A stretch of DNA of 64,000 nt from Paracoccus sp. (in: a-proteobacteria) (lineage in GTDB: Bacteria; Pseudomonadota; Alphaproteobacteria; Rhodobacterales; Rhodobacteraceae). The notes beneath the pieces were generated by a model. The model saw only the letters and a list, made by a program, of their open reading frames with translations, had not been told where the DNA came from and did no database searches. The stretch's first letter is position 1. Every line of letters begins with the position of its first letter. The stretch spans positions 59,562 to 123,561 of the forward strand of contig NZ_JAUNTN010000007.1 of assembly GCF_030538695.1 (NCBI RefSeq). The letters run 5' to 3'. The position numbers were made by a program, and so were the translations under genes. Below, piece by piece: positions 1 to 64,000 of the stretch.

Positions 1-222
1 GCCCATGGCCTGCCGACCGATACGCCGGTTCTGGCGATAGCCCATGCCACCACCCCCCGCGAACAACGGCGCATTTCAACCCTTGCGCGGATCGCGGACG
101 ATATGGCCCGCGACCCGTTCGAAGCCCCGGTGCTGTTTATGATCGGCCGCGTGGTCGGCCTGTATCAGCAGGCAGGCTCTGAAACACTGGCGCCGGTGCT
201 GCGTCTGGTGGCGCATGGTTAA
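1..222 (+). CDS. nirE: Uroporphyrinogen-III C-methyltransferase NirE, C-terminal part
   Basis: Only the last 73 codons are present; the 5' end lies before the window. The frame opens at base 1 and ends at TAA 220-222. The tail contains VLFMIGRVVGLYQQAG, which resembles the C-terminal strand of the SUMT/CobA methyltransferase family, where a residue pattern like VVGEVV is usual. SUMT enzymes methylate uroporphyrinogen III twice to precorrin-2, the first dedicated step towards siroheme and heme d1. The next gene, nirC, starts inside this one (ATG 215), which suggests translational coupling. The nirE name rests mainly on position at the head of nirC-F-DL-G-H-J-N; the visible fragment alone would fit any SUMT enzyme. 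Confidence 0.8.
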   Translation, partial: AHGLPTDTPVLAIAHATTPREQRRISTLARIADDMARDPFEAPVLFMIGRVVGLYQQAGSETLAPVLRLVAHG

Positions 223-529
223 AGCCGCCGCCGTCCTGCTGCTGGCGCTTGCCTTGCCCGCCACCGCCGAGGAGATTACCCCCGCCCGCGCCGCCGAGCT
301 GGAACATATGGTTCGGCAGGATTGCGGATCATGCCACGGGTTACGCCTGACCGGCGGGCTTGGCCGTCCGATCACCGCGCAGGCGCTTGCGGGCTATGAT
401 CCCGACGGATTGGCCGCTATCATCCTCGACGGTGTGCCGGATACGGCCATGCCGCCATGGCGTCCGCTGATTTCGGAATCCGAGGCGCGGTGGATCGCGG
501 ATTATCTGCTGAAGGAGCCAAACCCATGA
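215..529 (+). CDS. nirC: Cytochrome c55X NirC
   Basis: A 104-residue secreted monoheme cytochrome c. Residues 1-18 form a signal peptide (hydrophobic Leu/Ala core, cleavage near ATAEE). The heme motif CGSCH lies at residues 37-41, and Met79 in TAMPPW is the likely sixth ligand. NirC proteins act in the periplasm as electron carriers or maturation helpers for cytochrome cd1 nitrite reductase. The start overlaps the end of nirE, and the TGA stop (527-529) overlaps the ATG of nirF at 526. Size, heme position and context all match the family. Confidence 0.9.
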   Translation: MVKAAAVLLLALALPATAEEITPARAAELEHMVRQDCGSCHGLRLTGGLGRPITAQALAGYDPDGLAAIILDGVPDTAMPPWRPLISESEARWIADYLLKEPNP

Positions 530-1734
530 TTTCGCGCCTTGGTTCTGCCCAAAGCCGCCTCCGGCGGGGATATTTGGGGACAAAAGATGTGCTGATTGCT
601 GCGCTTCTGACCCTGACCTTTGCCCTGCCCGCACTGTCGCAGGACTTGCGCGGCACCGGCGACCTTGGCCTTGTGATCGAGCGCGAGGCCGGTTCCCTGC
701 TGGTGGTCGATCAGACCGCCCGCACCAGCATCGGCCAGATCGAGGGGTTGGGCGACCTGTCCCATGCAACCATCGTCTATGCGCCTGACGCGCGCCACGC
801 CTATGTCTTTGGCCGCGACGGCGGGCTGACCAAGGTGGACATCCTGACCCAAACCATCGTGAACCGGGTGATACAGGGCGGCAATTCCATCGGCGGGGCG
901 ATTTCCGACGATGGCAAGCTGATCGCCGTGTCGAATTATGAACCCGGCGGGGTCAAGGTGTTCGATGCTGACACGCTGGAACTGGTGGCCGATATTCCAA
1001 TGGAATCGAAAACCGTTGGCATTGCGGATGTGCCCGGCAGCCGTTTTATCGTCGCCACATGGGACACGGGCGAGGTCTGGATTCTGGACTTTTCCGCTGG
1101 CACGACCCCCGAAATCACCCGGCTGGAGGGGATCGGCAAGAACCCCTATGACGCGCTGCTGACCGGCGACGGGCGCATCTATATCGTCGGCCTGTTCGGG
1201 GAAAAGGGCCTGACCGCCGTCGATCTGTGGCAAAACCCACCGAAAGTCACGCATTTCCTGCCCGATTACGGCAAGGATCAGCAGGACATGCCGGTTTACA
1301 AGATGCCGCACCTGCAAGGCTGGACGCTGGCCGAGGGAACCTATGCTCTGCCCGCCGCCGGATTGCATCAACTGCTGTGGGTCGATGCCGAAACCCTGTC
1401 TGAAATCGGCCACACCGATCTGGCGGGCCAGCCGGTGTTTGCCGTCGCCCGCCCGGACAAGCGCGAAATCTGGGTCAATTTTGCCCCGCCGCATAATGAC
1501 ACCATCCAGATCGTCGATACCCAGACACATGAGGTCATCGACACGCTGAAACCCGGCAAGGGTATCCTGCACCTTGAGTTCACCCCCCGCGGGCGTGAGG
1601 TCTGGCTGTCGGCCCGCGACGATAACAAGGTACTGATCTATGATGCCCGCAGCCATCAGCCGATCTCGGAAATCGAGGCTGCCGCGCCTTCGGGCATTTT
1701 CTTTACCGACCGCGCCCATCGCACGGGGCTGTAA
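526..1734 (+). CDS. nirF: Heme d1 biosynthesis protein NirF
   Basis: A 402-residue periplasmic protein of the NirF family, a d1-type beta-propeller related to the C-terminal half of NirS and NirN but without a cytochrome c domain. NirF is needed late in heme d1 synthesis, in the periplasm; recent literature links it to dihydro-heme d1. I chose ATG 526 because GAAGGAG sits eight bases upstream and the codon overlaps the nirC stop (ATGA). A GTG at 589 is the alternative; it would begin directly at a classical signal peptide (hydrophobic core LIAALLTLTFALPAL). With the upstream start, about 20 extra residues, including [10 protein letters not shown], come from a repeat shared with nirN. The gene abuts nirDL (ATG 1734 overlaps TAA). 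Confidence 0.9.
   Translation: MISRLGSAQSRLRRGYLGTKDVLIAALLTLTFALPALSQDLRGTGDLGLVIEREAGSLLVVDQTARTSIGQIEGLGDLSHATIVYAPDARHAYVFGRDGGLTKVDILTQTIVNRVIQGGNSIGGAISDDGKLIAVSNYEPGGVKVFDADTLELVADIPMESKTVGIADVPGSRFIVATWDTGEVWILDFSAGTTPEITRLEGIGKNPYDALLTGDGRIYIVGLFGEKGLTAVDLWQNPPKVTHFLPDYGKDQQDMPVYKMPHLQGWTLAEGTYALPAAGLHQLLWVDAETLSEIGHTDLAGQPVFAVARPDKREIWVNFAPPHNDTIQIVDTQTHEVIDTLKPGKGILHLEFTPRGREVWLSARDDNKVLIYDARSHQPISEIEAAAPSGIFFTDRAHRTGL
557..588 (+). repeat. 32-bp interspersed repeat, copy 1
   Basis: Core sequence GCCTCCGGCGGGGATATTTG followed by GGGACAAAAGAT. Identical cores occur at 4872-4903 and 6659-6690. Here the copy lies within the 5' end of nirF and ends just before an in-frame GTG at 589. 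The left part can form a short hairpin (CCGCC-TCC-GGCGG), and the GGGGA near the right end could act as a ribosome-binding site for the GTG. Confidence 0.9.
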
Positions 1735-2684
1735 TGGACGATCTGGACCTGCGCCTGCTGAATGATTTTCAGCGTGACCTGCCGCTGGTGCCGCAGCCTT
1801 TTGCCGCGATTGGCGCGGCTTTGGGCATTTCAGAAGCCGAGGTGCTGACCCGGCTGCAAAGGCTGGTCGCGGCAGGGCGGATTTCGCGCGTGGGGGCCAC
1901 CTGCCGGCCGAATACGGCGGGGGCCTCGACACTGGCAGCGCTGGCGATTCCGCCGCAGCGAATCGAGGACGTGGCCGCCATCGTCAGCGAGGAGCCGGGC
2001 GTTAACCATTCCTATCTGCGCGAGGACCACTGGAACCTGTGGTTCGTGGCCACCGCACCGGATGCGTCCACGCTGGCACAAAGCCTTGCCCGGATTGGTC
2101 AGCGCAGCGGGCTGCGTGTGCTGTCGCTGCCGCTGGAACAGGCATATAATATCGACCTTGGCTTTCCGCTGACCGGCCCGCGCCAGTCGATGCCGCCCGA
2201 CCGCCCCGCCGATCTGTCGGTGCTGCGCACGGGCGACCGCGCCCTGATGCACGCCTTGTCCAGCGGGCTGACGCTGGAGCCGCGCCCCTTTGCCGCGCTT
2301 GGTGATGAAACCACCGTTCTGGACCGTATCCGGGTGCTGGCGGATGCTCGTATCCTGACCCGCGTGGGCGTGATCGTGAAACACCGCCGCCTTGGCTGGA
2401 CGGAAAATGCGATGGTGGTCTGGAACCCCGCCCCCGACCACATCGCGGCGGCGGGCCGGGCCTTGGCGGCGCTGCCGGGCGTCACCCTGTCCTATCGCCG
2501 CCGCCCGGTGCCGGGCGTCTGGGACTGGCCGCTGTTCTGCATGATTCACGCCCGTTCCCGCCCCGAGGCGCTGGCAGTGCTGGACCGCGCCCGCGCCTTG
2601 CCGGAACTGGACGGGGTGGCACATAAGATCCTGTTCTCGACCCGCTGTTTCAAACAGCGCGGCGCATTGATCGAGGCCGCATGA
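1734..2684 (+). CDS. nirDL: Siroheme decarboxylase, fused NirD-NirL
   Basis: A 316-residue protein with two AsnC/Lrp-like halves, each with an N-terminal winged helix-turn-helix-like region (about residues 3-60 and 165-215) and a C-terminal ferredoxin-like domain. Each half has about the length of a single NirD/L/G/H protein (nirG and nirH here are 157 and 160 residues), so this is the fused form described in Paracoccus pantotrophus and Hydrogenobacter. The family decarboxylates the two acetate side chains of siroheme to give didecarboxysiroheme in the cytoplasm. Residues HWNLWFV in the first half match the HxxxWF-type signature shared with NirG. The downstream nirG start overlaps the TGA stop (ATGA at 2681). 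Confidence 0.9.
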   Translation: MDDLDLRLLNDFQRDLPLVPQPFAAIGAALGISEAEVLTRLQRLVAAGRISRVGATCRPNTAGASTLAALAIPPQRIEDVAAIVSEEPGVNHSYLREDHWNLWFVATAPDASTLAQSLARIGQRSGLRVLSLPLEQAYNIDLGFPLTGPRQSMPPDRPADLSVLRTGDRALMHALSSGLTLEPRPFAALGDETTVLDRIRVLADARILTRVGVIVKHRRLGWTENAMVVWNPAPDHIAAAGRALAALPGVTLSYRRRPVPGVWDWPLFCMIHARSRPEALAVLDRARALPELDGVAHKILFSTRCFKQRGALIEAA

Positions 2685-3154
2685 GACGTTCCCCCCTGCC
2701 TGCCGAGGCGCTGGACGCCACCGACCGCGCCATTCTGAACCGCTTGCAGGACGGCTTTCCGCTGTCGCCGCGCCCCTATGACGAGGCCGGAGCCGCGCTT
2801 GGCATCAGCGGCGATGACCTGATCGCCCGCATCAAACGCCTGTCCGAGATCGGCGCAATCACCCGTTTCGGTCCGTTCTTTGACGCGGCGGCGATGGGCG
2901 GGGCGTTTTGCCTTTGTGCAATGGACGTGCCTGCGGATGATTTTGACCGGGTGTTGTCTTTGGTCAATGCACATCCCGAGGTCGCCCATAATTATGAGCG
3001 AAACCACCGGCTGAATATGTGGTTCGTCCTTGCCACCCCGACCCCGGAAGGCATTGCCCGCACCGCCGCCGCCATTGAACAGGAAACAGGTCTGACCGTG
3101 CTACAATTCCCCAAACTGCACGAGTTCTTTATCCGCTTTCGGGTGCCTGCATGA
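2681..3154 (+). CDS. nirG: Siroheme decarboxylase subunit NirG
   Basis: A 157-residue AsnC-like protein. The N-terminal helix-turn-helix-like region (residues 12-65) is followed by a ferredoxin-like domain with NYERNHRLNMWFVLA, corresponding to the conserved region around the substrate site in NirD/L/G/H and AhbA/B. It works with NirDL and NirH on siroheme. It overlaps nirDL at its start and nirH at its end by four bases each, typical of a tightly coupled operon. G versus H is assigned by gene order (DL-G-H) and by the N-rich HRLNMWF motif. Confidence 0.88.
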   Translation: MRRSPLPAEALDATDRAILNRLQDGFPLSPRPYDEAGAALGISGDDLIARIKRLSEIGAITRFGPFFDAAAMGGAFCLCAMDVPADDFDRVLSLVNAHPEVAHNYERNHRLNMWFVLATPTPEGIARTAAAIEQETGLTVLQFPKLHEFFIRFRVPA

Positions 3155-3633
3155 GCGCCCTTTCAGATTTTGAACGCCGCCTGATGGCCGCGACACAGGC
3201 CGGGCTGCCGCTGGTGGCGGAACCCTATGCTGCGCTGGCCGCTGATCTTGGGGTCAGCGAACAGCAGGTGATCGACGCGCTGACCGCGATGCAGGACCGC
3301 GGCGTGATCCGGCGCATCGCGCTGGCGGCAAATCACTATGCGCTGGGGATGGTCGCCAATGGCATGAGCGTCTGGGACATCGACGACGCACAGGCGATTG
3401 CCTTGGGCGAGCAGGTCGGGGCGCTGGATTTTGTCAGCCATGCCTATCTGCGCCCACGGGCCGAGGGCTGGCCCTATAACCTGTTCGCCATGCTGCACGG
3501 CAACAGCCGCGATGAGGTCGAGGCCAAGCGCGATCAGGTTCGCGCCCTGCTTGGACAAGCGCGGCGCAGCGATGATATTTTGTATTCCACGCGCATCCTG
3601 AAAAAGACCGGGATGCGCCTGCGCGACAGCTAA
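3151..3633 (+). CDS. nirH: Siroheme decarboxylase subunit NirH
   Basis: A 160-residue AsnC-like family member with the same two-part architecture as nirG. The substrate-site region reads SHAYLRPRAEGWPYNLFAM, so the spacing and the WPYNLF segment differ from the MWF motif of nirG, as expected for the NirH/NirD side of the complex. The C-terminal YSTRILKKTGMRL resembles the end of NirDL (FSTRCFKQRGA). It starts with ATG overlapping the nirG stop and is followed nine bases later by nirJ. Confidence 0.88.
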   Translation: MSALSDFERRLMAATQAGLPLVAEPYAALAADLGVSEQQVIDALTAMQDRGVIRRIALAANHYALGMVANGMSVWDIDDAQAIALGEQVGALDFVSHAYLRPRAEGWPYNLFAMLHGNSRDEVEAKRDQVRALLGQARRSDDILYSTRILKKTGMRLRDS

Positions 3634-3642
3634 GGAGGCGAT

Positions 3643-4866
3643 ATGTTCCGCCTGAGCCAATATATGCACCAGCTTGTGAACCCGACACCCGTGCGGCGGC
3701 GTGGCGCGGGCGGGCCGGTCAAGCCGGTGGTGATCTGGAACCTGACCCGGACCTGCAACCTGAAATGCCGGCATTGCTATACCGTGTCATCGGATCACGT
3801 CTTTCCGGGCGAGCTGACCCACGAACAGGCCATGGGCGTTTTGCGCGACCTGTCGGATTTCCGCATCCCGGCGCTGATCCTGTCGGGGGGCGAGCCGATG
3901 TCGCGCTTTGACTTCTGGGAACTGGCCGAGGAAGCCCGCCGTCTGGATTTCCGCCACCTGTCGCTGTCCACCAACGGCACCAAGATCAATGCTAAAAATG
4001 TGGACCGGCTGGCGGATCTCGGGTTCGACTATGTGGGGATCTCGCTGGACGGAATCGGCGCGGTGAACGACTGGTTCCGCGGTGTCGAGGGGGCTTTTGA
4101 CGACGCACTTGCAGGCGTCCGGGCCTGCAAATCGCGGGGCGTCAAGGTCGGGCTGCGGTTCACCATCACCGAGCAGAATGGCAAAGACCTGCCCGCCATG
4201 CTGGACCTGTGCGAATCCGAAGGGGTGGACAAGTTCTATCTGTCGCATCTGGTCTATGCAGGCCGGGGCGACAAGCACCGGGGCGACGATACCGAACACG
4301 GCCATACCCGCCGCGCCATGGACCTGCTGATTGAACGGGCATGGGATGCGGTCTCGAACGATCGTCCGCTGGAAATCGTGACCGGCAATAACGACGCCGA
4401 TGCTGTCTGGTTCATGCGCTGGGCCGAGCAGCGTTTCGACCCGCAGGCCGTTGCCCATGTGGCCGACCACCTGCGGGCATGGGGTGGTAATTCGTCGGGC
4501 CTGGGGGTTGGGAATATCGACCCGCAAGGTCGGGTGCATCCCGATACCTACTGGTCGGATTACACCATCGGCAGCGTCAAAGATAAACCGTTTTCCCAGT
4601 GGTGGACCGGCGATGATCCGATGCTGGCCACGCTGCGCACCCGCCCGCGCCCGCTGAAAGGGCGTTGCGGGGCCTGTGCCTATAAAGATATTTGCGGCGG
4701 CAATACCCGCATCCGGGCGCTGCAACTGACCGGCGACCCCTGGGCCGAAGACCCTGCCTGCTATCTGTCGGCGCAGGAAATCGGCGTCGAGGGCGCCGAT
4801 CTGGACCGCCTGACTGTCACCCCCTTCAAAGGTAAAAGCCATGATCCCGCGCATCGGTTCTTCTGA
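3643..4866 (+). CDS. nirJ: Heme d1 biosynthesis radical SAM protein NirJ
   Basis: A 407-residue radical SAM enzyme. The [4Fe-4S] motif C38-x3-C42-x2-C45 ([12 protein letters not shown]) and the SAM-binding SGGEP segment are present. The C-terminal [12 protein letters not shown] plus a later Cys (DPACY) form a SPASM-like auxiliary cluster region. NirJ removes the propionate side chains at C3 and C8 of didecarboxysiroheme, leaving the precursors of the two oxo groups of heme d1. The start is well set by AAGGAGG seven bases upstream of ATG 3643. The end overlaps the chosen nirN start. Confidence 0.95.
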
Positions 4867-6433
4867 AACCTGCCTCCGGCGGGGATATTTGGGGACAAAA
4901 GATATGCTGATGGTGGCGCTTTTGGCCTTACTGCCGGGTGCGGCGCTGGCCGATGCGGCGGCGGATTATGCTGAGCATTGTGCGTCCTGCCACGGTGAGG
5001 AACGGCTTGGCGGCACCGGCCCGGCGCTGATCCCGGAAACGCTGGGCCGTGTGCGTGGGCTGGAACAGGTCATCGCGGACGGGCGCGTGTCCACGCAGAT
5101 GGCAGGCTTTGCCGATCAGCTTTCGCCCGATCAGATCGCCGCGATGGTCGATTATATCAAAGCCCCGCTGGATCACACACCCGACTGGACTTTGGACGAG
5201 ATGGCCGCAAGCCGCGAGATGGCGGCGGATTACGCGCCGGTTGATGCGCCGGTGTTCAGCGCCGATCCGATGAATATTACGCTGGTTGTGGAAACCGGCG
5301 ATCACCACGTCAGCGTGCTGGATGGCGACACGTTCGAGGTGTTGGACCGTTTCGCCACGCCCTATGCCGTGCATGGCGGGCCAAAGTTCACCCCGGACGG
5401 GCATTATGTGTTCATCATGTCCCGCGATGGCTGGGTGCAGAAATACGACATCTGGGCTTTGCGTGAAGTTGGCCGCATCCGTGCCGGGCTGAACAGCCGC
5501 AACATCGCCATGAGCGAGGACGGCAAATGGCTGGCGGTGGCGAATTACCTGCCCAACAGTCTGACCATTCTGGACAGCGACACGCTGGAGCCGGTGAAAT
5601 CCGTTCCCGTGGTGGCCAAGGATGGCACCTCCAGCCGGGTCAGCGCGGTCTATCAGGCACCGCAGCGCAAGTCCTTTGTGCTGGCGCTGAAGGATGCACC
5701 GGAGATTTGGGAAATTGCGACCTCAGACGATGGTGGGCCGTTTTATGATGGCGGCGCCCATTCCTATACCACGGGTCAGGTCGAGGCTGTTGGGGTCGAG
5801 CAGGGCCTGTTCGCCCGCCGCCGCATCGTGCTGGATGAGGCGGTGGATGATTTCTTTTTCACCCCCGACTATCGCGCATTGATCGGCGCGAACCGGGATG
5901 GAGACAAGGGGGTCGTGGTTAACCTTGATGTCGGGCGTATCATTGCCGAGCTGCCCCTACCGGGGATGCCGCATCTGGGGTCGGGGATCAGCTGGATTCG
6001 CAACGGTCATCGCGTGGTGGCAACCCCACATCTGGGAGAGGGCGTTCTGTCGGTGATCGACATGGACGACTGGTCCATCGTGAAAGAGGTCAAAACCAAC
6101 GGTCCGGGATTTTTCCTGCGCAGCCATGACAGCAGCCCCTATGTCTGGGCCGATGTGTTTTTCGGCCCGCACAAGGATGAAATGCATATCATCGACAAGC
6201 AAAGCCTTGAGATCGTGAAAACCCTGCGCCCCGAACCTGACAAAACGCTGGCCCATACCGAGTTCACCCGCGACGGCAAATACGCGCTGGTCTCCTTGTG
6301 GGAGGATGATGGCGCGGTGCTGGTCTATGATGCCAAAACGCTGGAGGAGGTCAAGCGCCTGCCGATGCGGAAACCTTCGGGAAAATATAATGTCTGGAAC
6401 AAAATCAACTTTGAAGACGGAACCAGCCACTAG
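4841..6433 (+). CDS. nirN: NirN, c-type cytochrome with d1-type propeller (dihydro-heme d1 dehydrogenase)
   Basis: A 530-residue paralogue of NirS. The N-terminal cytochrome c domain carries CASCH (residues 47-51) and the rest is an eight-bladed d1-type propeller. Known NirN proteins oxidise dihydro-heme d1 to heme d1 in the periplasm. Two starts are possible. ATG 4841 has AAAGG eight bases upstream and overlaps nirJ. ATG 4904 directly follows the 32-bp repeat and begins a compact signal peptide ([16 protein letters not shown]). With the first start, the repeat encodes [10 protein letters not shown], as in nirF. The N-terminal cytochrome domain is shorter than in NirS, and gene order favours NirN. 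Confidence 0.88.
4872..4903 (+). repeat. 32-bp interspersed repeat, copy 2
   Basis: Core identical to the copies at 557-588 and 6659-6690. Similarity to copy 1 continues upstream to the ATGAT of the putative nirF and nirN starts (526 and 4841), so the related segment is about 60 bp in these two genes. It lies between the nirJ stop (4866) and ATG 4904. Confidence 0.9.
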
Positions 6434-6653
6434 AACGGGCTGGCCGGTCTGGAAGCTGGCGGTGTTATTTTACCCGTTCTCGATTCTGGCGGTGTGGATC
6501 AACCTGTTTTTCCTTGGGCTGATCGGCACCTGGGTCGGATTGGCGGCAATCTCCCCTGTCACGGCGCTGATCGTGTCGGTTTTTCTGGGGATACCGGCGA
6601 CATGGGGCTTCGGAATCTGGGTGCGCAGGCTGATGGATCAGGCCGAGGAATGA
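6390..6653 (+). CDS. Small two-helix membrane protein of the nir cluster
   Basis: An 87-residue protein starting at ATG 6390 inside the end of nirN. After a polar N-terminus ([17 protein letters not shown]), two hydrophobic stretches follow, about residues 24-49 and 53-75, ending in a charged RRLMDQAEE tail. This predicts two membrane helices in the inner membrane. I do not recognise a characterised family with confidence; small hydrophobic proteins such as NnrT occur beside denitrification genes in Rhodobacteraceae, and this could be one. The 44-base overlap with nirN suggests co-translation. A 32-bp repeat follows six bases after the stop. Confidence 0.7.
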   Translation: MSGTKSTLKTEPATRTGWPVWKLAVLFYPFSILAVWINLFFLGLIGTWVGLAAISPVTALIVSVFLGIPATWGFGIWVRRLMDQAEE

Positions 6654-6658
6654 TTCTT

Positions 6659-6690
6659 GCCTCCGGCGGGGATATTTGGGGACAAAAGAT
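6659..6690 (+). repeat. 32-bp interspersed repeat, copy 3
   Basis: Third identical core, filling the gap between two convergent genes: it begins six bases after the small membrane gene stop (6653) and ends exactly at the base before the recF stop codon (6691-6693). No U-run follows the small hairpin, so this is not a standard rho-independent terminator. Confidence 0.9.
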
Positions 6691-7770
6691 TCAGGCGCTT
6701 TCCTGCAACATCGAGCCTTCCGCGTCCGGCATCACCCGCAGCATCAAGGCGCGGTTGGTCAGCGTTTCAAATAATTCCGGGCCGGTGCCGGTCAGCAAGC
6801 TTTGCGCAGGCAAGGCCAGCAGCTCGTCGTAAAGCAGCGCCCGGCGATCCGCGTCCAGATGGGCCGCGACCTCATCCAACAGCAACAGCGGGCGGTATTC
6901 CGCAAGGGCGCGGGCGTTGGCAAGGATCAGCGACAAAAGCAGGGCCTTTTGCTCGCCGGTCGAGGCCAGCGCGGCAGGCAAGCCCTGCCGCCCCCAAACC
7001 GCGCCAAGATCGGCGCGATGCGGGCCGGTCAGGCTGCGCCCGGCAGCCATATCACGGCGGCGGTGGTCATCCATGCGGGCGGCGATACTGTCCGGGTCGG
7101 GATCGTCAGCATGACCTTCACCCGGCAGCAGCGACAGGCTGGCGGCGGGAAAAGCGTCCGAACCTTGCGCCTGCGCCGCCGTCAGCCCGGCCAATGCCGC
7201 CAGCCGGTTCCGGGTCAGCGCCGCGCCGGATTCCGCCATCTGCCATTCCAGTGCCCGATACCAGCCGGGATCGCTGATCTGGTCGCGCAACAGGCGGTTG
7301 CGTTCCCGCATCGCTTTTTCATAGGCCAGCGCGTGATCGGCATGGTCGGGCGCAAAGCTGAGGGTCAGCCGGTCCAGAAACCGCCGCCGCGCCTCGGGCG
7401 CATCGGTCCACAGGCGGTCCATCGCTGGCACCAGCCAGATCACGCGCGTCAGCCGGGCCAGCGCGGTCTGCGGCGCAGGCTTGTCGTCGATCTGCACCTG
7501 CCGCGTGCCGCCGGGATCGGCGGTGATGGTGATGTCGTGATCGTCCAAAGCTGCCCGGATCCGCCAACCCGAACCCGCGGCCTGCCGCGCCTGATCGGCG
7601 GCAGGAACGCCGCGCAAACCACGACCAGGGGCCAGCATCGAGACGGCCTCAAGGATATTGGTCTTGCCCGCACCATTGGGGCCAAAAATCGCCACTGGCC
7701 GCGCGTCGAGATCAAGCGACAAGCGCGGCCATGACCGGAATTGCGCAAGGGTCAGGCAGGTAAGGGTCAC
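6691..7770 (-). CDS. recF: DNA replication and repair protein RecF
   Basis: A 359-residue SMC-like ATPase. Walker A is GPNGAGKTN (residues 30-38), the ABC-type signature region lies in the middle, and Walker B is LLLLDEVAAHLD near residue 310. RecF with RecO and RecR loads RecA at single-strand gaps. The start is a GTG at 7770 overlapping the dnaN stop (GTGA), so recF is translationally coupled to dnaN in the conserved dnaA-dnaN-recF order. gyrB, which often follows in other bacteria, is absent; the nir genes lie beyond, on the opposite strand. Confidence 0.95.
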   Translation of the reverse strand: MTLTCLTLAQFRSWPRLSLDLDARPVAIFGPNGAGKTNILEAVSMLAPGRGLRGVPAADQARQAAGSGWRIRAALDDHDITITADPGGTRQVQIDDKPAPQTALARLTRVIWLVPAMDRLWTDAPEARRRFLDRLTLSFAPDHADHALAYEKAMRERNRLLRDQISDPGWYRALEWQMAESGAALTRNRLAALAGLTAAQAQGSDAFPAASLSLLPGEGHADDPDPDSIAARMDDHRRRDMAAGRSLTGPHRADLGAVWGRQGLPAALASTGEQKALLLSLILANARALAEYRPLLLLDEVAAHLDADRRALLYDELLALPAQSLLTGTGPELFETLTNRALMLRVMPDAEGSMLQESA

Positions 7771-8885
7771 ACCCGCATCGGCATCACGACATAGACGGCC
7801 GAAGTGTCGCTGCCCTCACGGATCAGCGCCGCATCGCCCGAGCCGTTGAACAGGAACACCGCGTTTTCACGGTCCACCTGCGCGGCGATTTCCTGCAAAT
7901 ATTTGGCGTTAAAGCCAATTTCCAGCGGCTCGTCGCCATAGGCCACGGCCAGTTCCTCCTCAGCCGCACCGGCGTCGGGGGCGTTCACCGACAGGATCAG
8001 CCGATCCATGTCCAAGGCCAGCTTGACGGCGCGGGAACGCTCGCTGCTGACGGTGGCCACGCGATCCACGGCGCGGGCGAAATCCGAGGCATCAACCTGA
8101 AGCTGGCGGGTGTTCCCGGTCGGGATCACGCGCGTATAATCAGGGAATGTGCCATCAATCACCTTGCTGGTCAGGGTGATGGTCGGGGTGGCAAAGCGCA
8201 CCTTGGTTTCGCTGACCGAAACAGCAATCAGCGCATCGTCGTCATCCAGCAGCTTGCGCAGCTCGGCCACGGTTTTCTTGGGCACGATCACGCCGGGCAT
8301 ATCGCTGGCCCCTTCGGGCAGCGGGGCATCAATCCGGGCCAGACGGTGGCCGTCGGTCGCCACGCAGCGCAGCGCCGGGCCATTTTCCGACTGCGCAACG
8401 TGCATATAGACACCGTTCAGGTAATAGCGGGTTTCTTCGGTCGAGATGGCGAACTTGGACTTGTCGAACAGCCGCCGCAGGTCCGGCGCCTTGGCGCTGA
8501 AATTGGCGGTATATTCACTGTTGGCCATGACCGGAAAATCTTCACGCGGCAGCGTCGCCAGGCTGAAATTGACCCGCCCGGCCTGCACCGTCAGCCGCCC
8601 CGAGGCGTCATCGCTGGCAATGGAAACCAATGCGCCATCGGGTAGTTTACGGGCAATTTCGTTCAGCAGCGCCGCCGAAACCGTGGTCGCGCCGGGGCGT
8701 TCGACCTGCGCCGGGGCGCGGTCCACAACCTCGGTGTCCAGATCGGTGGCGCGGAAACTGACGCCCTCGGGCGTGGCCTCGATCAGCACATTGGCCAGAA
8801 TCGGAATGGTGTTGCGACGCTCAACCACCGATTGGGCCTGATTGACAGCTTTGACCAGAACGGCCCGTTCGATTGCGAATTTCAT
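7767..8885 (-). CDS. dnaN: DNA polymerase III beta subunit (sliding clamp)
   Basis: A 372-residue protein of normal family length with three repeated clamp domains. It starts MKFAIERAVLVKAVNQAQSV and ends in the conserved VYVVMPMRV, which forms part of the hydrophobic pocket for polymerase and partner peptides. The homodimer encircles DNA and tethers polymerase III. It lies 51 bases downstream of dnaA, with only a weak hairpin (GCCCT-CGC-AGGGC on the minus strand) between them, and overlaps recF by four bases. Confidence 0.97.
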   Translation of the reverse strand: MKFAIERAVLVKAVNQAQSVVERRNTIPILANVLIEATPEGVSFRATDLDTEVVDRAPAQVERPGATTVSAALLNEIARKLPDGALVSIASDDASGRLTVQAGRVNFSLATLPREDFPVMANSEYTANFSAKAPDLRRLFDKSKFAISTEETRYYLNGVYMHVAQSENGPALRCVATDGHRLARIDAPLPEGASDMPGVIVPKKTVAELRKLLDDDDALIAVSVSETKVRFATPTITLTSKVIDGTFPDYTRVIPTGNTRQLQVDASDFARAVDRVATVSSERSRAVKLALDMDRLILSVNAPDAGAAEEELAVAYGDEPLEIGFNAKYLQEIAAQVDRENAVFLFNGSGDAALIREGSDTSAVYVVMPMRV

Positions 8886-8936
8886 GCCGCGCCCCCGTGT
8901 TATGGAACTACCTTTTAACGCCCTGCGAGGGCTTAC

Positions 8937-10286
8937 TCAAGTTTCCAGAAGCCGGCGCAGAAGATCAACGTCTTCGGCAAGCTGCTGATCCTGCGGGGTC
9001 AGCTCCTCGATCTTGCGGATGCCGTGCATAATCGTGGTGTGATCGCGCCCGCCAAAGCGGCGGCCAATATCGGGCAAGGACCGGCTGGTCATCTGCTTGC
9101 ACAGATACATTGCAATCTGGCGCGGACGGGCAATGGCGCGGGCGCGTTTCGGCCCGATCATATCGGCCAGACGGATGTTGTAATGTTCGGCAACCTTGCG
9201 CTGGATTTCCTCGATCGTCAGCTTGCGGTCGCTGGCGCGCAGAATATCGGCAAGGCAATCCTGCGTCATTTCCAGCGTAATTTCACGGCCCATCAGGCTG
9301 GCAAAGGCGAACAGCCGCTGCAAAGCGCCCTCAAGGACGCGCACGTTCGAGGTGATCTTGCGGGCCAGAAACTCCAGCACACCAGAGGCGATTTGCAGGC
9401 CCGGATATTGCGCCCGGAAGGTCTCGGCCTTGGTTTGCAGGATGCCAAGGCGCAATTCGTAATCGGTCGGGTGCAGGTCCACGATCAGCCCGCAGGACAG
9501 GCGCGACTTGATCCGATCCTCAAGATCCTTGATCTCGCCCGGTGCGCGGTCGGCAGAAATAACGATCTGTTTGCCCTGATCGACCAGCGCGTTGAAAGTG
9601 TGAAAGAACTCCTCCTGCGTGGAATCCTTGCCGGCGATGAACTGCACATCATCGACCATCAGCACGTTCACGGTGCGGAACATTTCCTTGAAATCCATGA
9701 CGGTGCGTTCGCGCAACGCCTGAACAAAGCGATACATGAACTGTTCCGCCGACAGATACAGCACCCGCGAATCAGGCTGGCGGGTCTGAATCTCGCGTGC
9801 GATGGCGTGCATCAGGTGGGTTTTGCCAAGCCCGACACCACCATACAAAAACAGCGGGTTGAAGGTGACGGGGCCGCCTTCGGCCACACGGCGGGCAGCG
9901 GAATAGGCCAGCTCATTCGGCTTGCCCACGACGAAATTGTCAAAGGTGAAACGCGTATCCAGCGGGGCGCTGATGTCATCACGCACCGGCGCAGGGCGGG
10001 CCGGGCCGGCAGCCACGGCACCCGCACCCAAAGATGCGGCAGGACGGCTGGCTGCGATTTCAAAAACAATACGATCAACCGGATGGCCTGCATCGTTCAA
10101 CGCCCGCAGAATCGGGTCCGAGAAATTGCGCGACACCCAATCGGACATGAAGCGGGTCGGGCTGGTCAGCTCGGCCACACCATCGTTCAGCCCGGTCAGG
10201 CGCAGTTTCTCGATCCAGGCTGCAAAATTATCCGCACCAACGGTTTTCCGCAGCGTCGAGCAGGCCTGACCCCAAATATCGTCCAT
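8937..10286 (-). CDS. dnaA: Chromosomal replication initiator DnaA
   Basis: A 449-residue AAA+ initiator. An N-terminal domain (MDDIWGQACSTLRK) is followed by a short linker (about 90-115), the ATPase domain with Walker A GGVGLGKTH and Walker B VDDVQFI, and a C-terminal DNA-binding domain with GGRDHTTIMHGIRKIEEL, which reads DnaA boxes. I chose ATG 10286 because AAGGA lies about ten bases upstream on the coding strand and the protein then begins with the conserved domain. A start 22 codons further upstream only adds Arg/Gly-rich, non-conserved sequence. Confidence 0.97.
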   Translation of the reverse strand: MDDIWGQACSTLRKTVGADNFAAWIEKLRLTGLNDGVAELTSPTRFMSDWVSRNFSDPILRALNDAGHPVDRIVFEIAASRPAASLGAGAVAAGPARPAPVRDDISAPLDTRFTFDNFVVGKPNELAYSAARRVAEGGPVTFNPLFLYGGVGLGKTHLMHAIAREIQTRQPDSRVLYLSAEQFMYRFVQALRERTVMDFKEMFRTVNVLMVDDVQFIAGKDSTQEEFFHTFNALVDQGKQIVISADRAPGEIKDLEDRIKSRLSCGLIVDLHPTDYELRLGILQTKAETFRAQYPGLQIASGVLEFLARKITSNVRVLEGALQRLFAFASLMGREITLEMTQDCLADILRASDRKLTIEEIQRKVAEHYNIRLADMIGPKRARAIARPRQIAMYLCKQMTSRSLPDIGRRFGGRDHTTIMHGIRKIEELTPQDQQLAEDVDLLRRLLET

Positions 10287-10770
10287 TTTCGTTTCGTCCT
10301 TCCATGTCCCCAACCCCCGCCCGGAACGACCGGCAGGACGACGATTCAGCACACGGGAGACACAGCACCACCCACCCGGCCAATGACCGGACAGCGCGGC
10401 AAATCTGTTCCGTCAGACACGAAGCCGGGCCCGTGGCAGCGGGCCGCGAGGCTTCCGGGCTGGATCGCGTGGCAGCGCAATCTGGCCTGCCGCCGAATCG
10501 CCCGCATCCGTTTGGGATGCGAAATGCCTGTTCTGGCAAGGATTCGACGGGGTGTCCCCCAATGCGACGTGAATCGCTGCAAGGAAGCTAACAATCCACA
10601 GCCCCCCCCTGCAACCGATCTTCGCGCTTGACATAAAAATCGGCGGGCCGAATCTGGAACATGCGTAAAATTACGCAACACATTCCAAAAAATCTATTAA
10701 ACACATACCCTTAGCGCAAACATGCAAAAGGGCGCATCCCTAGTGGAATACGCCCAAAAACTGTGTTTTC
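10287..10770. other. Intergenic region upstream of dnaA
   Basis: About 480 bases without a convincing gene. The dnaA-proximal 300 bases are GC-rich and hold overlapping open frames of low-complexity type. The part near 10620-10770 is AT-rich and contains a 7-bp-arm inverted repeat (10662-10677). It probably carries the dnaA promoter. I looked for an origin but found no cluster of DnaA boxes; the nearest match, CAATCCACA at about 10592, has two mismatches to TTATCCACA. Confidence 0.5.
10662..10677. promoter_or_regulatory. Inverted repeat upstream of dnaA, candidate operator
   Basis: TGCGTAA-AA-TTACGCA: two perfect 7-bp arms with a 2-bp centre, in the AT-rich part of the dnaA upstream region. 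On the dnaA strand TTGCGT could serve as a -35 element, placing the palindrome over the promoter. The binding protein is not known to me. Confidence 0.5.
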
Positions 10771-10799
10771 TGCATTAAAACGGGGGCTGCACGCCCCCG
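10771..10799 (-). terminator. Rho-independent terminator of rpsT
   Basis: Just downstream of rpsT: 7-bp stem CGGGGGC/GCCCCCG with a 5-base loop (10781-10799), followed on the minus strand by TTTTAATG. It would end rpsT transcription before dnaA. Confidence 0.8.
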
Positions 10800-10806
10800 A
10801 AATGGC

Positions 10807-11073
10807 TTATGCCGACAGCGCCTTCACACGTGCCGCCAAGCGCGAGATTTTACGCGACGCGGTATTCTTGTGGATAACACCTTTGGTCACGCCGCGCATC
10901 AGTTCCGGCTGCGCGGTTTTCAGCGCCTCAGCGGCAACAGCAGCGTCCCCACCGGCAATGGCTTCCTCGACCTTGCGGATGAAGGTGCGGATACGCGAAC
11001 GACGGGCTTTGTTCACTTCGGTGCGGCGCTCGATCTGGCGGGCGCGTTTCTTCGACTGGGGCGTATTGGCCAT
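10807..11073 (-). CDS. rpsT: 30S ribosomal protein S20
   Basis: An 88-residue basic protein starting [17 protein letters not shown] and containing [15 protein letters not shown] and [19 protein letters not shown], all typical of S20, which binds 16S rRNA in the small subunit. I chose ATG 11073 (AGGAC about ten bases upstream); the longer open frame adds 34 non-conserved residues. rpsT upstream of dnaA is a conserved alphaproteobacterial arrangement. The conserved IHK codons happen to create a perfect DnaA-box match on the minus strand. Confidence 0.97.
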
Positions 11074-11222
11074 GGGTGTGGTCCTGTTCTTGCAATATAT
11101 CGGTTGCACGAAAAGACCCAAGACACCGTTCCAAAGAACGGCACTGATTCTTGCCTTAAGCGGGCCCACGCGCATGTAAGCCCCGGCCTATAAGGCAGCC
11201 GGGGCGAAAAGAAAAGCGAAAA

Positions 11223-11999
11223 TCAGCGGTCGCGGAACTGCGGCTGACGTTTTTCAAGGAAAGCCGCCATGCCTTCTTTCTGATCCTCGGTCGCAAACAG
11301 CGAATGGAACAGGCGGCGCTCGAACAGCAGCCCTTCGCGCAGCGTGGTTTCATAGCTGCGGTTGACGGCCTCTTTGACAGCCAGAGTGCTGATTGCGGAT
11401 TTCTCGGCAATTTTGCGGGCGGTCGCCATCGCCTCGGGCAACAGCTTGGCCGCCGGAATCACCCGGCTGACAAGGCCGGAACGCTCGGCCTCCTCGGCAT
11501 CCATGAAGCGGCCGGTCAGGTTCATTTCCATCGCCTTGGATTTGCCGACGAATCGGGTCAGCCGCTGGGTGCCGCCGATACCCGCGATCACGCCCAGGTT
11601 GATTTCCGGCTGACCGAACTTGGCCGTATCCGCCGCAAGAATGAAATCACAGGCCATCGCCAATTCGCAACCACCGCCCAGCGCATAACCCGCAACCGCC
11701 GCGATGATTGGTTTGCGCACCCGCAGGATACGGTCGATTTCCGCGCCGAACAGGTCTTGGGAAAACACCTCGGTATAGGTTTTTTCCGACATTTCCTTGA
11801 TGTCCGCGCCCGCCGCGAAGGCCTTGTCGCTGCCGGTCAGCACGATGCAGCGCACCTTGTCGTTGCTGTCGGCATCGGCCAGCGCCTCTCCCAGCTCCGT
11901 CAGCAAGGCCGAATTCAGCGCGTTCAGCGCCTCGGACCGGTTCAGGCGAATCAGCGCCACATGGTCTTCGATTTCAACGATCAGGTTCTGGTAAGCCAT
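11223..11999 (-). CDS. Enoyl-CoA hydratase (crotonase family)
   Basis: A 258-residue crotonase of classic length. The CoA-binding AAGADIKEM loop, oxyanion-hole [15 protein letters not shown] with the first catalytic Glu, and [13 protein letters not shown] with the second catalytic Glu are all present, so it should hydrate trans-2-enoyl-CoA in beta-oxidation. The C-terminus with FLEKRQPQF is also typical. It is transcribed with rpsT-dnaA-dnaN on the minus strand, about 150 bases upstream of rpsT; a gene of this type beside rpsT is common in the family as I recall. Substrate chain length cannot be told. Confidence 0.92.
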
Positions 12000-12162
12000 C
12001 AGTCTGCCTTTGCGAGATCAGTTGCCCATCACTAACAGGTGAACATCCACCGTGCCAGCATCTTATCGCCCGGACCCCAGCCGTTGCCCGATACGACGCG
12101 ATCCGTTATGCTGTTTGTTGCTTGCGTCGTTCCGGTGATTGGACCCCACAGGCGCAGGCGCG

Positions 12163-12190
12163 GACGGTCGGATCACCCCGACCGTCTTTT
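12163..12190 (+). terminator. Rho-independent terminator with no plus-strand gene before it
   Basis: 9-bp perfect stem GACGGTCGG/CCGACCGTC, 6-base loop, then TTTT on the plus strand. The neighbouring genes are both on the minus strand. A promoter-like pair, TTGCCC (12084-12089) and TATGCT (12107-12112), 17 bases apart, lies upstream, so the unit could express a small RNA of about 70 nucleotides (about 12119-12190). Confidence 0.6.
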
Positions 12191-12205
12191 AGCGCGATCC
12201 GTCTT

Positions 12206-13051
12206 TTACCGCTGACAGGCCGGGCAAAAATAGCTGCTGCGCCCGGATTGCACGATCCGCTGGATCACGCCTCCGCAGCCCGGCGTTGGACAAGCTGCGC
12301 CTTCGCGGTCGTAAACCCGGAAACTGTGCTGGAAATAGCCCAGCTCGCCCGTCGCCTGCCGGTGGTCGCGCAGCGAAGACCCGCCCGCCGCAATCGCCTC
12401 GGTCAGCACGTCGCGGACATAACCGACCAGCGCCGCAAGCCGCGCAGCCCCGATCCGCCCCGCCGCCCGACGCGGGTCGATCCCTGCACGGTGCAACGCC
12501 TCGGACACATAGATATTGCCCAACCCCGCCACGATCCGCTGATCCAGCAGCGCCGCCTTGACCGGCGCACGGCGGTTCGCAAAAACTGCCCGCAGGTAAC
12601 CGGGACTGAAATCCGGCGACAATGGTTCCGGCCCCAAATGCGCCAGCAAGGGATGTTCCTGCCCCTCGCGCACCAGATCGACCATGCCAAAGCGGCGGGC
12701 GTCGTTGAACACCACCACACCCCCGGCACCAGTATGAAACACCACATGATCGTGACGTGGCAGAACGGCCGGGTCGCGGTGGAACTGCGCCATCGCATCG
12801 CCCTGCACCAGCAAACGCCCCGACATGCCCAGATGCAGCAAAATCGACCCGCCCCGATCCAGATCCATCAGGATATATTTCGACCGCCGTCGCAGCGCAT
12901 CGACCCGCGCGCCCGTCGCCATCTGCACCAGATCCGGCGGCATCGGCCAGCGCAGATCGGGGCGACGCAGCTCTAACCGGGTGATCTGCTGCCCTTCCAG
13001 CACGGGAATCAGACCCTGACGGACGGTCTCGACCTCTGGCAGTTCTGGCAT
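12206..13051 (-). CDS. mutM: Formamidopyrimidine-DNA glycosylase
   Basis: A 281-residue DNA glycosylase/AP lyase of normal length. The N-terminal PELPEVET supplies the catalytic Pro and Glu after Met removal; a central helix-two-turn-helix region and a C-terminal zinc finger with four cysteines (CPTPGCGG and CPACQR) follow. It removes 8-oxoguanine and ring-opened purines. I chose the ATG at 13051 because Pro must be residue 2; the longer frame adds 18 residues before it. It diverges from ubiE, 76 bases away. Confidence 0.97.
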
Positions 13052-13127
13052 TCCGTCCCCTTTCGTCGCATTGTGCAGCCGGGCTTGCCGCATTAGGTGG
13101 GGCAAACCGCGCCATAGGACAAGAGCG

Positions 13128-13874
13128 ATGACCGATCACAAAACCACCCATTTCGGCTTTCAGACCGTGGATGAGGACGCCAAGGCCGGAATGGTTCATG
13201 GCGTGTTTTCGCGCGTCGCCTCGCGCTATGATGTGATGAACGACCTGATGAGCGTGGGCATTCACCGGATCTGGAAAAACGCCATGATGGACTGGCTGGC
13301 ACCGCGCAACGGGCAGCATTTGCTGGATGTGGCAGGCGGCACAGGCGACATCGCCTTTCGTTTCCTGAACCGCGCACCCAGCGCCCGTGTCACCGTCTGC
13401 GACATGACCGAATCCATGCTGATTGAGGGCCGCAAACGGGCCGAAGCCGACCGCCTGGCCGACCGTCTGGCATGGGTCACGGGCGACGCCATGGCCCTGC
13501 CCTTTGCCGATAACAGCTTTGACCGCTATACGATCAGCTTCGGCATCCGCAACGTCACCCGCATCCCCGATGCCCTGGCCGAGGCATATCGCGTGCTGAA
13601 ACCCGGCGGCCGCCTGATGGTGCTGGAGTTCAGCCAGATCCCGGTGCCGATGCTGCAATGGGCCTATGACCGCTATTCCTTCAACGTGATCCCGGTCATG
13701 GGGCAAGTGGTGGCGAATGACCGGGACAGCTATCAATATCTGGTCGAATCGATCCGCAAGTTCCCCGATCAGGAGACCTTCGCCGCCATGATCCGCGAGG
13801 CAGGTTTTGGCCGCGTGACCTATCGCAACCTGTCGATGGGCATTGCCGCCCTGCATTCCGGCTGGAAGCTGTAA
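13128..13874 (+). CDS. ubiE: Demethylmenaquinone/2-polyprenyl-benzoquinol methyltransferase
   Basis: A 248-residue class I SAM methyltransferase. [16 protein letters not shown] and HRIWKN are UbiE signatures, [14 protein letters not shown] is the SAM-binding glycine loop, and [15 protein letters not shown] is the family motif near residue 140. It adds the C-methyl group in ubiquinone synthesis at the membrane face. ATG 13128 is chosen because the conserved N-terminus begins there; the 19 residues upstream are not family-like. The ubiB start codon follows the TAA with no spacing. Confidence 0.96.
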
Positions 13875-15401
13875 ATGCGCGGTCCGCATAATATCTGGCG
13901 GCTGATCCGCACCGGGGCCACCTTTGAACGCACCGGCGCCATGGGCGAGGCCCTGACCGCCTTTAACGCGCCCCCGCGTCTGCGTCTGGCGGCGCGGATC
14001 ATGGGCTGGCCGTTCCGCTGGCTGGGCTACCGCGGCGACCCGGACCTGCCGCCGATCACCCGCGCCATCACCGCGCTTGGCCCGGCCTATATCAAGTTTG
14101 GCCAGATCCTTTCGACCCGCCCCGATGTGGTCGGCCCGCAGATGGCCGAACAGCTTTCGATGCTGCAAGACCGCCTGCCCCCCTTTGAGCAGACCGAGGC
14201 CCTGCGCATCGTCGAAACTGAACTGCGCCGCCCGGTCGATGACCTGTATTCGCAGTTTTCCGAACCTGTTGCCGCCGCCTCGATCGCGCAGGTTCACCAT
14301 GCCCGCCGTGCCGATAACGGACGCGAAGTTGCGGTGAAAATCGTCCGCCCCGGCATCGAAGCAGCCTTTCGCCGCGACATCGACGCCTTTCATTTTGCCG
14401 CCGGGATGATCGAGTTCCTGTCCCCCGCCAGCCGCCGTCTGCGGCCGCGCGATGTGATTCACCATTTTGAATCGGTCGTCGCCGGAGAGCTGGACCTGCG
14501 GTTGGAGGCTGCCTCGGCCTCGGAATTTGCCGAAAACACCAAAAACGACACCGGTTTCGACGTGCCGGACCCGCATTGGCCGCTGACCACGCGACAGGTG
14601 CTGACCAGCGATTGGGTCGATGGCATCCCCTTGGGCGATGTGGCCGCAATCCGCGCCGCCGGGCATGATACCAACGCCCTTGGTGAACGCATCCTTCAGC
14701 TTTTCCTGCAACATGCGCTGCGCGACGGGTTTTTTCACGGCGATATGCATCAAGGGAACCTGAAAGTCGCGCCGAACGGCGATCTGGTCGCCTATGATTT
14801 CGGCATCATGGGCGAGATCGACGAATACACCCGCCGGGTTTACGCCGAAATCCTGATGGGCTTTATCCAGCGTGATTACGCCCGCGTTGCCCGCGTGCAT
14901 TTCGAGGCCGGATATGTCCCCGCCGATCAGGACGAGGCCGGTTTTGCCCGCGCCCTGCGTGCCGTAGGCGAACCGATTTTCGGGGCCGACGCCAGCCAGA
15001 TTTCCATGGCCAACCTGCTGTCCTATCTGTTCGAAGTCACCGAACGCTTCGGCATGGCCACCCGAACCGAGCTGATCCTGCTGCAACGCACCATGGTCGT
15101 GGTCGAAGGCGTCGCCCGGTCGCTGAACCCACAGATCAACATGTGGCAGGTCGCCCGCCCGGTGGTCGAGGATTACATCCGCAGCACCCTTGGCCCCCGC
15201 GCGGTGGCAAAAGACGGCATCCGCATCCTGCAAAGCCTGTCGCGTTATGCACCAATGCTGCCGAAGATAATTGATGACAGCATTGCACAGCGCCAGCACA
15301 ACACCGCCCCCCCCAAGAGGCGCGGCCTCACCCCGGCAACCATGGCGCTTACGACGGCAATGCTGGGGCTTGGTCTGGTCATCGGACTGCTGGCGGGCTA
15401 A
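13875..15401 (+). CDS. ubiB: Ubiquinone biosynthesis protein UbiB (atypical kinase)
   Basis: A 508-residue ABC1/ADCK family protein. The KxGQ motif (KFGQ, residues 74-77) marks the family, an Ala-rich nucleotide loop (VAAASIAQVHHA) follows, then the catalytic-type segments HGDMHQGNLKV and YDFGIMGEID. The C-terminal ~25 residues are a hydrophobic helix ending in GLAG, so it is likely anchored in the inner membrane. UbiB is needed for ubiquinone synthesis, probably as an ATPase that handles lipid intermediates. It forms an operon with ubiE. Confidence 0.95.
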   Translation: MRGPHNIWRLIRTGATFERTGAMGEALTAFNAPPRLRLAARIMGWPFRWLGYRGDPDLPPITRAITALGPAYIKFGQILSTRPDVVGPQMAEQLSMLQDRLPPFEQTEALRIVETELRRPVDDLYSQFSEPVAAASIAQVHHARRADNGREVAVKIVRPGIEAAFRRDIDAFHFAAGMIEFLSPASRRLRPRDVIHHFESVVAGELDLRLEAASASEFAENTKNDTGFDVPDPHWPLTTRQVLTSDWVDGIPLGDVAAIRAAGHDTNALGERILQLFLQHALRDGFFHGDMHQGNLKVAPNGDLVAYDFGIMGEIDEYTRRVYAEILMGFIQRDYARVARVHFEAGYVPADQDEAGFARALRAVGEPIFGADASQISMANLLSYLFEVTERFGMATRTELILLQRTMVVVEGVARSLNPQINMWQVARPVVEDYIRSTLGPRAVAKDGIRILQSLSRYAPMLPKIIDDSIAQRQHNTAPPKRRGLTPATMALTTAMLGLGLVIGLLAG

Positions 15402-15437
15402 CCGCCAGCAACGCCAAAGCCTGCACAACCCCATCAT

Positions 15438-16100
15438 CTATGACTGCGGCGCACGAATCGCCGTCACCTCACTCAGCCTTGCGGTGACACCGCCTTCCAG
15501 CCCCAGAATGACGCCGTTGCTGCCAATTTCGGTTTCAACCACGCGGGCATAGGTCTCGACATCACCTTCTGAAATCACATCACCGCCACGCAAAGACTGA
15601 ATCCTGAAGGAATAGACGCCGTTCGGCAGGGTGCCATCCGCTCCATCCGGTCCCGTCCAGTCGATTTGCCCCTTGCCCGGCCCAATCGACTGCTGCGTCA
15701 ATTCCCGCCCATAGCGGTCCGAAACGATCAGCACCACATCATCGGCCAGCCCATGTGGTTCGATCTGCAATGTCAACGGCTTGCCCGAGAAATACGCCTG
15801 CCCGGCGACGCGAACCTCTTTGCCGATCCAGCCCGCAACCTGACCAAGATCAGATTGTCCCTGCCCCGCCAGCATCGACTGCAAAAGCTGGTTGGTTTTG
15901 GCCTGCTGTTCGACCCCGGAGAAAGTCGCCAACTGCACTGCAAAATCAGACCCTTCCATCGGGTTCAGCGGGTCTTGATTCGTGATCTGTGTGGTCAGCA
16001 TTTTCAGAAATGTCTGAAAATCCCCATTTGCCAACCCGCTGGCATTGGTCGAGCCTGTATCAACTACCGCTGTGGATATGCTGCCAATCGCTGAAATCAT
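15438..16100 (-). CDS. flgD: Flagellar hook capping protein FlgD
   Basis: A 220-residue protein. The N-terminal segment FQTFLKMLTTQITNQDPLNP, with the following EGSDFAVQLATFSGVEQQ, is the FlgD signature; the C-terminal half has the Ig/tudor-like fold region with GPDGADGTLPNGVYSF. FlgD caps the growing hook and is exported outside the cell. I chose ATG 16100 (AAAGGAAA six bases upstream) rather than a TTG five codons before. It follows fliK by 11 bases in the same direction, the usual hook-assembly pair. Confidence 0.93.
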   Translation of the reverse strand: MISAIGSISTAVVDTGSTNASGLANGDFQTFLKMLTTQITNQDPLNPMEGSDFAVQLATFSGVEQQAKTNQLLQSMLAGQGQSDLGQVAGWIGKEVRVAGQAYFSGKPLTLQIEPHGLADDVVLIVSDRYGRELTQQSIGPGKGQIDWTGPDGADGTLPNGVYSFRIQSLRGGDVISEGDVETYARVVETEIGSNGVILGLEGGVTARLSEVTAIRAPQS

Positions 16101-16111
16101 ACCGTTTCCTT

Positions 16112-17905
16112 TCAAATACGAATATCAAGAGGGCCGCCCTGATAGGCTTGCGGCCGCATTTCGATGACTGGTGCGGCCTCATCACCCTTGTTTTGCTGCA
16201 CATAGACACGCCCTCCCGGCTGCGCCTCTGGCTGCCGCTGCCCTTGATCATTGCCGAAATCCAATTCCGGCGAAGGCAGCCCCTGATCACGAAGATCCTG
16301 CAACAGCAGGTCAGCGTTGCGTCGCAAGTGCTGCATCACATCGGGCCGTTCCGCCCATATCACCACCCGCGTCACATCCTGTTCGGGCCGAATGCTCAGC
16401 TTGACGGCACCAAGTTCTTCAGGGGACAGGCGCAACTCCACCTCTCCGGTCCGCACGTTGCTGACCGCCTGAACCAACTGCTGCACCAATGGCGTGGCTT
16501 GCCGGGGCGATGGTGTAGCCCCTTCAACGGCGGTCCGCATCTCTGCCACGAACCGCCGATCATCACCAAAATCCACGACTGGCGCTGATGCCCCCAAATC
16601 CCGGAGCGTCTGCACCCGCGGATCAGTGTTGCTCTGTGGCTGCGGCACCACCTCGAACCGTTCAATTGGCATGACCACCCGCGTCGTCTCTTGTTCAAGA
16701 CGAATATCCGACCGGACACCCCCCTGTTCCGCAGGAGGCAGAAGCATCTCAGCTTTCTCCACAGGCATAGCCTTAACCATCTGCATCTGCCGATATGGCG
16801 GTGATGCAACAAAAGCCGGTTGAGAATCGCGCACTACAGCAGCCCCTGTCTCTGGCTTCCTGATCGCTTCCACATCATACCGTTTCGATGGGGCCAACGC
16901 TGTTTCTTGCAACACTCGAACAGCTTCCAACGGAACCCGGTCTTGCGCACCCTCCCCTTCGTGTCGTGGCAATCCGGCTGAAATGCGGCTCTCCGCAACC
17001 ATCACCGCTTGCCCCTCGGAAGGTAAATCCGGGGGCCGATGGTGTTTCGGGTCAAAATCGACACGCTCTGCAAGCACCGGCAGCATCGGTTGCGCAAGCG
17101 TCCGCAAGGCATCCATGCTGTCCAGAACACCCAGATTGGCCTGCGTGATGACCGCTTCTGAATACGCCTCCTGTGGCACGGCCCGAACAACAGATTCGGC
17201 GGGCGGTTCAAAACGTTCCGGTTGAGGCACCTCAAGGGCCAAAGGCGCTTGTGGTGCTGGCGTCCACACCACTTCCAACGGCGAATCGGCGGACCCTTCC
17301 TGATCTGCACCAACGGCCACCGGAACCACCCCCAGGCGCCCTGTTGATTCGTGGTTTTCCTTGGTTTCCACATCAGACAGAGTGGTCAATTCAGCGCCGA
17401 AAACCGGCGCCATCTTTACGTTATCCACTGGCAGCATCTTTCCAACGGCATCCTCCCGACGCTCTGGCGGCATCCAGATTTGCGGGGTTGCGGCTATGTC
17501 ACCTGCCCGAGCAGAAGCAGCACCCCACGGCACCGCCGCAGGGCTGTCCGCCCCCTCAGAACGTGTCATATCCGGCGTAACACGCTCCACCTCCGGGCCT
17601 GCCGTGGCAGGTTTGGCCCACTGTGCGGCCAACGATTCATCACCATGATCCCCAGCCTCAGGCGGCACCGCATCCAGCCCGAGAGGTTCCGATTCGCTAT
17701 CGGCTGCCTGATCGACCAAATCGGCATTATCAGCCTGACCATCCGCCTCTGCCCCCGGATCAACAACAGATCCACCCTCAGCGGGCGAATCATCCGTTAC
17801 AGAAAACGCCGCCAGAAAATCATCCTCTGACATAGAGCGACCCAAAGCGCCTTGTCGCACGGGTGCCACGGCTGAAAATAGATCAAGAACCTGTCCAATA
17901 TCCAC
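16112..17905 (-). CDS. fliK: Flagellar hook-length control protein FliK
   Basis: A 597-residue protein. The first ~450 residues are low-complexity, acidic and Pro-rich, as in FliK molecular rulers. The C-terminal domain (about 455-545) contains GEVELRLSPEELGAVKLSI, the Flg_hook substrate-switch domain that meets FlhB. It sets hook length and switches export from hook to filament proteins. The start is a GTG at 17905 with GAGGTGA just upstream. It diverges from the flgJ-like gene, with a 97-base AT-rich gap that must hold promoters for both directions. Confidence 0.9.
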   Translation of the reverse strand: MDIGQVLDLFSAVAPVRQGALGRSMSEDDFLAAFSVTDDSPAEGGSVVDPGAEADGQADNADLVDQAADSESEPLGLDAVPPEAGDHGDESLAAQWAKPATAGPEVERVTPDMTRSEGADSPAAVPWGAASARAGDIAATPQIWMPPERREDAVGKMLPVDNVKMAPVFGAELTTLSDVETKENHESTGRLGVVPVAVGADQEGSADSPLEVVWTPAPQAPLALEVPQPERFEPPAESVVRAVPQEAYSEAVITQANLGVLDSMDALRTLAQPMLPVLAERVDFDPKHHRPPDLPSEGQAVMVAESRISAGLPRHEGEGAQDRVPLEAVRVLQETALAPSKRYDVEAIRKPETGAAVVRDSQPAFVASPPYRQMQMVKAMPVEKAEMLLPPAEQGGVRSDIRLEQETTRVVMPIERFEVVPQPQSNTDPRVQTLRDLGASAPVVDFGDDRRFVAEMRTAVEGATPSPRQATPLVQQLVQAVSNVRTGEVELRLSPEELGAVKLSIRPEQDVTRVVIWAERPDVMQHLRRNADLLLQDLRDQGLPSPELDFGNDQGQRQPEAQPGGRVYVQQNKGDEAAPVIEMRPQAYQGGPLDIRI

Positions 17906-18002
17906 GAATCACCTCACATCATTTTTTTCACATATACCCCTGTAAGGTTACTAAATATTTACCGCTCACTGTTATGCCTGCACTTATTGCACAGGAGGGC
18001 GC

Positions 18003-18245
18003 ATGAACATCACAGAAATATCCAAACAATTTTATCTATCTTCACGGCAAGCACAGATCGACAAGATGGAAGCATTGTTTGTCAAAGAGATACTGAAACC
18101 CACCGAAAGCATCGGGGCCGAGCGCGGCGGCATAGGAGAGGGGCATTTCCGATCCCTCATGACCGATCTGCAAGCTGATTCGCTGGCCCGGAAAATGGAC
18201 TTTGGCTTGTTCGACAACCTGTTGGAGACCCGCAATGAACCGTAA
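18003..18245 (+). CDS. FlgJ-like rod-binding protein (short form)
   Basis: An 80-residue protein resembling the N-terminal rod-binding domain of FlgJ (KMEALFVKEILKPT, GGIGEGHFRSLMTDLQADSLA, with the Gly-rich turn and final helix). The muramidase half of enterobacterial FlgJ is absent, the normal state in alphaproteobacteria. It would help rod assembly in the periplasm. Start ATG 18003 has a strong GGAGG seven bases before it. The end overlaps the next gene by 11 bases. Confidence 0.75.
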   Translation: MNITEISKQFYLSSRQAQIDKMEALFVKEILKPTESIGAERGGIGEGHFRSLMTDLQADSLARKMDFGLFDNLLETRNEP

Positions 18246-18552
18246 CATCCACGATCAGATTGAGGCCGCATATCAGGCGATTCGGTCAGGTGAACCTTTG
18301 AAAGCAAGCGAGATTCTGGAAAACACCGAACGGCTGATGACCTCTGCCCCGCCGGATGCCGCGCAGGCACAAACCCTGCGAAGCAGGCTGGAACGGATCG
18401 TCGCACTGGCGCAAGCATCCGAAGATGGGATGCGCCGCGCCACAGACCGTATCGCGGAAATCATCGCACATGCCCACACGATCAGCAGCTATGACGCGAC
18501 GGGTGAGCGGCACGATGACATGGTGCAGCCCAAACTGTCGAACATATTTTAA
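18235..18552 (+). CDS. FlgN-like flagellar export chaperone
   Basis: A 105-residue, largely helical protein (residues 1-80) with a C-terminal SSYDATGER segment like the conserved end of FlgN chaperones, which hold hook-filament junction proteins FlgK and FlgL before export. The identification rests on length, helical heptads, this short motif and its place between the flgJ-like gene and flagellin; sequence similarity is low. Its TAA stop lies inside a 26-bp AT palindrome. Confidence 0.55.
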   Translation: MNRNIHDQIEAAYQAIRSGEPLKASEILENTERLMTSAPPDAAQAQTLRSRLERIVALAQASEDGMRRATDRIAEIIAHAHTISSYDATGERHDDMVQPKLSNIF

Positions 18553-18571
18553 TTAAAATTTTAATTAAAAT
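18546..18571. repeat. 26-bp perfect AT-only palindrome upstream of flagellin
   Basis: Two overlapping TTTTAATTAAAA units flanked by A and T, self-complementary over all 26 bases and made only of A and T. It holds four TTAA half-sites with start spacings of 4, 8 and 12 bases. It covers the flgN-like stop and lies about 150 bases upstream of the flagellin start. It could be a regulator site or a bidirectional terminator; the CtrA consensus (TTAA-N7-TTAA) is not met exactly. Confidence 0.75.
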
Positions 18572-18687
18572 AGATTTCGCATCCCAGGTTCTGTTCACTA
18601 TTTATTAGGAACCTCGTGCCATAAGGGGGATGCGCAGAAAACGCAGCGGAATACCCGCCAGGTCAGAAGGCCAAACATATGTAAACC

Positions 18688-18717
18688 GGCACAAAGTGCC
18701 ACACGTTAAGGAGGACA
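18688..18717 (+). promoter_or_regulatory. 5' leader hairpin and ribosome-binding site of flagellin
   Basis: GGCAC-AAA-GTGCC (18688-18700) forms a 5-bp hairpin with a 3-base loop, followed ten bases later by a strong AAGGAGG site before ATG 18720. FlbT, encoded 1.3 kb downstream, is known in Caulobacter to act on the flagellin mRNA leader, so this hairpin is a candidate target. Confidence 0.5.
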
Positions 18718-18719
18718 AT

Positions 18720-19550
18720 ATGTCCAGCATTCTGACCAACAACGGCGCAATGGTTGCTCTTCAGACCCTGAAGGGCATCAACTCGAACCTGTCGAAAACC
18801 CAGTCCGAAATCTCGACCGGCAAATCCGTGGCCAATGCCAAGGATAACGCCGCAATCTGGGCCATCGCCAAAACGATGGAAAACGACGTGTCGGGCTTCA
18901 AAACCATTGGCAGCAGCCTTGCACTGGGCGAATCGACCGTTTCCGTGGCGCGAACCGCTGCTGAATCGGTCGCCACCCTGCTTGGCAAGATCAGCGATAA
19001 GATCATCGCCGCACAGGAAGGCAACATCGACCGCGAAAAGATGCAGACCGACATCAAGGCCCTGCGTGAACAGATCACTTCTGTGGTCGATTCGGCGCAG
19101 TTCAACGGTCTGAACCTGATTGATGGCACCAGCACGGATGATGTCACCATTCTGTCGTCGCTGAATCGCAAGGCTGATGGAACGGTCGAGGCCGCCCATA
19201 TCACTGTTGGGCGCATCGACCTGAAGGTGGATGGCGGGCTGTCCGATCTGGAAGATTTGGACGTCACGGACGATCACGCAGATGCACTGGAGAAAATCAC
19301 TGGCCTGATCAAAACCGCCACGGACGCTGCTGCGGCCTTTGGTTCCGCAGAACAGCGCATCACGATCCAGAAGGATTTCGTGGGCAAACTGGCGGATGCG
19401 ATGACCTCGGGGATCGGCTCGCTGGTTGATGCCGATATGGAGGAGGCCTCGGCCCGCCTTCAGGCCCTCCAGGTCCAGCAGCAGCTGGCTACGCAGTCTC
19501 TGTCGATTGCCAACCAGGCACCGCAGCAACTGCTGTCGCTGTTCCGCTGA
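18720..19550 (+). CDS. fliC: Flagellin
   Basis: A 276-residue flagellin. The N-terminal D0/D1 helices (SSILTNNGAMVALQTLKGIN, SEISTGKSVANAKDNAAIWAIA) and C-terminal D1/D0 helices (QLATQSLSIANQAPQQLLSLFR) are conserved; the variable middle is short, giving a compact filament subunit typical of this group. It is exported through the flagellar channel and polymerised. ATG 18720 is set by AAGGAGG. Downstream come a stem-loop and then flaF and flbT, which tune its production. Confidence 0.96.
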   Translation: MSSILTNNGAMVALQTLKGINSNLSKTQSEISTGKSVANAKDNAAIWAIAKTMENDVSGFKTIGSSLALGESTVSVARTAAESVATLLGKISDKIIAAQEGNIDREKMQTDIKALREQITSVVDSAQFNGLNLIDGTSTDDVTILSSLNRKADGTVEAAHITVGRIDLKVDGGLSDLEDLDVTDDHADALEKITGLIKTATDAAAAFGSAEQRITIQKDFVGKLADAMTSGIGSLVDADMEEASARLQALQVQQQLATQSLSIANQAPQQLLSLFR

Positions 19551-19561
19551 TGAACAATACG

Positions 19562-19580
19562 GGGGCGCTCAACGCGCCCC
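19562..19580 (+). terminator. Stem-loop after flagellin, possible weak terminator
   Basis: GGGGCGC-TCAAC-GCGCCCC, a 7-bp perfect stem 12 bases after the flagellin stop. No T-run follows (TGTAACCC), so it may stabilise the flagellin transcript or reduce read-through into flaF rather than stop it fully. Confidence 0.5.
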
Positions 19581-19636
19581 TGTAACCCACACGCGGCAAG
19601 CCGCGACCTGACCAATTTTCGTAAAAAGGTTGATCC

Positions 19637-20005
19637 GTGAACGCACATGCTTTTTCCGGTTATGGCGCAGTAAACTCGCCCATCAAAGACAGCCGCACTG
19701 CCGAAGCGCAGCTTTTGCAACGCCTGACTGGGGCTATGGAACAGGCAAGCCACAACCCCGCCGATTTCCCGGGGCTTGTCCGGGCCATTTCGGACAATCA
19801 AACCTTCTGGCACCAGATTGCTTTTGACCTGGCCTCTGACGACAACCGCCTGCCGGCACCGCTCAAGGCCGGACTGCTGTCCCTGGCAGCCTTCACCGAA
19901 AAGCACACCAGCCGGATTCTTGCCGGAAAGGCGGATGTTACGCCCCTGCTGGACATGAATCGCACCGTCATTCGTGGCCTGATGGGACAAGGGGCCGCCG
20001 CATGA
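19637..20005 (+). CDS. flaF: Flagellar biosynthesis regulator FlaF
   Basis: A 122-residue cytoplasmic protein of the alphaproteobacterial FlaF family. TAEAQLLQRLTGAMEQA near the N-terminus and FWHQIAFDLASDDNRLPAPLKAGLLSL in the centre are characteristic. FlaF promotes flagellin production or secretion, opposing FlbT in Caulobacter. The start is GTG 19637 with AAGG seven bases before it. flbT starts inside the stop codon (ATGA at 20002). Confidence 0.92.
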   Translation: MNAHAFSGYGAVNSPIKDSRTAEAQLLQRLTGAMEQASHNPADFPGLVRAISDNQTFWHQIAFDLASDDNRLPAPLKAGLLSLAAFTEKHTSRILAGKADVTPLLDMNRTVIRGLMGQGAAA

Positions 20006-20403
20006 CCGGACTGATCCTGAAACTCGCCCCCAATGAACGTGTCCTGATCAACGGGGCCGTCATCGAAAACGGCGACCGCCGCACACGGCTTTCCATCCGC
20101 ACCCCGCGGGCCAATATCCTGCGACTAAAAGATGCCATCCACCCGGATCAGGCCACCACACCCGTTTCACGCGCCTGCTATACTTGTCAGTTGATCCTGT
20201 CCGGCGATCTGGACATTACAGACGGCAAGCGTCGCCTGAACATCGCCGTCGAGGAACTCAGCCGTGTGTTCACCGATGCCGACAGCCGCCGCCGCATCAA
20301 TCTGGCCAGCGCCGCGGTTCTGGACGGCAATGCCTATGCCGCGCTGAAAGAGCTGCGCCAGCTTTTACCCAGAGAGGCGCGACTGTTCGCGTTCAAACAA
20401 TGA
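20002..20403 (+). CDS. flbT: Flagellin mRNA regulator FlbT
   Basis: A 133-residue protein starting MTGLILKLAPNERVLINGAVIENGDR, diagnostic for FlbT. In Caulobacter, FlbT binds the flagellin 5' leader and makes the mRNA unstable until hook assembly is finished. Here it follows flaF by overlap and sits 450 bases after flagellin, whose leader has a small hairpin. The DUF1217 gene starts inside its stop (ATGA at 20400). Confidence 0.94.
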   Translation: MTGLILKLAPNERVLINGAVIENGDRRTRLSIRTPRANILRLKDAIHPDQATTPVSRACYTCQLILSGDLDITDGKRRLNIAVEELSRVFTDADSRRRINLASAAVLDGNAYAALKELRQLLPREARLFAFKQ

Positions 20404-21197
20404 GTTACGCTGTCACTGTCGGAACGGGGGGGCTGGCGGGCTGGCGGGTGCTGAATCGCACCGCAGACACGCAAAAAGCCATCATCGCCGCCGAACATCA
20501 GGTCCAGACCACGCGCAGCAGATTTCAGAACGGGATGAGCCGCTTTACCTCGGCCGATGATCTGATGTCAGATTATCGCAGCCTGACGGTTGCCCTGACG
20601 GCCTTTGGCCTTGAATCCGACCTTCCGAACAAAGCCTTCATTCGCAAAGTTCTGGAATCGGACCTGAGCGACCAGAAATCCTTTGCCAACCGGCTTCGTG
20701 ACAAGCGATATGTCAAGCTGGCCGAGGCATTCAGTTTTGGTGACAAGACATTTGGTCAGGCGCAGCGTGTCGTCCGGGCTGACAATATCGGCACTCAATA
20801 CATTGACCGGGTGTTCGAACAGCGTGTTGGCCAGACGGACAACAATATGCGGCTGGCCATGAATGCCCGACGCGAGCTGGCAGATCTGGCACAGAAGTCC
20901 TCGGGCGAGAACACCAAATGGTATGAAATCCTTGGCTCCCCCCCGCTGCGCGAGGTTGTGTCAGGGGCCTTGGGACTTGGGCAAAGCTTTGGCAGCATGC
21001 CGCTGGACAGTCAGCGTGACCTGTTCAAAAGCGCGGCGCAAAAACAGCTCGGCATCGACAGCCTGTCGCAGCTTGCTGATCCTGCAACACTGGAAAAATT
21101 GCTGGATCGCTTTATCATCCGCGCCAGCATCAGCAGCGGCAGCGCAACGGCCTATAGTCCGGCCCTTGCTCTTTTGACCGGCGGTCGTATGGGCTGA
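20400..21197 (+). CDS. DUF1217 flagellar-associated protein
   Basis: A 265-residue protein of the DUF1217 family, which in Rhodobacteraceae and Rhizobiales is found among flagellar genes. The opening GLAGWRVLNRT, then FTSADDLMSDYRSLTVALTAFGLESD and the repeated pattern around KAFIRKVLESDLSD and SFANRLRDKRYVKLAEAFSF, are typical. Its molecular role is not established. No signal peptide or membrane helix is visible. It is translationally coupled to flbT, so a part in flagellin handling or assembly is likely but inferred only from position. Confidence 0.8.
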   Translation: MSYAVTVGTGGLAGWRVLNRTADTQKAIIAAEHQVQTTRSRFQNGMSRFTSADDLMSDYRSLTVALTAFGLESDLPNKAFIRKVLESDLSDQKSFANRLRDKRYVKLAEAFSFGDKTFGQAQRVVRADNIGTQYIDRVFEQRVGQTDNNMRLAMNARRELADLAQKSSGENTKWYEILGSPPLREVVSGALGLGQSFGSMPLDSQRDLFKSAAQKQLGIDSLSQLADPATLEKLLDRFIIRASISSGSATAYSPALALLTGGRMG

Positions 21198-21210
21198 CCG
21201 TATAATCACC

Positions 21211-21238
21211 TTGCGCATATGGCCATGTTGGCTATAAC
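21211..21238 (+). promoter_or_regulatory. Candidate promoter of carB
   Basis: TTGCGC (21211-21216) and TATAAC (21233-21238), 16 bases apart, end 42 bases before the carB ATG. The pair matches the housekeeping promoter pattern moderately well. Confidence 0.45.
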
Positions 21239-21280
21239 CCCGGACGATTTGCGCCGATCACAGACAACCGGGGGGCCACC

Positions 21281-24616
<3,336 letters not shown>

Positions 24617-24624
24617 GATGATAA

Positions 24625-24650
24625 GTGCCGGCCTTATGGCCGGCGCTTTT
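24625..24650 (+). terminator. Rho-independent terminator of carB
   Basis: GCCGGCC-TTAT-GGCCGGC (24627-24644), extendable by a wobble and a G-C pair, followed by TTTTAT. It lies 10 bases after the carB stop. Confidence 0.85.
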
Positions 24651-24751
24651 ATATCGCACCCACATGCAGGGTTCGGGCATCATAAGGACATACCAGACCA
24701 ACGGCACACCGAATCCATGATGTCGTTATTATAGTTCTAAAACAACAAGTA

Positions 24752-25849
24752 TCAGTTAATGACCATATCTGCGTGTAGCGCACCTGCAGCATTTATGGCC
24801 TTTAGTATTTGAATCAAATCCATTGGCCTGACACCAAGCTCATTCAAACCATTAACTAAATCCTGCAAGTTTGCATTTCCGTTGAGATGCGCCAGTTTTC
24901 CACCACTTCCGTCAGTCGTTTGAACCGAGGTGCTTGGAACAACGACTGTTTGCCCTGTCGAAAATGGATTCGGCTGAGACACCATGTCGCTTTCTGTCAC
25001 ACGAATAGATAATGCCCCATGAGAAATGGCAACTGTTGATATTTTGACGTTTCGATCTATTACCACCGTTCCCGTTGCCGCATCAAGAACAACGCGTGCG
25101 GGCGTATCCGGTTCAACCATCAACTCTCCAATCCTTGCAGCAATATCTGCAAGACGCCGACCGCCAATTCTCTCCGATGAAATTCGTATCGTTGCCGCGT
25201 CAGTCGCAACCGCCACCCGAGGCCCTAGGTTGCCGTTCACCACACGCTCAATTTGCATCGCAGTTGCAAAATCTGGGTTGCGTAAAGACAAGGTAAGCTC
25301 ATCAAGATCTTCAAACCGGAAATCCACTTCGCGTTCAACCCGAGCGCCACCTGGCACGGCACCGGATGTAGGCACCCCTTCAACAATGCTTTCCCGCCGC
25401 CCTTCAGCCGAAAACCCTCCGGCAATAACGGAGCCTTGCGCAACAGCATAAATTTGTCCATCCGCTGCGCTTAGTGTTGTCATAGCCAACATACCCCCGC
25501 GCAGACTTTTCGCGTCTCCAATCGCAGAGACCTTGACGTTGATTTTGTCCCCACTGCGTGCGAAGGGGGGTAATTCGGCTGTAACCAGCACCGCAGCAAC
25601 ATTTTTAGGTTGCATTTCCGTAGGCTCAACCGCAACACCAAACTGTCCCAAAAGCGCCGAAAGTCTCTCTGCTGTATAAGGCGCGCTGCGCGCACTATCT
25701 CCACTTCCATTCAGACCTGTAACAATACCGTATCCAAGCAGGTCATTGCCCCGAACGCCAGAGAAATTAGCTAAATCTTTGATCTTTACCGGCACCGCAA
25801 ATGCGATGGAGGAAAACATCATCGTGAATAGGATAAATAGTTTAATCAT
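24752..25849 (-). CDS. flgI: Flagellar P-ring protein FlgI
   Basis: A 365-residue protein of family length with signal peptide MIKLFILFTMMFSSIAFA. VKIKDLANFSGVRGNDLLGYGIVTGLNGSGD is the FlgI signature near the N-terminus, and LVNGLNELGVRPMDLIQILKAI closes the protein as usual. FlgI forms the P ring in the periplasm around the rod. The ATG overlaps the flgL stop (ATGA). The codon usage is clearly AT-richer than in flgE or carB, as in flgL and the end of flgK. Confidence 0.95.
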   Translation of the reverse strand: MIKLFILFTMMFSSIAFAVPVKIKDLANFSGVRGNDLLGYGIVTGLNGSGDSARSAPYTAERLSALLGQFGVAVEPTEMQPKNVAAVLVTAELPPFARSGDKINVKVSAIGDAKSLRGGMLAMTTLSAADGQIYAVAQGSVIAGGFSAEGRRESIVEGVPTSGAVPGGARVEREVDFRFEDLDELTLSLRNPDFATAMQIERVVNGNLGPRVAVATDAATIRISSERIGGRRLADIAARIGELMVEPDTPARVVLDAATGTVVIDRNVKISTVAISHGALSIRVTESDMVSQPNPFSTGQTVVVPSTSVQTTDGSGGKLAHLNGNANLQDLVNGLNELGVRPMDLIQILKAINAAGALHADMVIN

Positions 25850-26853
25850 CTCAGGTAATTCACCAATGACAGCTCATTCAAGCGTGCGGTCGCCGCATAA
25901 AGCCTCTCGAGTGCAGCACGCTGTTCATTCAAAGCAGTGATGGCATCATACTGATCGACCCCAAGCATATCATTGCGCATCTTTTTGATGGATTGAATTT
26001 CCGTATTCTTTGATACAGACAAGGCATCAACCCGCTCTTGATCACTTCCTATTTCTGCTTGCATAGAACGGATTTGATGGGCGCCTTTCAATGTCGTTTT
26101 GGAACCCGACTCTACAAGTTTACGCACCTCTTTATCATCAAGATCGGGACGCTGACCAGCAATCAGGGACATAGCCATACCAGCCATTACATTTAGTATT
26201 CCTGATTTTTTCGCAGAACTCGTTACATCAACGACAGCTTCTCGATCAACAAGTGCAGAAGAGACTCTCTCACTTCCAACCGGCAGCATTGCAAGAAATC
26301 CATTCTCTGCATCTGAAAACCATTCCTCGATAGATATAATAATATCTGCGGCATTATCCTTTCCATCTACCAAAGAGAAAATTTTTGACTTTAAGAAGTC
26401 AGAATCGGGAATTGCGGCTTGATCAACAGCCTGGCCAGAGAACAGATAATCATTACCATGCCGCACATTCAACTTATCAACTGTTGCCGCAAACGCTTTA
26501 TCCGCCTCTGCCGATCGCAAATCAATCATTGACCGATTTGCCAATGCATTTTCAGCCAAACTGTGCTGTGCTGCATTTTCGGAACCGCGCCTCACCGATT
26601 CTAATGTTACCTGCATTATTTCCAGCCGAGTTGCAGCAAAATCAATATTTTGCTTTTCCACCTCAGCTATATTTTGACGCGAATCTATCTGAGCCAAAGC
26701 TGCAACATTTCCTCCAACCCGTGCAAGCGGGTCAGAAGATAAACCCGTTATTGCCTCCTGTGAGCTGCGCACAATGCTTGATTTCAGCGATTGGTTCGTT
26801 CTAGAAAACACCCCTGATCGCAAAAGATCAGCGTATCCCACATTCCCCATCAT
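25846..26853 (-). CDS. flgL: Flagellar hook-filament junction protein FlgL
   Basis: A 335-residue flagellin-like junction protein; its start overlaps the flgK stop and its end overlaps flgI. The flagellin-type ends are recognisable: TNQSLKSSIVRSSQEAITGL near the start and YDAITALNEQRAALERLYAATARLNELSLVNYL at the end. FlgL joins the hook (through FlgK) to the filament. Two adjacent ATG codons (26853 and 26850) could both serve. Two 60-base lines counted in this gene each have 24 G/C (40%), against 36 in a line from flgE. Confidence 0.85.
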   Translation of the reverse strand: MMGNVGYADLLRSGVFSRTNQSLKSSIVRSSQEAITGLSSDPLARVGGNVAALAQIDSRQNIAEVEKQNIDFAATRLEIMQVTLESVRRGSENAAQHSLAENALANRSMIDLRSAEADKAFAATVDKLNVRHGNDYLFSGQAVDQAAIPDSDFLKSKIFSLVDGKDNAADIIISIEEWFSDAENGFLAMLPVGSERVSSALVDREAVVDVTSSAKKSGILNVMAGMAMSLIAGQRPDLDDKEVRKLVESGSKTTLKGAHQIRSMQAEIGSDQERVDALSVSKNTEIQSIKKMRNDMLGVDQYDAITALNEQRAALERLYAATARLNELSLVNYLR

Positions 26854-28313
26854 TATCTGATCTCCAAAATCGTGTCCAACATACCCATTGCGGCCTGAAT
26901 GACGCGTGCGTTCGCGGCATAGGCGACCTCTAGCTGCATCAAGTTTTGCAATTCAATATCCGTATCCACACCATAAGACTGCGCATTAGCCTGCATTTCT
27001 TGATGATACGCGTGAGAGGCAACAGAGGCGCTTTCACTATTTACAACAGAAGTGCCTATACTGCTGGAAAAATTGCTCAGGAATGTTATGAAGCTCGCGT
27101 TGCGCACACCCAAGACTTCCGATGCCGGTGCGTGGACTTTATCAAACAGACCAGCAAGATTCATTAGCAAAGAGGTGTCACCTACGCTCCCCGGCTCAAC
27201 TGAATTCAGGCCGTCACGGATTCGCCAACTCTCTCCGCCTTTGGTGGGGTCAATCAGAGCGGCAAGAGTGATACGCCCAGAAAATCCAAGCTCATTTTCT
27301 GGATTATAATTGCCAAGCGCATCCGTGAACAGTCCATGATCGCCAGCGTCGATCGTATCATCCAGTGTCAGATCTGCGAAAATTGTGTAAAGGTCGGCCG
27401 CTAGCGCATCAAGCTCTGCTTGCACTTTGGGACCAAAATTATCCCTTACATCAACTGCGGCGCTCAAACTGCCACCGCTAAACATACTGAATTGACGATC
27501 ACTCATCAGTTCGCCATCCAGCATTAAGAAAGAGACCGGCGGAGTGCCAACCTGCATTTCGGGAACGAAAGTTCCGGCTGGCGCAAAGCCAAGGTTCACG
27601 GGATCCTTGCCATCCAGCAATGTTGCGCCATGCTCGGTAAACAGAGATATACGCCCATGTTCGCGCGTCACTTCCCGGATCGGAACTATTCCTGAAATCT
27701 CATCTATCAGCTTTTGCCGCTGATCCATCAGCGCCGAGGCATCCCCATTATGGGCAAGTTGTGTGATGATCTTTGTGTTCAGATCCGCGACCCGTGTCAG
27801 CCTGTCGTTTAGCGTATCAACCTGACGACCAATATCAGCGTCAGCTTCACTGCGCTGACTTTGAACTGTTGCGCTGACCTGGTTCAGCTTGTTCGCCAGT
27901 GCCCCCAGTGATTCCGCAACACGATTCAGCAAGATGCCATTGCTCGGCTCTGCGGTTGCGGCAATCAGGTTGGCCTGAACATTACCAAGCCGGGTTGTCA
28001 GGGCATCAGCCTCTCCGGGCAGACCGATCTTTTGACCCAGTTCAGCATAAAATGCGCTGTAGGTCTGATCGGACGCCAGTCGCGCTTGCGCCAGCCGCGT
28101 GTCCGCAATCGCACGATTGGATACCACCCGCGAGATGCTGTCGATCTGAACCCCGCCACCGTTCCCAAAAGCCGTTCGCGATGAAATTTCCACCGCACGG
28201 CGCCCGTAAGACGGATTTTGTGCATTTGCGATATTCGAGGAAACGATCTCTGTCGTTTTCGATACGGTTCCAATACCCGAAAGGGCGCTGGAAAGTGCAG
28301 CAGAAATACTCAT
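26853..28313 (-). CDS. flgK: Flagellar hook-associated protein FlgK
   Basis: A 486-residue hook-filament junction protein. The rod/hook-type N-terminal motif (SSALSGIGTVSKTTEIVSSN and IANAQNPSYGRR) and C-terminal helix (ELQNLMQLEVAYAANARVIQ) are present. It caps the hook and receives FlgL. ATG 28313 has AAGGAT nine bases upstream. Base composition changes inside the gene: the first half resembles flgE, and the 3' part (low coordinates) becomes AT-rich like flgL and flgI. Confidence 0.93.
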   Translation of the reverse strand: MSISAALSSALSGIGTVSKTTEIVSSNIANAQNPSYGRRAVEISSRTAFGNGGGVQIDSISRVVSNRAIADTRLAQARLASDQTYSAFYAELGQKIGLPGEADALTTRLGNVQANLIAATAEPSNGILLNRVAESLGALANKLNQVSATVQSQRSEADADIGRQVDTLNDRLTRVADLNTKIITQLAHNGDASALMDQRQKLIDEISGIVPIREVTREHGRISLFTEHGATLLDGKDPVNLGFAPAGTFVPEMQVGTPPVSFLMLDGELMSDRQFSMFSGGSLSAAVDVRDNFGPKVQAELDALAADLYTIFADLTLDDTIDAGDHGLFTDALGNYNPENELGFSGRITLAALIDPTKGGESWRIRDGLNSVEPGSVGDTSLLMNLAGLFDKVHAPASEVLGVRNASFITFLSNFSSSIGTSVVNSESASVASHAYHQEMQANAQSYGVDTDIELQNLMQLEVAYAANARVIQAAMGMLDTILEIR

Positions 28314-28328
28314 ATCACGAGATCCTTA

Positions 28329-29660
28329 TCAGCGTTTGATGTTGGTGGTTTCCTGCAACATCTCATCAACGGTCTGGATAACTTTGGCATTCGAGGAATA
28401 GGCGCGCTGCGTCTGGATCAATTCCGTCAGTTCAGCCGCAACGTCTGTCGTCGAGCCTTCACGGGCATAGCCGACAATCGCCCCGGTCGGCCCGTCGCCC
28501 GCATCCCAAAGAAAGAATGAGCCGGATTCGGGCGATACTTTGAAAGTCTGGTTGTTCAGTGCCGTCAGGGCATTTGGATTTGGCACATCCACCAGCGGAA
28601 TCTGATAGATAGTGCGAATAAAGCCAGTGTCATAGGTGGCGATAATCAGACCGCGTTCGTCAACCTCAACCCCGGTCAGGTTGCCAACCGGAGAACCGTT
28701 CTTGGTGATATTCTGCGTGAAGGTATCCCCCAGTTGCGACAGGCCGTTCTGATCCAGTGGACGCCCGATATTGACCGTCACCGGCCCCCCAGCCAGTTCA
28801 AGCGACAAATTGCCGGTCTCTGCATCATAGGCGCCGCCGTTTTCAACCTCCACCTTTTGGATACGGCCACCGTTCGACTGGTCGTCCTGGAACGTAACGG
28901 TATAGGTGCCAACGATATTGGCGTCCTCATCATCGCTGATGTCGATGGCGGAGTCGCGGATTTCCATGGTCCAGGTGTTTGTCATGCCCGAGCCAGGATC
29001 GCCGTCAACATTCGGGGTAAAGGTGATGCTCAGCGCCTCAGACGTGCCGAGGTTGCCAAAATATTCAACCTTGATGGGCAAAGACTGGCCGGTCGATCCG
29101 GCATAAGTATCCGTCGCGGGCAGGTTGATGCCCAGATTGATATGCGTGGTCGGGTCGCTGGCGGTCTGGTTGGCGCTGATGACGACCGGCTGAAGGCCAC
29201 CAATCGTATCGCGCGGCATGATGTCGATGTTGCCGTCCGCATTCGCGGGCCAGCCCATCAGGACCAGACCGGATTCCGTTTTCAACACCCCATTGGCATC
29301 CGTGCGGAAACCGCCGGTCGTCGTCATCAGCAGCGAGGTCGTGGACATATTCGACCCCATCGAGGTGGCCGGAATGACCGGCAGCATCCCACGCCCCGAC
29401 ACCGCCAGATCCAGCGGATGTTTGGTCGAGATCAGCGCCCCGCGTTCGTCGATGATGCGCGAGGTCATGGCCCGCACCCCGCCAGCCGAGTAAGTGCCGG
29501 CACCGCGCGCCTGACTGATAACCATGCCTTCGAAATCGGTGCGCACCCTTTTGTAGCCATAGGTACCAGAGTTCGAAATGTTATCGGCAATCGTGCCGAG
29601 CTTGGTCGCATTCGCCGACAGGCCAGCCACACCAGCGTTGAGCGAAGAAGAAATCGACAT
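28329..29660 (-). CDS. flgE: Flagellar hook protein FlgE
   Basis: A 443-residue hook subunit. The N-terminal motif ANATKLGTIADNISNSGTYGYKR, the central LDLAVSGRGML segment and the C-terminal LIQTQRAYSSNAKVIQTVDEML are the standard hook-protein signatures. It polymerises into the universal joint outside the cell. AAGGA seven bases before ATG 29660 supports the start. flgK follows 15 bases downstream, and motB lies 90 bases upstream on the same strand. Confidence 0.95.
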   Translation of the reverse strand: MSISSSLNAGVAGLSANATKLGTIADNISNSGTYGYKRVRTDFEGMVISQARGAGTYSAGGVRAMTSRIIDERGALISTKHPLDLAVSGRGMLPVIPATSMGSNMSTTSLLMTTTGGFRTDANGVLKTESGLVLMGWPANADGNIDIMPRDTIGGLQPVVISANQTASDPTTHINLGINLPATDTYAGSTGQSLPIKVEYFGNLGTSEALSITFTPNVDGDPGSGMTNTWTMEIRDSAIDISDDEDANIVGTYTVTFQDDQSNGGRIQKVEVENGGAYDAETGNLSLELAGGPVTVNIGRPLDQNGLSQLGDTFTQNITKNGSPVGNLTGVEVDERGLIIATYDTGFIRTIYQIPLVDVPNPNALTALNNQTFKVSPESGSFFLWDAGDGPTGAIVGYAREGSTTDVAAELTELIQTQRAYSSNAKVIQTVDEMLQETTNIKR

Positions 29661-29750
29661 TCAGCTTGTCCTTTGCATAAGGGATTCGTGTTACGGTTCA
29701 GTCTGGCAGGAAAAGATTAAGCCACCGCTAACGGCGGCAAAGATTCCCGC

Positions 29751-30551
29751 CTATCGCAGCAAAATAATTTCCACCCGGTTATTGCGCGGCCCCATCGGGT
29801 CGCCCGGATTGCTTTGGCGGTCGCCATAAGCGACGACACGGCGGATGCGGCGGGGGTGAAAACCGTCATCTTCCAAAAGATTGCGAATCGTATGGGCGCG
29901 GGCATCAGAGAGCGGCCAGATCGGGGATTGCGCCAAAACCTCGGGGAAGGCCCGCACATGGCCGTTAATCGCCAGATCATTGCGCACCGGCCGAAGGACC
30001 GTTGCCACGATCCGCACCAATTCGCGGGTCTGCGGATTGGGCTGCGCCGTATCATCACGGAACAGGGGCGTATCGGACAAGTCGCTGAGTTCGATCACCA
30101 GCCCCTCATCGGTCAGGCGCGTGACCACATGGCGCAGCAGGTTCTGATGCTGCATGGATTCCGCACCAAGACCGTTCAACTGGTCCTGAATGTGGCGGGC
30201 CATTTCCTCAAACGCCTGATCCGGCGCAGCCTTTTCGTTTGATTCAGCCAACCCGCCGGACATATCGGTTTCGTTCTGAACCTGTGTGTCCCGCATATTG
30301 CCACCATCCGACAGGCCGGAATTACCGCCCGCCCGTGTCTGGATAACCGTCGGATTGAAGTAATCGGCCAGCCCCTGTCGCTGTTTTTCTGTGGTTGCGT
30401 TCAGCAGCCACATCAGCAGGAAAAACGCCATCATCGCCGTAACGAAATCCGCATAGGCAACCTTCCACGCGCCACCGTGATGGCCGTGTTCCTCACCCGC
30501 CTGCACCCGCTTGATAATCAGCGGTCTGCTGCCTGATTTATTTCCGGCCAT
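29751..30551 (-). CDS. motB: Flagellar motor stator protein MotB
   Basis: A 266-residue inner-membrane protein. One transmembrane helix (VAYADFVTAMMAFFLLMWLL, about residues 32-51) carries the proton-binding Asp of the stator. A linker and an OmpA/MotB peptidoglycan-binding domain follow (GHVRAFPEV, SDARAHTIRNLL, RRIRRVVAYGDRQS). The HHGGAWKVAYAD segment is typical of MotB. The usual partner motA is not adjacent: the next gene upstream on this strand is a GMC oxidoreductase. It probably leads the flgE-K-L-I gene set. Confidence 0.93.
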   Translation of the reverse strand: MAGNKSGSRPLIIKRVQAGEEHGHHGGAWKVAYADFVTAMMAFFLLMWLLNATTEKQRQGLADYFNPTVIQTRAGGNSGLSDGGNMRDTQVQNETDMSGGLAESNEKAAPDQAFEEMARHIQDQLNGLGAESMQHQNLLRHVVTRLTDEGLVIELSDLSDTPLFRDDTAQPNPQTRELVRIVATVLRPVRNDLAINGHVRAFPEVLAQSPIWPLSDARAHTIRNLLEDDGFHPRRIRRVVAYGDRQSNPGDPMGPRNNRVEIILLR

Positions 30552-30625
30552 GCTGGCCCCCGTTACTGCTGTTCCGGGGTCAGCTTTAACAGCCGCAGGT
30601 TGAAAACAAGTTAACGTATAAAATC

Positions 30626-32218
30626 TTAATTATTTTTCAGCCCCTGACGGATCATATCCGCAGCTTTTTCCGCAATCATAATGGTTGGCGAGTTCGTGTT
30701 TCCCGACACGATTCGCGGCATGACCGAGGCATCGACCACCCGCAGCCCCTCGAATCCGCGCAGGCGCAGCGCCGGATCGACCACCGATTCGGGGTCCGCA
30801 CCCATCCGCGCGGTGCCAACCGGGTGGAAAATGGTCGAGGCAATCCGCCCCGCCGCTTCGGCCAGCGCAGCGTCGTCATCGGCGACCGGGCCGGGCTTGA
30901 ACTCCTCGGGATGATAGCGGGCCATCGGGGCCTGCGCCATGATACGACGGGTCAGGCGAATGGCGCGGGCGGCAATCACGCGGTCGGTTTCCGCCGACAG
31001 ATAGCGTGGTGCGATCTCGGGATGGGCGGCCGGGTCAAGGCTGGTGATGCGCACATGACCCCGGCTGTCGGGGCGCAGCGGCACCACGCTGGCGGTAATC
31101 GCAGGGAAATCATCAAGCGCCCCGCCAAAGGCATCAAGGCTGAGCGGCTGCACGTGATATTCCAGATCGGGCGTGGCTACATCCGGGCCGGATCGGGCAA
31201 AGGCGCCAAGCTGGCTGGGCGCCATGCTCATCGGGCCAGACCGGCGCAGCAGATATTCCAGACCAATTTTTGCTTTTCCAAACAGGCTATTGGCCAGAGA
31301 GTTCAGCGTTTTCGCCCCTTGCAGACGATAGGCGCAGCGGATTTGCAGGTGGTCTTGCAGGTTCTCGCCCACGGGGGCATCGCGGCGGACCTCGACCCCT
31401 ATGTCGCGCAGCAGACCAGCCGGACCAATCCCCGAGCGTTGCAGGATCGCGGGTGTGCCGATTGACCCCGCCGACAGGATCACCTGACGGCCTGTCACCT
31501 GCCGCGCGCCGCCTTCGGCCAGCAGGCGCAGCCCCGTCGCGCGGTTGCCGTCAAATGTCACCGTATCAATCAAGGCCCCGGTCATCACCGTCAGGTTCGG
31601 GCGCTTCAGTGCCGGGCGCAGGAACGCCTTGGCCGCCGAAACCCGCCAGCCACCGCGTTGGTTAACGCGGAAATAGCCTACGCCTTCGTTATCGCCAGTA
31701 TTGAAATCATCCGTTGCGGGGATGCCCTCGGCCTGCGCGGCGCGGGCAAAATCATCCAGCACATCCCAACGCAGGCGTTGCTTTTCCACCCGCCATTCAC
31801 CGCCCGCACCGTGATGTTCGGACGCGCCATCGGCATAATCCTCGGATTTCAGGAAATAGGGGCGCACGTCATCCCAGCCCCAGCCGGTGCAGCCCATCTG
31901 TCGCCAACCGTCATAATCCGCCGCCTGCCCGCGCAGGTAAAGCATCCCGTTGATCGAGGAACAGCCCCCCAGCACCCGCCCGCGCGGGTAAAGCAAGGAC
32001 CGCCCGCCAAGCCCCACTTCGGGCGCGGTCTTATACTGCCAATCGGTGCGAGGGTTGCCGATGCAATACAGATAGCCCATCGGAATATGAATCCAATGGT
32101 AATTGTCGCGCCCGCCAGCCTCGACCAGCAGCACCCGCGTGCCGGGGTCTTCGGACAGGCGCGCAGCCAGAACGCAGCCGGCGCTGCCTGCGCCAGCGAT
32201 AATGAAATCGTAATCCAT
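30626..32218 (-). CDS. GMC-family FAD oxidoreductase (choline dehydrogenase-like)
   Basis: A 530-residue flavoprotein. The FAD-binding GAGSAGCVLAARL lies at the N-terminus, GRVLGGCSSINGMLYLRG is GMC signature 1, GSIGTPAILQRSGIGP is signature 2, and FHPVGTARMG with NTNSPTIMIAEKAADMI carries the catalytic His region at the end. The family oxidises alcohols, often choline or aromatic/aliphatic primary alcohols. The absence of betB or betI nearby argues against a dedicated betaine pathway. ATG 32218 is chosen because GGAGGGAGGAA lies just upstream; 75 extra codons in the longer frame are not conserved. It is divergent from pqiA1. Confidence 0.88.
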   Translation of the reverse strand: MDYDFIIAGAGSAGCVLAARLSEDPGTRVLLVEAGGRDNYHWIHIPMGYLYCIGNPRTDWQYKTAPEVGLGGRSLLYPRGRVLGGCSSINGMLYLRGQAADYDGWRQMGCTGWGWDDVRPYFLKSEDYADGASEHHGAGGEWRVEKQRLRWDVLDDFARAAQAEGIPATDDFNTGDNEGVGYFRVNQRGGWRVSAAKAFLRPALKRPNLTVMTGALIDTVTFDGNRATGLRLLAEGGARQVTGRQVILSAGSIGTPAILQRSGIGPAGLLRDIGVEVRRDAPVGENLQDHLQIRCAYRLQGAKTLNSLANSLFGKAKIGLEYLLRRSGPMSMAPSQLGAFARSGPDVATPDLEYHVQPLSLDAFGGALDDFPAITASVVPLRPDSRGHVRITSLDPAAHPEIAPRYLSAETDRVIAARAIRLTRRIMAQAPMARYHPEEFKPGPVADDDAALAEAAGRIASTIFHPVGTARMGADPESVVDPALRLRGFEGLRVVDASVMPRIVSGNTNSPTIMIAEKAADMIRQGLKNN

Positions 32219-32304
32219 CGGTTCCTCCCTCCGCGGCAGATTAACCGGGGGGCAGGCGCAGGCAAGCCCTTCCCTTGCTGCCGGCCCGCGCCTATCTTGC
32301 GGCA

Positions 32305-32991
32305 ATGGAAACGCGGGCCAGCTATGACATGACCACCGGCGCGGGGCTGATTGCCTGTCCCCGCTGTGATGCGCTGCATGTGGAAACGGAATTGCAGACC
32401 GGCGAAACCGCAAGCTGCATCCGCTGTGCCACGGTTCTGGCACGACCGCGCAGCGGGGCCTTCACGCAGATCGTGGCCCTGTCGGTCACGCAGATGGTGC
32501 TGATGTTCGGGGCGGTGTTCTTTCCCTTTCTGCGGATTCACCGCATGGGGTTTGGCAATGATACCTCGCTGTTCGGGGTAGCGATGGCCTATTCGCATGG
32601 CTGGCTGGCCCCGCTGACTCTGGTGTTGCTGGCCTCGATCGTCGGGCTGCCTGTGCTGCGGGCGGGGCTGCTGGTCTATGTGCTGGCCCCGATGGCGCGG
32701 GGCGGGCGGCCCCTGCGTCATGCGGCAGGAGCATTCCGCCTGTCCGAACAGTTGCGCCCGTGGTCGATGGCCGAAATCTTCGTCATCGGCACGGCGGTGG
32801 CGCTGATCAAGATTGCCGGGCTGGCGCATATCAGCCTTGGCCCTGCTTTCTGGGCCATTTGCGCACTGATCTTTGTCGGCGCGGCCAGCAATGTATTCCT
32901 GTGCGCCACAACCATCTGGGACGCGATCGAGGATGGGGGCGGCACAACCGACGGGCGCGAAATGCGCGATCCGCTGAAAGGCCGGGCATGA
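32305..32991 (+). CDS. pqiA1: PqiA-family membrane protein, first half
   Basis: A 228-residue inner-membrane protein with a cysteine-rich cytoplasmic start (CPRC and CIRC, a zinc-ribbon-like pair) followed by four hydrophobic segments (about 55-75, 95-125, 150-170 and 178-198). PqiA/LetA proteins accompany MCE proteins that move lipids between the two membranes. Enterobacterial PqiA has two such cysteine-plus-membrane halves in one chain; here they are two genes, this and the next, overlapping by four bases. ATG 32305 was preferred; a Met eight codons later is possible. Confidence 0.82.
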   Translation: METRASYDMTTGAGLIACPRCDALHVETELQTGETASCIRCATVLARPRSGAFTQIVALSVTQMVLMFGAVFFPFLRIHRMGFGNDTSLFGVAMAYSHGWLAPLTLVLLASIVGLPVLRAGLLVYVLAPMARGGRPLRHAAGAFRLSEQLRPWSMAEIFVIGTAVALIKIAGLAHISLGPAFWAICALIFVGAASNVFLCATTIWDAIEDGGGTTDGREMRDPLKGRA

Positions 32992-33644
32992 GCAGCACCG
33001 ACACCCCTGCCCCGATCCTGACCGCCCACCGGGCGCATCTGCTGGGTTGCCGCGCCTGTGGCCGCGTCTGGCCCGAGGATGAAACCCATTGCCACCGCTG
33101 CGGCGCGGCGCTGGTGCCGCCGGACCGGCGGGGTTTGCAGGCGGTATGGGCCTGGCTGATCGCCGGAATCATCTTTTACATCCCTGCCAATCTGTTCCCG
33201 ATGATGCGCACCGCAACCTTTGTCGGAAGCACCGAATCCACCATCCTCGGCGGCGTGATTGAGCTGATCCACCATGGCGATTATCCGGTGGCGGCTGTCG
33301 TCTTTGTTGCCTCGATCATGGTGCCGATCGGCAAGTTCATTGCAATTGCATGGCTGGCCCATGTCGCCGGACGTCCTGCCAGCGTGGATGAGGCCCACCA
33401 TCGGCTGCGCGTGCTGGAGGTGGTCGAGTTCATCGGTCGCTGGTCGATGATCGACGTGTTCGTGGTGGCGATTCTGGCGGCACTGGTGCAGCTTGGCTTT
33501 GTGGCCTCAATCCATCCGGGCATAGCGGCGGTCAGTTTTGCGCTGTCTGTTGCTTTCACGATGCTTTCCGCGCAAAGCTTTGACCCAAGACTGATCTGGC
33601 GCGGGCTGCCCTTGCGCCAAAGCAAGGACCGCCGCCGCAAATGA
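32988..33644 (+). CDS. pqiA2: PqiA-family membrane protein, second half
   Basis: A 218-residue membrane protein parallel in design to pqiA1: two CxxC pairs (CRACGRVW and CHRCGAAL) and then four membrane helices with FYIPANLFPMM and VIELIHHGDYPVAAVVFVASIMVPIGKF, well conserved in PqiA. It likely pairs with pqiA1 to form a PqiA-like unit beside the MCE protein PqiB. The start ATG lies inside the pqiA1 stop and the end overlaps the pqiB start by four bases. Confidence 0.85.
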   Translation: MSSTDTPAPILTAHRAHLLGCRACGRVWPEDETHCHRCGAALVPPDRRGLQAVWAWLIAGIIFYIPANLFPMMRTATFVGSTESTILGGVIELIHHGDYPVAAVVFVASIMVPIGKFIAIAWLAHVAGRPASVDEAHHRLRVLEVVEFIGRWSMIDVFVVAILAALVQLGFVASIHPGIAAVSFALSVAFTMLSAQSFDPRLIWRGLPLRQSKDRRRK

Positions 33645-35695
33645 GTGACCAGCCCGACCTGAAACCCGCCAGCCCCGCGCGCCGCACGGCGGCAAAGGCC
33701 GCGCAGGCGTCCTTTTCCCTGATCTGGCTGGTGCCGATCATCGCGCTGGTGGTCACGCTGGGGATCGCCTGGAACGCATGGCAGGGGCGCGGCCAGTTGG
33801 TCGAGGTGCAGTTCCGCGACGCCACCGGCATCACGCCGGGCGATACTGCGGTCAAGTTCCGCGAAGTGACCGTCGGCAAAGTCGAATCCGTCCGCTTCAC
33901 CCCTGATCTGACCAATGTCATCGTCGGCCTGCGTATCGAACCGGCTGTGTCGCGCTATATCGACACCGACGCCGAGTTCTGGATCGTTCGCCCACAGGTT
34001 TCAGCACAGGGGATCTCGCGCCTTGATACGGTGCTGTCGGGTGCGTTTATCGAGGGCAACTGGGACGCCAACCCCGGCACGCCGCTGGATGGCCGCGTGG
34101 TGGAGGGCCTGCCCCGTGCGCCGCTGGCCCGGATGGGTGCGCCCGGCACCTGGATCAGCCTGTCCTCGGACAGCGCCAGCGGGTTGACCGAAGGTGCGCC
34201 TGTCACCTTCCGCGGCATCCAGATCGGCCGGATGGAGAACCTGCGCCTTTCGGAAACCGATGAAACCGTGCTGGTGGATGTGTTCGTCCCCGCGCCGCAT
34301 GATAAGCGGCTGACCTCGAACACGGCGTTTTGGGACACCTCGGGCTTTTCGCTGTCTCTTGGGGCGCAGGGTCTCAGCTTCAATGTCAATTCGCTGGCTT
34401 CGCTGGTGCAGGGGGGAGCGCAGTTTGCGACCTTCAGTTCTGGCGGCAGCCCGATTGAGGCGGGCCATGTCTTCCGCCTTTACCCGGATGAGGACGCCGC
34501 CCGCATCAATGCCGCCAGCGACGAATCCGGGTTGGAACTGCGCCTGACGGTGCTGGTCGATAACGCTATCCGGGGCCTGAATATTGGGGCGGATGTGCAG
34601 TTTCAGGGCCTGACGGTCGGCAAGGTCAGCGACCTGTCGGTGCATATCGAACCCGGACAGGACGGCGCCGCACCAGAACCGATGCAGGATGTGACGCTGG
34701 CGATTTCGCCGGTGCGCCTTGGCCTGCCCGTCGATGCGACCGAGGCCGATGCGCTGGCCTTCCTGCAAGCCCGTGCCAATGAAGGGCTGCGGGCGCGGGT
34801 CGCCAGCGCGGGCTTTTTCGGCACTTCGCTGATGATCGAACTGGTCGATATTCCGGGCGCGGGCGCGGCAGAAATCCGCGCGGCGGCCCCCTATCCGGTG
34901 ATGCCATCAGCCGCCTCGAACACCGAAGATTTCAGCGCCTCGGCACAGGGGTTCATCAGCCGCATCGGCAAGCTGCCGCTGGAAGAAACCCTGAAATCCG
35001 CCACCGACATGATGAACAGCGTCACCGCGCTGGCCAGCAGCGAGGACACCCGCGCCATTCCCGAAGGTCTGCGCCACACCATCGACGAAGCCCGCGCCAC
35101 CATGGAGCAGTTGCGGCAAGCCACCGACGATCTGCGGCAGGCGGGCGCGGTGGATAACGCCGCACAAATGCTTGAACAGGCCCGCACGCTGGCCGAGCGC
35201 CTGAACACCGCCGCCGAGACCCTGCCACAGACCATGGCACAGATCGACACCGCCGCCGCGCAGGTGGCGCAGGTCCGCTTTGCCGAGATCGGGGATCAGG
35301 CCGCCGGGATCATGGCCGACCTGCGGGCGATGCTGGGCAGCGAGGATGCCGCCGAACTGCCGCGCAACCTGTCGGATGTGCTGCAAGCTGCCTCGGGCCT
35401 GCTGACAGACCTGCGCGACGGCAATGCGGCCGGCAGCCTGAACGCCGCGCTGCAAAGCGCCCGGACCGCCGCCGATGAGATCGCCGCCGCCAGCCGTGGC
35501 CTGCCCGATCTGACCCGCCGCATCGACGCAGCGGCACAGCAGGCACAGGCGACCATCGCCGCCTATGGCGCGCGGTCCAACTTCAACAATGAAACCGTTA
35601 ACCTGATGCGCGAATTGCGGCGGGCGGCCTCGTCCTTCGGACAGCTTGCGCAGATGATCGAACGCAACCCCCGCGCCTTTATTATGGGACGATAA
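33641..35695 (+). CDS. pqiB: PqiB-like MCE-domain protein
   Basis: A 684-residue protein with one N-terminal membrane helix (about 25-48) and three MCE/MlaD domains (about 48-140, 160-225 and 285-400); the motif VKFREVTVGKVESVRF is diagnostic for the first. A long Ala/Gln/Leu-rich helical region follows (about 440-684), as in PqiB, whose helices build a needle across the periplasm for lipid transport. It is preceded by pqiA1-pqiA2 and followed two bases later by pqiC, so this is a full Pqi-type operon. Confidence 0.9.
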   Translation: MSDQPDLKPASPARRTAAKAAQASFSLIWLVPIIALVVTLGIAWNAWQGRGQLVEVQFRDATGITPGDTAVKFREVTVGKVESVRFTPDLTNVIVGLRIEPAVSRYIDTDAEFWIVRPQVSAQGISRLDTVLSGAFIEGNWDANPGTPLDGRVVEGLPRAPLARMGAPGTWISLSSDSASGLTEGAPVTFRGIQIGRMENLRLSETDETVLVDVFVPAPHDKRLTSNTAFWDTSGFSLSLGAQGLSFNVNSLASLVQGGAQFATFSSGGSPIEAGHVFRLYPDEDAARINAASDESGLELRLTVLVDNAIRGLNIGADVQFQGLTVGKVSDLSVHIEPGQDGAAPEPMQDVTLAISPVRLGLPVDATEADALAFLQARANEGLRARVASAGFFGTSLMIELVDIPGAGAAEIRAAAPYPVMPSAASNTEDFSASAQGFISRIGKLPLEETLKSATDMMNSVTALASSEDTRAIPEGLRHTIDEARATMEQLRQATDDLRQAGAVDNAAQMLEQARTLAERLNTAAETLPQTMAQIDTAAAQVAQVRFAEIGDQAAGIMADLRAMLGSEDAAELPRNLSDVLQAASGLLTDLRDGNAAGSLNAALQSARTAADEIAAASRGLPDLTRRIDAAAQQAQATIAAYGARSNFNNETVNLMRELRRAASSFGQLAQMIERNPRAFIMGR

Positions 35696-35696
35696 G

Positions 35697-36332
35697 ATGC
35701 GACTGCTTTTGCCCTTGCTTGCCACGCTGACCCTGACCGCCTGCGGCAATCCGGAAAAGGTCGCCCGCTATCTGATCGACCCGCCAATGCCGCCGGTCGC
35801 GGTGGCGAACCGGCTGGGAACGGCAGAACTCAAGGACGTATCGCTGCCGGATTATGCCTCGGGTCAGGAAATCTCCTGGCAGACGGCAGATGGCGCGGTG
35901 CGCTCGACCCCCGACAATCTTTGGGCCGACAATCCGCAGCGGGCCTTTACCCAAACGCTGGCCCGCACTATTTCTGAAGTCTCGGGCGCAACCGTCATCG
36001 CGGAACCCTGGCCGCTGGCCGAAGCACCGTCGAAACGGATCGAGGTGCGGGTTGAAAAGGCGCTGGCGCAGGCAGATGGCATTTACCGGCTGAGCGGGCG
36101 CTATTTCGTCTCGGATGACGGCTATTCAGGGGGCAGCAATCAGGTGCGCAGCTTTGATATTTCCATCCCGCTGGCGTCCGAGGGCAGCGGCGCGATTGCA
36201 GCGGCGCAATCGGCGGCGATCAGCCAGCTTGCGGCGCAAATCGCCAGCCTGGGCGGGCCGGGGACGGCAATCCGCACCCGCACGCCTGCCGCGCCTTCGG
36301 GGGATATGTTCAGCCTGCCGCCACTGATGTAA
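35697..36332 (+). CDS. pqiC: PqiC-like outer-membrane lipoprotein
   Basis: A 211-residue lipoprotein of the ABC-type transport auxiliary (DUF330/PqiC) family. The signal peptide ends in a lipobox, LTAC, with Cys at residue 17. Residues PDYASGQEISWQTADGAVRSTPDNLWADNP match the conserved core where PqiC describes its substrate-facing strand. PqiC is thought to connect the PqiB needle to the outer membrane. It starts two bases after pqiB and meets cysQ tail to tail with no spacing (TAA 36330-36332). Confidence 0.88.
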   Translation: MRLLLPLLATLTLTACGNPEKVARYLIDPPMPPVAVANRLGTAELKDVSLPDYASGQEISWQTADGAVRSTPDNLWADNPQRAFTQTLARTISEVSGATVIAEPWPLAEAPSKRIEVRVEKALAQADGIYRLSGRYFVSDDGYSGGSNQVRSFDISIPLASEGSGAIAAAQSAAISQLAAQIASLGGPGTAIRTRTPAAPSGDMFSLPPLM

Positions 36333-37115
36333 TCACAGCAGAGCCAGCCGGGCCATGATCTGCCCGTGCAGATGCGGCCCGGCAATCACCAGCCCATCGA
36401 CCCGCGCAGCGGCGTTGTTGAACCGCATCCGCTGGCCGCGCATATCGCTGACCATGGCCCCCGCGCGTTCCGCGATCAGCGCCCCGGCGGCAATGTCCCA
36501 TTCCCACGCCGCGCGCAGGGACAGGGCCGCATCGAACCGCCCTTCGGCCACCAGCGACAGCCGCCACGCCAGCGACGGCCGGAATGTCCGTTGCACCGGC
36601 GGCACGATCCCGCCGCGCCAGAACACCGGGTCCAGCGCAGGCTTGTTGGTCAGCACCGACGCGCCATCAATATCCGCCGCGCTTGGTGCAATCGCCTGCC
36701 CGTTCAGCAGCGCCGGGCCATCGGCAAAGGCTGTATAAAGCTGCCCCCGCACCGGCAGAAACACCGCCGCCGCCACGATCCGGTCGCCCTGCGCCACGGC
36801 AAGCGAGTGGGAAAACCCCTCCTGCCCGTCGATAAAAGCGCGGGTGCCGTCGATCGGGTCGATGATAAACACATGCTGCGCATCAAGGCGCGACGGATCA
36901 TCGGCGCTTTCCTCGGACAGCCAGCCATAATCGGGCCGGGCCTGCCGCAACAGGCGTTCCAGATGGGTGTTCACGGCCAGATCGGCCTCGGTCACTGGGC
37001 CGGCCTCGCCCTTGTCCCAGACCTGCGGGTCTTGCCGCCAGAAGCGGGTCGCGATGTCGCCCGCCTCATGCGCGGCCTGTATCAGCAGGTTCAGGTCGTC
37101 CTCAGGCCCCGGCAA
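36333..37115 (-). CDS. cysQ: 3'(2'),5'-bisphosphate nucleotidase (inositol monophosphatase family)
   Basis: A 260-residue Mg-dependent phosphatase. The metal site is visible: WLSEES (Glu near residue 66), DPIDGTRAF (Asp-Asp-Thr) and WEWDIAAG (final Asp). CysQ-like sequences hydrolyse PAP from sulfate assimilation; other members act on inositol phosphates, and the exact substrate is inferred from overall similarity. The start appears to be a TTG at 37115, 14 bases inside the end of pmbA, as no ATG is close. Confidence 0.85.
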   Translation of the reverse strand: MPGPEDDLNLLIQAAHEAGDIATRFWRQDPQVWDKGEAGPVTEADLAVNTHLERLLRQARPDYGWLSEESADDPSRLDAQHVFIIDPIDGTRAFIDGQEGFSHSLAVAQGDRIVAAAVFLPVRGQLYTAFADGPALLNGQAIAPSAADIDGASVLTNKPALDPVFWRGGIVPPVQRTFRPSLAWRLSLVAEGRFDAALSLRAAWEWDIAAGALIAERAGAMVSDMRGQRMRFNNAAARVDGLVIAGPHLHGQIMARLALL

Positions 37116-38451
37116 CGGTCAGCCCTTCGACCAGCAGGCTTGGCACCCGATGGCTGCGCCAGTCGCGGGCGTCATTGGCCGCAATCAGCGTCGCCATCAT
37201 CTCGCGCAGGTTGCCCGCGATGGTGCATTCATTCACCGGATAGGCAATTTCACCGTTCTCGACCCAGAACCCCGCCGCCCCGCGTGAGTAATCCCCCGTC
37301 GTCGGGTTGATCGAAGCCCCCAGCATCGACGTGACCAGCAAGCCCCGGCCCATATCGCGGATCAGCTCCGCGCGGCTGGCATGGCCCGGCGTCAGCACAA
37401 CATTGGACACCACCGGCGCCGGCACCCCACCGGCGCTGCGCGCGGCACTGGCGGTGCTGGCCATGCCCAGCCTGCGCCCGGTGGCAAGGTCCAGCGTCCA
37501 GCCCTGCACCACCCCGTCACGGATAATATCACGCGGCGCGGTCGGCAGCCCTTCGGCGTCAAACGGGCGCGAGGCCCCATAGCGCGGCAGATGCGGGTCT
37601 TCGCGCAGGTCCATCCCGGCGGGCAACACCTGCTGGCCCAAGGCATCGCGCAGCCAGCTTGCCCCGCGGGCAACCGCGGTTCCGCTGACCGCCGCCAGAA
37701 CATGCCCGATCAGCCCTGCCGCGATACGTTCATCATAAAGGATCGGCACCGCGCCGGTCGGCGGCTTACGCGCCCCGGCCCGCGCCAGCGTGCGCTCTGC
37801 CGCCAGCCGCCCGATGTCCTCGGGCGCAGGCATATCAGACAGCCAGACCCGCGATTCCCCGGCCCAGTCGCGTTCCATCGCCAGCCCCTCGCCGGTGATC
37901 GCCACGGTGGACAGGGAATAGCCGCTGCGGCCATAGCCCGCCGACAGGCCATTCGTTCCCGCCAGCCACATCCAGCGCCGCGTTGCCGCCGCACCTGCGC
38001 TTTCGACCTGCGAAATGCCGGGGTGATCCAGCGCCGCCGCCTCGGCCCGCAGGGCCATATCGCGCAGCGCCTCGGGCGCGGGTTCGGGCGCGTCGTCGGC
38101 CAGTTCCAGCGCCTCGGCCATACTGCCCGACGGCACGATCTGCGCCGGATCGGCCAGCCCCAGATTATCGTCCAAAGGCGCTTCCCGCGCCATCGCCACC
38201 GCCCGCGCGGCCATTTCCGCAATGGTGGTATCGTCATGCTGACTGGCCGAAACGCAAGCCTGCCGCCCATTCAGCAGCACCCGCAGGCCGATCTCGACCG
38301 CATCGGCGCGTTCCGCCTGCTCCAGCGCCCTGCCCCGCACATCCACCGATTGCGCCACAGCGCGAACGGCCATTGCGTCGGCCTCGGCTGCACCAGCCTT
38401 GCGGGCAGCGTCCAAAAGCCGCGCAGTCAGCGGGGCAAGATCGTCAAGCAT
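37102..38451 (-). CDS. pmbA: TldE/PmbA-family metalloprotease subunit
   Basis: A 449-residue protein of the TldD/PmbA family. DGVVQGWTLDLATGRRLGM, HASRAELIRDMGRGLLVTSMLGASINPTTGDYSRGAAGFWVENGEI and the closing SLLVEGLTVAG are conserved landmarks. With TldD it forms a heterodimeric protease that trims modified or unfolded peptides. The HExxxH zinc motif of TldD is absent, which points to the TldE/PmbA partner. It lies in an operon-like pair with cysQ (overlap 14 bases). Confidence 0.92.
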   Translation of the reverse strand: MLDDLAPLTARLLDAARKAGAAEADAMAVRAVAQSVDVRGRALEQAERADAVEIGLRVLLNGRQACVSASQHDDTTIAEMAARAVAMAREAPLDDNLGLADPAQIVPSGSMAEALELADDAPEPAPEALRDMALRAEAAALDHPGISQVESAGAAATRRWMWLAGTNGLSAGYGRSGYSLSTVAITGEGLAMERDWAGESRVWLSDMPAPEDIGRLAAERTLARAGARKPPTGAVPILYDERIAAGLIGHVLAAVSGTAVARGASWLRDALGQQVLPAGMDLREDPHLPRYGASRPFDAEGLPTAPRDIIRDGVVQGWTLDLATGRRLGMASTASAARSAGGVPAPVVSNVVLTPGHASRAELIRDMGRGLLVTSMLGASINPTTGDYSRGAAGFWVENGEIAYPVNECTIAGNLREMMATLIAANDARDWRSHRVPSLLVEGLTVAGA

Positions 38452-38463
38452 GGGAAAGTCCTG

Positions 38464-38496
38464 AAAAATGCCCCGGCCAGCAGCGCCAGCCGGGGC
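38464..38496 (-). terminator. Rho-independent terminator of the DUF2125 gene
   Basis: GCCCCGGC-N11-GCCGGGGC, 8-bp stem, followed on the minus strand by ATTTTTC. It begins eight bases after the DUF2125 stop and separates that gene from pmbA. Confidence 0.85.
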
Positions 38497-38504
38497 GAAT
38501 CGTG

Positions 38505-40064
38505 TTACTGGATCTGCTGCCCATTGGCAAAGATCTGGCCGCCTTCGCGGAACTCCAGCCTGGATTCCAGCTTGTCAGCCTGACCATCGACCGGCTTGGC
38601 GAACATGGCCATCATCATGCGCACACCCATGATCTCATCCTGACCAACCACGCCCATGCTGACCAGCGCATCCATCAGCCCGTTCACGCCTTCAAAGCTG
38701 GCCTTGATCTCACCCACGGGCTGTTCCGGCTGTTCCGGGTTCGGAAAGTCCAGCTTGCCCGCGCCATCCACAGTTGCACCAACCGCCGACAGGAACAGCC
38801 GGTTCAGCGTTACATCCATTGGCAGGATCGGCTGCGGCGCGCTGTCCATGACTTCGGATTCATCAGCCATGCCCGCATGACCATCATCAACCTGATAATT
38901 GTCCGAGAACAGGCTCTGCATCAGCTTGACCGTCGCTTTCACATCAATATCCAGCGAGATCGGATCACGCTTCAGCGCAGCCGCAGGGTCGAACAGGCCC
39001 CAGACGTTATCGCTGATTTTCAGTTCATCGAACTTGTATTTCAGCGCCGCGGGCTGACCTTCCTCTTTCGGGGTGACAGGCATCGCCACCAGGAACTCGG
39101 CCCCGGCCATCGAATATTCGATCGGCCCCGAGATTTCCGGCATGTTGTTCATCTCGATCATTGCCTCAACCGAACCGCCCTTGCCTGCGTAAAGCAGCTC
39201 TTCCGCGTTCATACGGAAGGTCAGCTCGCTCGGCTCACCCTTGCCATTGGCGGTCATCATCATAGCCTGTCCGGGATCTTCCGAAGGCGCGTCCACCAGC
39301 ACATCAAAGGTATTCCGGCCAAGACCGATGGTCATATCAAAGTTCGCACCATCACGCAGCGCGGCCTCAAGGTCCACATCGTCGCCCATCATGGCCGCCG
39401 TGATCGTCGCCGTGCCTTTTGTGGTCACATCCGCATAGGATGCGTTCAGCTTCAGAGTGCCCTTATCCGGCATACCCTTGGGTTCGGCGGTCAGGTCAAG
39501 CTGGCCGATTTTTACATCAAAATCGGTCTTGTCGCCCTGCTGCCCATAGCTGCCGGTCACGTCTTTCAGCACGATTTTCGCAACATCGGTCAGATTGGCC
39601 GCATCTTCGCCTTTGGTCGTAAGACTATCGACCGAAACCGTTGCTTCCGGCGCATTGATGACCCAGGCCAGATTGTCCGGGGTTCCGGATGCAACCATAT
39701 CCGCGCCCGGCATGGTGCCGGACATTTTCATCTCGAAGCTGCCCTCATCATCGGCTTTCCCACTGACAACAGAGGTCCAGCCGTCTTCGTAGCTCATGCG
39801 CACATTGCCGTCGCCGGTCTGTTGCAGCACGACCTTGGGCATGGTGACATTGACCTGAGTGTCGCTTTCCTTGGCGACGGCGACCACATCGGTCAGGGTC
39901 AGCGTCTGGCCCGCGTCATCCGTATTGCCGATCTGAAGATCATAGCCTGCCTTGGTCATGGCGTCCGTCTGAACCTTCCACACTTCGGCGGGGGTCAGAT
40001 CAGCAAGTGCGGGGGTTGCGGCCAGCAGGGCAATAACAGAAGCTCTTGTCAGGACTTTGTTCAC
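38505..40064 (-). CDS. DUF2125 periplasmic protein
   Basis: A 519-residue secreted protein with a signal peptide (hydrophobic core SVIALLAATPALA, cleavage after LA-DLTPA). It matches the DUF2125 family known in alphaproteobacteria as a periplasmic or envelope protein of unknown role; long stretches alternate beta-strand-like sequence, compatible with an extended lipid-binding fold. I chose GTG 40064 because AAAGG lies about eight bases upstream and the signal peptide then starts at once. It has its own terminator and is divergent from a crotonase-like gene. Confidence 0.8.
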   Translation of the reverse strand: MNKVLTRASVIALLAATPALADLTPAEVWKVQTDAMTKAGYDLQIGNTDDAGQTLTLTDVVAVAKESDTQVNVTMPKVVLQQTGDGNVRMSYEDGWTSVVSGKADDEGSFEMKMSGTMPGADMVASGTPDNLAWVINAPEATVSVDSLTTKGEDAANLTDVAKIVLKDVTGSYGQQGDKTDFDVKIGQLDLTAEPKGMPDKGTLKLNASYADVTTKGTATITAAMMGDDVDLEAALRDGANFDMTIGLGRNTFDVLVDAPSEDPGQAMMMTANGKGEPSELTFRMNAEELLYAGKGGSVEAMIEMNNMPEISGPIEYSMAGAEFLVAMPVTPKEEGQPAALKYKFDELKISDNVWGLFDPAAALKRDPISLDIDVKATVKLMQSLFSDNYQVDDGHAGMADESEVMDSAPQPILPMDVTLNRLFLSAVGATVDGAGKLDFPNPEQPEQPVGEIKASFEGVNGLMDALVSMGVVGQDEIMGVRMMMAMFAKPVDGQADKLESRLEFREGGQIFANGQQIQ

Positions 40065-40144
40065 GGAATTACCTTTCCACGTGTGATCAACCGGATTTGG
40101 CCGCATAGTTTCACAACCCGGCCCTGCTTCCAAGGAACTTTTCC

Positions 40145-40762
40145 ATGATCTCGGTTCAGTTTTCCGATGGCATCAGCGTGATTTCGCTGAATCGCCCCGA
40201 TAAGGCCAATGCCCTGACCCCCGAAATGCTAGAGGCCCTGCATGCCGAAGTTGACGCAGCGACAGAGCGGGCCGACCGGGCGCTGATCCTGACCGGCACG
40301 GGCAAGGTTTTTTCCGCCGGGGCGGATCTCGACGCGGCCAAGGCAGGGCTGGCGACCTCGCCCTTATGGGACCGGCTGTCGGGGGCGCTGGCGGCGGCGC
40401 CGATGCTGACCATCACGGCGCTGAACGGGACGCTGGCGGGCGGCGCCTTTGGCATGGCGCTGGCCTGCGATTTGCGGCTGGCGGTGCCGGGGGCGCGGTT
40501 CTTTTACCCGGTGATGCGGCTGGGATACCTGCCGCAGCCCGCCGACCCACCGCGTCTGGCGGCATTGGTCGGGCCAGCACGGGCCAAAATGATCCTGATG
40601 GCCGGGCAAAAGATCGGCGCGGATGAAGCCCTGGCCTGGGGGCTGATCGACCGCATCAGCCCGCCCGAGACGTTGCTGGATGACGCCCGCGCGCTGGCGG
40701 CGGATGCGCTGGCGGCCAGCCCGGCCCATGTCGCGGGCATCAAGGCGATGATACCCGGCTAG
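40145..40762 (+). CDS. Crotonase-like protein lacking the usual catalytic glutamates
   Basis: A 205-residue member of the crotonase superfamily, about 50 residues shorter than usual because the C-terminal helices are reduced. The CoA loop (FSAGADLDAA) and the oxyanion region (NGTLAGGAFGMALACD) are present, but the Glu expected in GGGCELAMA is replaced (GGAFGMA), and the second region reads FFYPVMRLGY without Glu. A hydratase reaction is therefore unlikely; isomerase, hydrolase or thioester-binding roles are open. Compare the canonical enoyl-CoA hydratase at 11223-11999. Confidence 0.75.
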   Translation: MISVQFSDGISVISLNRPDKANALTPEMLEALHAEVDAATERADRALILTGTGKVFSAGADLDAAKAGLATSPLWDRLSGALAAAPMLTITALNGTLAGGAFGMALACDLRLAVPGARFFYPVMRLGYLPQPADPPRLAALVGPARAKMILMAGQKIGADEALAWGLIDRISPPETLLDDARALAADALAASPAHVAGIKAMIPG

Positions 40763-40820
40763 CCCTTGCGCCGCGCCCGGTTTTCGCCATTCTGTCGCCG
40801 CCAAAGCCAGAGGTGCCGCG

Positions 40821-41963
40821 ATGTCGTCCGACCTGATCCTTGCCAATGCCCGGCTGATCCTTGCCGACCGCGTGCAAACCGGCGGCGTGGTGATCCGCGA
40901 CGGGCTGATCCATGATCTGATCGACGGCCCTGCCCTGCCCGCTGGCGCGACAGATTGCGGCGGCGACCATCTGTCGCCGGGCCTGATCGAGTTGCACACC
41001 GACAATCTGGAACGCCATATCCAGCCGCGCCCCGGCGTGGACTGGCCACATACGGCAGCGATTCTCGCCCATGACGGGGAATTGGCCTCTTGCGGGATCA
41101 CCACGGTGTTTGACGCGCTGCGGGTTGGCTCGATCCCGGCCGAGGGGGCCAGCTATGACAAATATGCCCGCCCGCTCGCATCTGAAATCGCGGCGCTGGC
41201 CCATGCGGGCGTGACCCGCATCAGCCACCTGATCCACCTGCGGGCAGAGATCTGCTCCGAAACCCTGCTGGCCGAGCTGGACGAGTTCGGCCCCCACGAC
41301 CGCATCGGCCTTGTCAGCCTGATGGATCACACGCCGGGCCAACGCCAGTTCCGCGACGTAACCAAGCTGGCGAAATATGTGCAGGGGAAATATGCGCTGT
41401 CCGATCAGGCGTTTACCGAACACGTCGCCCGGCTCAAGGCGCTGCGCCAAAAGCACGGCGATGCACATGAAGCGGCGGCGGTGGATATTGCCCACCGGCT
41501 TGGCGCGGTGCTGGCCAGCCATGACGACACCACCGCCGCGCAGGTCGCCACCAGCGCCGGTTATGGCATCCGTCTGGCCGAGTTCCCCACCACGACCGAG
41601 GCGGCCCGCGCCTGCCATGACCATGGCATCGCGGTGATGATGGGCGCACCGAACCTGATCCGGGGCGGCAGCCATTCGGGCAATGTCGCGGCCAGCGATC
41701 TGGCACAGGAAGGGTTTCTGGATATTCTGTCGTCGGATTATGTTCCGGCCAGCCTGCTGCTTGGCGCGGCGCGACTGGCGCAGATTTGGGGCGACCTGCC
41801 CCGCGCCTTTGCCACCGTCACCACAAACCCGGCACAAGCCACGGCGCTGGCCGACCGGGGCCGGATCGCGCCGGGACTGCGGGCCGACCTGATCCGGTTG
41901 ACCGACCTTGACCAGACGCCGCGCATCCGGGGCGTCTGGTGCAAGGGCCGACAGGTCGGTTAG
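40821..41963 (+). CDS. phnM: PhnM-like alpha-D-ribose 1-methylphosphonate 5-triphosphate diphosphatase
   Basis: A 380-residue amidohydrolase. GLIELHTDNLERH (metal-binding His59 and His66) is the PhnM signature, with LGAVLASHDDTT and SDYVPASLLLGA later. In phosphonate use, PhnM removes pyrophosphate from the ribose methylphosphonate triphosphate made by the C-P lyase system. No other phn gene is in the window, so it is an orphan here. Start ATG 40821 is preceded by GAGGTG. It ends in a convergent four-base overlap with the old-yellow-enzyme gene. Confidence 0.88.
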   Translation: MSSDLILANARLILADRVQTGGVVIRDGLIHDLIDGPALPAGATDCGGDHLSPGLIELHTDNLERHIQPRPGVDWPHTAAILAHDGELASCGITTVFDALRVGSIPAEGASYDKYARPLASEIAALAHAGVTRISHLIHLRAEICSETLLAELDEFGPHDRIGLVSLMDHTPGQRQFRDVTKLAKYVQGKYALSDQAFTEHVARLKALRQKHGDAHEAAAVDIAHRLGAVLASHDDTTAAQVATSAGYGIRLAEFPTTTEAARACHDHGIAVMMGAPNLIRGGSHSGNVAASDLAQEGFLDILSSDYVPASLLLGAARLAQIWGDLPRAFATVTTNPAQATALADRGRIAPGLRADLIRLTDLDQTPRIRGVWCKGRQVG

Positions 41964-43072
41964 ACCCGCGCAGAGCCCCGGTAACGCTCCAGCCAATGTG
42001 CATAGGGCGCAGGCAGCGTGGCCCATTCCGGGCGCTCGACCCCCAAAGCCTGTGCCAGCGCATAGGTGTAATGCGGATTGGCCAAATGGGCGCGGGCCAT
42101 CATCACCAGATCCATATCGCCATTGGCCACCGCGCCTTCGGCAACCGCAGGCGCGTCCAGACCCCATGCCGACGCCACCGGCAAGCCGATAGCCCGCCGC
42201 ACCTGCCCCGCAACCGGCACCATGAACGGCCCTTCGGCCCACGGCACATTTGCCGTCGGCGTGGAAAAGCCGATGCTGACCGACAGCAGGTCCAGCCCGC
42301 CATCGCGCAGCGCGGCAGCCATGCGGATACCGTCAGCCAGTTCAGCCTCGGGGTCGCCCGCATATTCCACCACCCCGAAGCGCGCCGTCAGCGGCAGGTT
42401 TTCCGGCCATTCCGGGCGAACAGCGGCCAGCGTCTCACGCAGGAACCGGCTGCGGCCCTCAAAATCGCCGCCATAGGCGTCGCTGCGCTGGTTGGCATGG
42501 GTGGAAAAGAAGCTCTGCCCCAGATAGCCATGGGCGAAATGCAGCTCCAGCCACTCGAACCCGGCGGCGCGGGCGCGGCGGGCGGCAGCGGCAAAAGCGA
42601 CCTGAACGCGAGCAATCTCGGCCAAGGACATTTCTTCGGGCTGCTTCCACAAACCGCCGCCGAACACATGTGCCGAAGGCGCGATGCTCTGCCAGCCGCG
42701 CGGATCGTCGTTCGGGATATGGTCATCACCCTGCCACGGGTTGTTGGCGCTGGCCTTTGGCCCGGCATGGGCAATCTGGATGCCCGGCACTGCACCCGCC
42801 GCCTTGATGGCACGAGCGATTTCAGCAAGGCCGGAAATGTGGTCATCGCTCCAGATACCCAGATCGTCAGGGGTGATGCGGCCTTCGGGCGAAACAGCGG
42901 TCGCCTCGACGATCACCAACCCGGCCCCACCCCGCGCGATGCCGGGATAATGCACCCGATGCCAGTCATTCACGAAACCATCGGTTGCGCTGTATTGGCA
43001 CATCGGTGCCACCGCCACGCGATTGCGCAGGGTGACATCCTTCAGCGTGAAGGGGGTGAACAGTTGGGACAT
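41960..43072 (-). CDS. Old yellow enzyme family NADH:flavin oxidoreductase
   Basis: A 370-residue FMN protein of YqjM type. LFTPFTLKDVTLRNRVAVAPMCQYSA opens the TIM barrel; GIQIAHAGPKAS, ELHFAHGYLGQSFFSTHANQRSDAYGG and a C-terminal Arg-rich phosphate site follow. Such enzymes reduce activated C=C bonds of enones and electrophiles. ATG 43072 is chosen (GGAAGGA upstream on the coding strand). It diverges from a TetR gene, and the 32-bp palindrome between them suggests control by that repressor. Confidence 0.9.
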   Translation of the reverse strand: MSQLFTPFTLKDVTLRNRVAVAPMCQYSATDGFVNDWHRVHYPGIARGGAGLVIVEATAVSPEGRITPDDLGIWSDDHISGLAEIARAIKAAGAVPGIQIAHAGPKASANNPWQGDDHIPNDDPRGWQSIAPSAHVFGGGLWKQPEEMSLAEIARVQVAFAAAARRARAAGFEWLELHFAHGYLGQSFFSTHANQRSDAYGGDFEGRSRFLRETLAAVRPEWPENLPLTARFGVVEYAGDPEAELADGIRMAAALRDGGLDLLSVSIGFSTPTANVPWAEGPFMVPVAGQVRRAIGLPVASAWGLDAPAVAEGAVANGDMDLVMMARAHLANPHYTYALAQALGVERPEWATLPAPYAHWLERYRGSARV

Positions 43073-43160
43073 GACGCTTCCTTCCATATGGCGTTTCGCA
43101 GGCAGATGGGGAACGATCCGCAGCATTTCCAGAATGGCATAGCTGCTATGCCAAAAAATC

Positions 43161-43192
43161 CGCTTACATACATGCGCGAATGTTTGTAAGCG
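43161..43192. promoter_or_regulatory. AcrR-type operator palindrome
   Basis: A 32-bp inverted repeat between the divergent OYE and tetR genes: arms CGCTTACATACAT and ATGTTTGTAAGCG around GCGCGA, with one mismatched pair. The inner 24 bases read TACATACAT-N5-AATGTTTGTA and differ from the E. coli AcrR operator (TACATACAT-N5-AATGTATGTA) at one arm base. The site ends 22 bases before the tetR ATG. Confidence 0.85.
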
Positions 43193-43213
43193 CGGCGGCG
43201 AAAGGAACCCGCC

Positions 43214-43831
43214 ATGCGCCGCACCAAGGACGATGCCGAACAGACCCGGACCGCGATTCTCGACGCGGCCGAGGTGATGTTCTGCGCCCGCGGCATCGAC
43301 GGCACCACGCTGGAGGCGATTTCCCGCAGCGCCGGGGTCACGCGCGGGGCGCTTTACTGGCATTTCCGCGACAAGACCGACCTGCTGATCGCGCTGTATG
43401 ACCGCTGCAAGATGGCACGACACGCGCTGCTGGAACAGGACATCCGCGCCGGACATTCCGACCCGCTGGGGTTGCTGGAACAGTCGGCGCTGGACTATCT
43501 GACCCGGTTCGAGGCGGATAAAAGTGCGCAGCATCTGTTTCAGATCATGTCCGGCCACAGCAGCAGCAATGAGGCGCGGGAATGGCTGGAAAAAACCAAC
43601 TGCGACATATATGCTTTATTGAAACAAGCTGCGATTCTGGCCGGTGACAAGGCATTGTTGGCACCCGGTTTTACCCCAAAAGAGGCCGCCGTCCTGCTGA
43701 TGGCGGTTATGAACGGACTGCTCAGTGAATGGTTGCGGTCGAACCGCGCCTTTTCGCTGACGGAAACGGGCGGCAAGCTGCTCAGGGCGCAATTCGCGCT
43801 GCTGCGTAACGGCACCGCCCCGCCTGACTAA
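43214..43831 (+). CDS. AcrR-like TetR-family repressor
   Basis: A 205-residue TetR protein. The N-terminal helix-turn-helix (residues 10-55: TRTAILDAAEVMFCARG, TTLEAISRSAGVTRGALYWHF) is close to AcrR/MtrR-type regulators; the C-terminal ligand domain (60-200) is helical with DYLTRFEADKSAQHLF. It is expected to repress the RND operon that follows 74 bases downstream, its own gene and probably the divergent oxidoreductase, through the AcrR-type palindrome. Ligands are likely the pump substrates. Confidence 0.9.
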   Translation: MRRTKDDAEQTRTAILDAAEVMFCARGIDGTTLEAISRSAGVTRGALYWHFRDKTDLLIALYDRCKMARHALLEQDIRAGHSDPLGLLEQSALDYLTRFEADKSAQHLFQIMSGHSSSNEAREWLEKTNCDIYALLKQAAILAGDKALLAPGFTPKEAAVLLMAVMNGLLSEWLRSNRAFSLTETGGKLLRAQFALLRNGTAPPD

Positions 43832-43905
43832 GTAACGCGGGCACGCCCGTTCCCGAAACGACCTTGCCCCACGACACCCCATTTTCAGCCCTTCAGAGAT
43901 CCCAC

Positions 43906-45093
43906 ATGCAAAATAAACTTATCATCGCCGCGCTGGCCCTGATGTTACCGCTGACAGCCGCCGCTCAGGCGCCGCTGCCCTCTGTTACCGTGATCGAGGC
44001 GCAGCCGCAGGATTTCACCCTGACCACGCGCCTGCCGGGCCGGATCAAGGCTTCGACCGTGGCCGAGGTGCGCCCGCAGGTATCCGGCATCATCCGCGAA
44101 CGGCTGTTCACCGAGGGCGTCCCGGTCGAAGAAGGCCAACCGCTGTATAAGATCGAGGACGAAAGCTACGCCGCTGCCGTGGCCGCCGCAAAGGCCGCCG
44201 TAGCGCAGGCGCAGGCCAACGCCGATCTGGCCGAGCGCGACGCCGCCCGCGTCGAACGGCTGTTCCGCAACAACACCGTATCCGAACAGAACCGCGACAG
44301 TGCGCGCGCCACGCGTGAGGCCGCCGATGCCGCGCTGCAACTGGCACAGGCACAGTTGATGAGCGCCGAGATTGATCTGGAGCGCACCACCATCCGCGCC
44401 CCGATCGCCGGCGTGATCGGCCTGTCGCAGACCACCACCGGCGCACTGGTCGGGGCGCAGCAGGCGACTGCGCTGGCAACCATCCGGGCGCTGGACCCGA
44501 TCTATGTGGACGTGACGCAATCCGCCAACGACCTGTTGCGCTGGCAAGAGGATGGCCGCAGCGGCAAGCTGCCGGAAAACGAAGCAACGCTGATCCTGCC
44601 AACCGGCAGCACCTTCCCCGAACGGGGCCGTCTGGAAGCCGCCGAACCGCAGGTCGAACCGACCACCGGCATGGTGACGCTGCGCATTACCTTCCCTAAC
44701 CCTGACAGCATCCTGCTGCCCGGCCTGTATGTCGAGGTCGAGATGCCGCAAAGCACCGCCGAAGGCGCGGTGCTGGTGCCGCAGAACGCCGTCATGCGCG
44801 ACCAGACCGGCGCGGCCCACGCCTGGATCGTCGAGGGCGGCAAGGTCGTGGTGCGTGATCTGACGGTGGAGACCACCTCGGGGAACACCTGGGTCGTAAC
44901 CGGCGGCTTGCAGCCGGGCGACAAGATCATCACTTCGGGCTTTCAGAAGATCGCGCCGGGTGCCGATGTGCAGATCGTTGACGACGCTGCACCCGCGGGC
45001 GAAGCCGGGACCGAAGCCGCTGCCACTGAACCCGGCGAAAATGCTGCGGACGCACCCGCGCAGGACGCACCCGCCACGCAAGAGGGGCAGTAA
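43906..45093 (+). CDS. RND efflux periplasmic adaptor (AcrA/MexA-like)
   Basis: A 395-residue membrane fusion protein with signal peptide (LIIAALALMLPLTAAAQ, no clear lipobox Cys). The lipoyl halves (VSGIIRERLFTEGVPVEEGQPLYKIE and TTIRAPIAGVIGLSQTTTGALV) flank a coiled-coil hairpin (about 95-150), followed by a beta-barrel and membrane-proximal domain. The last 35 residues are Ala/Glu/Pro-rich. It bridges the inner-membrane pump to an outer-membrane channel. ATG 43906 is chosen because the signal peptide begins there. No tolC-type gene follows. Confidence 0.9.
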   Translation: MQNKLIIAALALMLPLTAAAQAPLPSVTVIEAQPQDFTLTTRLPGRIKASTVAEVRPQVSGIIRERLFTEGVPVEEGQPLYKIEDESYAAAVAAAKAAVAQAQANADLAERDAARVERLFRNNTVSEQNRDSARATREAADAALQLAQAQLMSAEIDLERTTIRAPIAGVIGLSQTTTGALVGAQQATALATIRALDPIYVDVTQSANDLLRWQEDGRSGKLPENEATLILPTGSTFPERGRLEAAEPQVEPTTGMVTLRITFPNPDSILLPGLYVEVEMPQSTAEGAVLVPQNAVMRDQTGAAHAWIVEGGKVVVRDLTVETTSGNTWVVTGGLQPGDKIITSGFQKIAPGADVQIVDDAAPAGEAGTEAAATEPGENAADAPAQDAPATQEGQ

Positions 45094-45096
45094 CAC

Positions 45097-48000
45097 ATGG
45101 CCCGCTTTTTTATCGACCGGCCCATCTTTGCATGGGTGATCGCCATTATCATCATGGGGCTGGGGGCGCTGTCGATCATGCGCCTGCCAATCTCGCAATA
45201 CCCGTCGATTGCCGGGCCGCAAATCGTCATCAGCGCGGTCTATCCCGGCGCATCCGCCGAAACCGTCGCCGATACGGTGGTCCAGATCGTCGAAAAGCAG
45301 ATGACCGGGCTGGACGGGTTGCGCTATATTAACTCAAGCACCACGTCGAACGGCACGGCCTCGATCACGCTGACCTTTGCCATCGGCACCGATCCCGACA
45401 TCGCGCAGGTTCAGGTTCAGAACAAGCTGGCGCAGGCACAGGCCGGTCTGCCGGAATCCGTGACCCGTCAGGGGATCACGGTGGAGAAATCCGCCACCGG
45501 CTTTCTGATGGTGGCCGCCCTGATTTCGGATGACGGGGCGCGTTCGAACATCGACCTTGCCGACTATATGAACTCTTACATGGTCGAGCCGCTGGCCCGT
45601 CTGGAAGGCGTCGGCAGCGTGCAGGTGTTCGGGTCGGAATATGCCATGCGTATCTGGCTGGACCCGCAAAAGCTGAAATATTACAACCTGTCGCCCTCGG
45701 CGGTGACGGCAGCAATCTCGGCGCAGAACGCACAGATTTCGGCGGGCAGCTTTGGCGCCATGCCGGCGCCCTCGGGCCAGCTTCTGAACGCCACCATCAC
45801 CGCGCAATCGCTGCTGCGCACGCCCGAGGATTTCGAGCGTATCGTGCTGCGTGCCGATACCGATGGCGGGCTGGTGCTGCTGCGTGACGTGGCACGGGCC
45901 GAACTTGGCACCGAAAGCTATGAGGTCGCACCGTTCTACAACGGCCAGCCTGCTTCCGGTCTGGCCATTCAGTTGGCATCCGGTGCGAACGCGCTGGAAA
46001 CCGGCAATCTGGTCAAGGCCGAGATCGAAAACCTTGCCCGGTCGTTCCCGGCTGGCGTCAGCTATGAAATCCCCTATGACACCACGCCCTTTGTTCTGCT
46101 GTCCATCGAGGCGGTGGTGCATACGCTGGTCGAGGCGATGATTCTGGTGTTTCTGGTGATCCTGCTGTTCCTGCACAATTTCCGTGCGACGCTGATCCCG
46201 ACGCTGGCGGTGCCGGTGATCCTGCTAGGCACCTTTGGCGTGATGGCCGCGCTGGGGTTCAGCATCAACACGCTGACCATGCTGGCCATGGTGCTGGCCA
46301 TCGGTCTGGTCGTCGATGACGCCATCGTGGTGGTGGAAAACGTCGAACGGATCATGCGCGACGAAGGGCTTGATCCGGTCGAGGCCACGCGCAAGTCGAT
46401 GGATGAGATCACCGGCGCGCTGGTCGGGATCGGCGTGGTGATTTCCGCCGTGTTCGTGCCGATGGCCTTCTTTGGCGGCTCGACCGGGGAAATGTATAAA
46501 CAGTTCGCCGTCACCATCGTGTCGGCCATGACGCTTTCGGTGTTTGTGGCCATCGTGTTCACGCCCGCGCTCTGCGCCACGATGCTGAAACCGCATGTTC
46601 ACCACAAGAAACAGAACATGCTGGGCCGCATCGCCACCCGTTTCAGCAATTGGTTCGAGCGTAACTTCACCGCCCTGACCAATGCCTATTCCTGGGGCGT
46701 GAACAAAGTCACCGCCGGGCCGCTGAAAATGCTGGTGATCTTTGCGCTGATCGTCACCGGAATGGTGGTGCTGTTCCAGCGCACCCCGACATCGTTCCTG
46801 CCGGACGAAGATCAGGGGATGCTGATGACCATTGTGCAGCTTCCCTCGGGTGCAACGGCCGAACAGACCGAAGACGTCCTGACTCGTGTGCAGCAATATT
46901 ACAGCGTGCAAGAGGCGGAAAATGTCGACGCCGTGTTCTCGGTCCGGGGCTTCAGCTTTGCCGGGCAAGGGCAGAACATGGGTATGATGTTCATTAAGCT
47001 GAAGGACTGGCACGACCGCGCTCGCCCCGACCAGTCGGCGCAGGCGATTGCGGGCCGTGCCTTTGGTCCGCTGTTCGGCGGCATCCGCGAGGCGATGGTC
47101 ATTCCCATCGTGCCGCCTGCCATGCTGGAACTTGGCAATGCCTCGGGCTTTTCGGCCTTTCTTCAGGCATCGGGCGGGCAAACGCATGAGGAGCTGCTGA
47201 ATGCGCGGAACATGCTGCTTGGCATGGCCTCGCAGGATAGCCGCCTGACGGGCGTGCGCCCCTCGGGGGTCGAGGATGCGACGCAGTTCCGCCTGAACAT
47301 CGACTGGGCCAAGGCAGGCGCGGTCGGCGTGACGGCGGCGGATGTCGGCACCTTCCTGAACACCATCTGGTCGGGCGCCTATGTCAACGACTTCCTGTAT
47401 GAAGGCCGGGTCAAGCGGGTTTATGTGCAGGGCGAACCGTCTGCCCGCACCAAACCCGAAGACATGGGCCTGTGGCGGGTGCCGAATGCCAATGGCGATT
47501 TCGTCGATTTCAGCACTTTTTCCACGCAGGAATGGGTGTTCGGCCCGCAACAGGTCACGCGCTATAACGCGCTGCCCTCGATGGCGATCGAGGGTCAGCC
47601 CGCCGACGGCTTCACCTCGGGCGAGGCGATGAACGCGATGGAGGAGCTGGCCGCGCAACTGCCGCCCGGTTTCAACCTGCGCTGGACTGGCCTATCACTG
47701 GAAGAAAAAGAGGCAGGCGCGGGTGCAATGGCGCTCTATGCGCTGGCGCTGGCGACAATGTTCCTGTGCCTTGCGGCATTGTATGAAAGCTGGTCCATCC
47801 CCATCGCGGTGCTGCTGGCCATGCCGGTGGGTGTGCTTGGCGCACTGATCGGGGCATGGGTCGGCGGTCAGTCGAACGGCGTCTATTTCCAGGTCGGCTT
47901 GCTGACCGTGGTGGGCCTGACCGGCAAGAACGGCATCATGATCGTCGAATTCGCCCGCGAACGGATGCAGCAATTCGGCGAAACCGCTGTCGAGGCTGCC

Positions 48001-48243
48001 CGCCACGCCGCCCGGCTGCGCTTCCGCCCGATCCTGATGACCTCGCTGGCCTTCGGGCTTGGGGTGGTGCCACTGGTGATCTCGTCCGGGGCCGGGTCGG
48101 GGGCGCGTCACGCCATCGGTTACGCGACGCTGTTCGGGACTATGACCGGAACGGTGCTGGCGATCTTCTTTGTGCCGGTGTTCTTCGTGCTGGTCAGCCG
48201 GGTGTTCTCGGGCCGGCAAAAGCCGCAGGCGCAGACAACCTGA
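45097..48243 (+). CDS. RND multidrug efflux permease (AcrB/MexB-like)
   Basis: A 1048-residue protein, the normal size for HAE1 pumps. It opens MARFFIDRPIFAWVIAIIIM. The TM4 proton-relay pair appears in LVVDDAIVVVENVERIM, and GLTGKNGIMIVEFARE and FRPILMTSLAFGLGV lie in the second half. Twelve membrane segments and two large periplasmic loops are implied. It exports drugs, detergents or bile-like compounds using the proton gradient. It follows the adaptor by three bases and is ended by a strong terminator. Confidence 0.96.
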   Translation: MARFFIDRPIFAWVIAIIIMGLGALSIMRLPISQYPSIAGPQIVISAVYPGASAETVADTVVQIVEKQMTGLDGLRYINSSTTSNGTASITLTFAIGTDPDIAQVQVQNKLAQAQAGLPESVTRQGITVEKSATGFLMVAALISDDGARSNIDLADYMNSYMVEPLARLEGVGSVQVFGSEYAMRIWLDPQKLKYYNLSPSAVTAAISAQNAQISAGSFGAMPAPSGQLLNATITAQSLLRTPEDFERIVLRADTDGGLVLLRDVARAELGTESYEVAPFYNGQPASGLAIQLASGANALETGNLVKAEIENLARSFPAGVSYEIPYDTTPFVLLSIEAVVHTLVEAMILVFLVILLFLHNFRATLIPTLAVPVILLGTFGVMAALGFSINTLTMLAMVLAIGLVVDDAIVVVENVERIMRDEGLDPVEATRKSMDEITGALVGIGVVISAVFVPMAFFGGSTGEMYKQFAVTIVSAMTLSVFVAIVFTPALCATMLKPHVHHKKQNMLGRIATRFSNWFERNFTALTNAYSWGVNKVTAGPLKMLVIFALIVTGMVVLFQRTPTSFLPDEDQGMLMTIVQLPSGATAEQTEDVLTRVQQYYSVQEAENVDAVFSVRGFSFAGQGQNMGMMFIKLKDWHDRARPDQSAQAIAGRAFGPLFGGIREAMVIPIVPPAMLELGNASGFSAFLQASGGQTHEELLNARNMLLGMASQDSRLTGVRPSGVEDATQFRLNIDWAKAGAVGVTAADVGTFLNTIWSGAYVNDFLYEGRVKRVYVQGEPSARTKPEDMGLWRVPNANGDFVDFSTFSTQEWVFGPQQVTRYNALPSMAIEGQPADGFTSGEAMNAMEELAAQLPPGFNLRWTGLSLEEKEAGAGAMALYALALATMFLCLAALYESWSIPIAVLLAMPVGVLGALIGAWVGGQSNGVYFQVGLLTVVGLTGKNGIMIVEFARERMQQFGETAVEAARHAARLRFRPILMTSLAFGLGVVPLVISSGAGSGARHAIGYATLFGTMTGTVLAIFFVPVFFVLVSRVFSGRQKPQAQTT

Positions 48244-48270
48244 CCCCCGGCAAAGACAGTCACAACACAA

Positions 48271-48297
48271 ACCCCCGGCCCCGCGCCGGGGGTTTTT
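48271..48297 (+). terminator. Rho-independent terminator of the first RND operon
   Basis: ACCCCCGGC-CCCGC-GCCGGGGGT, 9-bp stem (48271-48293), followed by TTTTC. It starts 28 bases after the permease stop. Confidence 0.92.
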
Positions 48298-48411
48298 CTT
48301 TGCCGCCCGTTGTGACGCAGCGGCAACAGATACGGGGTTTCCCCTGTGGGCAATTGACAGGCCACAGGGCGCAGGCGCTATATCCGACATAAATCATAAG
48401 GAATCACCGCC

Positions 48412-50499
48412 ATGCTCCGCGCCCTGCTTTCGACCTCTGCCATTCTGATTGCCCTGCCCGCCTTGGCGCAGGAGGACACCGTGGTTCTGGATACCGTCGT
48501 TCTGACCGGATCAAGCTATGAAACCGAAGGCAGCGGCAGCTATACCACCGATCTCGTGTCCGTCGGTGAGAAAGAGGCCATCGACCCGCGCAAGATCCCG
48601 CAGACCACCAGCGTTGTGACCCATAAGCGGATCGAGGATGCCGATTACACTTCGCTGGATACCGCCATGGCGAAAACGCCGGGGATGCTGTCACTGACCA
48701 ATGACAATGGCCGCTCGTCCATCTATTCGCGCGGGTTCGAGCTGGACTACCTGTATTATGACGGCCTTCCCGCGCCTTTGTCGTCGATCTATGGCAGCCA
48801 GCCGGATATGTCGATCATCGACCATGTGGAAATCCTGAAAGGCCCCTCCGGCCTGTTCATCGGCACCGGGGAACCCGCCGGTTCGGTCAACATGCGGCTG
48901 AAACAGGCCAGCGACGTGTTCGGCGGCAGCGTGAGCGCATCGGCCAACAGCTTTGGCCGGGGCCGGGTGCAAGGCGATGTGACTGGGCCGCTGAACAGCG
49001 ACGGCAGCCTGCGCGGCCGCGCGGTTCTGGCCTATGAGGATGGCGACGGCTTTGTGAACAAACAGGAAAACGGCGTCGCCTCGGCCTATGGCACGCTGGC
49101 TTATGACATTGACCCCGACACCACCGCCACCCTGTCCATCAGCCATATGAAACGCGACATCAAACCGTTCAACGGCCTGCCGACCTATGCCGATGGCAGC
49201 CTGCTGGACATCGACCGCAAGACCACCACGGCGGCGGATTGGAACGATTTTAATTCCACCGCGACCGATGTGCTGGCGGCAGTTGAACACCGGCTGGAAA
49301 ACGGCGGTTTCATCAAGTTCGGCACCCGCTATGCCCGGCATAAGGCGGATTTCCTGTATGGCTGGGCCGGGTCGGCAGCCAGCGCAGACGATACGGTCAA
49401 CGGGCTTGCCTATCTGGGGCGCGAGTTTGATTCCAACTCGCTGGCCTTTGACGCCTTTGCCAGCCTGCCCTTTACCCTTGGCACGGTTCAGGGCAACGCC
49501 ATTATCGGCGCGGATTACCAGCGGGTGAAAACCGATCTGGACACCGCGCGGGGCCGCATCGCCGGGACATTCGACCTGAACGACTGGGATGTGTCCGGTG
49601 TGGCGCGGCCTGCGGTGAACTACACCACTGGCCAGCATGACGACGTGACGCGCTATGGTCTTTATACGCAGATCCGCCTCGCCCCGGTCGATCGCATGAC
49701 CATCGTCGGCGGGGCGCGGCTGTCGTGGTATGAAAGCGAATCCTATAACCGCGTGACCGGCGCGGCCAACCCATCGCAAAAGATCAACGGCAAGGTGACG
49801 CCCTATATCGGCGCGACCTATGACCTGACCGACCAGATCACCGCCTATGCCGGCCACACCGCCATGTTCCAGCCGCAGACCGAACTGGACGCGAACGGCA
49901 ATATCATCGACCCGCGCGAAGGCAGCCAGACCGAGCTTGGCCTGAAGGCCGATTTCGGCGGCATCAACGCCTCGGCCGCGCTGTTCGACCTGCGCGACAA
50001 GAACCGGGCGCAACTGGTCGAGGGCCAGACCTATTACGCCGCCAGCGAAAAGGTGCGGGTGCGCGGGCTTGAGCTGGAAGCCTCGGGCGAGATCACACCG
50101 GAATGGCGCGTCACCGGCGGCTATGTCTATACCGACACCAAATATCTGAACGGCAGCAATCAGGGCGAGACCTTCTCGACCTATACGCCCCGGCATCTGT
50201 TCAAGCTGTGGGGCGAATATGACCCGCAGCAGGGCGCGCTGGAGCGGTTCAGCTTTGGCGCGGGGGTCACCGCCATGTCGTCATTCTCCAGCGTCGCGCA
50301 GGGGGTCGAGGTCAAGGCGCCGGGCTATGCGGTGATCGACGCCAGCGTTGCCTATCAGATCGACGACCTGACCGAAGTGCGGCTGAACGTCAACAACCTG
50401 CTGGACCGGGATTATTACAGCCGCGTCGGCTCGACCTCGGTGTTCAACTTCTATGGCGAGCCGCGCAACGCCACGCTGAAACTGACCCGCCGGTTCTAA
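48412..50499 (+). CDS. TonB-dependent siderophore receptor
   Basis: A 695-residue outer-membrane receptor. Signal peptide (residues 1-19, ALPALAQ), TonB box region around DTVVLDTVVLTGSS, plug domain with VEILKGPSGLFIGTGEPAGSVNM (the conserved plug end) and a 22-strand barrel ending in LNVNNLLDRDYYSR and a terminal Phe (LTRRF). The plug motif places it with FhuE/FpvA-like ferric siderophore receptors. AAGGA nine bases before ATG 48412 supports the start. I found no clear iron-responsive box upstream. No transport partner genes lie next to it. Confidence 0.93.
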   Translation: MLRALLSTSAILIALPALAQEDTVVLDTVVLTGSSYETEGSGSYTTDLVSVGEKEAIDPRKIPQTTSVVTHKRIEDADYTSLDTAMAKTPGMLSLTNDNGRSSIYSRGFELDYLYYDGLPAPLSSIYGSQPDMSIIDHVEILKGPSGLFIGTGEPAGSVNMRLKQASDVFGGSVSASANSFGRGRVQGDVTGPLNSDGSLRGRAVLAYEDGDGFVNKQENGVASAYGTLAYDIDPDTTATLSISHMKRDIKPFNGLPTYADGSLLDIDRKTTTAADWNDFNSTATDVLAAVEHRLENGGFIKFGTRYARHKADFLYGWAGSAASADDTVNGLAYLGREFDSNSLAFDAFASLPFTLGTVQGNAIIGADYQRVKTDLDTARGRIAGTFDLNDWDVSGVARPAVNYTTGQHDDVTRYGLYTQIRLAPVDRMTIVGGARLSWYESESYNRVTGAANPSQKINGKVTPYIGATYDLTDQITAYAGHTAMFQPQTELDANGNIIDPREGSQTELGLKADFGGINASAALFDLRDKNRAQLVEGQTYYAASEKVRVRGLELEASGEITPEWRVTGGYVYTDTKYLNGSNQGETFSTYTPRHLFKLWGEYDPQQGALERFSFGAGVTAMSSFSSVAQGVEVKAPGYAVIDASVAYQIDDLTEVRLNVNNLLDRDYYSRVGSTSVFNFYGEPRNATLKLTRRF

Positions 50500-51431
50500 C
50501 GCGGGCTGCCCGCCCGGCGCTGGCGTGCGCGTTCCAGCCCAAGCTGCCGCTCGCGCCAGATAATCAGCATCCCCGCAAGGATCACCAGCGCCGCCCCGGC
50601 CAGCATGGTCGGGGTTGCAATTTCGTCAAAGAAGAACCAGCCAATCGCCACCGATAAGATCATCGACGTATATTCAAACGGTGCAATCAGCGACGCCTCA
50701 CCGAAACGATAGGCCGAGGTCATAAAGATCTGCGCCAGACCGCCCAACAGGCCGATGGAAACCAGCAGCGCCGCCGTTTCCGCATCGGGCCAGACCCAGC
50801 CAAAGGGCAAGGTCAGCAGGCTAAGCAGCGCCGAAGTCACCGAAAACCAGAACACGATGGCCGAGGTCCGTTCATGCGCGGTCAGTTTGCGCACGAAAAC
50901 CTGCGCCAGCGCCGCGAATATGGCTGCCCCAAACGCCGCCGTCACACCCAGGCTGCGCCGCCAGTCCGGGCCTTCGCTGCCAAAGCCGATCTGCGGGGCC
51001 AGCACGATCAGCACCCCCAGCAGCCCCAGCGCGACCATGGACAGGCGGAACAGCCGCACCCTTTCACCCAGCAGCAGCGCCGCAAAAATGACCACCCAAA
51101 GCGGCGAGGCATAACCAATCGCTATGGCCTCGGGAAAGGGGATCATCGCAAAAGCCCAAAAGCCAAGCGCCATCGAGATCGTCCCAACGATGCCGCGATA
51201 GAAATGCCCCATGGGCCTGACCGTGCGCAATCCGGCCAGCACATCGCCACCTTGCAACAATAACCACAGCAAAATCACTGGAATGGCAAAAAGAGACCGA
51301 AAGAACACCTGCTGCCCCGGCGGCACGCCAAGCCCATCACCAGCGGTCGCCTTGACCAGCGCCCCCATCACCGTGAACACGGCAACCGAAGCGCATTTCA
51401 GCATGATCCCGCGAATGGGGCTGTCCATCAT
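50496..51431 (-). CDS. DMT-superfamily transporter (EamA domains)
   Basis: A 311-residue inner-membrane protein with ten predicted membrane helices in two EamA repeats (about 8-140 and 155-295). GFWAFAMIPFPEAIAIGYASPLWVVIFAALLLGERV and SLIAPFEYTSMILSVAIGWFFFDE are the typical repeat ends. The family exports or imports small metabolites; no substrate can be named. Its stop overlaps the receptor stop by four bases (convergent). The C-terminal 25 residues are very basic. Confidence 0.88.
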   Translation of the reverse strand: MMDSPIRGIMLKCASVAVFTVMGALVKATAGDGLGVPPGQQVFFRSLFAIPVILLWLLLQGGDVLAGLRTVRPMGHFYRGIVGTISMALGFWAFAMIPFPEAIAIGYASPLWVVIFAALLLGERVRLFRLSMVALGLLGVLIVLAPQIGFGSEGPDWRRSLGVTAAFGAAIFAALAQVFVRKLTAHERTSAIVFWFSVTSALLSLLTLPFGWVWPDAETAALLVSIGLLGGLAQIFMTSAYRFGEASLIAPFEYTSMILSVAIGWFFFDEIATPTMLAGAALVILAGMLIIWRERQLGLERARQRRAGSPR

Positions 51432-51446
51432 GCGCCTTTCCGGGGC

Positions 51447-52844
51447 CTAGCCCTTGGCCATATCCTTCATCGCCAGACGGATATGCCGGTTATCGGCCCG
51501 CGCCAAGGCCCAGCGCCCGAACTTCAGCGCCAGCCCATCGCGGCCATTCTTGCGCAGCCGGTCGAACAGCTCTTTGTGATAGCGCGGGAAATCACGGCGG
51601 GCGCGCAGCAGGCGATAGAACTCGGCTTCGGTCAGGCTGCCATCCAGTGCGCCAAGGATGATCGGGGACAAAATCCCCATTTGCGACAGCGACGACCCCA
51701 GACGATGCCCCAGCAACGGACAGCGCAGCTTCATCACATTCGGCCCGGTGAAACGGCGGACATGACCGCTGTCCAGTGGCTCATGCGGATCATACAGGAT
51801 CATCACCCGGCCCGCCGCCAGACTGGCCGTGGTCGCATCGCCATAAGGCCCGGAGAAATTACGGTCCCATGCGGTTTTATAGCGGGTTTCCCAAGGCACC
51901 AGCGTCTTGTCCAGCGTCGATTGCGGGCTGATCGCCACCACATCCGCACCGGGACAGGCAGCACTGAAGGCCGAGGCCGCATAGCCGCCCATCGAGGCGC
52001 CATAGAACACCACCCGGCCAAATTGCTTGAAAAAGCCCTGATCGCGCAGCCGGTCGAACTCGGCGCTGACCCACGGGTTGCGATACCACGTCCAGCCCCC
52101 CGCCAGAACGCCCAGCATGGACCAGCCTTGCTTCTCGATGAACTCATAGCCCCAGGGGCGGCGCGTGTCGCGCTTGTTCATCGCAATATCGAGGTTGTCA
52201 AAGGTGACGACCAGCACATCCTTGCTGCGCGGAACATACAGAAAGCTGTGTCCCTCTGGCCCGTCGCTGAAAAAACCGTCCTCGCCCGCCAGACCGCGGG
52301 CAATCGTGGCCCAACTGTCATCCGCAACCGGCGCGGGCGGGTTGGGCAGGAACCGCAGCCGCCAACGCTGGCTGTCGTCACCCGCATGTTCCGCGATGGT
52401 TTCCACCGCCCCCAGCTTGCGCAGGAACGGAAACGCGCCCGAACCTTTCGCCACATCGACGAACACCACGCTGTCAGCGTGAATCCCACGCTCCAGCACC
52501 GGCCGCAAATGCTGGATTTTCCAACGATCCCCGAAAGAAGTCAGCGCCAGAACCACATCGGCGGGGCGCAAATCCTGTTCCTTGCGCACCACCCGGATAC
52601 GCTCTGCGGGAATCCCCGCGTCCTCCAACTGCGCCAGATAGCGTTTCAACCACGGGCGGCGCGGGTTGAACGCACCGTCCTTGCCCATATCCGCCACCAG
52701 AATGTCGCAGTCAAAGCGCCGTGACAGCGCGATCACCTGCGCCGCCGATTGTCCCGCCACATCCATCACCGAGGCGCAGGCGGTCAGACCGCCCAGCGCC
52801 GCATCAAGGGCAGCATTGAAAGCATCGGCGGCGGGATTGCTCAC
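51447..52844 (-). CDS. Two-domain protein: methyltransferase-like plus alpha/beta-hydrolase-like
   Basis: A 465-residue protein of no characterised family that I recognise. Residues 1-165 look like a Rossmann methyltransferase-type fold (VMDVAGQSAAQVI, DILVADMG, VVLALTSFGDRW). Residues 205-410 look like an alpha/beta hydrolase: nucleophile Ser284 in GASMGG, candidate acid Asp352 (ILYDPHEP) and candidate His380 (LLGHRL). The second domain aligns by eye with the C-terminal half of the glycosyltransferase at 56446-58428. The start is GTG 52844, overlapping the upstream glycosyltransferase stop (GTGA). It probably modifies a glycan made by the neighbouring enzymes; this is inference. No signal peptide is seen. 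Confidence 0.7.
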   Translation of the reverse strand: MSNPAADAFNAALDAALGGLTACASVMDVAGQSAAQVIALSRRFDCDILVADMGKDGAFNPRRPWLKRYLAQLEDAGIPAERIRVVRKEQDLRPADVVLALTSFGDRWKIQHLRPVLERGIHADSVVFVDVAKGSGAFPFLRKLGAVETIAEHAGDDSQRWRLRFLPNPPAPVADDSWATIARGLAGEDGFFSDGPEGHSFLYVPRSKDVLVVTFDNLDIAMNKRDTRRPWGYEFIEKQGWSMLGVLAGGWTWYRNPWVSAEFDRLRDQGFFKQFGRVVFYGASMGGYAASAFSAACPGADVVAISPQSTLDKTLVPWETRYKTAWDRNFSGPYGDATTASLAAGRVMILYDPHEPLDSGHVRRFTGPNVMKLRCPLLGHRLGSSLSQMGILSPIILGALDGSLTEAEFYRLLRARRDFPRYHKELFDRLRKNGRDGLALKFGRWALARADNRHIRLAMKDMAKG

Positions 52845-53881
52845 GATTTGGCCCCTTTCGGCTTGGTGGCCCGGCTGGCGACCGTCTTTGACGTGGCGGC
52901 TTTTTTCGTCGCTGCGGGCTTTTTTGCGGTGGTCGCCTTTTGGGTCGCGCTTGCCTTGGGGCTTGCCGGTTTGGCGGCGGTCTTTTTCACGGCAGCCTTT
53001 TTCACGGCGGCCTTTACCGGCGCAGCCTCAGCCGTCTCGACCGCAGCCGCAGGTGCCTTGCGTTTGATCGGAGCCGCGGCAGGGTCAATACCGTGCTTTT
53101 TCAGCAAGCGCCCAATCAGACTGCGCGGACGCGCAACCCCATCGAACTTTTCCAACAGACGGGCGCGCATCCGGCGCCCATAAAGATGGATCGAGATGGT
53201 TTCATCGGTCAGGTATTTATCCGCAGCAAAACCCGGCCGGGTCATCGACATACGGTCAGAATAAGGCACTGGATATAATGCAGCTTGCGGCAGGGTATAT
53301 TTCACCTCGCCGGTTTTTTTCAGATAATGGGTCAGCGCATGAGGCCCCCAAACACCCCAGCGCATTTCACCGGCATGAACCGGATTTCCGGCGGCCATAC
53401 GGGCCTCCATCTCGGCGCGCTCTTCGCCTTTATACCATTCGGGAATACCATAGGGATCTTTGGTCATCTCCAGAACCGCCGCCAGTGTTTCGCTGTCTTG
53501 CGGCAGGCCCAGGACACCGCCATTGATACCATGCTTGGATTCCCAGGCGTGCATATGTCCGTTCGGGGTTTCAAACCGCCGGACACAATAGGCATCCGTA
53601 TCGACCCAGATCAGATCGTCATGTTTGGCCAGCATGTGATAGCGGAAGACATCAGAATGAAGCGCCGGGCTGCCAGTGCGTTCATTGGTCAGGAGATTAT
53701 CCGATGAGAGGATTTCATTCGCATCGCGCATCTCGACCCCCTCAGGGGCATTGGTGACGCCTTCATAAGTATAAAGAATCGTATGCTGACCAGCATCCAC
53801 AAAAGACTTCAGACAAAGCTGTTCCAGATAGCTGAGGTTGCCCCCGATCCACAATGCAGCAACGGCGTATTCCTTGGCCAT
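52841..53881 (-). CDS. Glycosyltransferase with histone-H1-like Lys/Ala tail
   Basis: A 346-residue protein. Residues 1-250 resemble GT32-type (capsular/Och1-like) glycosyltransferases: IWVDTDAYCV carries a D-x-D motif (94-96), preceded by ALHSDVFRYHML, the usual donor-site helix. From about residue 267 the chain becomes low complexity, with Lys, Ala, Thr and Pro repeats (AAVKKAAVKKTAAKPASPKA and so on) to the end. Such a basic tail could bind nucleic acid, acidic polysaccharide or membrane. It overlaps the downstream gene by four bases and lies 19 bases after the large glycosyltransferase stop. Confidence 0.75.
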   Translation of the reverse strand: MAKEYAVAALWIGGNLSYLEQLCLKSFVDAGQHTILYTYEGVTNAPEGVEMRDANEILSSDNLLTNERTGSPALHSDVFRYHMLAKHDDLIWVDTDAYCVRRFETPNGHMHAWESKHGINGGVLGLPQDSETLAAVLEMTKDPYGIPEWYKGEERAEMEARMAAGNPVHAGEMRWGVWGPHALTHYLKKTGEVKYTLPQAALYPVPYSDRMSMTRPGFAADKYLTDETISIHLYGRRMRARLLEKFDGVARPRSLIGRLLKKHGIDPAAAPIKRKAPAAAVETAEAAPVKAAVKKAAVKKTAAKPASPKASATQKATTAKKPAATKKAATSKTVASRATKPKGAKS

Positions 53882-53900
53882 CTGTCAGCCCTTTCCTTTG

Positions 53901-56210
53901 TCAGTGTTGCGTTTCGCCACTGTATTCGACTGTAAAGAAAAAATCATCGTCAGGATCACGGGCCACGACATCATCAGGGACAACCTCTGGCCCGGCGATA
54001 TAGACATTCGATCCGAAATGCCCATGCAACCGCGTCAGCTTGCGGGTGCGGTCGCTGTTCAGCGCGGTGTGGAACGCCTGATAGTTCGGCTGCGCCTTCA
54101 ATTCCCCGATCTTGGCCTTATGCGCCTCAACGCATTGCAAATGCATGGCCGCGATTTCGGGATCAGCCATCATCCGGTCATATTCGGCCTGAAGCAACGG
54201 CAGGATGCGGTGCATCCGCGTGTCCTCGACCACGTTGTGATTCATGCGGAACCAATAGGCCATGCCCTGATCGCGGTCCACATGGTTCACCCGGCCCCGG
54301 TCACGCTTGACCAGAAAACTTTCAGCCGAGCGCACCGCGTAATGGTTCAGCGCCACAAGATCATAGCCATAGGTGCCGGAATGAGACCGCCACGCATTGC
54401 GCCATTGATCCTTGGGCATCAGCTTGCCCGAGCCATTCACCCAGTTGATCCGGTCCACCGCCTGCGGCATCAGCCCCTTGGGCCGGTGAACACCCAGTTT
54501 CTTGAACAATCCGTCATTGCGGTAAAGCGTCTTGAAACCCCATGCCTGATGCGGCTTGTTCGCAAACTCACGGGCGGCGCGGGTGAATATCTGGGTGATG
54601 AACTCATCCTTGTATTCATCGACATCGGCATTACCGAACAGCCGCCATGTGCAGGAAATCATATTCGCATCCGGCACCGCATCGAACAGCGCCTTCATGG
54701 TGCCGTCGCCGGTATGGATGGCGATATATTCATCCACATCCATGCAGATCACCCAATCGGCGTTCTGAATGATGGGTTCATTATTGGCCGCATCCAGCGC
54801 CGCGTGCTGCGGTTTCATATTGACTTCACGATAGGGGTTATCGCGCCATTGCAGATAGCCCTTGCGTTCCAGCAATTGCAAAAGCTCGTCGGTGCCATCG
54901 GTGCAATCATTGGTATAGACCAGAAAATCACGCACCCCGATGGCGCGGTGATAGGCGATCCATTCCAGAATGAACGGACCTTCGTTCTTCATCGTGGTGA
55001 CAATGGCGACATGATCGGTGCGCTTGGCCGCCTCGGCACGGGCAGCGGCCTCATCCGCGGGGATGCGCAAGGGTTTCGCCCCCAGCGCTTCGGCCATGGT
55101 CAACAGGCGGTCATCTTCGATCAGGCTCGATTTCGGCACGATCTGCCCGACCTTTGACCGCTCGATCCCGTGCCGCAGCGCCATGAAACGCCAGAACGGC
55201 CAAGGCGGCGCAGATGTTTTTGCGCCAAGGATGCGCAGCATCATCCAGATCGTGCCGGAAGGCATCCGCGCAGGCGCCACGCACCAGCGTGATTCAGCGG
55301 ATTGCGCGTCAAAGCGACGGCAGATGTGATCTCCGAAGCCCGGCTCGGTGCCTTTACGCAGACCCCAGGGATAGACCCGCTCACCCCGCAAAGGCAGCAC
55401 GCCCATGGGCATATCCTGCGCCATGTCAAAGATGCTGCCGCGTTCATCCGGGGGGGCGACCAGATCCATCAGCTCCAGATTGGCAACGGCGCGGGCAGAG
55501 GCCAGAAACTTGGCCCGGATCAGATCGAACAGCAGGCGATAGGACAGCGGCGCGTGCCACGGGTCGGGCGCAGGCTGCTCCATCCGGTCCTTGCCCGGCG
55601 CGTCGGGCGCGTTCATCGGGTGCTGTTCCGCCCCGCGCGCCGCATCACCCAGCGGCATGTCGCAATCGACCACCATCACGATCATGCCCGCCAGATCATC
55701 CGCCGCAGCCGGATCATCCGCCAGAAGCCGCGACAGATCGGCCACCAGATCGTCGGCATGGCCGGGGGCCGCACGGTCGATCACCAGCGCCGCATCGGCA
55801 CGATGCTGGCGACGATGCCACAGCAGCCAGTCACGCAAAACTTCGGGCGTTTCATTGTTGCAATGACCAAGGATCACATTGCGGCCCGCAAACAGACCGG
55901 TTTCCGACGGCTCGACCCGGATCAGGGCATCACAACCGGCCAGTGGCAGCTTGACCTGACCATCGGCCTCACGCTCAAGATCCATCACCGCCGCACCGGA
56001 CACGATCCGCGACCAGCGCACATTGCCCTGACCCTCGGGGATCAGCGCATCGGCGTCGATCCCGTCCGAGAAATACAGCCGCGCCTGACCGGGCAAATCT
56101 GCAACCGGTACCGCTGCCAGCAAGGCCCCACCACGCGCAGCATCATTACAAAGCTGACCCAGCGGGCGGGCGGTAATAGTTTGGCGCAGGATGGTGGAAG
56201 GCACGGCCAC
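53901..56210 (-). CDS. Large glycosyltransferase (GT92/GT2-like) with extra N-terminal half
   Basis: A 769-residue protein. Residues 398-700 form a glycosyltransferase domain of the GT2/GT92-like (DUF23) type: HVAIVTTMKNEGPFILEWIAYHR at its start, TNDCTDGTDELL, CMDVDEYIAIH (D-x-D 491-493) and HYAVRSAESFLVKRDRG. The first 390 residues have no clear family, but residues 112-190 (VILGHCNNETPEVLRDWLLWHRR ... VVDCDMPLGDA) parallel the same pattern and may be a degenerate copy. It is the first gene of the minus-strand arm, divergent from the next one. Sugar and acceptor are unknown. Confidence 0.75.
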   Translation of the reverse strand: MAVPSTILRQTITARPLGQLCNDAARGGALLAAVPVADLPGQARLYFSDGIDADALIPEGQGNVRWSRIVSGAAVMDLEREADGQVKLPLAGCDALIRVEPSETGLFAGRNVILGHCNNETPEVLRDWLLWHRRQHRADAALVIDRAAPGHADDLVADLSRLLADDPAAADDLAGMIVMVVDCDMPLGDAARGAEQHPMNAPDAPGKDRMEQPAPDPWHAPLSYRLLFDLIRAKFLASARAVANLELMDLVAPPDERGSIFDMAQDMPMGVLPLRGERVYPWGLRKGTEPGFGDHICRRFDAQSAESRWCVAPARMPSGTIWMMLRILGAKTSAPPWPFWRFMALRHGIERSKVGQIVPKSSLIEDDRLLTMAEALGAKPLRIPADEAAARAEAAKRTDHVAIVTTMKNEGPFILEWIAYHRAIGVRDFLVYTNDCTDGTDELLQLLERKGYLQWRDNPYREVNMKPQHAALDAANNEPIIQNADWVICMDVDEYIAIHTGDGTMKALFDAVPDANMISCTWRLFGNADVDEYKDEFITQIFTRAAREFANKPHQAWGFKTLYRNDGLFKKLGVHRPKGLMPQAVDRINWVNGSGKLMPKDQWRNAWRSHSGTYGYDLVALNHYAVRSAESFLVKRDRGRVNHVDRDQGMAYWFRMNHNVVEDTRMHRILPLLQAEYDRMMADPEIAAMHLQCVEAHKAKIGELKAQPNYQAFHTALNSDRTRKLTRLHGHFGSNVYIAGPEVVPDDVVARDPDDDFFFTVEYSGETQH

Positions 56211-56445
56211 GGAACATCTCGAATCTGACCCGGAATACCGGGCCGATACTTATGCGCATTTACGCTAAGGGTCAACTATTTCACAATTTTCGTATAGAAA
56301 TATGCGTTTTCGGCACAAGCGGCCACCCGCAGGCATCGGCGGAAAACCGCTGGTCAAACGATATGATTTTCTGTATCAAAGCAATGCTTTCAATGACTTT
56401 ATCAGCCGCGTTTGCCGCGGAAAACGCCAGCCAGACGGTAACCCA

Positions 56446-58428
56446 ATGCCCGACCAGACCCGTTTTCTTGCCCTTGCCACCGTCAAGAACGAAGGTGCAT
56501 TCCTGCTGGAATGGCTGGCCTGGCACCGGCTGATCGGCTTTACCGATTTCTTGGTCTTTCAGAACGGCTCGGTCGATGGCACCAAGGAATTACTGGCCCT
56601 GTTGGCTGAACATGGGCTGATCACCTATCACGACAATGACGGCATCCGCTTCCGCTCTCCGCAGCGCCATTCTTATCGTCAGGCGAGCCAATCCGATTTG
56701 TTTCGTCAGGTCGATTGGGCCATCGCCATCGACGCAGATGAGTTCATCCGTATTGATGTTCCCGGCGGCACCCTGCCGGATCTGATCGCCGCCTATCCCG
56801 ATGATGCCGAAGAAATCCGTCTGAACTGGCATAATTTCGGCCACAGCCAGCAATACACGCTGGAATCTGATCTGGTGGTGTCGCGGTTCACCCACTGCCT
56901 GCCCGAAGACATACGGCGCAAAAACCGTATTCCGACCAAAACAATTTTCCGCCCGACATCCTTTGCCCGCTTTGGCGTTCATTCCCCAAAATCGCACGTC
57001 GCGCCGACATGGCATTCCTATGACGGTTCGGCCAACCGGATCGAAAGCCCCGAAACGCTGGCGGTTGGTCATCACGACCCAGAGGCCGGCCGGCTGGCGT
57101 CGGTGCATCATTACATCGTCAAGGATACCGAAAACTTCGTGCTGAAATGCGACCGGGGCAAATCCGGCCATGTGAACCGCGACATGAAGGAACTCTACTG
57201 GAGGAACTGGAACGCCCGTGGCGGCATTGATACGACCATGGCCGCACAGGCCGGACGCATCGCAGAGGAAATCCAGCGTATCGACGCGATTTGCGGCGGG
57301 CAGGCACTAAAGATCCAGCAGGCGGCAATGGTGTGGCGGCATGAACGCTATGCGCAATTGATGGGTGATCCTGAATATGCGATCATCACCAAAGAGATTC
57401 TCGAATACGAAAATCAGCCGGTTCCCGAAGCCATTGCACGGGTCGCAAGCCAATTGCCCAGCCCTGAACAACCTGCCCCGGCGCTGCCCGATACCCCCCC
57501 TGCAGCGGTTGCAGAACCCGCAGGCCCGAACCTTGATTTCAGCCTGATGCGCGAAATGGCACAGACGCAGGGCGGTGAGTTCCACGAAACAGAGCATCAT
57601 GTCGTGGTGCATATTCCGGGCCGGGACCGGCTTGTCTTCGGCTTTGACAACCTGTCGTCGATGGGCGTTCCCGGCCCGCGCAAACCCTGGGCATTCGACC
57701 TGATCCGGGCGCAGGGCTGGGGCGCGCTTGGGGTGATGGTCAAGCGCAATGACTGGTTCCGCTCGGATGCGCTGTTCGATGTGCTGGAGGATATGCGCGA
57801 CCGTGGCATTTACGCCAGCTATCCTGCGGTTTCGATGTATGGGGCCTCGATGGGGGCCTTTGGCGCAGCGGCTTTCGCGCCGCTGGCACCGGGCTGCACG
57901 GTTCTGGCCTTTGCGCCGCAATCTTCGCTGGCCGCCGATCTGGTTCCGTTCGAGCGTCGCTATCGCTATGCACGCCGCCCGGAATGGTGGGCGCTGCCGC
58001 GCTATCGTGACGCCGCCGAGGGGATCAAGGCTGCGGGCAAGGCGATCATCGTCCACGACCCCTTGATCGGTGCCGACAAAGCCCATGCCGAGCGACTACT
58101 GGGTGATAACGGTGTCGATCTGCGCTGGCCTTTTCTGACGCATAAGATCCCGCCCCGTTTCAAGCTGATGAAAATCCTGAAGGATATTGCGCTTGAAGGC
58201 ATGGCCGGAAGGCTGGACCGCGCCCGGTTCTGCGAACTGATGCGGGCGCGGCGCGATTGCAACGCTTACCTTGTTGATATGCTGTCTGGTGCTGCTCAGC
58301 GGGGGCATACGAAACTGGCACAGGCCGCGCTGAAACAGGCTAGAAACCATAAGGACAACTGGAAGCTGCGCCAGCTCGAACGCAGCATACGGCGACAAGT
58401 TTCTGAAACAGAATCCGTCGGAAACTGA
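56446..58428 (+). CDS. Glycosyltransferase fused to an alpha/beta-hydrolase-like domain
   Basis: A 660-residue fusion. Residues 1-320 are a GT2/GT92-like transferase (FLALATVKNEGAFLLEWLAWHR, FQNGSVDGTKELL, IAIDADEFIRI with D96-A-D98, HHYIVKDTENFVLKCDRGKSGHV). A Pro/Ala linker (about 335-362) leads to a hydrolase-like domain (380-600) paralogous to that in the gene at 51447: Ser468 in GASMG, Asp538 in IVHDPL, His566 in FLTHKI. I chose ATG 56446 because the conserved domain begins eight residues later; an earlier start at 56302 adds 48 basic, non-conserved residues. It leads the plus-strand arm of the cluster. Confidence 0.72.
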   Translation: MPDQTRFLALATVKNEGAFLLEWLAWHRLIGFTDFLVFQNGSVDGTKELLALLAEHGLITYHDNDGIRFRSPQRHSYRQASQSDLFRQVDWAIAIDADEFIRIDVPGGTLPDLIAAYPDDAEEIRLNWHNFGHSQQYTLESDLVVSRFTHCLPEDIRRKNRIPTKTIFRPTSFARFGVHSPKSHVAPTWHSYDGSANRIESPETLAVGHHDPEAGRLASVHHYIVKDTENFVLKCDRGKSGHVNRDMKELYWRNWNARGGIDTTMAAQAGRIAEEIQRIDAICGGQALKIQQAAMVWRHERYAQLMGDPEYAIITKEILEYENQPVPEAIARVASQLPSPEQPAPALPDTPPAAVAEPAGPNLDFSLMREMAQTQGGEFHETEHHVVVHIPGRDRLVFGFDNLSSMGVPGPRKPWAFDLIRAQGWGALGVMVKRNDWFRSDALFDVLEDMRDRGIYASYPAVSMYGASMGAFGAAAFAPLAPGCTVLAFAPQSSLAADLVPFERRYRYARRPEWWALPRYRDAAEGIKAAGKAIIVHDPLIGADKAHAERLLGDNGVDLRWPFLTHKIPPRFKLMKILKDIALEGMAGRLDRARFCELMRARRDCNAYLVDMLSGAAQRGHTKLAQAALKQARNHKDNWKLRQLERSIRRQVSETESVGN

Positions 58429-58446
58429 CCGGCGGGCCTCATTCCA

Positions 58447-59376
58447 ATGACAATCCCTGTCATTCTTTTGCACCGCAAGGGTCAGGCTCGGATGGGCGGC
58501 AAGATCATGCGCTGCGATCAACTTGCGGCGATCTGCAACAGGTCACTTGGCCAGCGTTACAGCTTTTCGGTTCAAAGCCTGCTGAACAATCCGGGTCCAG
58601 CGCGTGATGCCGGTATCCGGGCGCTGACAGGTGCGGTGGTCATCGGGCTGAAAGGCGTGTTTCAAAATCTGAGCGCCGCCGAGATGAAACAGATCAAATC
58701 CACCTCTCTGGCCGTCGGGATGGATTATCTGGACATGACCGCACGACGCCTGTTTGCACCTGATTTTGTTGATTTCCACATCTCTGCCTCAGTATCTGGA
58801 CAGCGACATCTGGTTGCCTGCGCTAAGCGCGACAGGCAGGCCACAGGCCGGGTGTTCTACCTGCCGCATCACTGGGATCCACGGCTGACACGGCAAAAGC
58901 CGCAACAGGATCAATGGGCGGTGGCTTATTTCGGCCGGGTCGAGAACGCCCATATCCCCGAAACCGCCCGCAGCCTGCTGACCCAGCCCGATTATGGCAA
59001 GGACAGCGATTTCGGGCAGGTCCTGGCGCAGATGTGCCGCACACCGCTGCACTATGCCGTGCGGCCCGAGCTTGGGGCCGCCACCGCACCGCTGAAACCC
59101 TTTACCAAAGGCTTCAATGCCGCCGCCTGCGGGGCGAATATCATCTGCACCGCCGACACCACCGACGCGATTCACTATCTTGGCAAGGATTATCCCTACC
59201 TGCTTCCCGACAGTTCGGATGCCACGATTCTGGACTGTCTGGCACGCGCCAAGGATGATTTCGGCGGCCCGGTCTGGAATGATGCGCTGGATCGGATGCA
59301 AATGCTGCGCAAGCGCACCGCCCCCAGAATGGTGGCACGCCATATGGGCAAGATATTGGATCAGGTTCTGGCCTGA
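58447..59376 (+). CDS. Uncharacterised protein, possible GT-B glycosyltransferase
   Basis: A 309-residue protein 18 bases downstream of the fusion gene. I do not recognise the family. The fold pattern suggests a GT-B enzyme: an N-terminal half with MGGKIMRCDQLAAIC, a middle linker (VFYLPHHWDP), and a C-terminal half with PFTKGFNAAACGANIICTADTTDAIHYLG, which resembles the donor-binding helix-loop of GT-B transferases. A CapM/WcbB-like role in surface polysaccharide is possible. No signal peptide or membrane helix. Codon usage matches the neighbours. Confidence 0.6.
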   Translation: MTIPVILLHRKGQARMGGKIMRCDQLAAICNRSLGQRYSFSVQSLLNNPGPARDAGIRALTGAVVIGLKGVFQNLSAAEMKQIKSTSLAVGMDYLDMTARRLFAPDFVDFHISASVSGQRHLVACAKRDRQATGRVFYLPHHWDPRLTRQKPQQDQWAVAYFGRVENAHIPETARSLLTQPDYGKDSDFGQVLAQMCRTPLHYAVRPELGAATAPLKPFTKGFNAAACGANIICTADTTDAIHYLGKDYPYLLPDSSDATILDCLARAKDDFGGPVWNDALDRMQMLRKRTAPRMVARHMGKILDQVLA

Positions 59377-59404
59377 CCAGACATCCCCGCAACAAACGAC
59401 CAAT

Positions 59405-59617
59405 ATGCAGGTATCCGACACCCCGTATATCGCAGACATGCTGCAAAAACGTCATGGGATCAGGTTTTTCCCACCTGTCCGCGAGACGGTGCCGCTTGTG
59501 TCTCCTCATGCCCGGTTCGAGGCTTTTACCCGGTTCCTGCCCGGCCAGTTCATGCCGCTTGGCGCATTCAGCTATTCACAAAGCTGGTTTTCTTTGCTGC
59601 ATCAGTCGGGGCGCTGA
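59405..59617 (+). pseudogene. Truncated O-acetyltransferase fragment
   Basis: A 70-residue open frame (MQVSDTPYIADMLQKRHGIR...). Its last part, FLPGQFMPLGAFSYSQSWF, resembles the region just before the hexapeptide-repeat domain in polysaccharide O-acetyltransferases, where IGRYCSIA normally follows. Here the chain stops at LLHQSGR and the following DNA belongs to the tetR gene, so the catalytic domain is missing. No good ribosome-binding site is seen. A 3 x 7-bp tandem repeat lies eight bases after the stop. The family call is tentative. Confidence 0.45.
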
Positions 59618-59624
59618 ACGGCTT

Positions 59625-59645
59625 GCGAACAGCGAACAGCGAACA
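59625..59645. repeat. Tandem repeat 3 x GCGAACA
   Basis: Three perfect head-to-tail copies of the 7-mer GCGAACA in the gap between the truncated acetyltransferase fragment and the convergent tetR gene, near the point where the fragment breaks off. Confidence 0.85.
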
Positions 59646-59674
59646 ATAAGACCCCGGATCAGATACCGCCGCAA

Positions 59675-60202
59675 TCACGCAATCCGCGACCGGATCGCGG
59701 TCAGCAGGGCGGTGACACCCTCCGGGCTGGTGCTGTTGATGCCGAAAAGCCGGTCTGATCGCAGGCCGTTCAGCGCGTGGATCACCAGCTCCGCCAGCAC
59801 CGGATCATCGGATTCGGCGCGGGCGCGGGTCAGGATGTGGTCCTGATAGTCACCAAGCGGGGCCAGAATGGCGGGATCTTCGGCCAGCGCCGCCAACAGC
59901 CCGGCATCGTGATCATCCTGATCCCAGTCGCGCTCGAACCCGTCCACGATCTCATGCAGAACGGCATTGGGCCGGGCCGGATCGCAGTTTTCCAGCCGCG
60001 CCCGCGCCTCGGTCAGAAAATCCTCGACCAGCGCCTGCATCAGCGCCGATTTCGAGGGGAAATGATACAGCAGCCCACCCTTGGACACCCCCGCAAGCGC
60101 CGCGACCGCCTCCAGCGAGGCACCGCCTACGCCCTGCGTCATGGTGATTTCCTGAGCCGCCTTCAGGATTTTCGCGCGGGTCGCTGTAGGATTGCGGGCC
60201 AT
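59675..60202 (-). CDS. TetR-family repressor of the second RND operon
   Basis: A 175-residue TetR protein. The helix-turn-helix (residues 8-55: TRAKILKAAQEITMTQG, ASLEAVAALAGVSKGGLLYHFPSK) is clear. The C-terminal domain contains HDAGLLAALAEDPAILAPLGDYQ, which resembles the TetR_C domain found with RND regulators. I chose ATG 60202 (MARNPTATRAK); an ATG five codons earlier (60217) would abut the palindrome. It faces the RND operon across a 96-base gap with a perfect operator, so it likely represses both directions. Confidence 0.9.
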   Translation of the reverse strand: MARNPTATRAKILKAAQEITMTQGVGGASLEAVAALAGVSKGGLLYHFPSKSALMQALVEDFLTEARARLENCDPARPNAVLHEIVDGFERDWDQDDHDAGLLAALAEDPAILAPLGDYQDHILTRARAESDDPVLAELVIHALNGLRSDRLFGINSTSPEGVTALLTAIRSRIA

Positions 60203-60223
60203 GGTGTGACTTTGCATTGACAA

Positions 60224-60239
60224 TACCGTCCAGACGGTA
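60224..60239. promoter_or_regulatory. TetR operator of the second RND operon
   Basis: TACCGTC-CA-GACGGTA: perfect 7-bp arms, 2-bp centre, between the divergent tetR and adaptor genes. A TTGACA (-35) at 60217-60222 and TAAAGT at 60238-60243 flank it, so a bound repressor would cover the promoter spacer. Confidence 0.8.
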
Positions 60240-60298
60240 AAGTTTATGCCTGACGGTTTCAACCCCTGATTCCGGGGGATAACGGCGGAGGCTATCAG

Positions 60299-61474
60299 GT
60301 GGTCAAGCGTTTCATCATCGCCATTCTGGCGCTGGTTCTGATCGGCGGCGGGCTGGTCGGGTTCAACCTGTTCCGCGACAAGATGATCCGCGACATCTTT
60401 GCCAACCTGCCGGTGCAAGTGCTGCCGGTCACGACGGTGACGGTGCAGCCGGTGACATGGCAGCCGGTTATCGAGGCCATCGGCACCGCCAATGCGGGGC
60501 AGGGGGTTGAACTGACGGTCGAGGCGGCGGGCATTGTCCATGAGGTTGCCTTCAGCCCCAACCAGAAGGTTCAGGCGGACGATCTGGTGCTGCGGCTGGA
60601 TGATGTGACGCAGGTGGCCGATCTGGAATCGGCGCAGACTCAGCTTGATCTGACCCAAACCGCGCTGAACCGCGCCCGCCAGCTTCGCGGTCGGGGCGTG
60701 GCGACGGATGCGGCGTTCGAGGCCGCCGAGGCCAATTTCCGCACCGCCGAGGCCACCCTTGCCCGCGCCCGCGCCGCGCTGCAAACCCGGCGGCTGGTTG
60801 CGCCCTTCACCGGCACCATCGGCCTGCCGCGTGTTGATCCCGGCGCTTATATCACCCCCGGCACGGTGGTGGCGACCTTGCAGGATCTGGATCGGATGCG
60901 GGTTGATTTTACCCTGCCAGAGCAGGAATTGCCGCATCTGCATATCGGCCAGACTATCACCATCAGCAGCGATCAGGGCGACGACAGCCTGACGGGCAGG
61001 ATCTCGGGGATTGATCCCAAGATCGACTCGGCCAGCCGGATGGTGGCGATCCGTGGCGAGGTCGAAGGCACCGCGGGTCGCCTGACGCCGGGCCAGTTCG
61101 TGCAGATCAGCGTCGCCCTGCCGGTCGAGGAAAACGCCATCGCCCTGCCGCAAACCACCATTGTTTCAAGCCTCTATGGCGATTACGTTTATCGCCTGCA
61201 CAAGCTGGATGAAACCGATGAGGACGGCAGCCCGCAGTTCGAGGTGCGGCAGGTCTTCATCCAGCCGGGCCGCCGCGCCGCCGGGCTGATCGAGATTCTT
61301 GGCGACGCGCTGGCACCGGGCGATCAGATCGTGACTTCGGGCCAGAACCGGCTGTCGAACGGTGCGCGGGTGACGGTGGACAACAGCGTGACGCCAGACG
61401 GGCAGGGGCAGACCCCGCCTGCTGCGCCGCCCGCTGAGCCAGCAGCAGAACCCGCAGCGGAGGCCAGCCAGTGA
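60299..61474 (+). CDS. RND efflux periplasmic adaptor
   Basis: A 391-residue membrane fusion protein with an N-terminal signal-anchor (IIAILALVLIGGGLVGFNLF, residues 6-25) rather than a clear cleavable peptide. The lipoyl domain (GIVHEVAFSPNQKVQADDLVLRLDD and LVAPFTGTIGLPRVDPGAYI), a short coiled coil and the beta-barrel (VDFTLPEQELPHLHIGQ) are typical of the MexE/CusB-like adaptors. The last 25 residues are Ala/Pro/Glu-rich. The start is GTG 60299 with GGAGG about eight bases before. It overlaps the permease start (GTGA). Confidence 0.9.
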   Translation: MVKRFIIAILALVLIGGGLVGFNLFRDKMIRDIFANLPVQVLPVTTVTVQPVTWQPVIEAIGTANAGQGVELTVEAAGIVHEVAFSPNQKVQADDLVLRLDDVTQVADLESAQTQLDLTQTALNRARQLRGRGVATDAAFEAAEANFRTAEATLARARAALQTRRLVAPFTGTIGLPRVDPGAYITPGTVVATLQDLDRMRVDFTLPEQELPHLHIGQTITISSDQGDDSLTGRISGIDPKIDSASRMVAIRGEVEGTAGRLTPGQFVQISVALPVEENAIALPQTTIVSSLYGDYVYRLHKLDETDEDGSPQFEVRQVFIQPGRRAAGLIEILGDALAPGDQIVTSGQNRLSNGARVTVDNSVTPDGQGQTPPAAPPAEPAAEPAAEASQ

Positions 61475-64000
61475 GCCTGTCCGACATTTTCATCAAACGC
61501 CCGGTTCTGTCCACGGTCTTTGCCTTTATGCTGATGCTGCTGGGCATCATGGGCGCGACCAATCTGCAAATCCGGCAATATCCCAAGGTCGATGAATCGG
61601 TGATTACCGTGACCACGGTCTATCCGGGGGCCTCGGCGGATCTGATTCAGGGCTTTGTGACCTCGCCCATCGCCGGGGCGGTCTCGACCGCCGAAGGGGT
61701 GGATTACGTCAGCACCCAGTCGCGCCCCTCGGCCTCGGTCGTGTCGGTGAACATGCGGCTGGGGGCCGATCCCGATGCGGCGCTGACCGAAGTCATGTCC
61801 AAGGTCCAGCAGGTGCGCAGCCAACTGCCCTCGGACGCCGAAGACCCGACCATCGTCAAAGGCACCGGGATGCAGTTCGCCACCATGTATCTGGCGCTGC
61901 AAAACCCGAACATGACGCCGGAACAGGTCACGGAATATATCGAGCGGGTGATCCGCCCGCGCATGTCCACCATCGACGGCGTGGCCGAGGTGCAGATCAT
62001 GGGCGCGGCGAATTACGCCATGCGCGTCTGGATTGACCCGCTGAAACTGGCCAGCCGGGGCCTGACCGCGGCCGAGGTGATGCAGGCCATCAACGCCTCG
62101 AACTTTCTGTCCGCACCGGGCAAGACTGAGGGCGATCTGGTCGCCTATCCGATCACCATGGAATCGACGCTGCAAACCCCGGAAAGTTTCGGGGCCATGC
62201 CGCTCAGCGGGTCAGGCGATGAGGTCGTGCGCCTGCGCGACATCGCACGGGTCGAGATGTCCGCCGCCGACCGTGACATGATCGTTGAGTTCAACGGCCA
62301 GCCCGGCACCTTTCTCGGCGTCTTTCCGACCCCAAGCGCCAACCCGCTGGATACCGCCGCCAATGTGCTGGCCGAACTGCCATCCATCCGCGACACGCTG
62401 CCCGACGGGATGGAGCTGACGCTGATGTATGACGCAACCGAGCAGATTTCAGCCTCGATCCGCGAGGTGCTGCGCACCATCGTCGAGGCCACGCTGATCG
62501 TGTCGGTGGTGATCCTGCTGTTCATGGGGTCGATACGCTCGGTCGCCATGCCGGTGGCAGCAATCCCGCTGTCACTGATCGGCACGCTGTTTCTGATGTT
62601 CGTCGCAGGCTATTCCATCAACCTGCTGACCCTTCTGGCGCTGGTGCTGGCCATCGGGATCGTGGTCGATGACGCCATCGTGGTGGTCGAGAACGTCCAG
62701 CGCCATATCGACGGCGGCATGACACCCATGCAGGCGACTTTTCGTTCGATGCGCGAATTGGTCAGCCCGATCATTGCCACCTCGCTGACACTGGTGGCGG
62801 TGTTCATGCCGCTGTTCTTCACCGGCGGGCTGACCGGCGCACTGTTTCAGGAATTCGCGCTGGCGCTGGCCGGTGCGGTGTTCCTGTCGGGGGTGGTAGC
62901 GCTGACCGTCTCACCCATGATGTCGGCGCGTATCCTGACGGCAGGCGGCCATTCGCGGTTCCAGAAATGGATCGACCGCAATTTTCTGCGCTTCGAAGGC
63001 TGGTATGCCCGGCGGGTGGAATCCTCGCTGGATTACCGGCCGGTGACGCTGTTCATCATGGCGGTTCTGATCGGGGTGACGGGCTATCTGTTCCTGAAAA
63101 CCTCGACCGAGCTGGCCCCCGAGGAAGACGATGGTGCGCTGCTGTCGATCATCGCCGGACCGCCCTATGCCACCACCGACTACACCCGCCGCTACGTCGA
63201 TCAGATCAACGACCTGACCGCCGGGCTGCCCGAGGTCGAGGCCAGCTTCTCGGTCGTCGGCTTTGGCGGCGCGACCAATTCCGGCTTTGCCCTTTGGGCG
63301 CTGAAGGATTGGGCGGATCGTGGCCGCAGCCAGGCACAGATTCAGCAGGATCTGCAAAACCGGCTGGCCCCGCTGGCGGGGGTTCAAGCCTTTGTTTTCG
63401 CGCCGCCTTCGCTGCCGGGGACGGGGGGCGGGCTGCCCATTACCATGGTGGTGCAATCCACCGGCGACCCCGCGCAGGTCTATGAAGTGGCCGAGGAAAT
63501 CAAGAACAAGGCACAGGCTTCGGGCCGGTTCATCGTGGTGCAGAACTCGCTTGCCTATGACACCACCCAGGTGGTGGTCAGCATCGACCGCGACCGCGCG
63601 GCGGCGCTGAACATCCCCGCCAGCCAGATCGGCGCAACTCTGTCGCTGCTGGTCGGCGGTGGTGCGATCGGCCAGTTCGACCGCGACAGCAACAGTTATG
63701 ACATCATCATGCAGGTGCCGCCCGAATACCGCGCCGATCCCGAGCAACTGGGCCAGTTCCGCCTGCGTTCGCTGACCGGGGAAATGGTGCCGCTGTCCGC
63801 CGTGACGCGGATCACGACGGGCGTGGCTTCGGCCAGTATCGAACAGTTCAACCAGCTTAATTCCGCCACCATCTCGGCCCTGCCGCTGCCCGGCGTGACC
63901 ACCGGCGACGGTCTGGCGGAAATCGAAGCCATCGCCCGCCCGCTTCTGCCCGACGGGTTCTTTATCGACTATTCCGGCCAGTCACGCACCGAAAAGACCG
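61471..64000 (+). CDS. RND efflux permease, 5' part
   Basis: The first 843 residues of an RND pump cut by the window end. It starts at GTG 61471, overlapping the adaptor stop. LSDIFIKRPVLSTVFAFMLMLLG is the first membrane helix, IVVDDAIVVVENVQRHID holds the TM4 proton-relay Asp pair, and FFTGGLTGALFQEFALALAGAVFLSG is TM5-6. It is distinct from the 45097 pump (different substrate loops; starts LSDIF, closer to the MexF/AcrD/MdtB group). Substrate unknown; the regulator is the adjacent TetR. Confidence 0.93.
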   Translation, partial: MSLSDIFIKRPVLSTVFAFMLMLLGIMGATNLQIRQYPKVDESVITVTTVYPGASADLIQGFVTSPIAGAVSTAEGVDYVSTQSRPSASVVSVNMRLGADPDAALTEVMSKVQQVRSQLPSDAEDPTIVKGTGMQFATMYLALQNPNMTPEQVTEYIERVIRPRMSTIDGVAEVQIMGAANYAMRVWIDPLKLASRGLTAAEVMQAINASNFLSAPGKTEGDLVAYPITMESTLQTPESFGAMPLSGSGDEVVRLRDIARVEMSAADRDMIVEFNGQPGTFLGVFPTPSANPLDTAANVLAELPSIRDTLPDGMELTLMYDATEQISASIREVLRTIVEATLIVSVVILLFMGSIRSVAMPVAAIPLSLIGTLFLMFVAGYSINLLTLLALVLAIGIVVDDAIVVVENVQRHIDGGMTPMQATFRSMRELVSPIIATSLTLVAVFMPLFFTGGLTGALFQEFALALAGAVFLSGVVALTVSPMMSARILTAGGHSRFQKWIDRNFLRFEGWYARRVESSLDYRPVTLFIMAVLIGVTGYLFLKTSTELAPEEDDGALLSIIAGPPYATTDYTRRYVDQINDLTAGLPEVEASFSVVGFGGATNSGFALWALKDWADRGRSQAQIQQDLQNRLAPLAGVQAFVFAPPSLPGTGGGLPITMVVQSTGDPAQVYEVAEEIKNKAQASGRFIVVQNSLAYDTTQVVVSIDRDRAAALNIPASQIGATLSLLVGGGAIGQFDRDSNSYDIIMQVPPEYRADPEQLGQFRLRSLTGEMVPLSAVTRITTGVASASIEQFNQLNSATISALPLPGVTTGDGLAEIEAIARPLLPDGFFIDYSGQSRTEKT

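Follow-up and report, generated by a model that had tools for sequence, protein, structure and literature searches.

An apparently undescribed, conserved glycan cassette of Rhodobacteraceae with a predicted serine-hydrolase-like domain

Here, five consecutive genes (A-E) of a Paracoccus sp., located in the window, i.e. the whole 64,000-nucleotide stretch of DNA that was analysed, are identified as a real and, in their A-C core, conserved glycan cassette that is apparently undescribed. Its hydrolase-like domain lacks a dedicated model in both Pfam and NCBIfam, and the matches listed among open-licence papers include none on this cluster. The preferred reading, to which a probability of roughly 0.5 is assigned, is that A-E form a cytoplasmic glycan-assembly cassette of the Rhodobacteraceae for an envelope oligosaccharide with an ester cap that is added or removed. 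Judged from the sequences, the mechanism of such a cassette is plausible.

Locus organisation

The five open genes are arranged in two diverging arms, with A, B and C on the minus strand and D and E on the plus strand, and both the open frames and the coordinates bear out this arrangement, which had been proposed in the first-pass annotation. A (51447..52844, 465 aa) has an N-terminal Rossmann/methyltransferase-like domain (residues ~1-165) with a degraded SAM motif, followed by a C-terminal serine-hydrolase-like domain (~166-465) with putative S284, D352/D358 and H380. B (52841..53881, 346 aa) is a GT32-like GT-A glycosyltransferase with a DTD motif at residues 94-96 and a Lys/Ala-rich C-terminal tail, and C (53901..56210, 769 aa) joins an N-terminal domain (~1-390) to a GT2_4/GT92 domain with a DVDE motif. 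On the other arm, D (56302..58428; 708 aa, or 660 aa from the ATG at 56446) is a fusion of a GT2_4/GT92 domain and a serine-hydrolase-like domain, while E (58447..59376, 309 aa) is an accessory gene whose product is putatively GT-B-like; E is followed on the same strand by F (59405..59617), an open frame of 70 aa. The spacing described earlier is also accurate, i.e. A and B overlap by GTGA at 52841-52844 and the gaps are 19 bases between B and C and 18 bases between D and E. Third-position GC is 0.61-0.76 in A-E versus 0.76-0.80 in four flanking genes. An EamA-type permease gene (50496..51431, minus strand), absent from the first-pass annotation, lies 15 bases downstream of A on the same strand and is possibly co-transcribed with it.

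Neither a signal peptide nor a clear membrane helix was found by a hydropathy scan of the locus proteins; within its hydrolase domain, D just touches the threshold (1.61). As stated previously, Pfam families for Wzx, Wzy, ABC exporters and nucleotide-sugar enzymes are not represented in this part of the window, for which nine proteins (48412 to 61474) and TetR were scanned, and on this count the locus is not classed as a Wzx/Wzy- or ABC-type capsule or O-antigen locus. An origin of A-E in anti-phage defence or in a phage was rejected on the basis of PADLOC and PHROGs, in which none of the five has a match at E<=0.01. Furthermore, A, C, D and E have no NCBIfam match at E<=1, and the Pfam matches of A and E are sub-threshold only.

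One alternative is that the genes form a side-branch module for an exopolysaccharide or capsule and cooperate with Wzx/Wzy or ABC genes located at other sites in the genome. Capsule genes may be dispersed, and in Rhodobacter capsulatus the initiation and export genes are described as lying apart from rcc01081-01086; a Phaeobacter plasmid also carries a related hydrolase-pyruvyl transferase fusion close to YjbF/YjbH-type genes. Such a module is considered unlikely, however, as the neighbour clusters examined show no recurrent export, polymerase or nucleotide-sugar gene alongside the cassette. The rcc01081-01086 genes, which specify the receptor for the gene transfer agent (GTA), likewise belong to the Rhodobacteraceae and to glycan biosynthesis, but they are described as a capsule cluster with lspL1, and the described gene content sets it apart from A-E. 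Identity with this capsule was rejected on that described gene content.

Glycosyltransferases and accessory genes

The two GT92/GT2-like transferases suggested by the first-pass annotation correspond to C and D, each of which passes the curated Pfam cut-offs for both Glyco_tranf_2_4 (PF13704) and GT92 (PF01697). Relative to plain enzymes of these families, C adds a conserved N-terminal domain of 390 aa, which has no Pfam match, and D adds the hydrolase domain. The DVDE motif is invariant across 17 aligned C proteins.

B is predicted to be a GT32-like glycosyltransferase, as had been proposed. Its DTD motif is invariant in 11/11 aligned relatives and its profile gives a weak but specific match to the solved glucosyltransferase SetA (E 5e-5). 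Matches to Pfam Gly_transf_sug are weak, both for B itself (12.8 bits, cut-off 23) and for the 3/11 relatives of B that match this family (best E 0.0052).

Two of the earlier assignments were not confirmed. E had been read as a possible GT-B enzyme, but it has no useful Pfam match; relatives of E are found in 8/198 family genomes and it adjoins a GT2_4 gene in two genomes besides the window, mostly with only 1.5 kb of flank seen. Similarly, F had been described as a broken O-acetyltransferase, but this is unsupported, given that F has no Pfam or plasmid match and, other than F itself, a single relative in 198 family genomes.

The methyltransferase-hydrolase description of A stands for its hydrolase-like part, with Ser, Asp and His in place, and not for its N-terminus. 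The latter has a relative in a methyltransferase-like neighbour protein (98.7% probability by hhalign), but the GxG motif of that protein is replaced in A, and when 18 members were compared with Pfam the best match to any methyltransferase family had an E value of 0.11. With neither motif I nor a family match found, assignment as a class I SAM methyltransferase was rejected. The methylation step is thus unproven, since A has no glycine motif and the 18 members give no useful Pfam match. Of the glycan that had been envisaged as built, methylated and acyl-modified, construction and ester modification are still the best reading, while methylation would depend on a domain whose SAM motif is degraded.

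The serine-hydrolase-like domain

The C-terminal domains of A and D are homologous (36% identity) and both retain the putative Ser, Asp and His. GASMGG is present in 80/80 A proteins. Of 229 aligned domain rows, which include duplicates, 170 have both Ser and His, 58 have neither and one is discordant; of the two Asp positions, one is conserved in 228 rows and the other in all 229. The sequence pattern of an alpha/beta serine hydrolase, a GxSxG nucleophile with conserved acid and His, is therefore found, and A and D are predicted to carry an alpha/beta serine-hydrolase-like domain. Among 34 diverse Ser-type domains, 17 match Pfam Esterase (best E 9.3e-6) and 13 match Abhydrolase_6. Pfam contains an Asp2 family, which was absent among the matches of the 34 domains at E<=0.1.

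In a tree of 194 tips, the Ser-less domains form a single clade (52/194 tips, support 1.0) that requires one change by parsimony. Loss of Ser and His is consequently one event on the tree and the 58 domains are not independent. The Ser-less clade holds the second hydrolase of the best-80 loci described below, of which 29/29 lack Ser, as well as those of the second-set loci that have a ~790-aa glycosyltransferase (16/16). D groups with other copies that keep Ser and His, some of which are fused to glycosyltransferases. Elsewhere, the hydrolase-like domain is fused to GT2_4 or to polysaccharide pyruvyl transferase.

Conservation in relatives

Relatives of the hydrolase-like domain of A are present in 60/101 sampled genomes of the same genus, the genome of the window included, and in 151/198 sampled genomes of the Rhodobacteraceae, a large and mainly aquatic bacterial family. 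Many of these hosts are ecologically important marine bacteria. Outside the family it was detected in 6 genomes of a 289-genome sample of the class, by weak profile matches (E 5e-18 to 4.5e-4). Among the matches listed, full-length A with both domains occurs in 4/101 same-genus and 15/198 family genomes, and C is commoner (45/198 vs 15/198). In the 18 loci that carry A at full length, B or a B fusion adjoins it, and most of the loci whose flanks are long enough also have C linked.

Scanning named genomes yielded 257 relatives, of which the best 80, near relatives and many Marivita among them, were examined. In these best 80 of 257, B is directly upstream of A in 80/80 loci and the two occupy one open frame, i.e. 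the frame of A continues into B without a stop, in 70/80. The fetched stretch includes C in 70/80 loci; where flanks reach 8 kb or more on each side it is present in 49/54 and missing from 5/54, and it is divergent from B-A in 53 of the 70 C-bearing loci. A further GT2_4 gene is found in 64/80 and a second hydrolase in 29/80. These neighbour counts give a usual cassette in which a hydrolase, a glycosyltransferase and C diverge from B-A. The window is arranged differently, with A, B and C on one arm and the glycosyltransferase-hydrolase fusion D on the other; the D fusion is a variant of this genome and some others, the second hydrolase, where present, being separate in the best-80 relatives. 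A, B and C are a conserved cassette of Rhodobacteraceae, linked far beyond chance. Rather than being scattered in related genomes, the outcome that the first-pass annotation had named as refuting, these three genes stay together, usually with B-A as one open frame.

Flagellar genes adjoin B-A in 5/80 loci (four Roseovarius and one Rhodovulum imhoffii; best 80 of 257) and FliF is present in the genome of the window, which would be in keeping with glycosylation of flagellin or other flagellar components. This alternative is nevertheless regarded as very improbable. C shows no association with FliF (35/45 C-bearing genomes vs 148/198 overall, p 0.70, among the matches listed), so that the co-occurrence test over 198 genomes leaves it unsupported, and 10/45 of the listed genomes have C without FliF. 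Moreover, C was not found within 10 kb of the R. imhoffii genes, and a term search in the main text of a Phaeobacter inhibens motility transposon screen gave no glycosyl gene.

Chromosomal position and an alternative gene set

pyrC, pyrE, dnaB or an AAA/CoxE pair adjoin 23/80 loci (best 80 of 257). In other genera, the same pyrC/AAA spot holds, in most of 18 chosen loci, a second gene set that comprises GT2_4, a sulfotransferase, a ~790-aa glycosyltransferase with another N-terminus, an FkbM-like methyltransferase, a further GT2_4 and a hydrolase. According to a home-made gene caller, which was used for the neighbour clusters as well as the second-set loci, the neighbours in these 18 loci are AAA (15), CoxE (14), pyrC (14), pyrE (14) and dnaB (12), and the contents are sulfotransferase (13), methyltransferase (10), ~790-aa glycosyltransferase (16) and hydrolase (18). 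Among the matches listed for 198 genomes, full C is present in 45, the ~790-aa protein in 51 and both in one (Fisher p 9e-6 for exclusion, in a test that ignores phylogeny when the sets also follow lineages). Genomes with only the C-terminal part were left out of the tallies, namely G202, G232 and G280 for C and G217, G146, G212 and G155 for the ~790-aa protein.

The same spot provides some of the evidence for cytoplasmic protein O-glycosylation, in which the transferases and ester-capping domain would act on an exported protein, for instance an RTX adhesin or another one secreted by a type I system, in the manner of accessory-Sec systems. All the locus proteins look cytoplasmic, Asp2 offers a precedent, and an RTX-repeat gene lies between pyrC and pyrE in 4/18 chosen second-set loci (in one, Pfam E 1.9e-38). 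However, pyrC separates the RTX gene from the gene set, and the cassette itself contains no recurrent acceptor protein or dedicated exporter, making this explanation doubtful.

Discussion

Under the preferred reading of A-E as an envelope glycan cassette, B (GT32-like) and C and D (GT2/GT92) would add sugars to an envelope acceptor, putatively a lipid-linked oligosaccharide. During chain synthesis, the hydrolase-like domains of A and D may attach an ester (acyl) group to a sugar or take it off, and this ester cap would determine the next transferase to act. The conserved single frame of B-A indicates that the esterase-like enzyme is tied to a transferase. The Ser-less domain copies in related loci probably serve as binding or scaffold partners. 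The acyl chemistry, the order of steps and the acceptor are inferred.

A precedent is Asp2 of streptococci, described as a cytoplasmic enzyme with a GxSxG nucleophile. It O-acetylates C6 of GlcNAc and blocks glucosylation there, a catalytic activity separable from the role of Asp2 in export. Asp2 resembles the A/D domain in being cytoplasmic, in having a GxSxG nucleophile with Ser-Asp-His and in acting among cytoplasmic glycosyltransferases. Unlike Asp2, the cassette is without SecA2/SecY2 and its hydrolase-like domain is fused to transferases.

The first guess for the acceptor is the LPS core. Kdo transferase is present in 94/100 family genomes, while GT9 heptosyltransferase is found in 8/100 at E<=0.001 (5 over the cut-off, with partial matches), suggesting that the LPS core of the family is made by other transferases; this hint at the LPS core is circumstantial. 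By extension, and tentatively, the swappable gene sets at what would be an ancestral glycan spot may be a Gram-negative counterpart of the Asp2 principle, in which transferases coupled to an acyl-capping enzyme, with a catalytically dead sister domain as partner, set the structure of an LPS core free of heptose or of some other envelope glycan.

If correct, the preferred reading would open an entry point to the envelope glycans of Rhodobacteraceae, including phage and GTA receptors and biofilm, and would provide a clear example of a transferase coupled to an acyltransferase, with sister domains both active and dead.

With regard to known enzyme classes, the hydrolase-like domain shares nucleophile-elbow similarity with S-formylglutathione hydrolases and esterases, its best profile match being the solved putative esterase 4b6g (E 0.0021), but only ~45 residues align and its partners and context are glycan genes. 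A Thioclava copy of the domain (L082:11998-12906) was among the 34 scanned and matched no PAPS reductase family in Pfam, and that identity was rejected; stand-alone domain proteins on Thioclava plasmids carry the implausible database name PAPS reductase.

The first 390 residues of C, the glycosyltransferase with a GT2_4/GT92 domain (53901-56210, minus strand), are strongly conserved and carry the motifs APDAPGKDRM, YPWRVR and GDHICRQFD, and no Pfam match to this region was found in 17 members. Beyond the other end of the arm, an EamA-type permease gene (50496-51431, minus strand) lies 15 bases downstream of A, the gene with a methyltransferase-like and a serine-hydrolase-like domain, on the same strand, and could be co-transcribed with it.

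The pair formed by A and the GT32-like gene B also occurs in other settings. In four Roseovarius loci (L145, L154, L160 and L163) and in Rhodovulum imhoffii (L126) it is enclosed by a flagellar gene cluster, with fliF/fliH/fliN/fliP on one side and flgI and others on the opposite side. At another locus, L076, the C-terminus of B (7037-8617, minus strand) is a methyltransferase-like domain whose GxG motif is intact; a gene for an FkbM-type methyltransferase separates B from A.

Relatives of the serine-hydrolase-like domain of A are also plasmid-borne. On a Phaeobacter piscinae plasmid (pP71_d, 10663-12672) such a domain is fused to a polysaccharide pyruvyl transferase; next to the fusion are genes for an NRPS and for an amino-acid ABC transporter, and plasmid matches of this kind were found again in 56 Phaeobacter plasmid records. 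On a Thioclava plasmid (7677-12927) three hydrolase-domain proteins are encoded next to two other genes, one for a formylglycine-generating enzyme and one that is sulfatase-like; the name of one hydrolase-domain protein, "phosphoadenosine phosphosulfate reductase", has no support from Pfam. Across 100 Rhodobacteraceae genomes Kdo transferase is common, yet GT9 heptosyltransferase is nearly absent.
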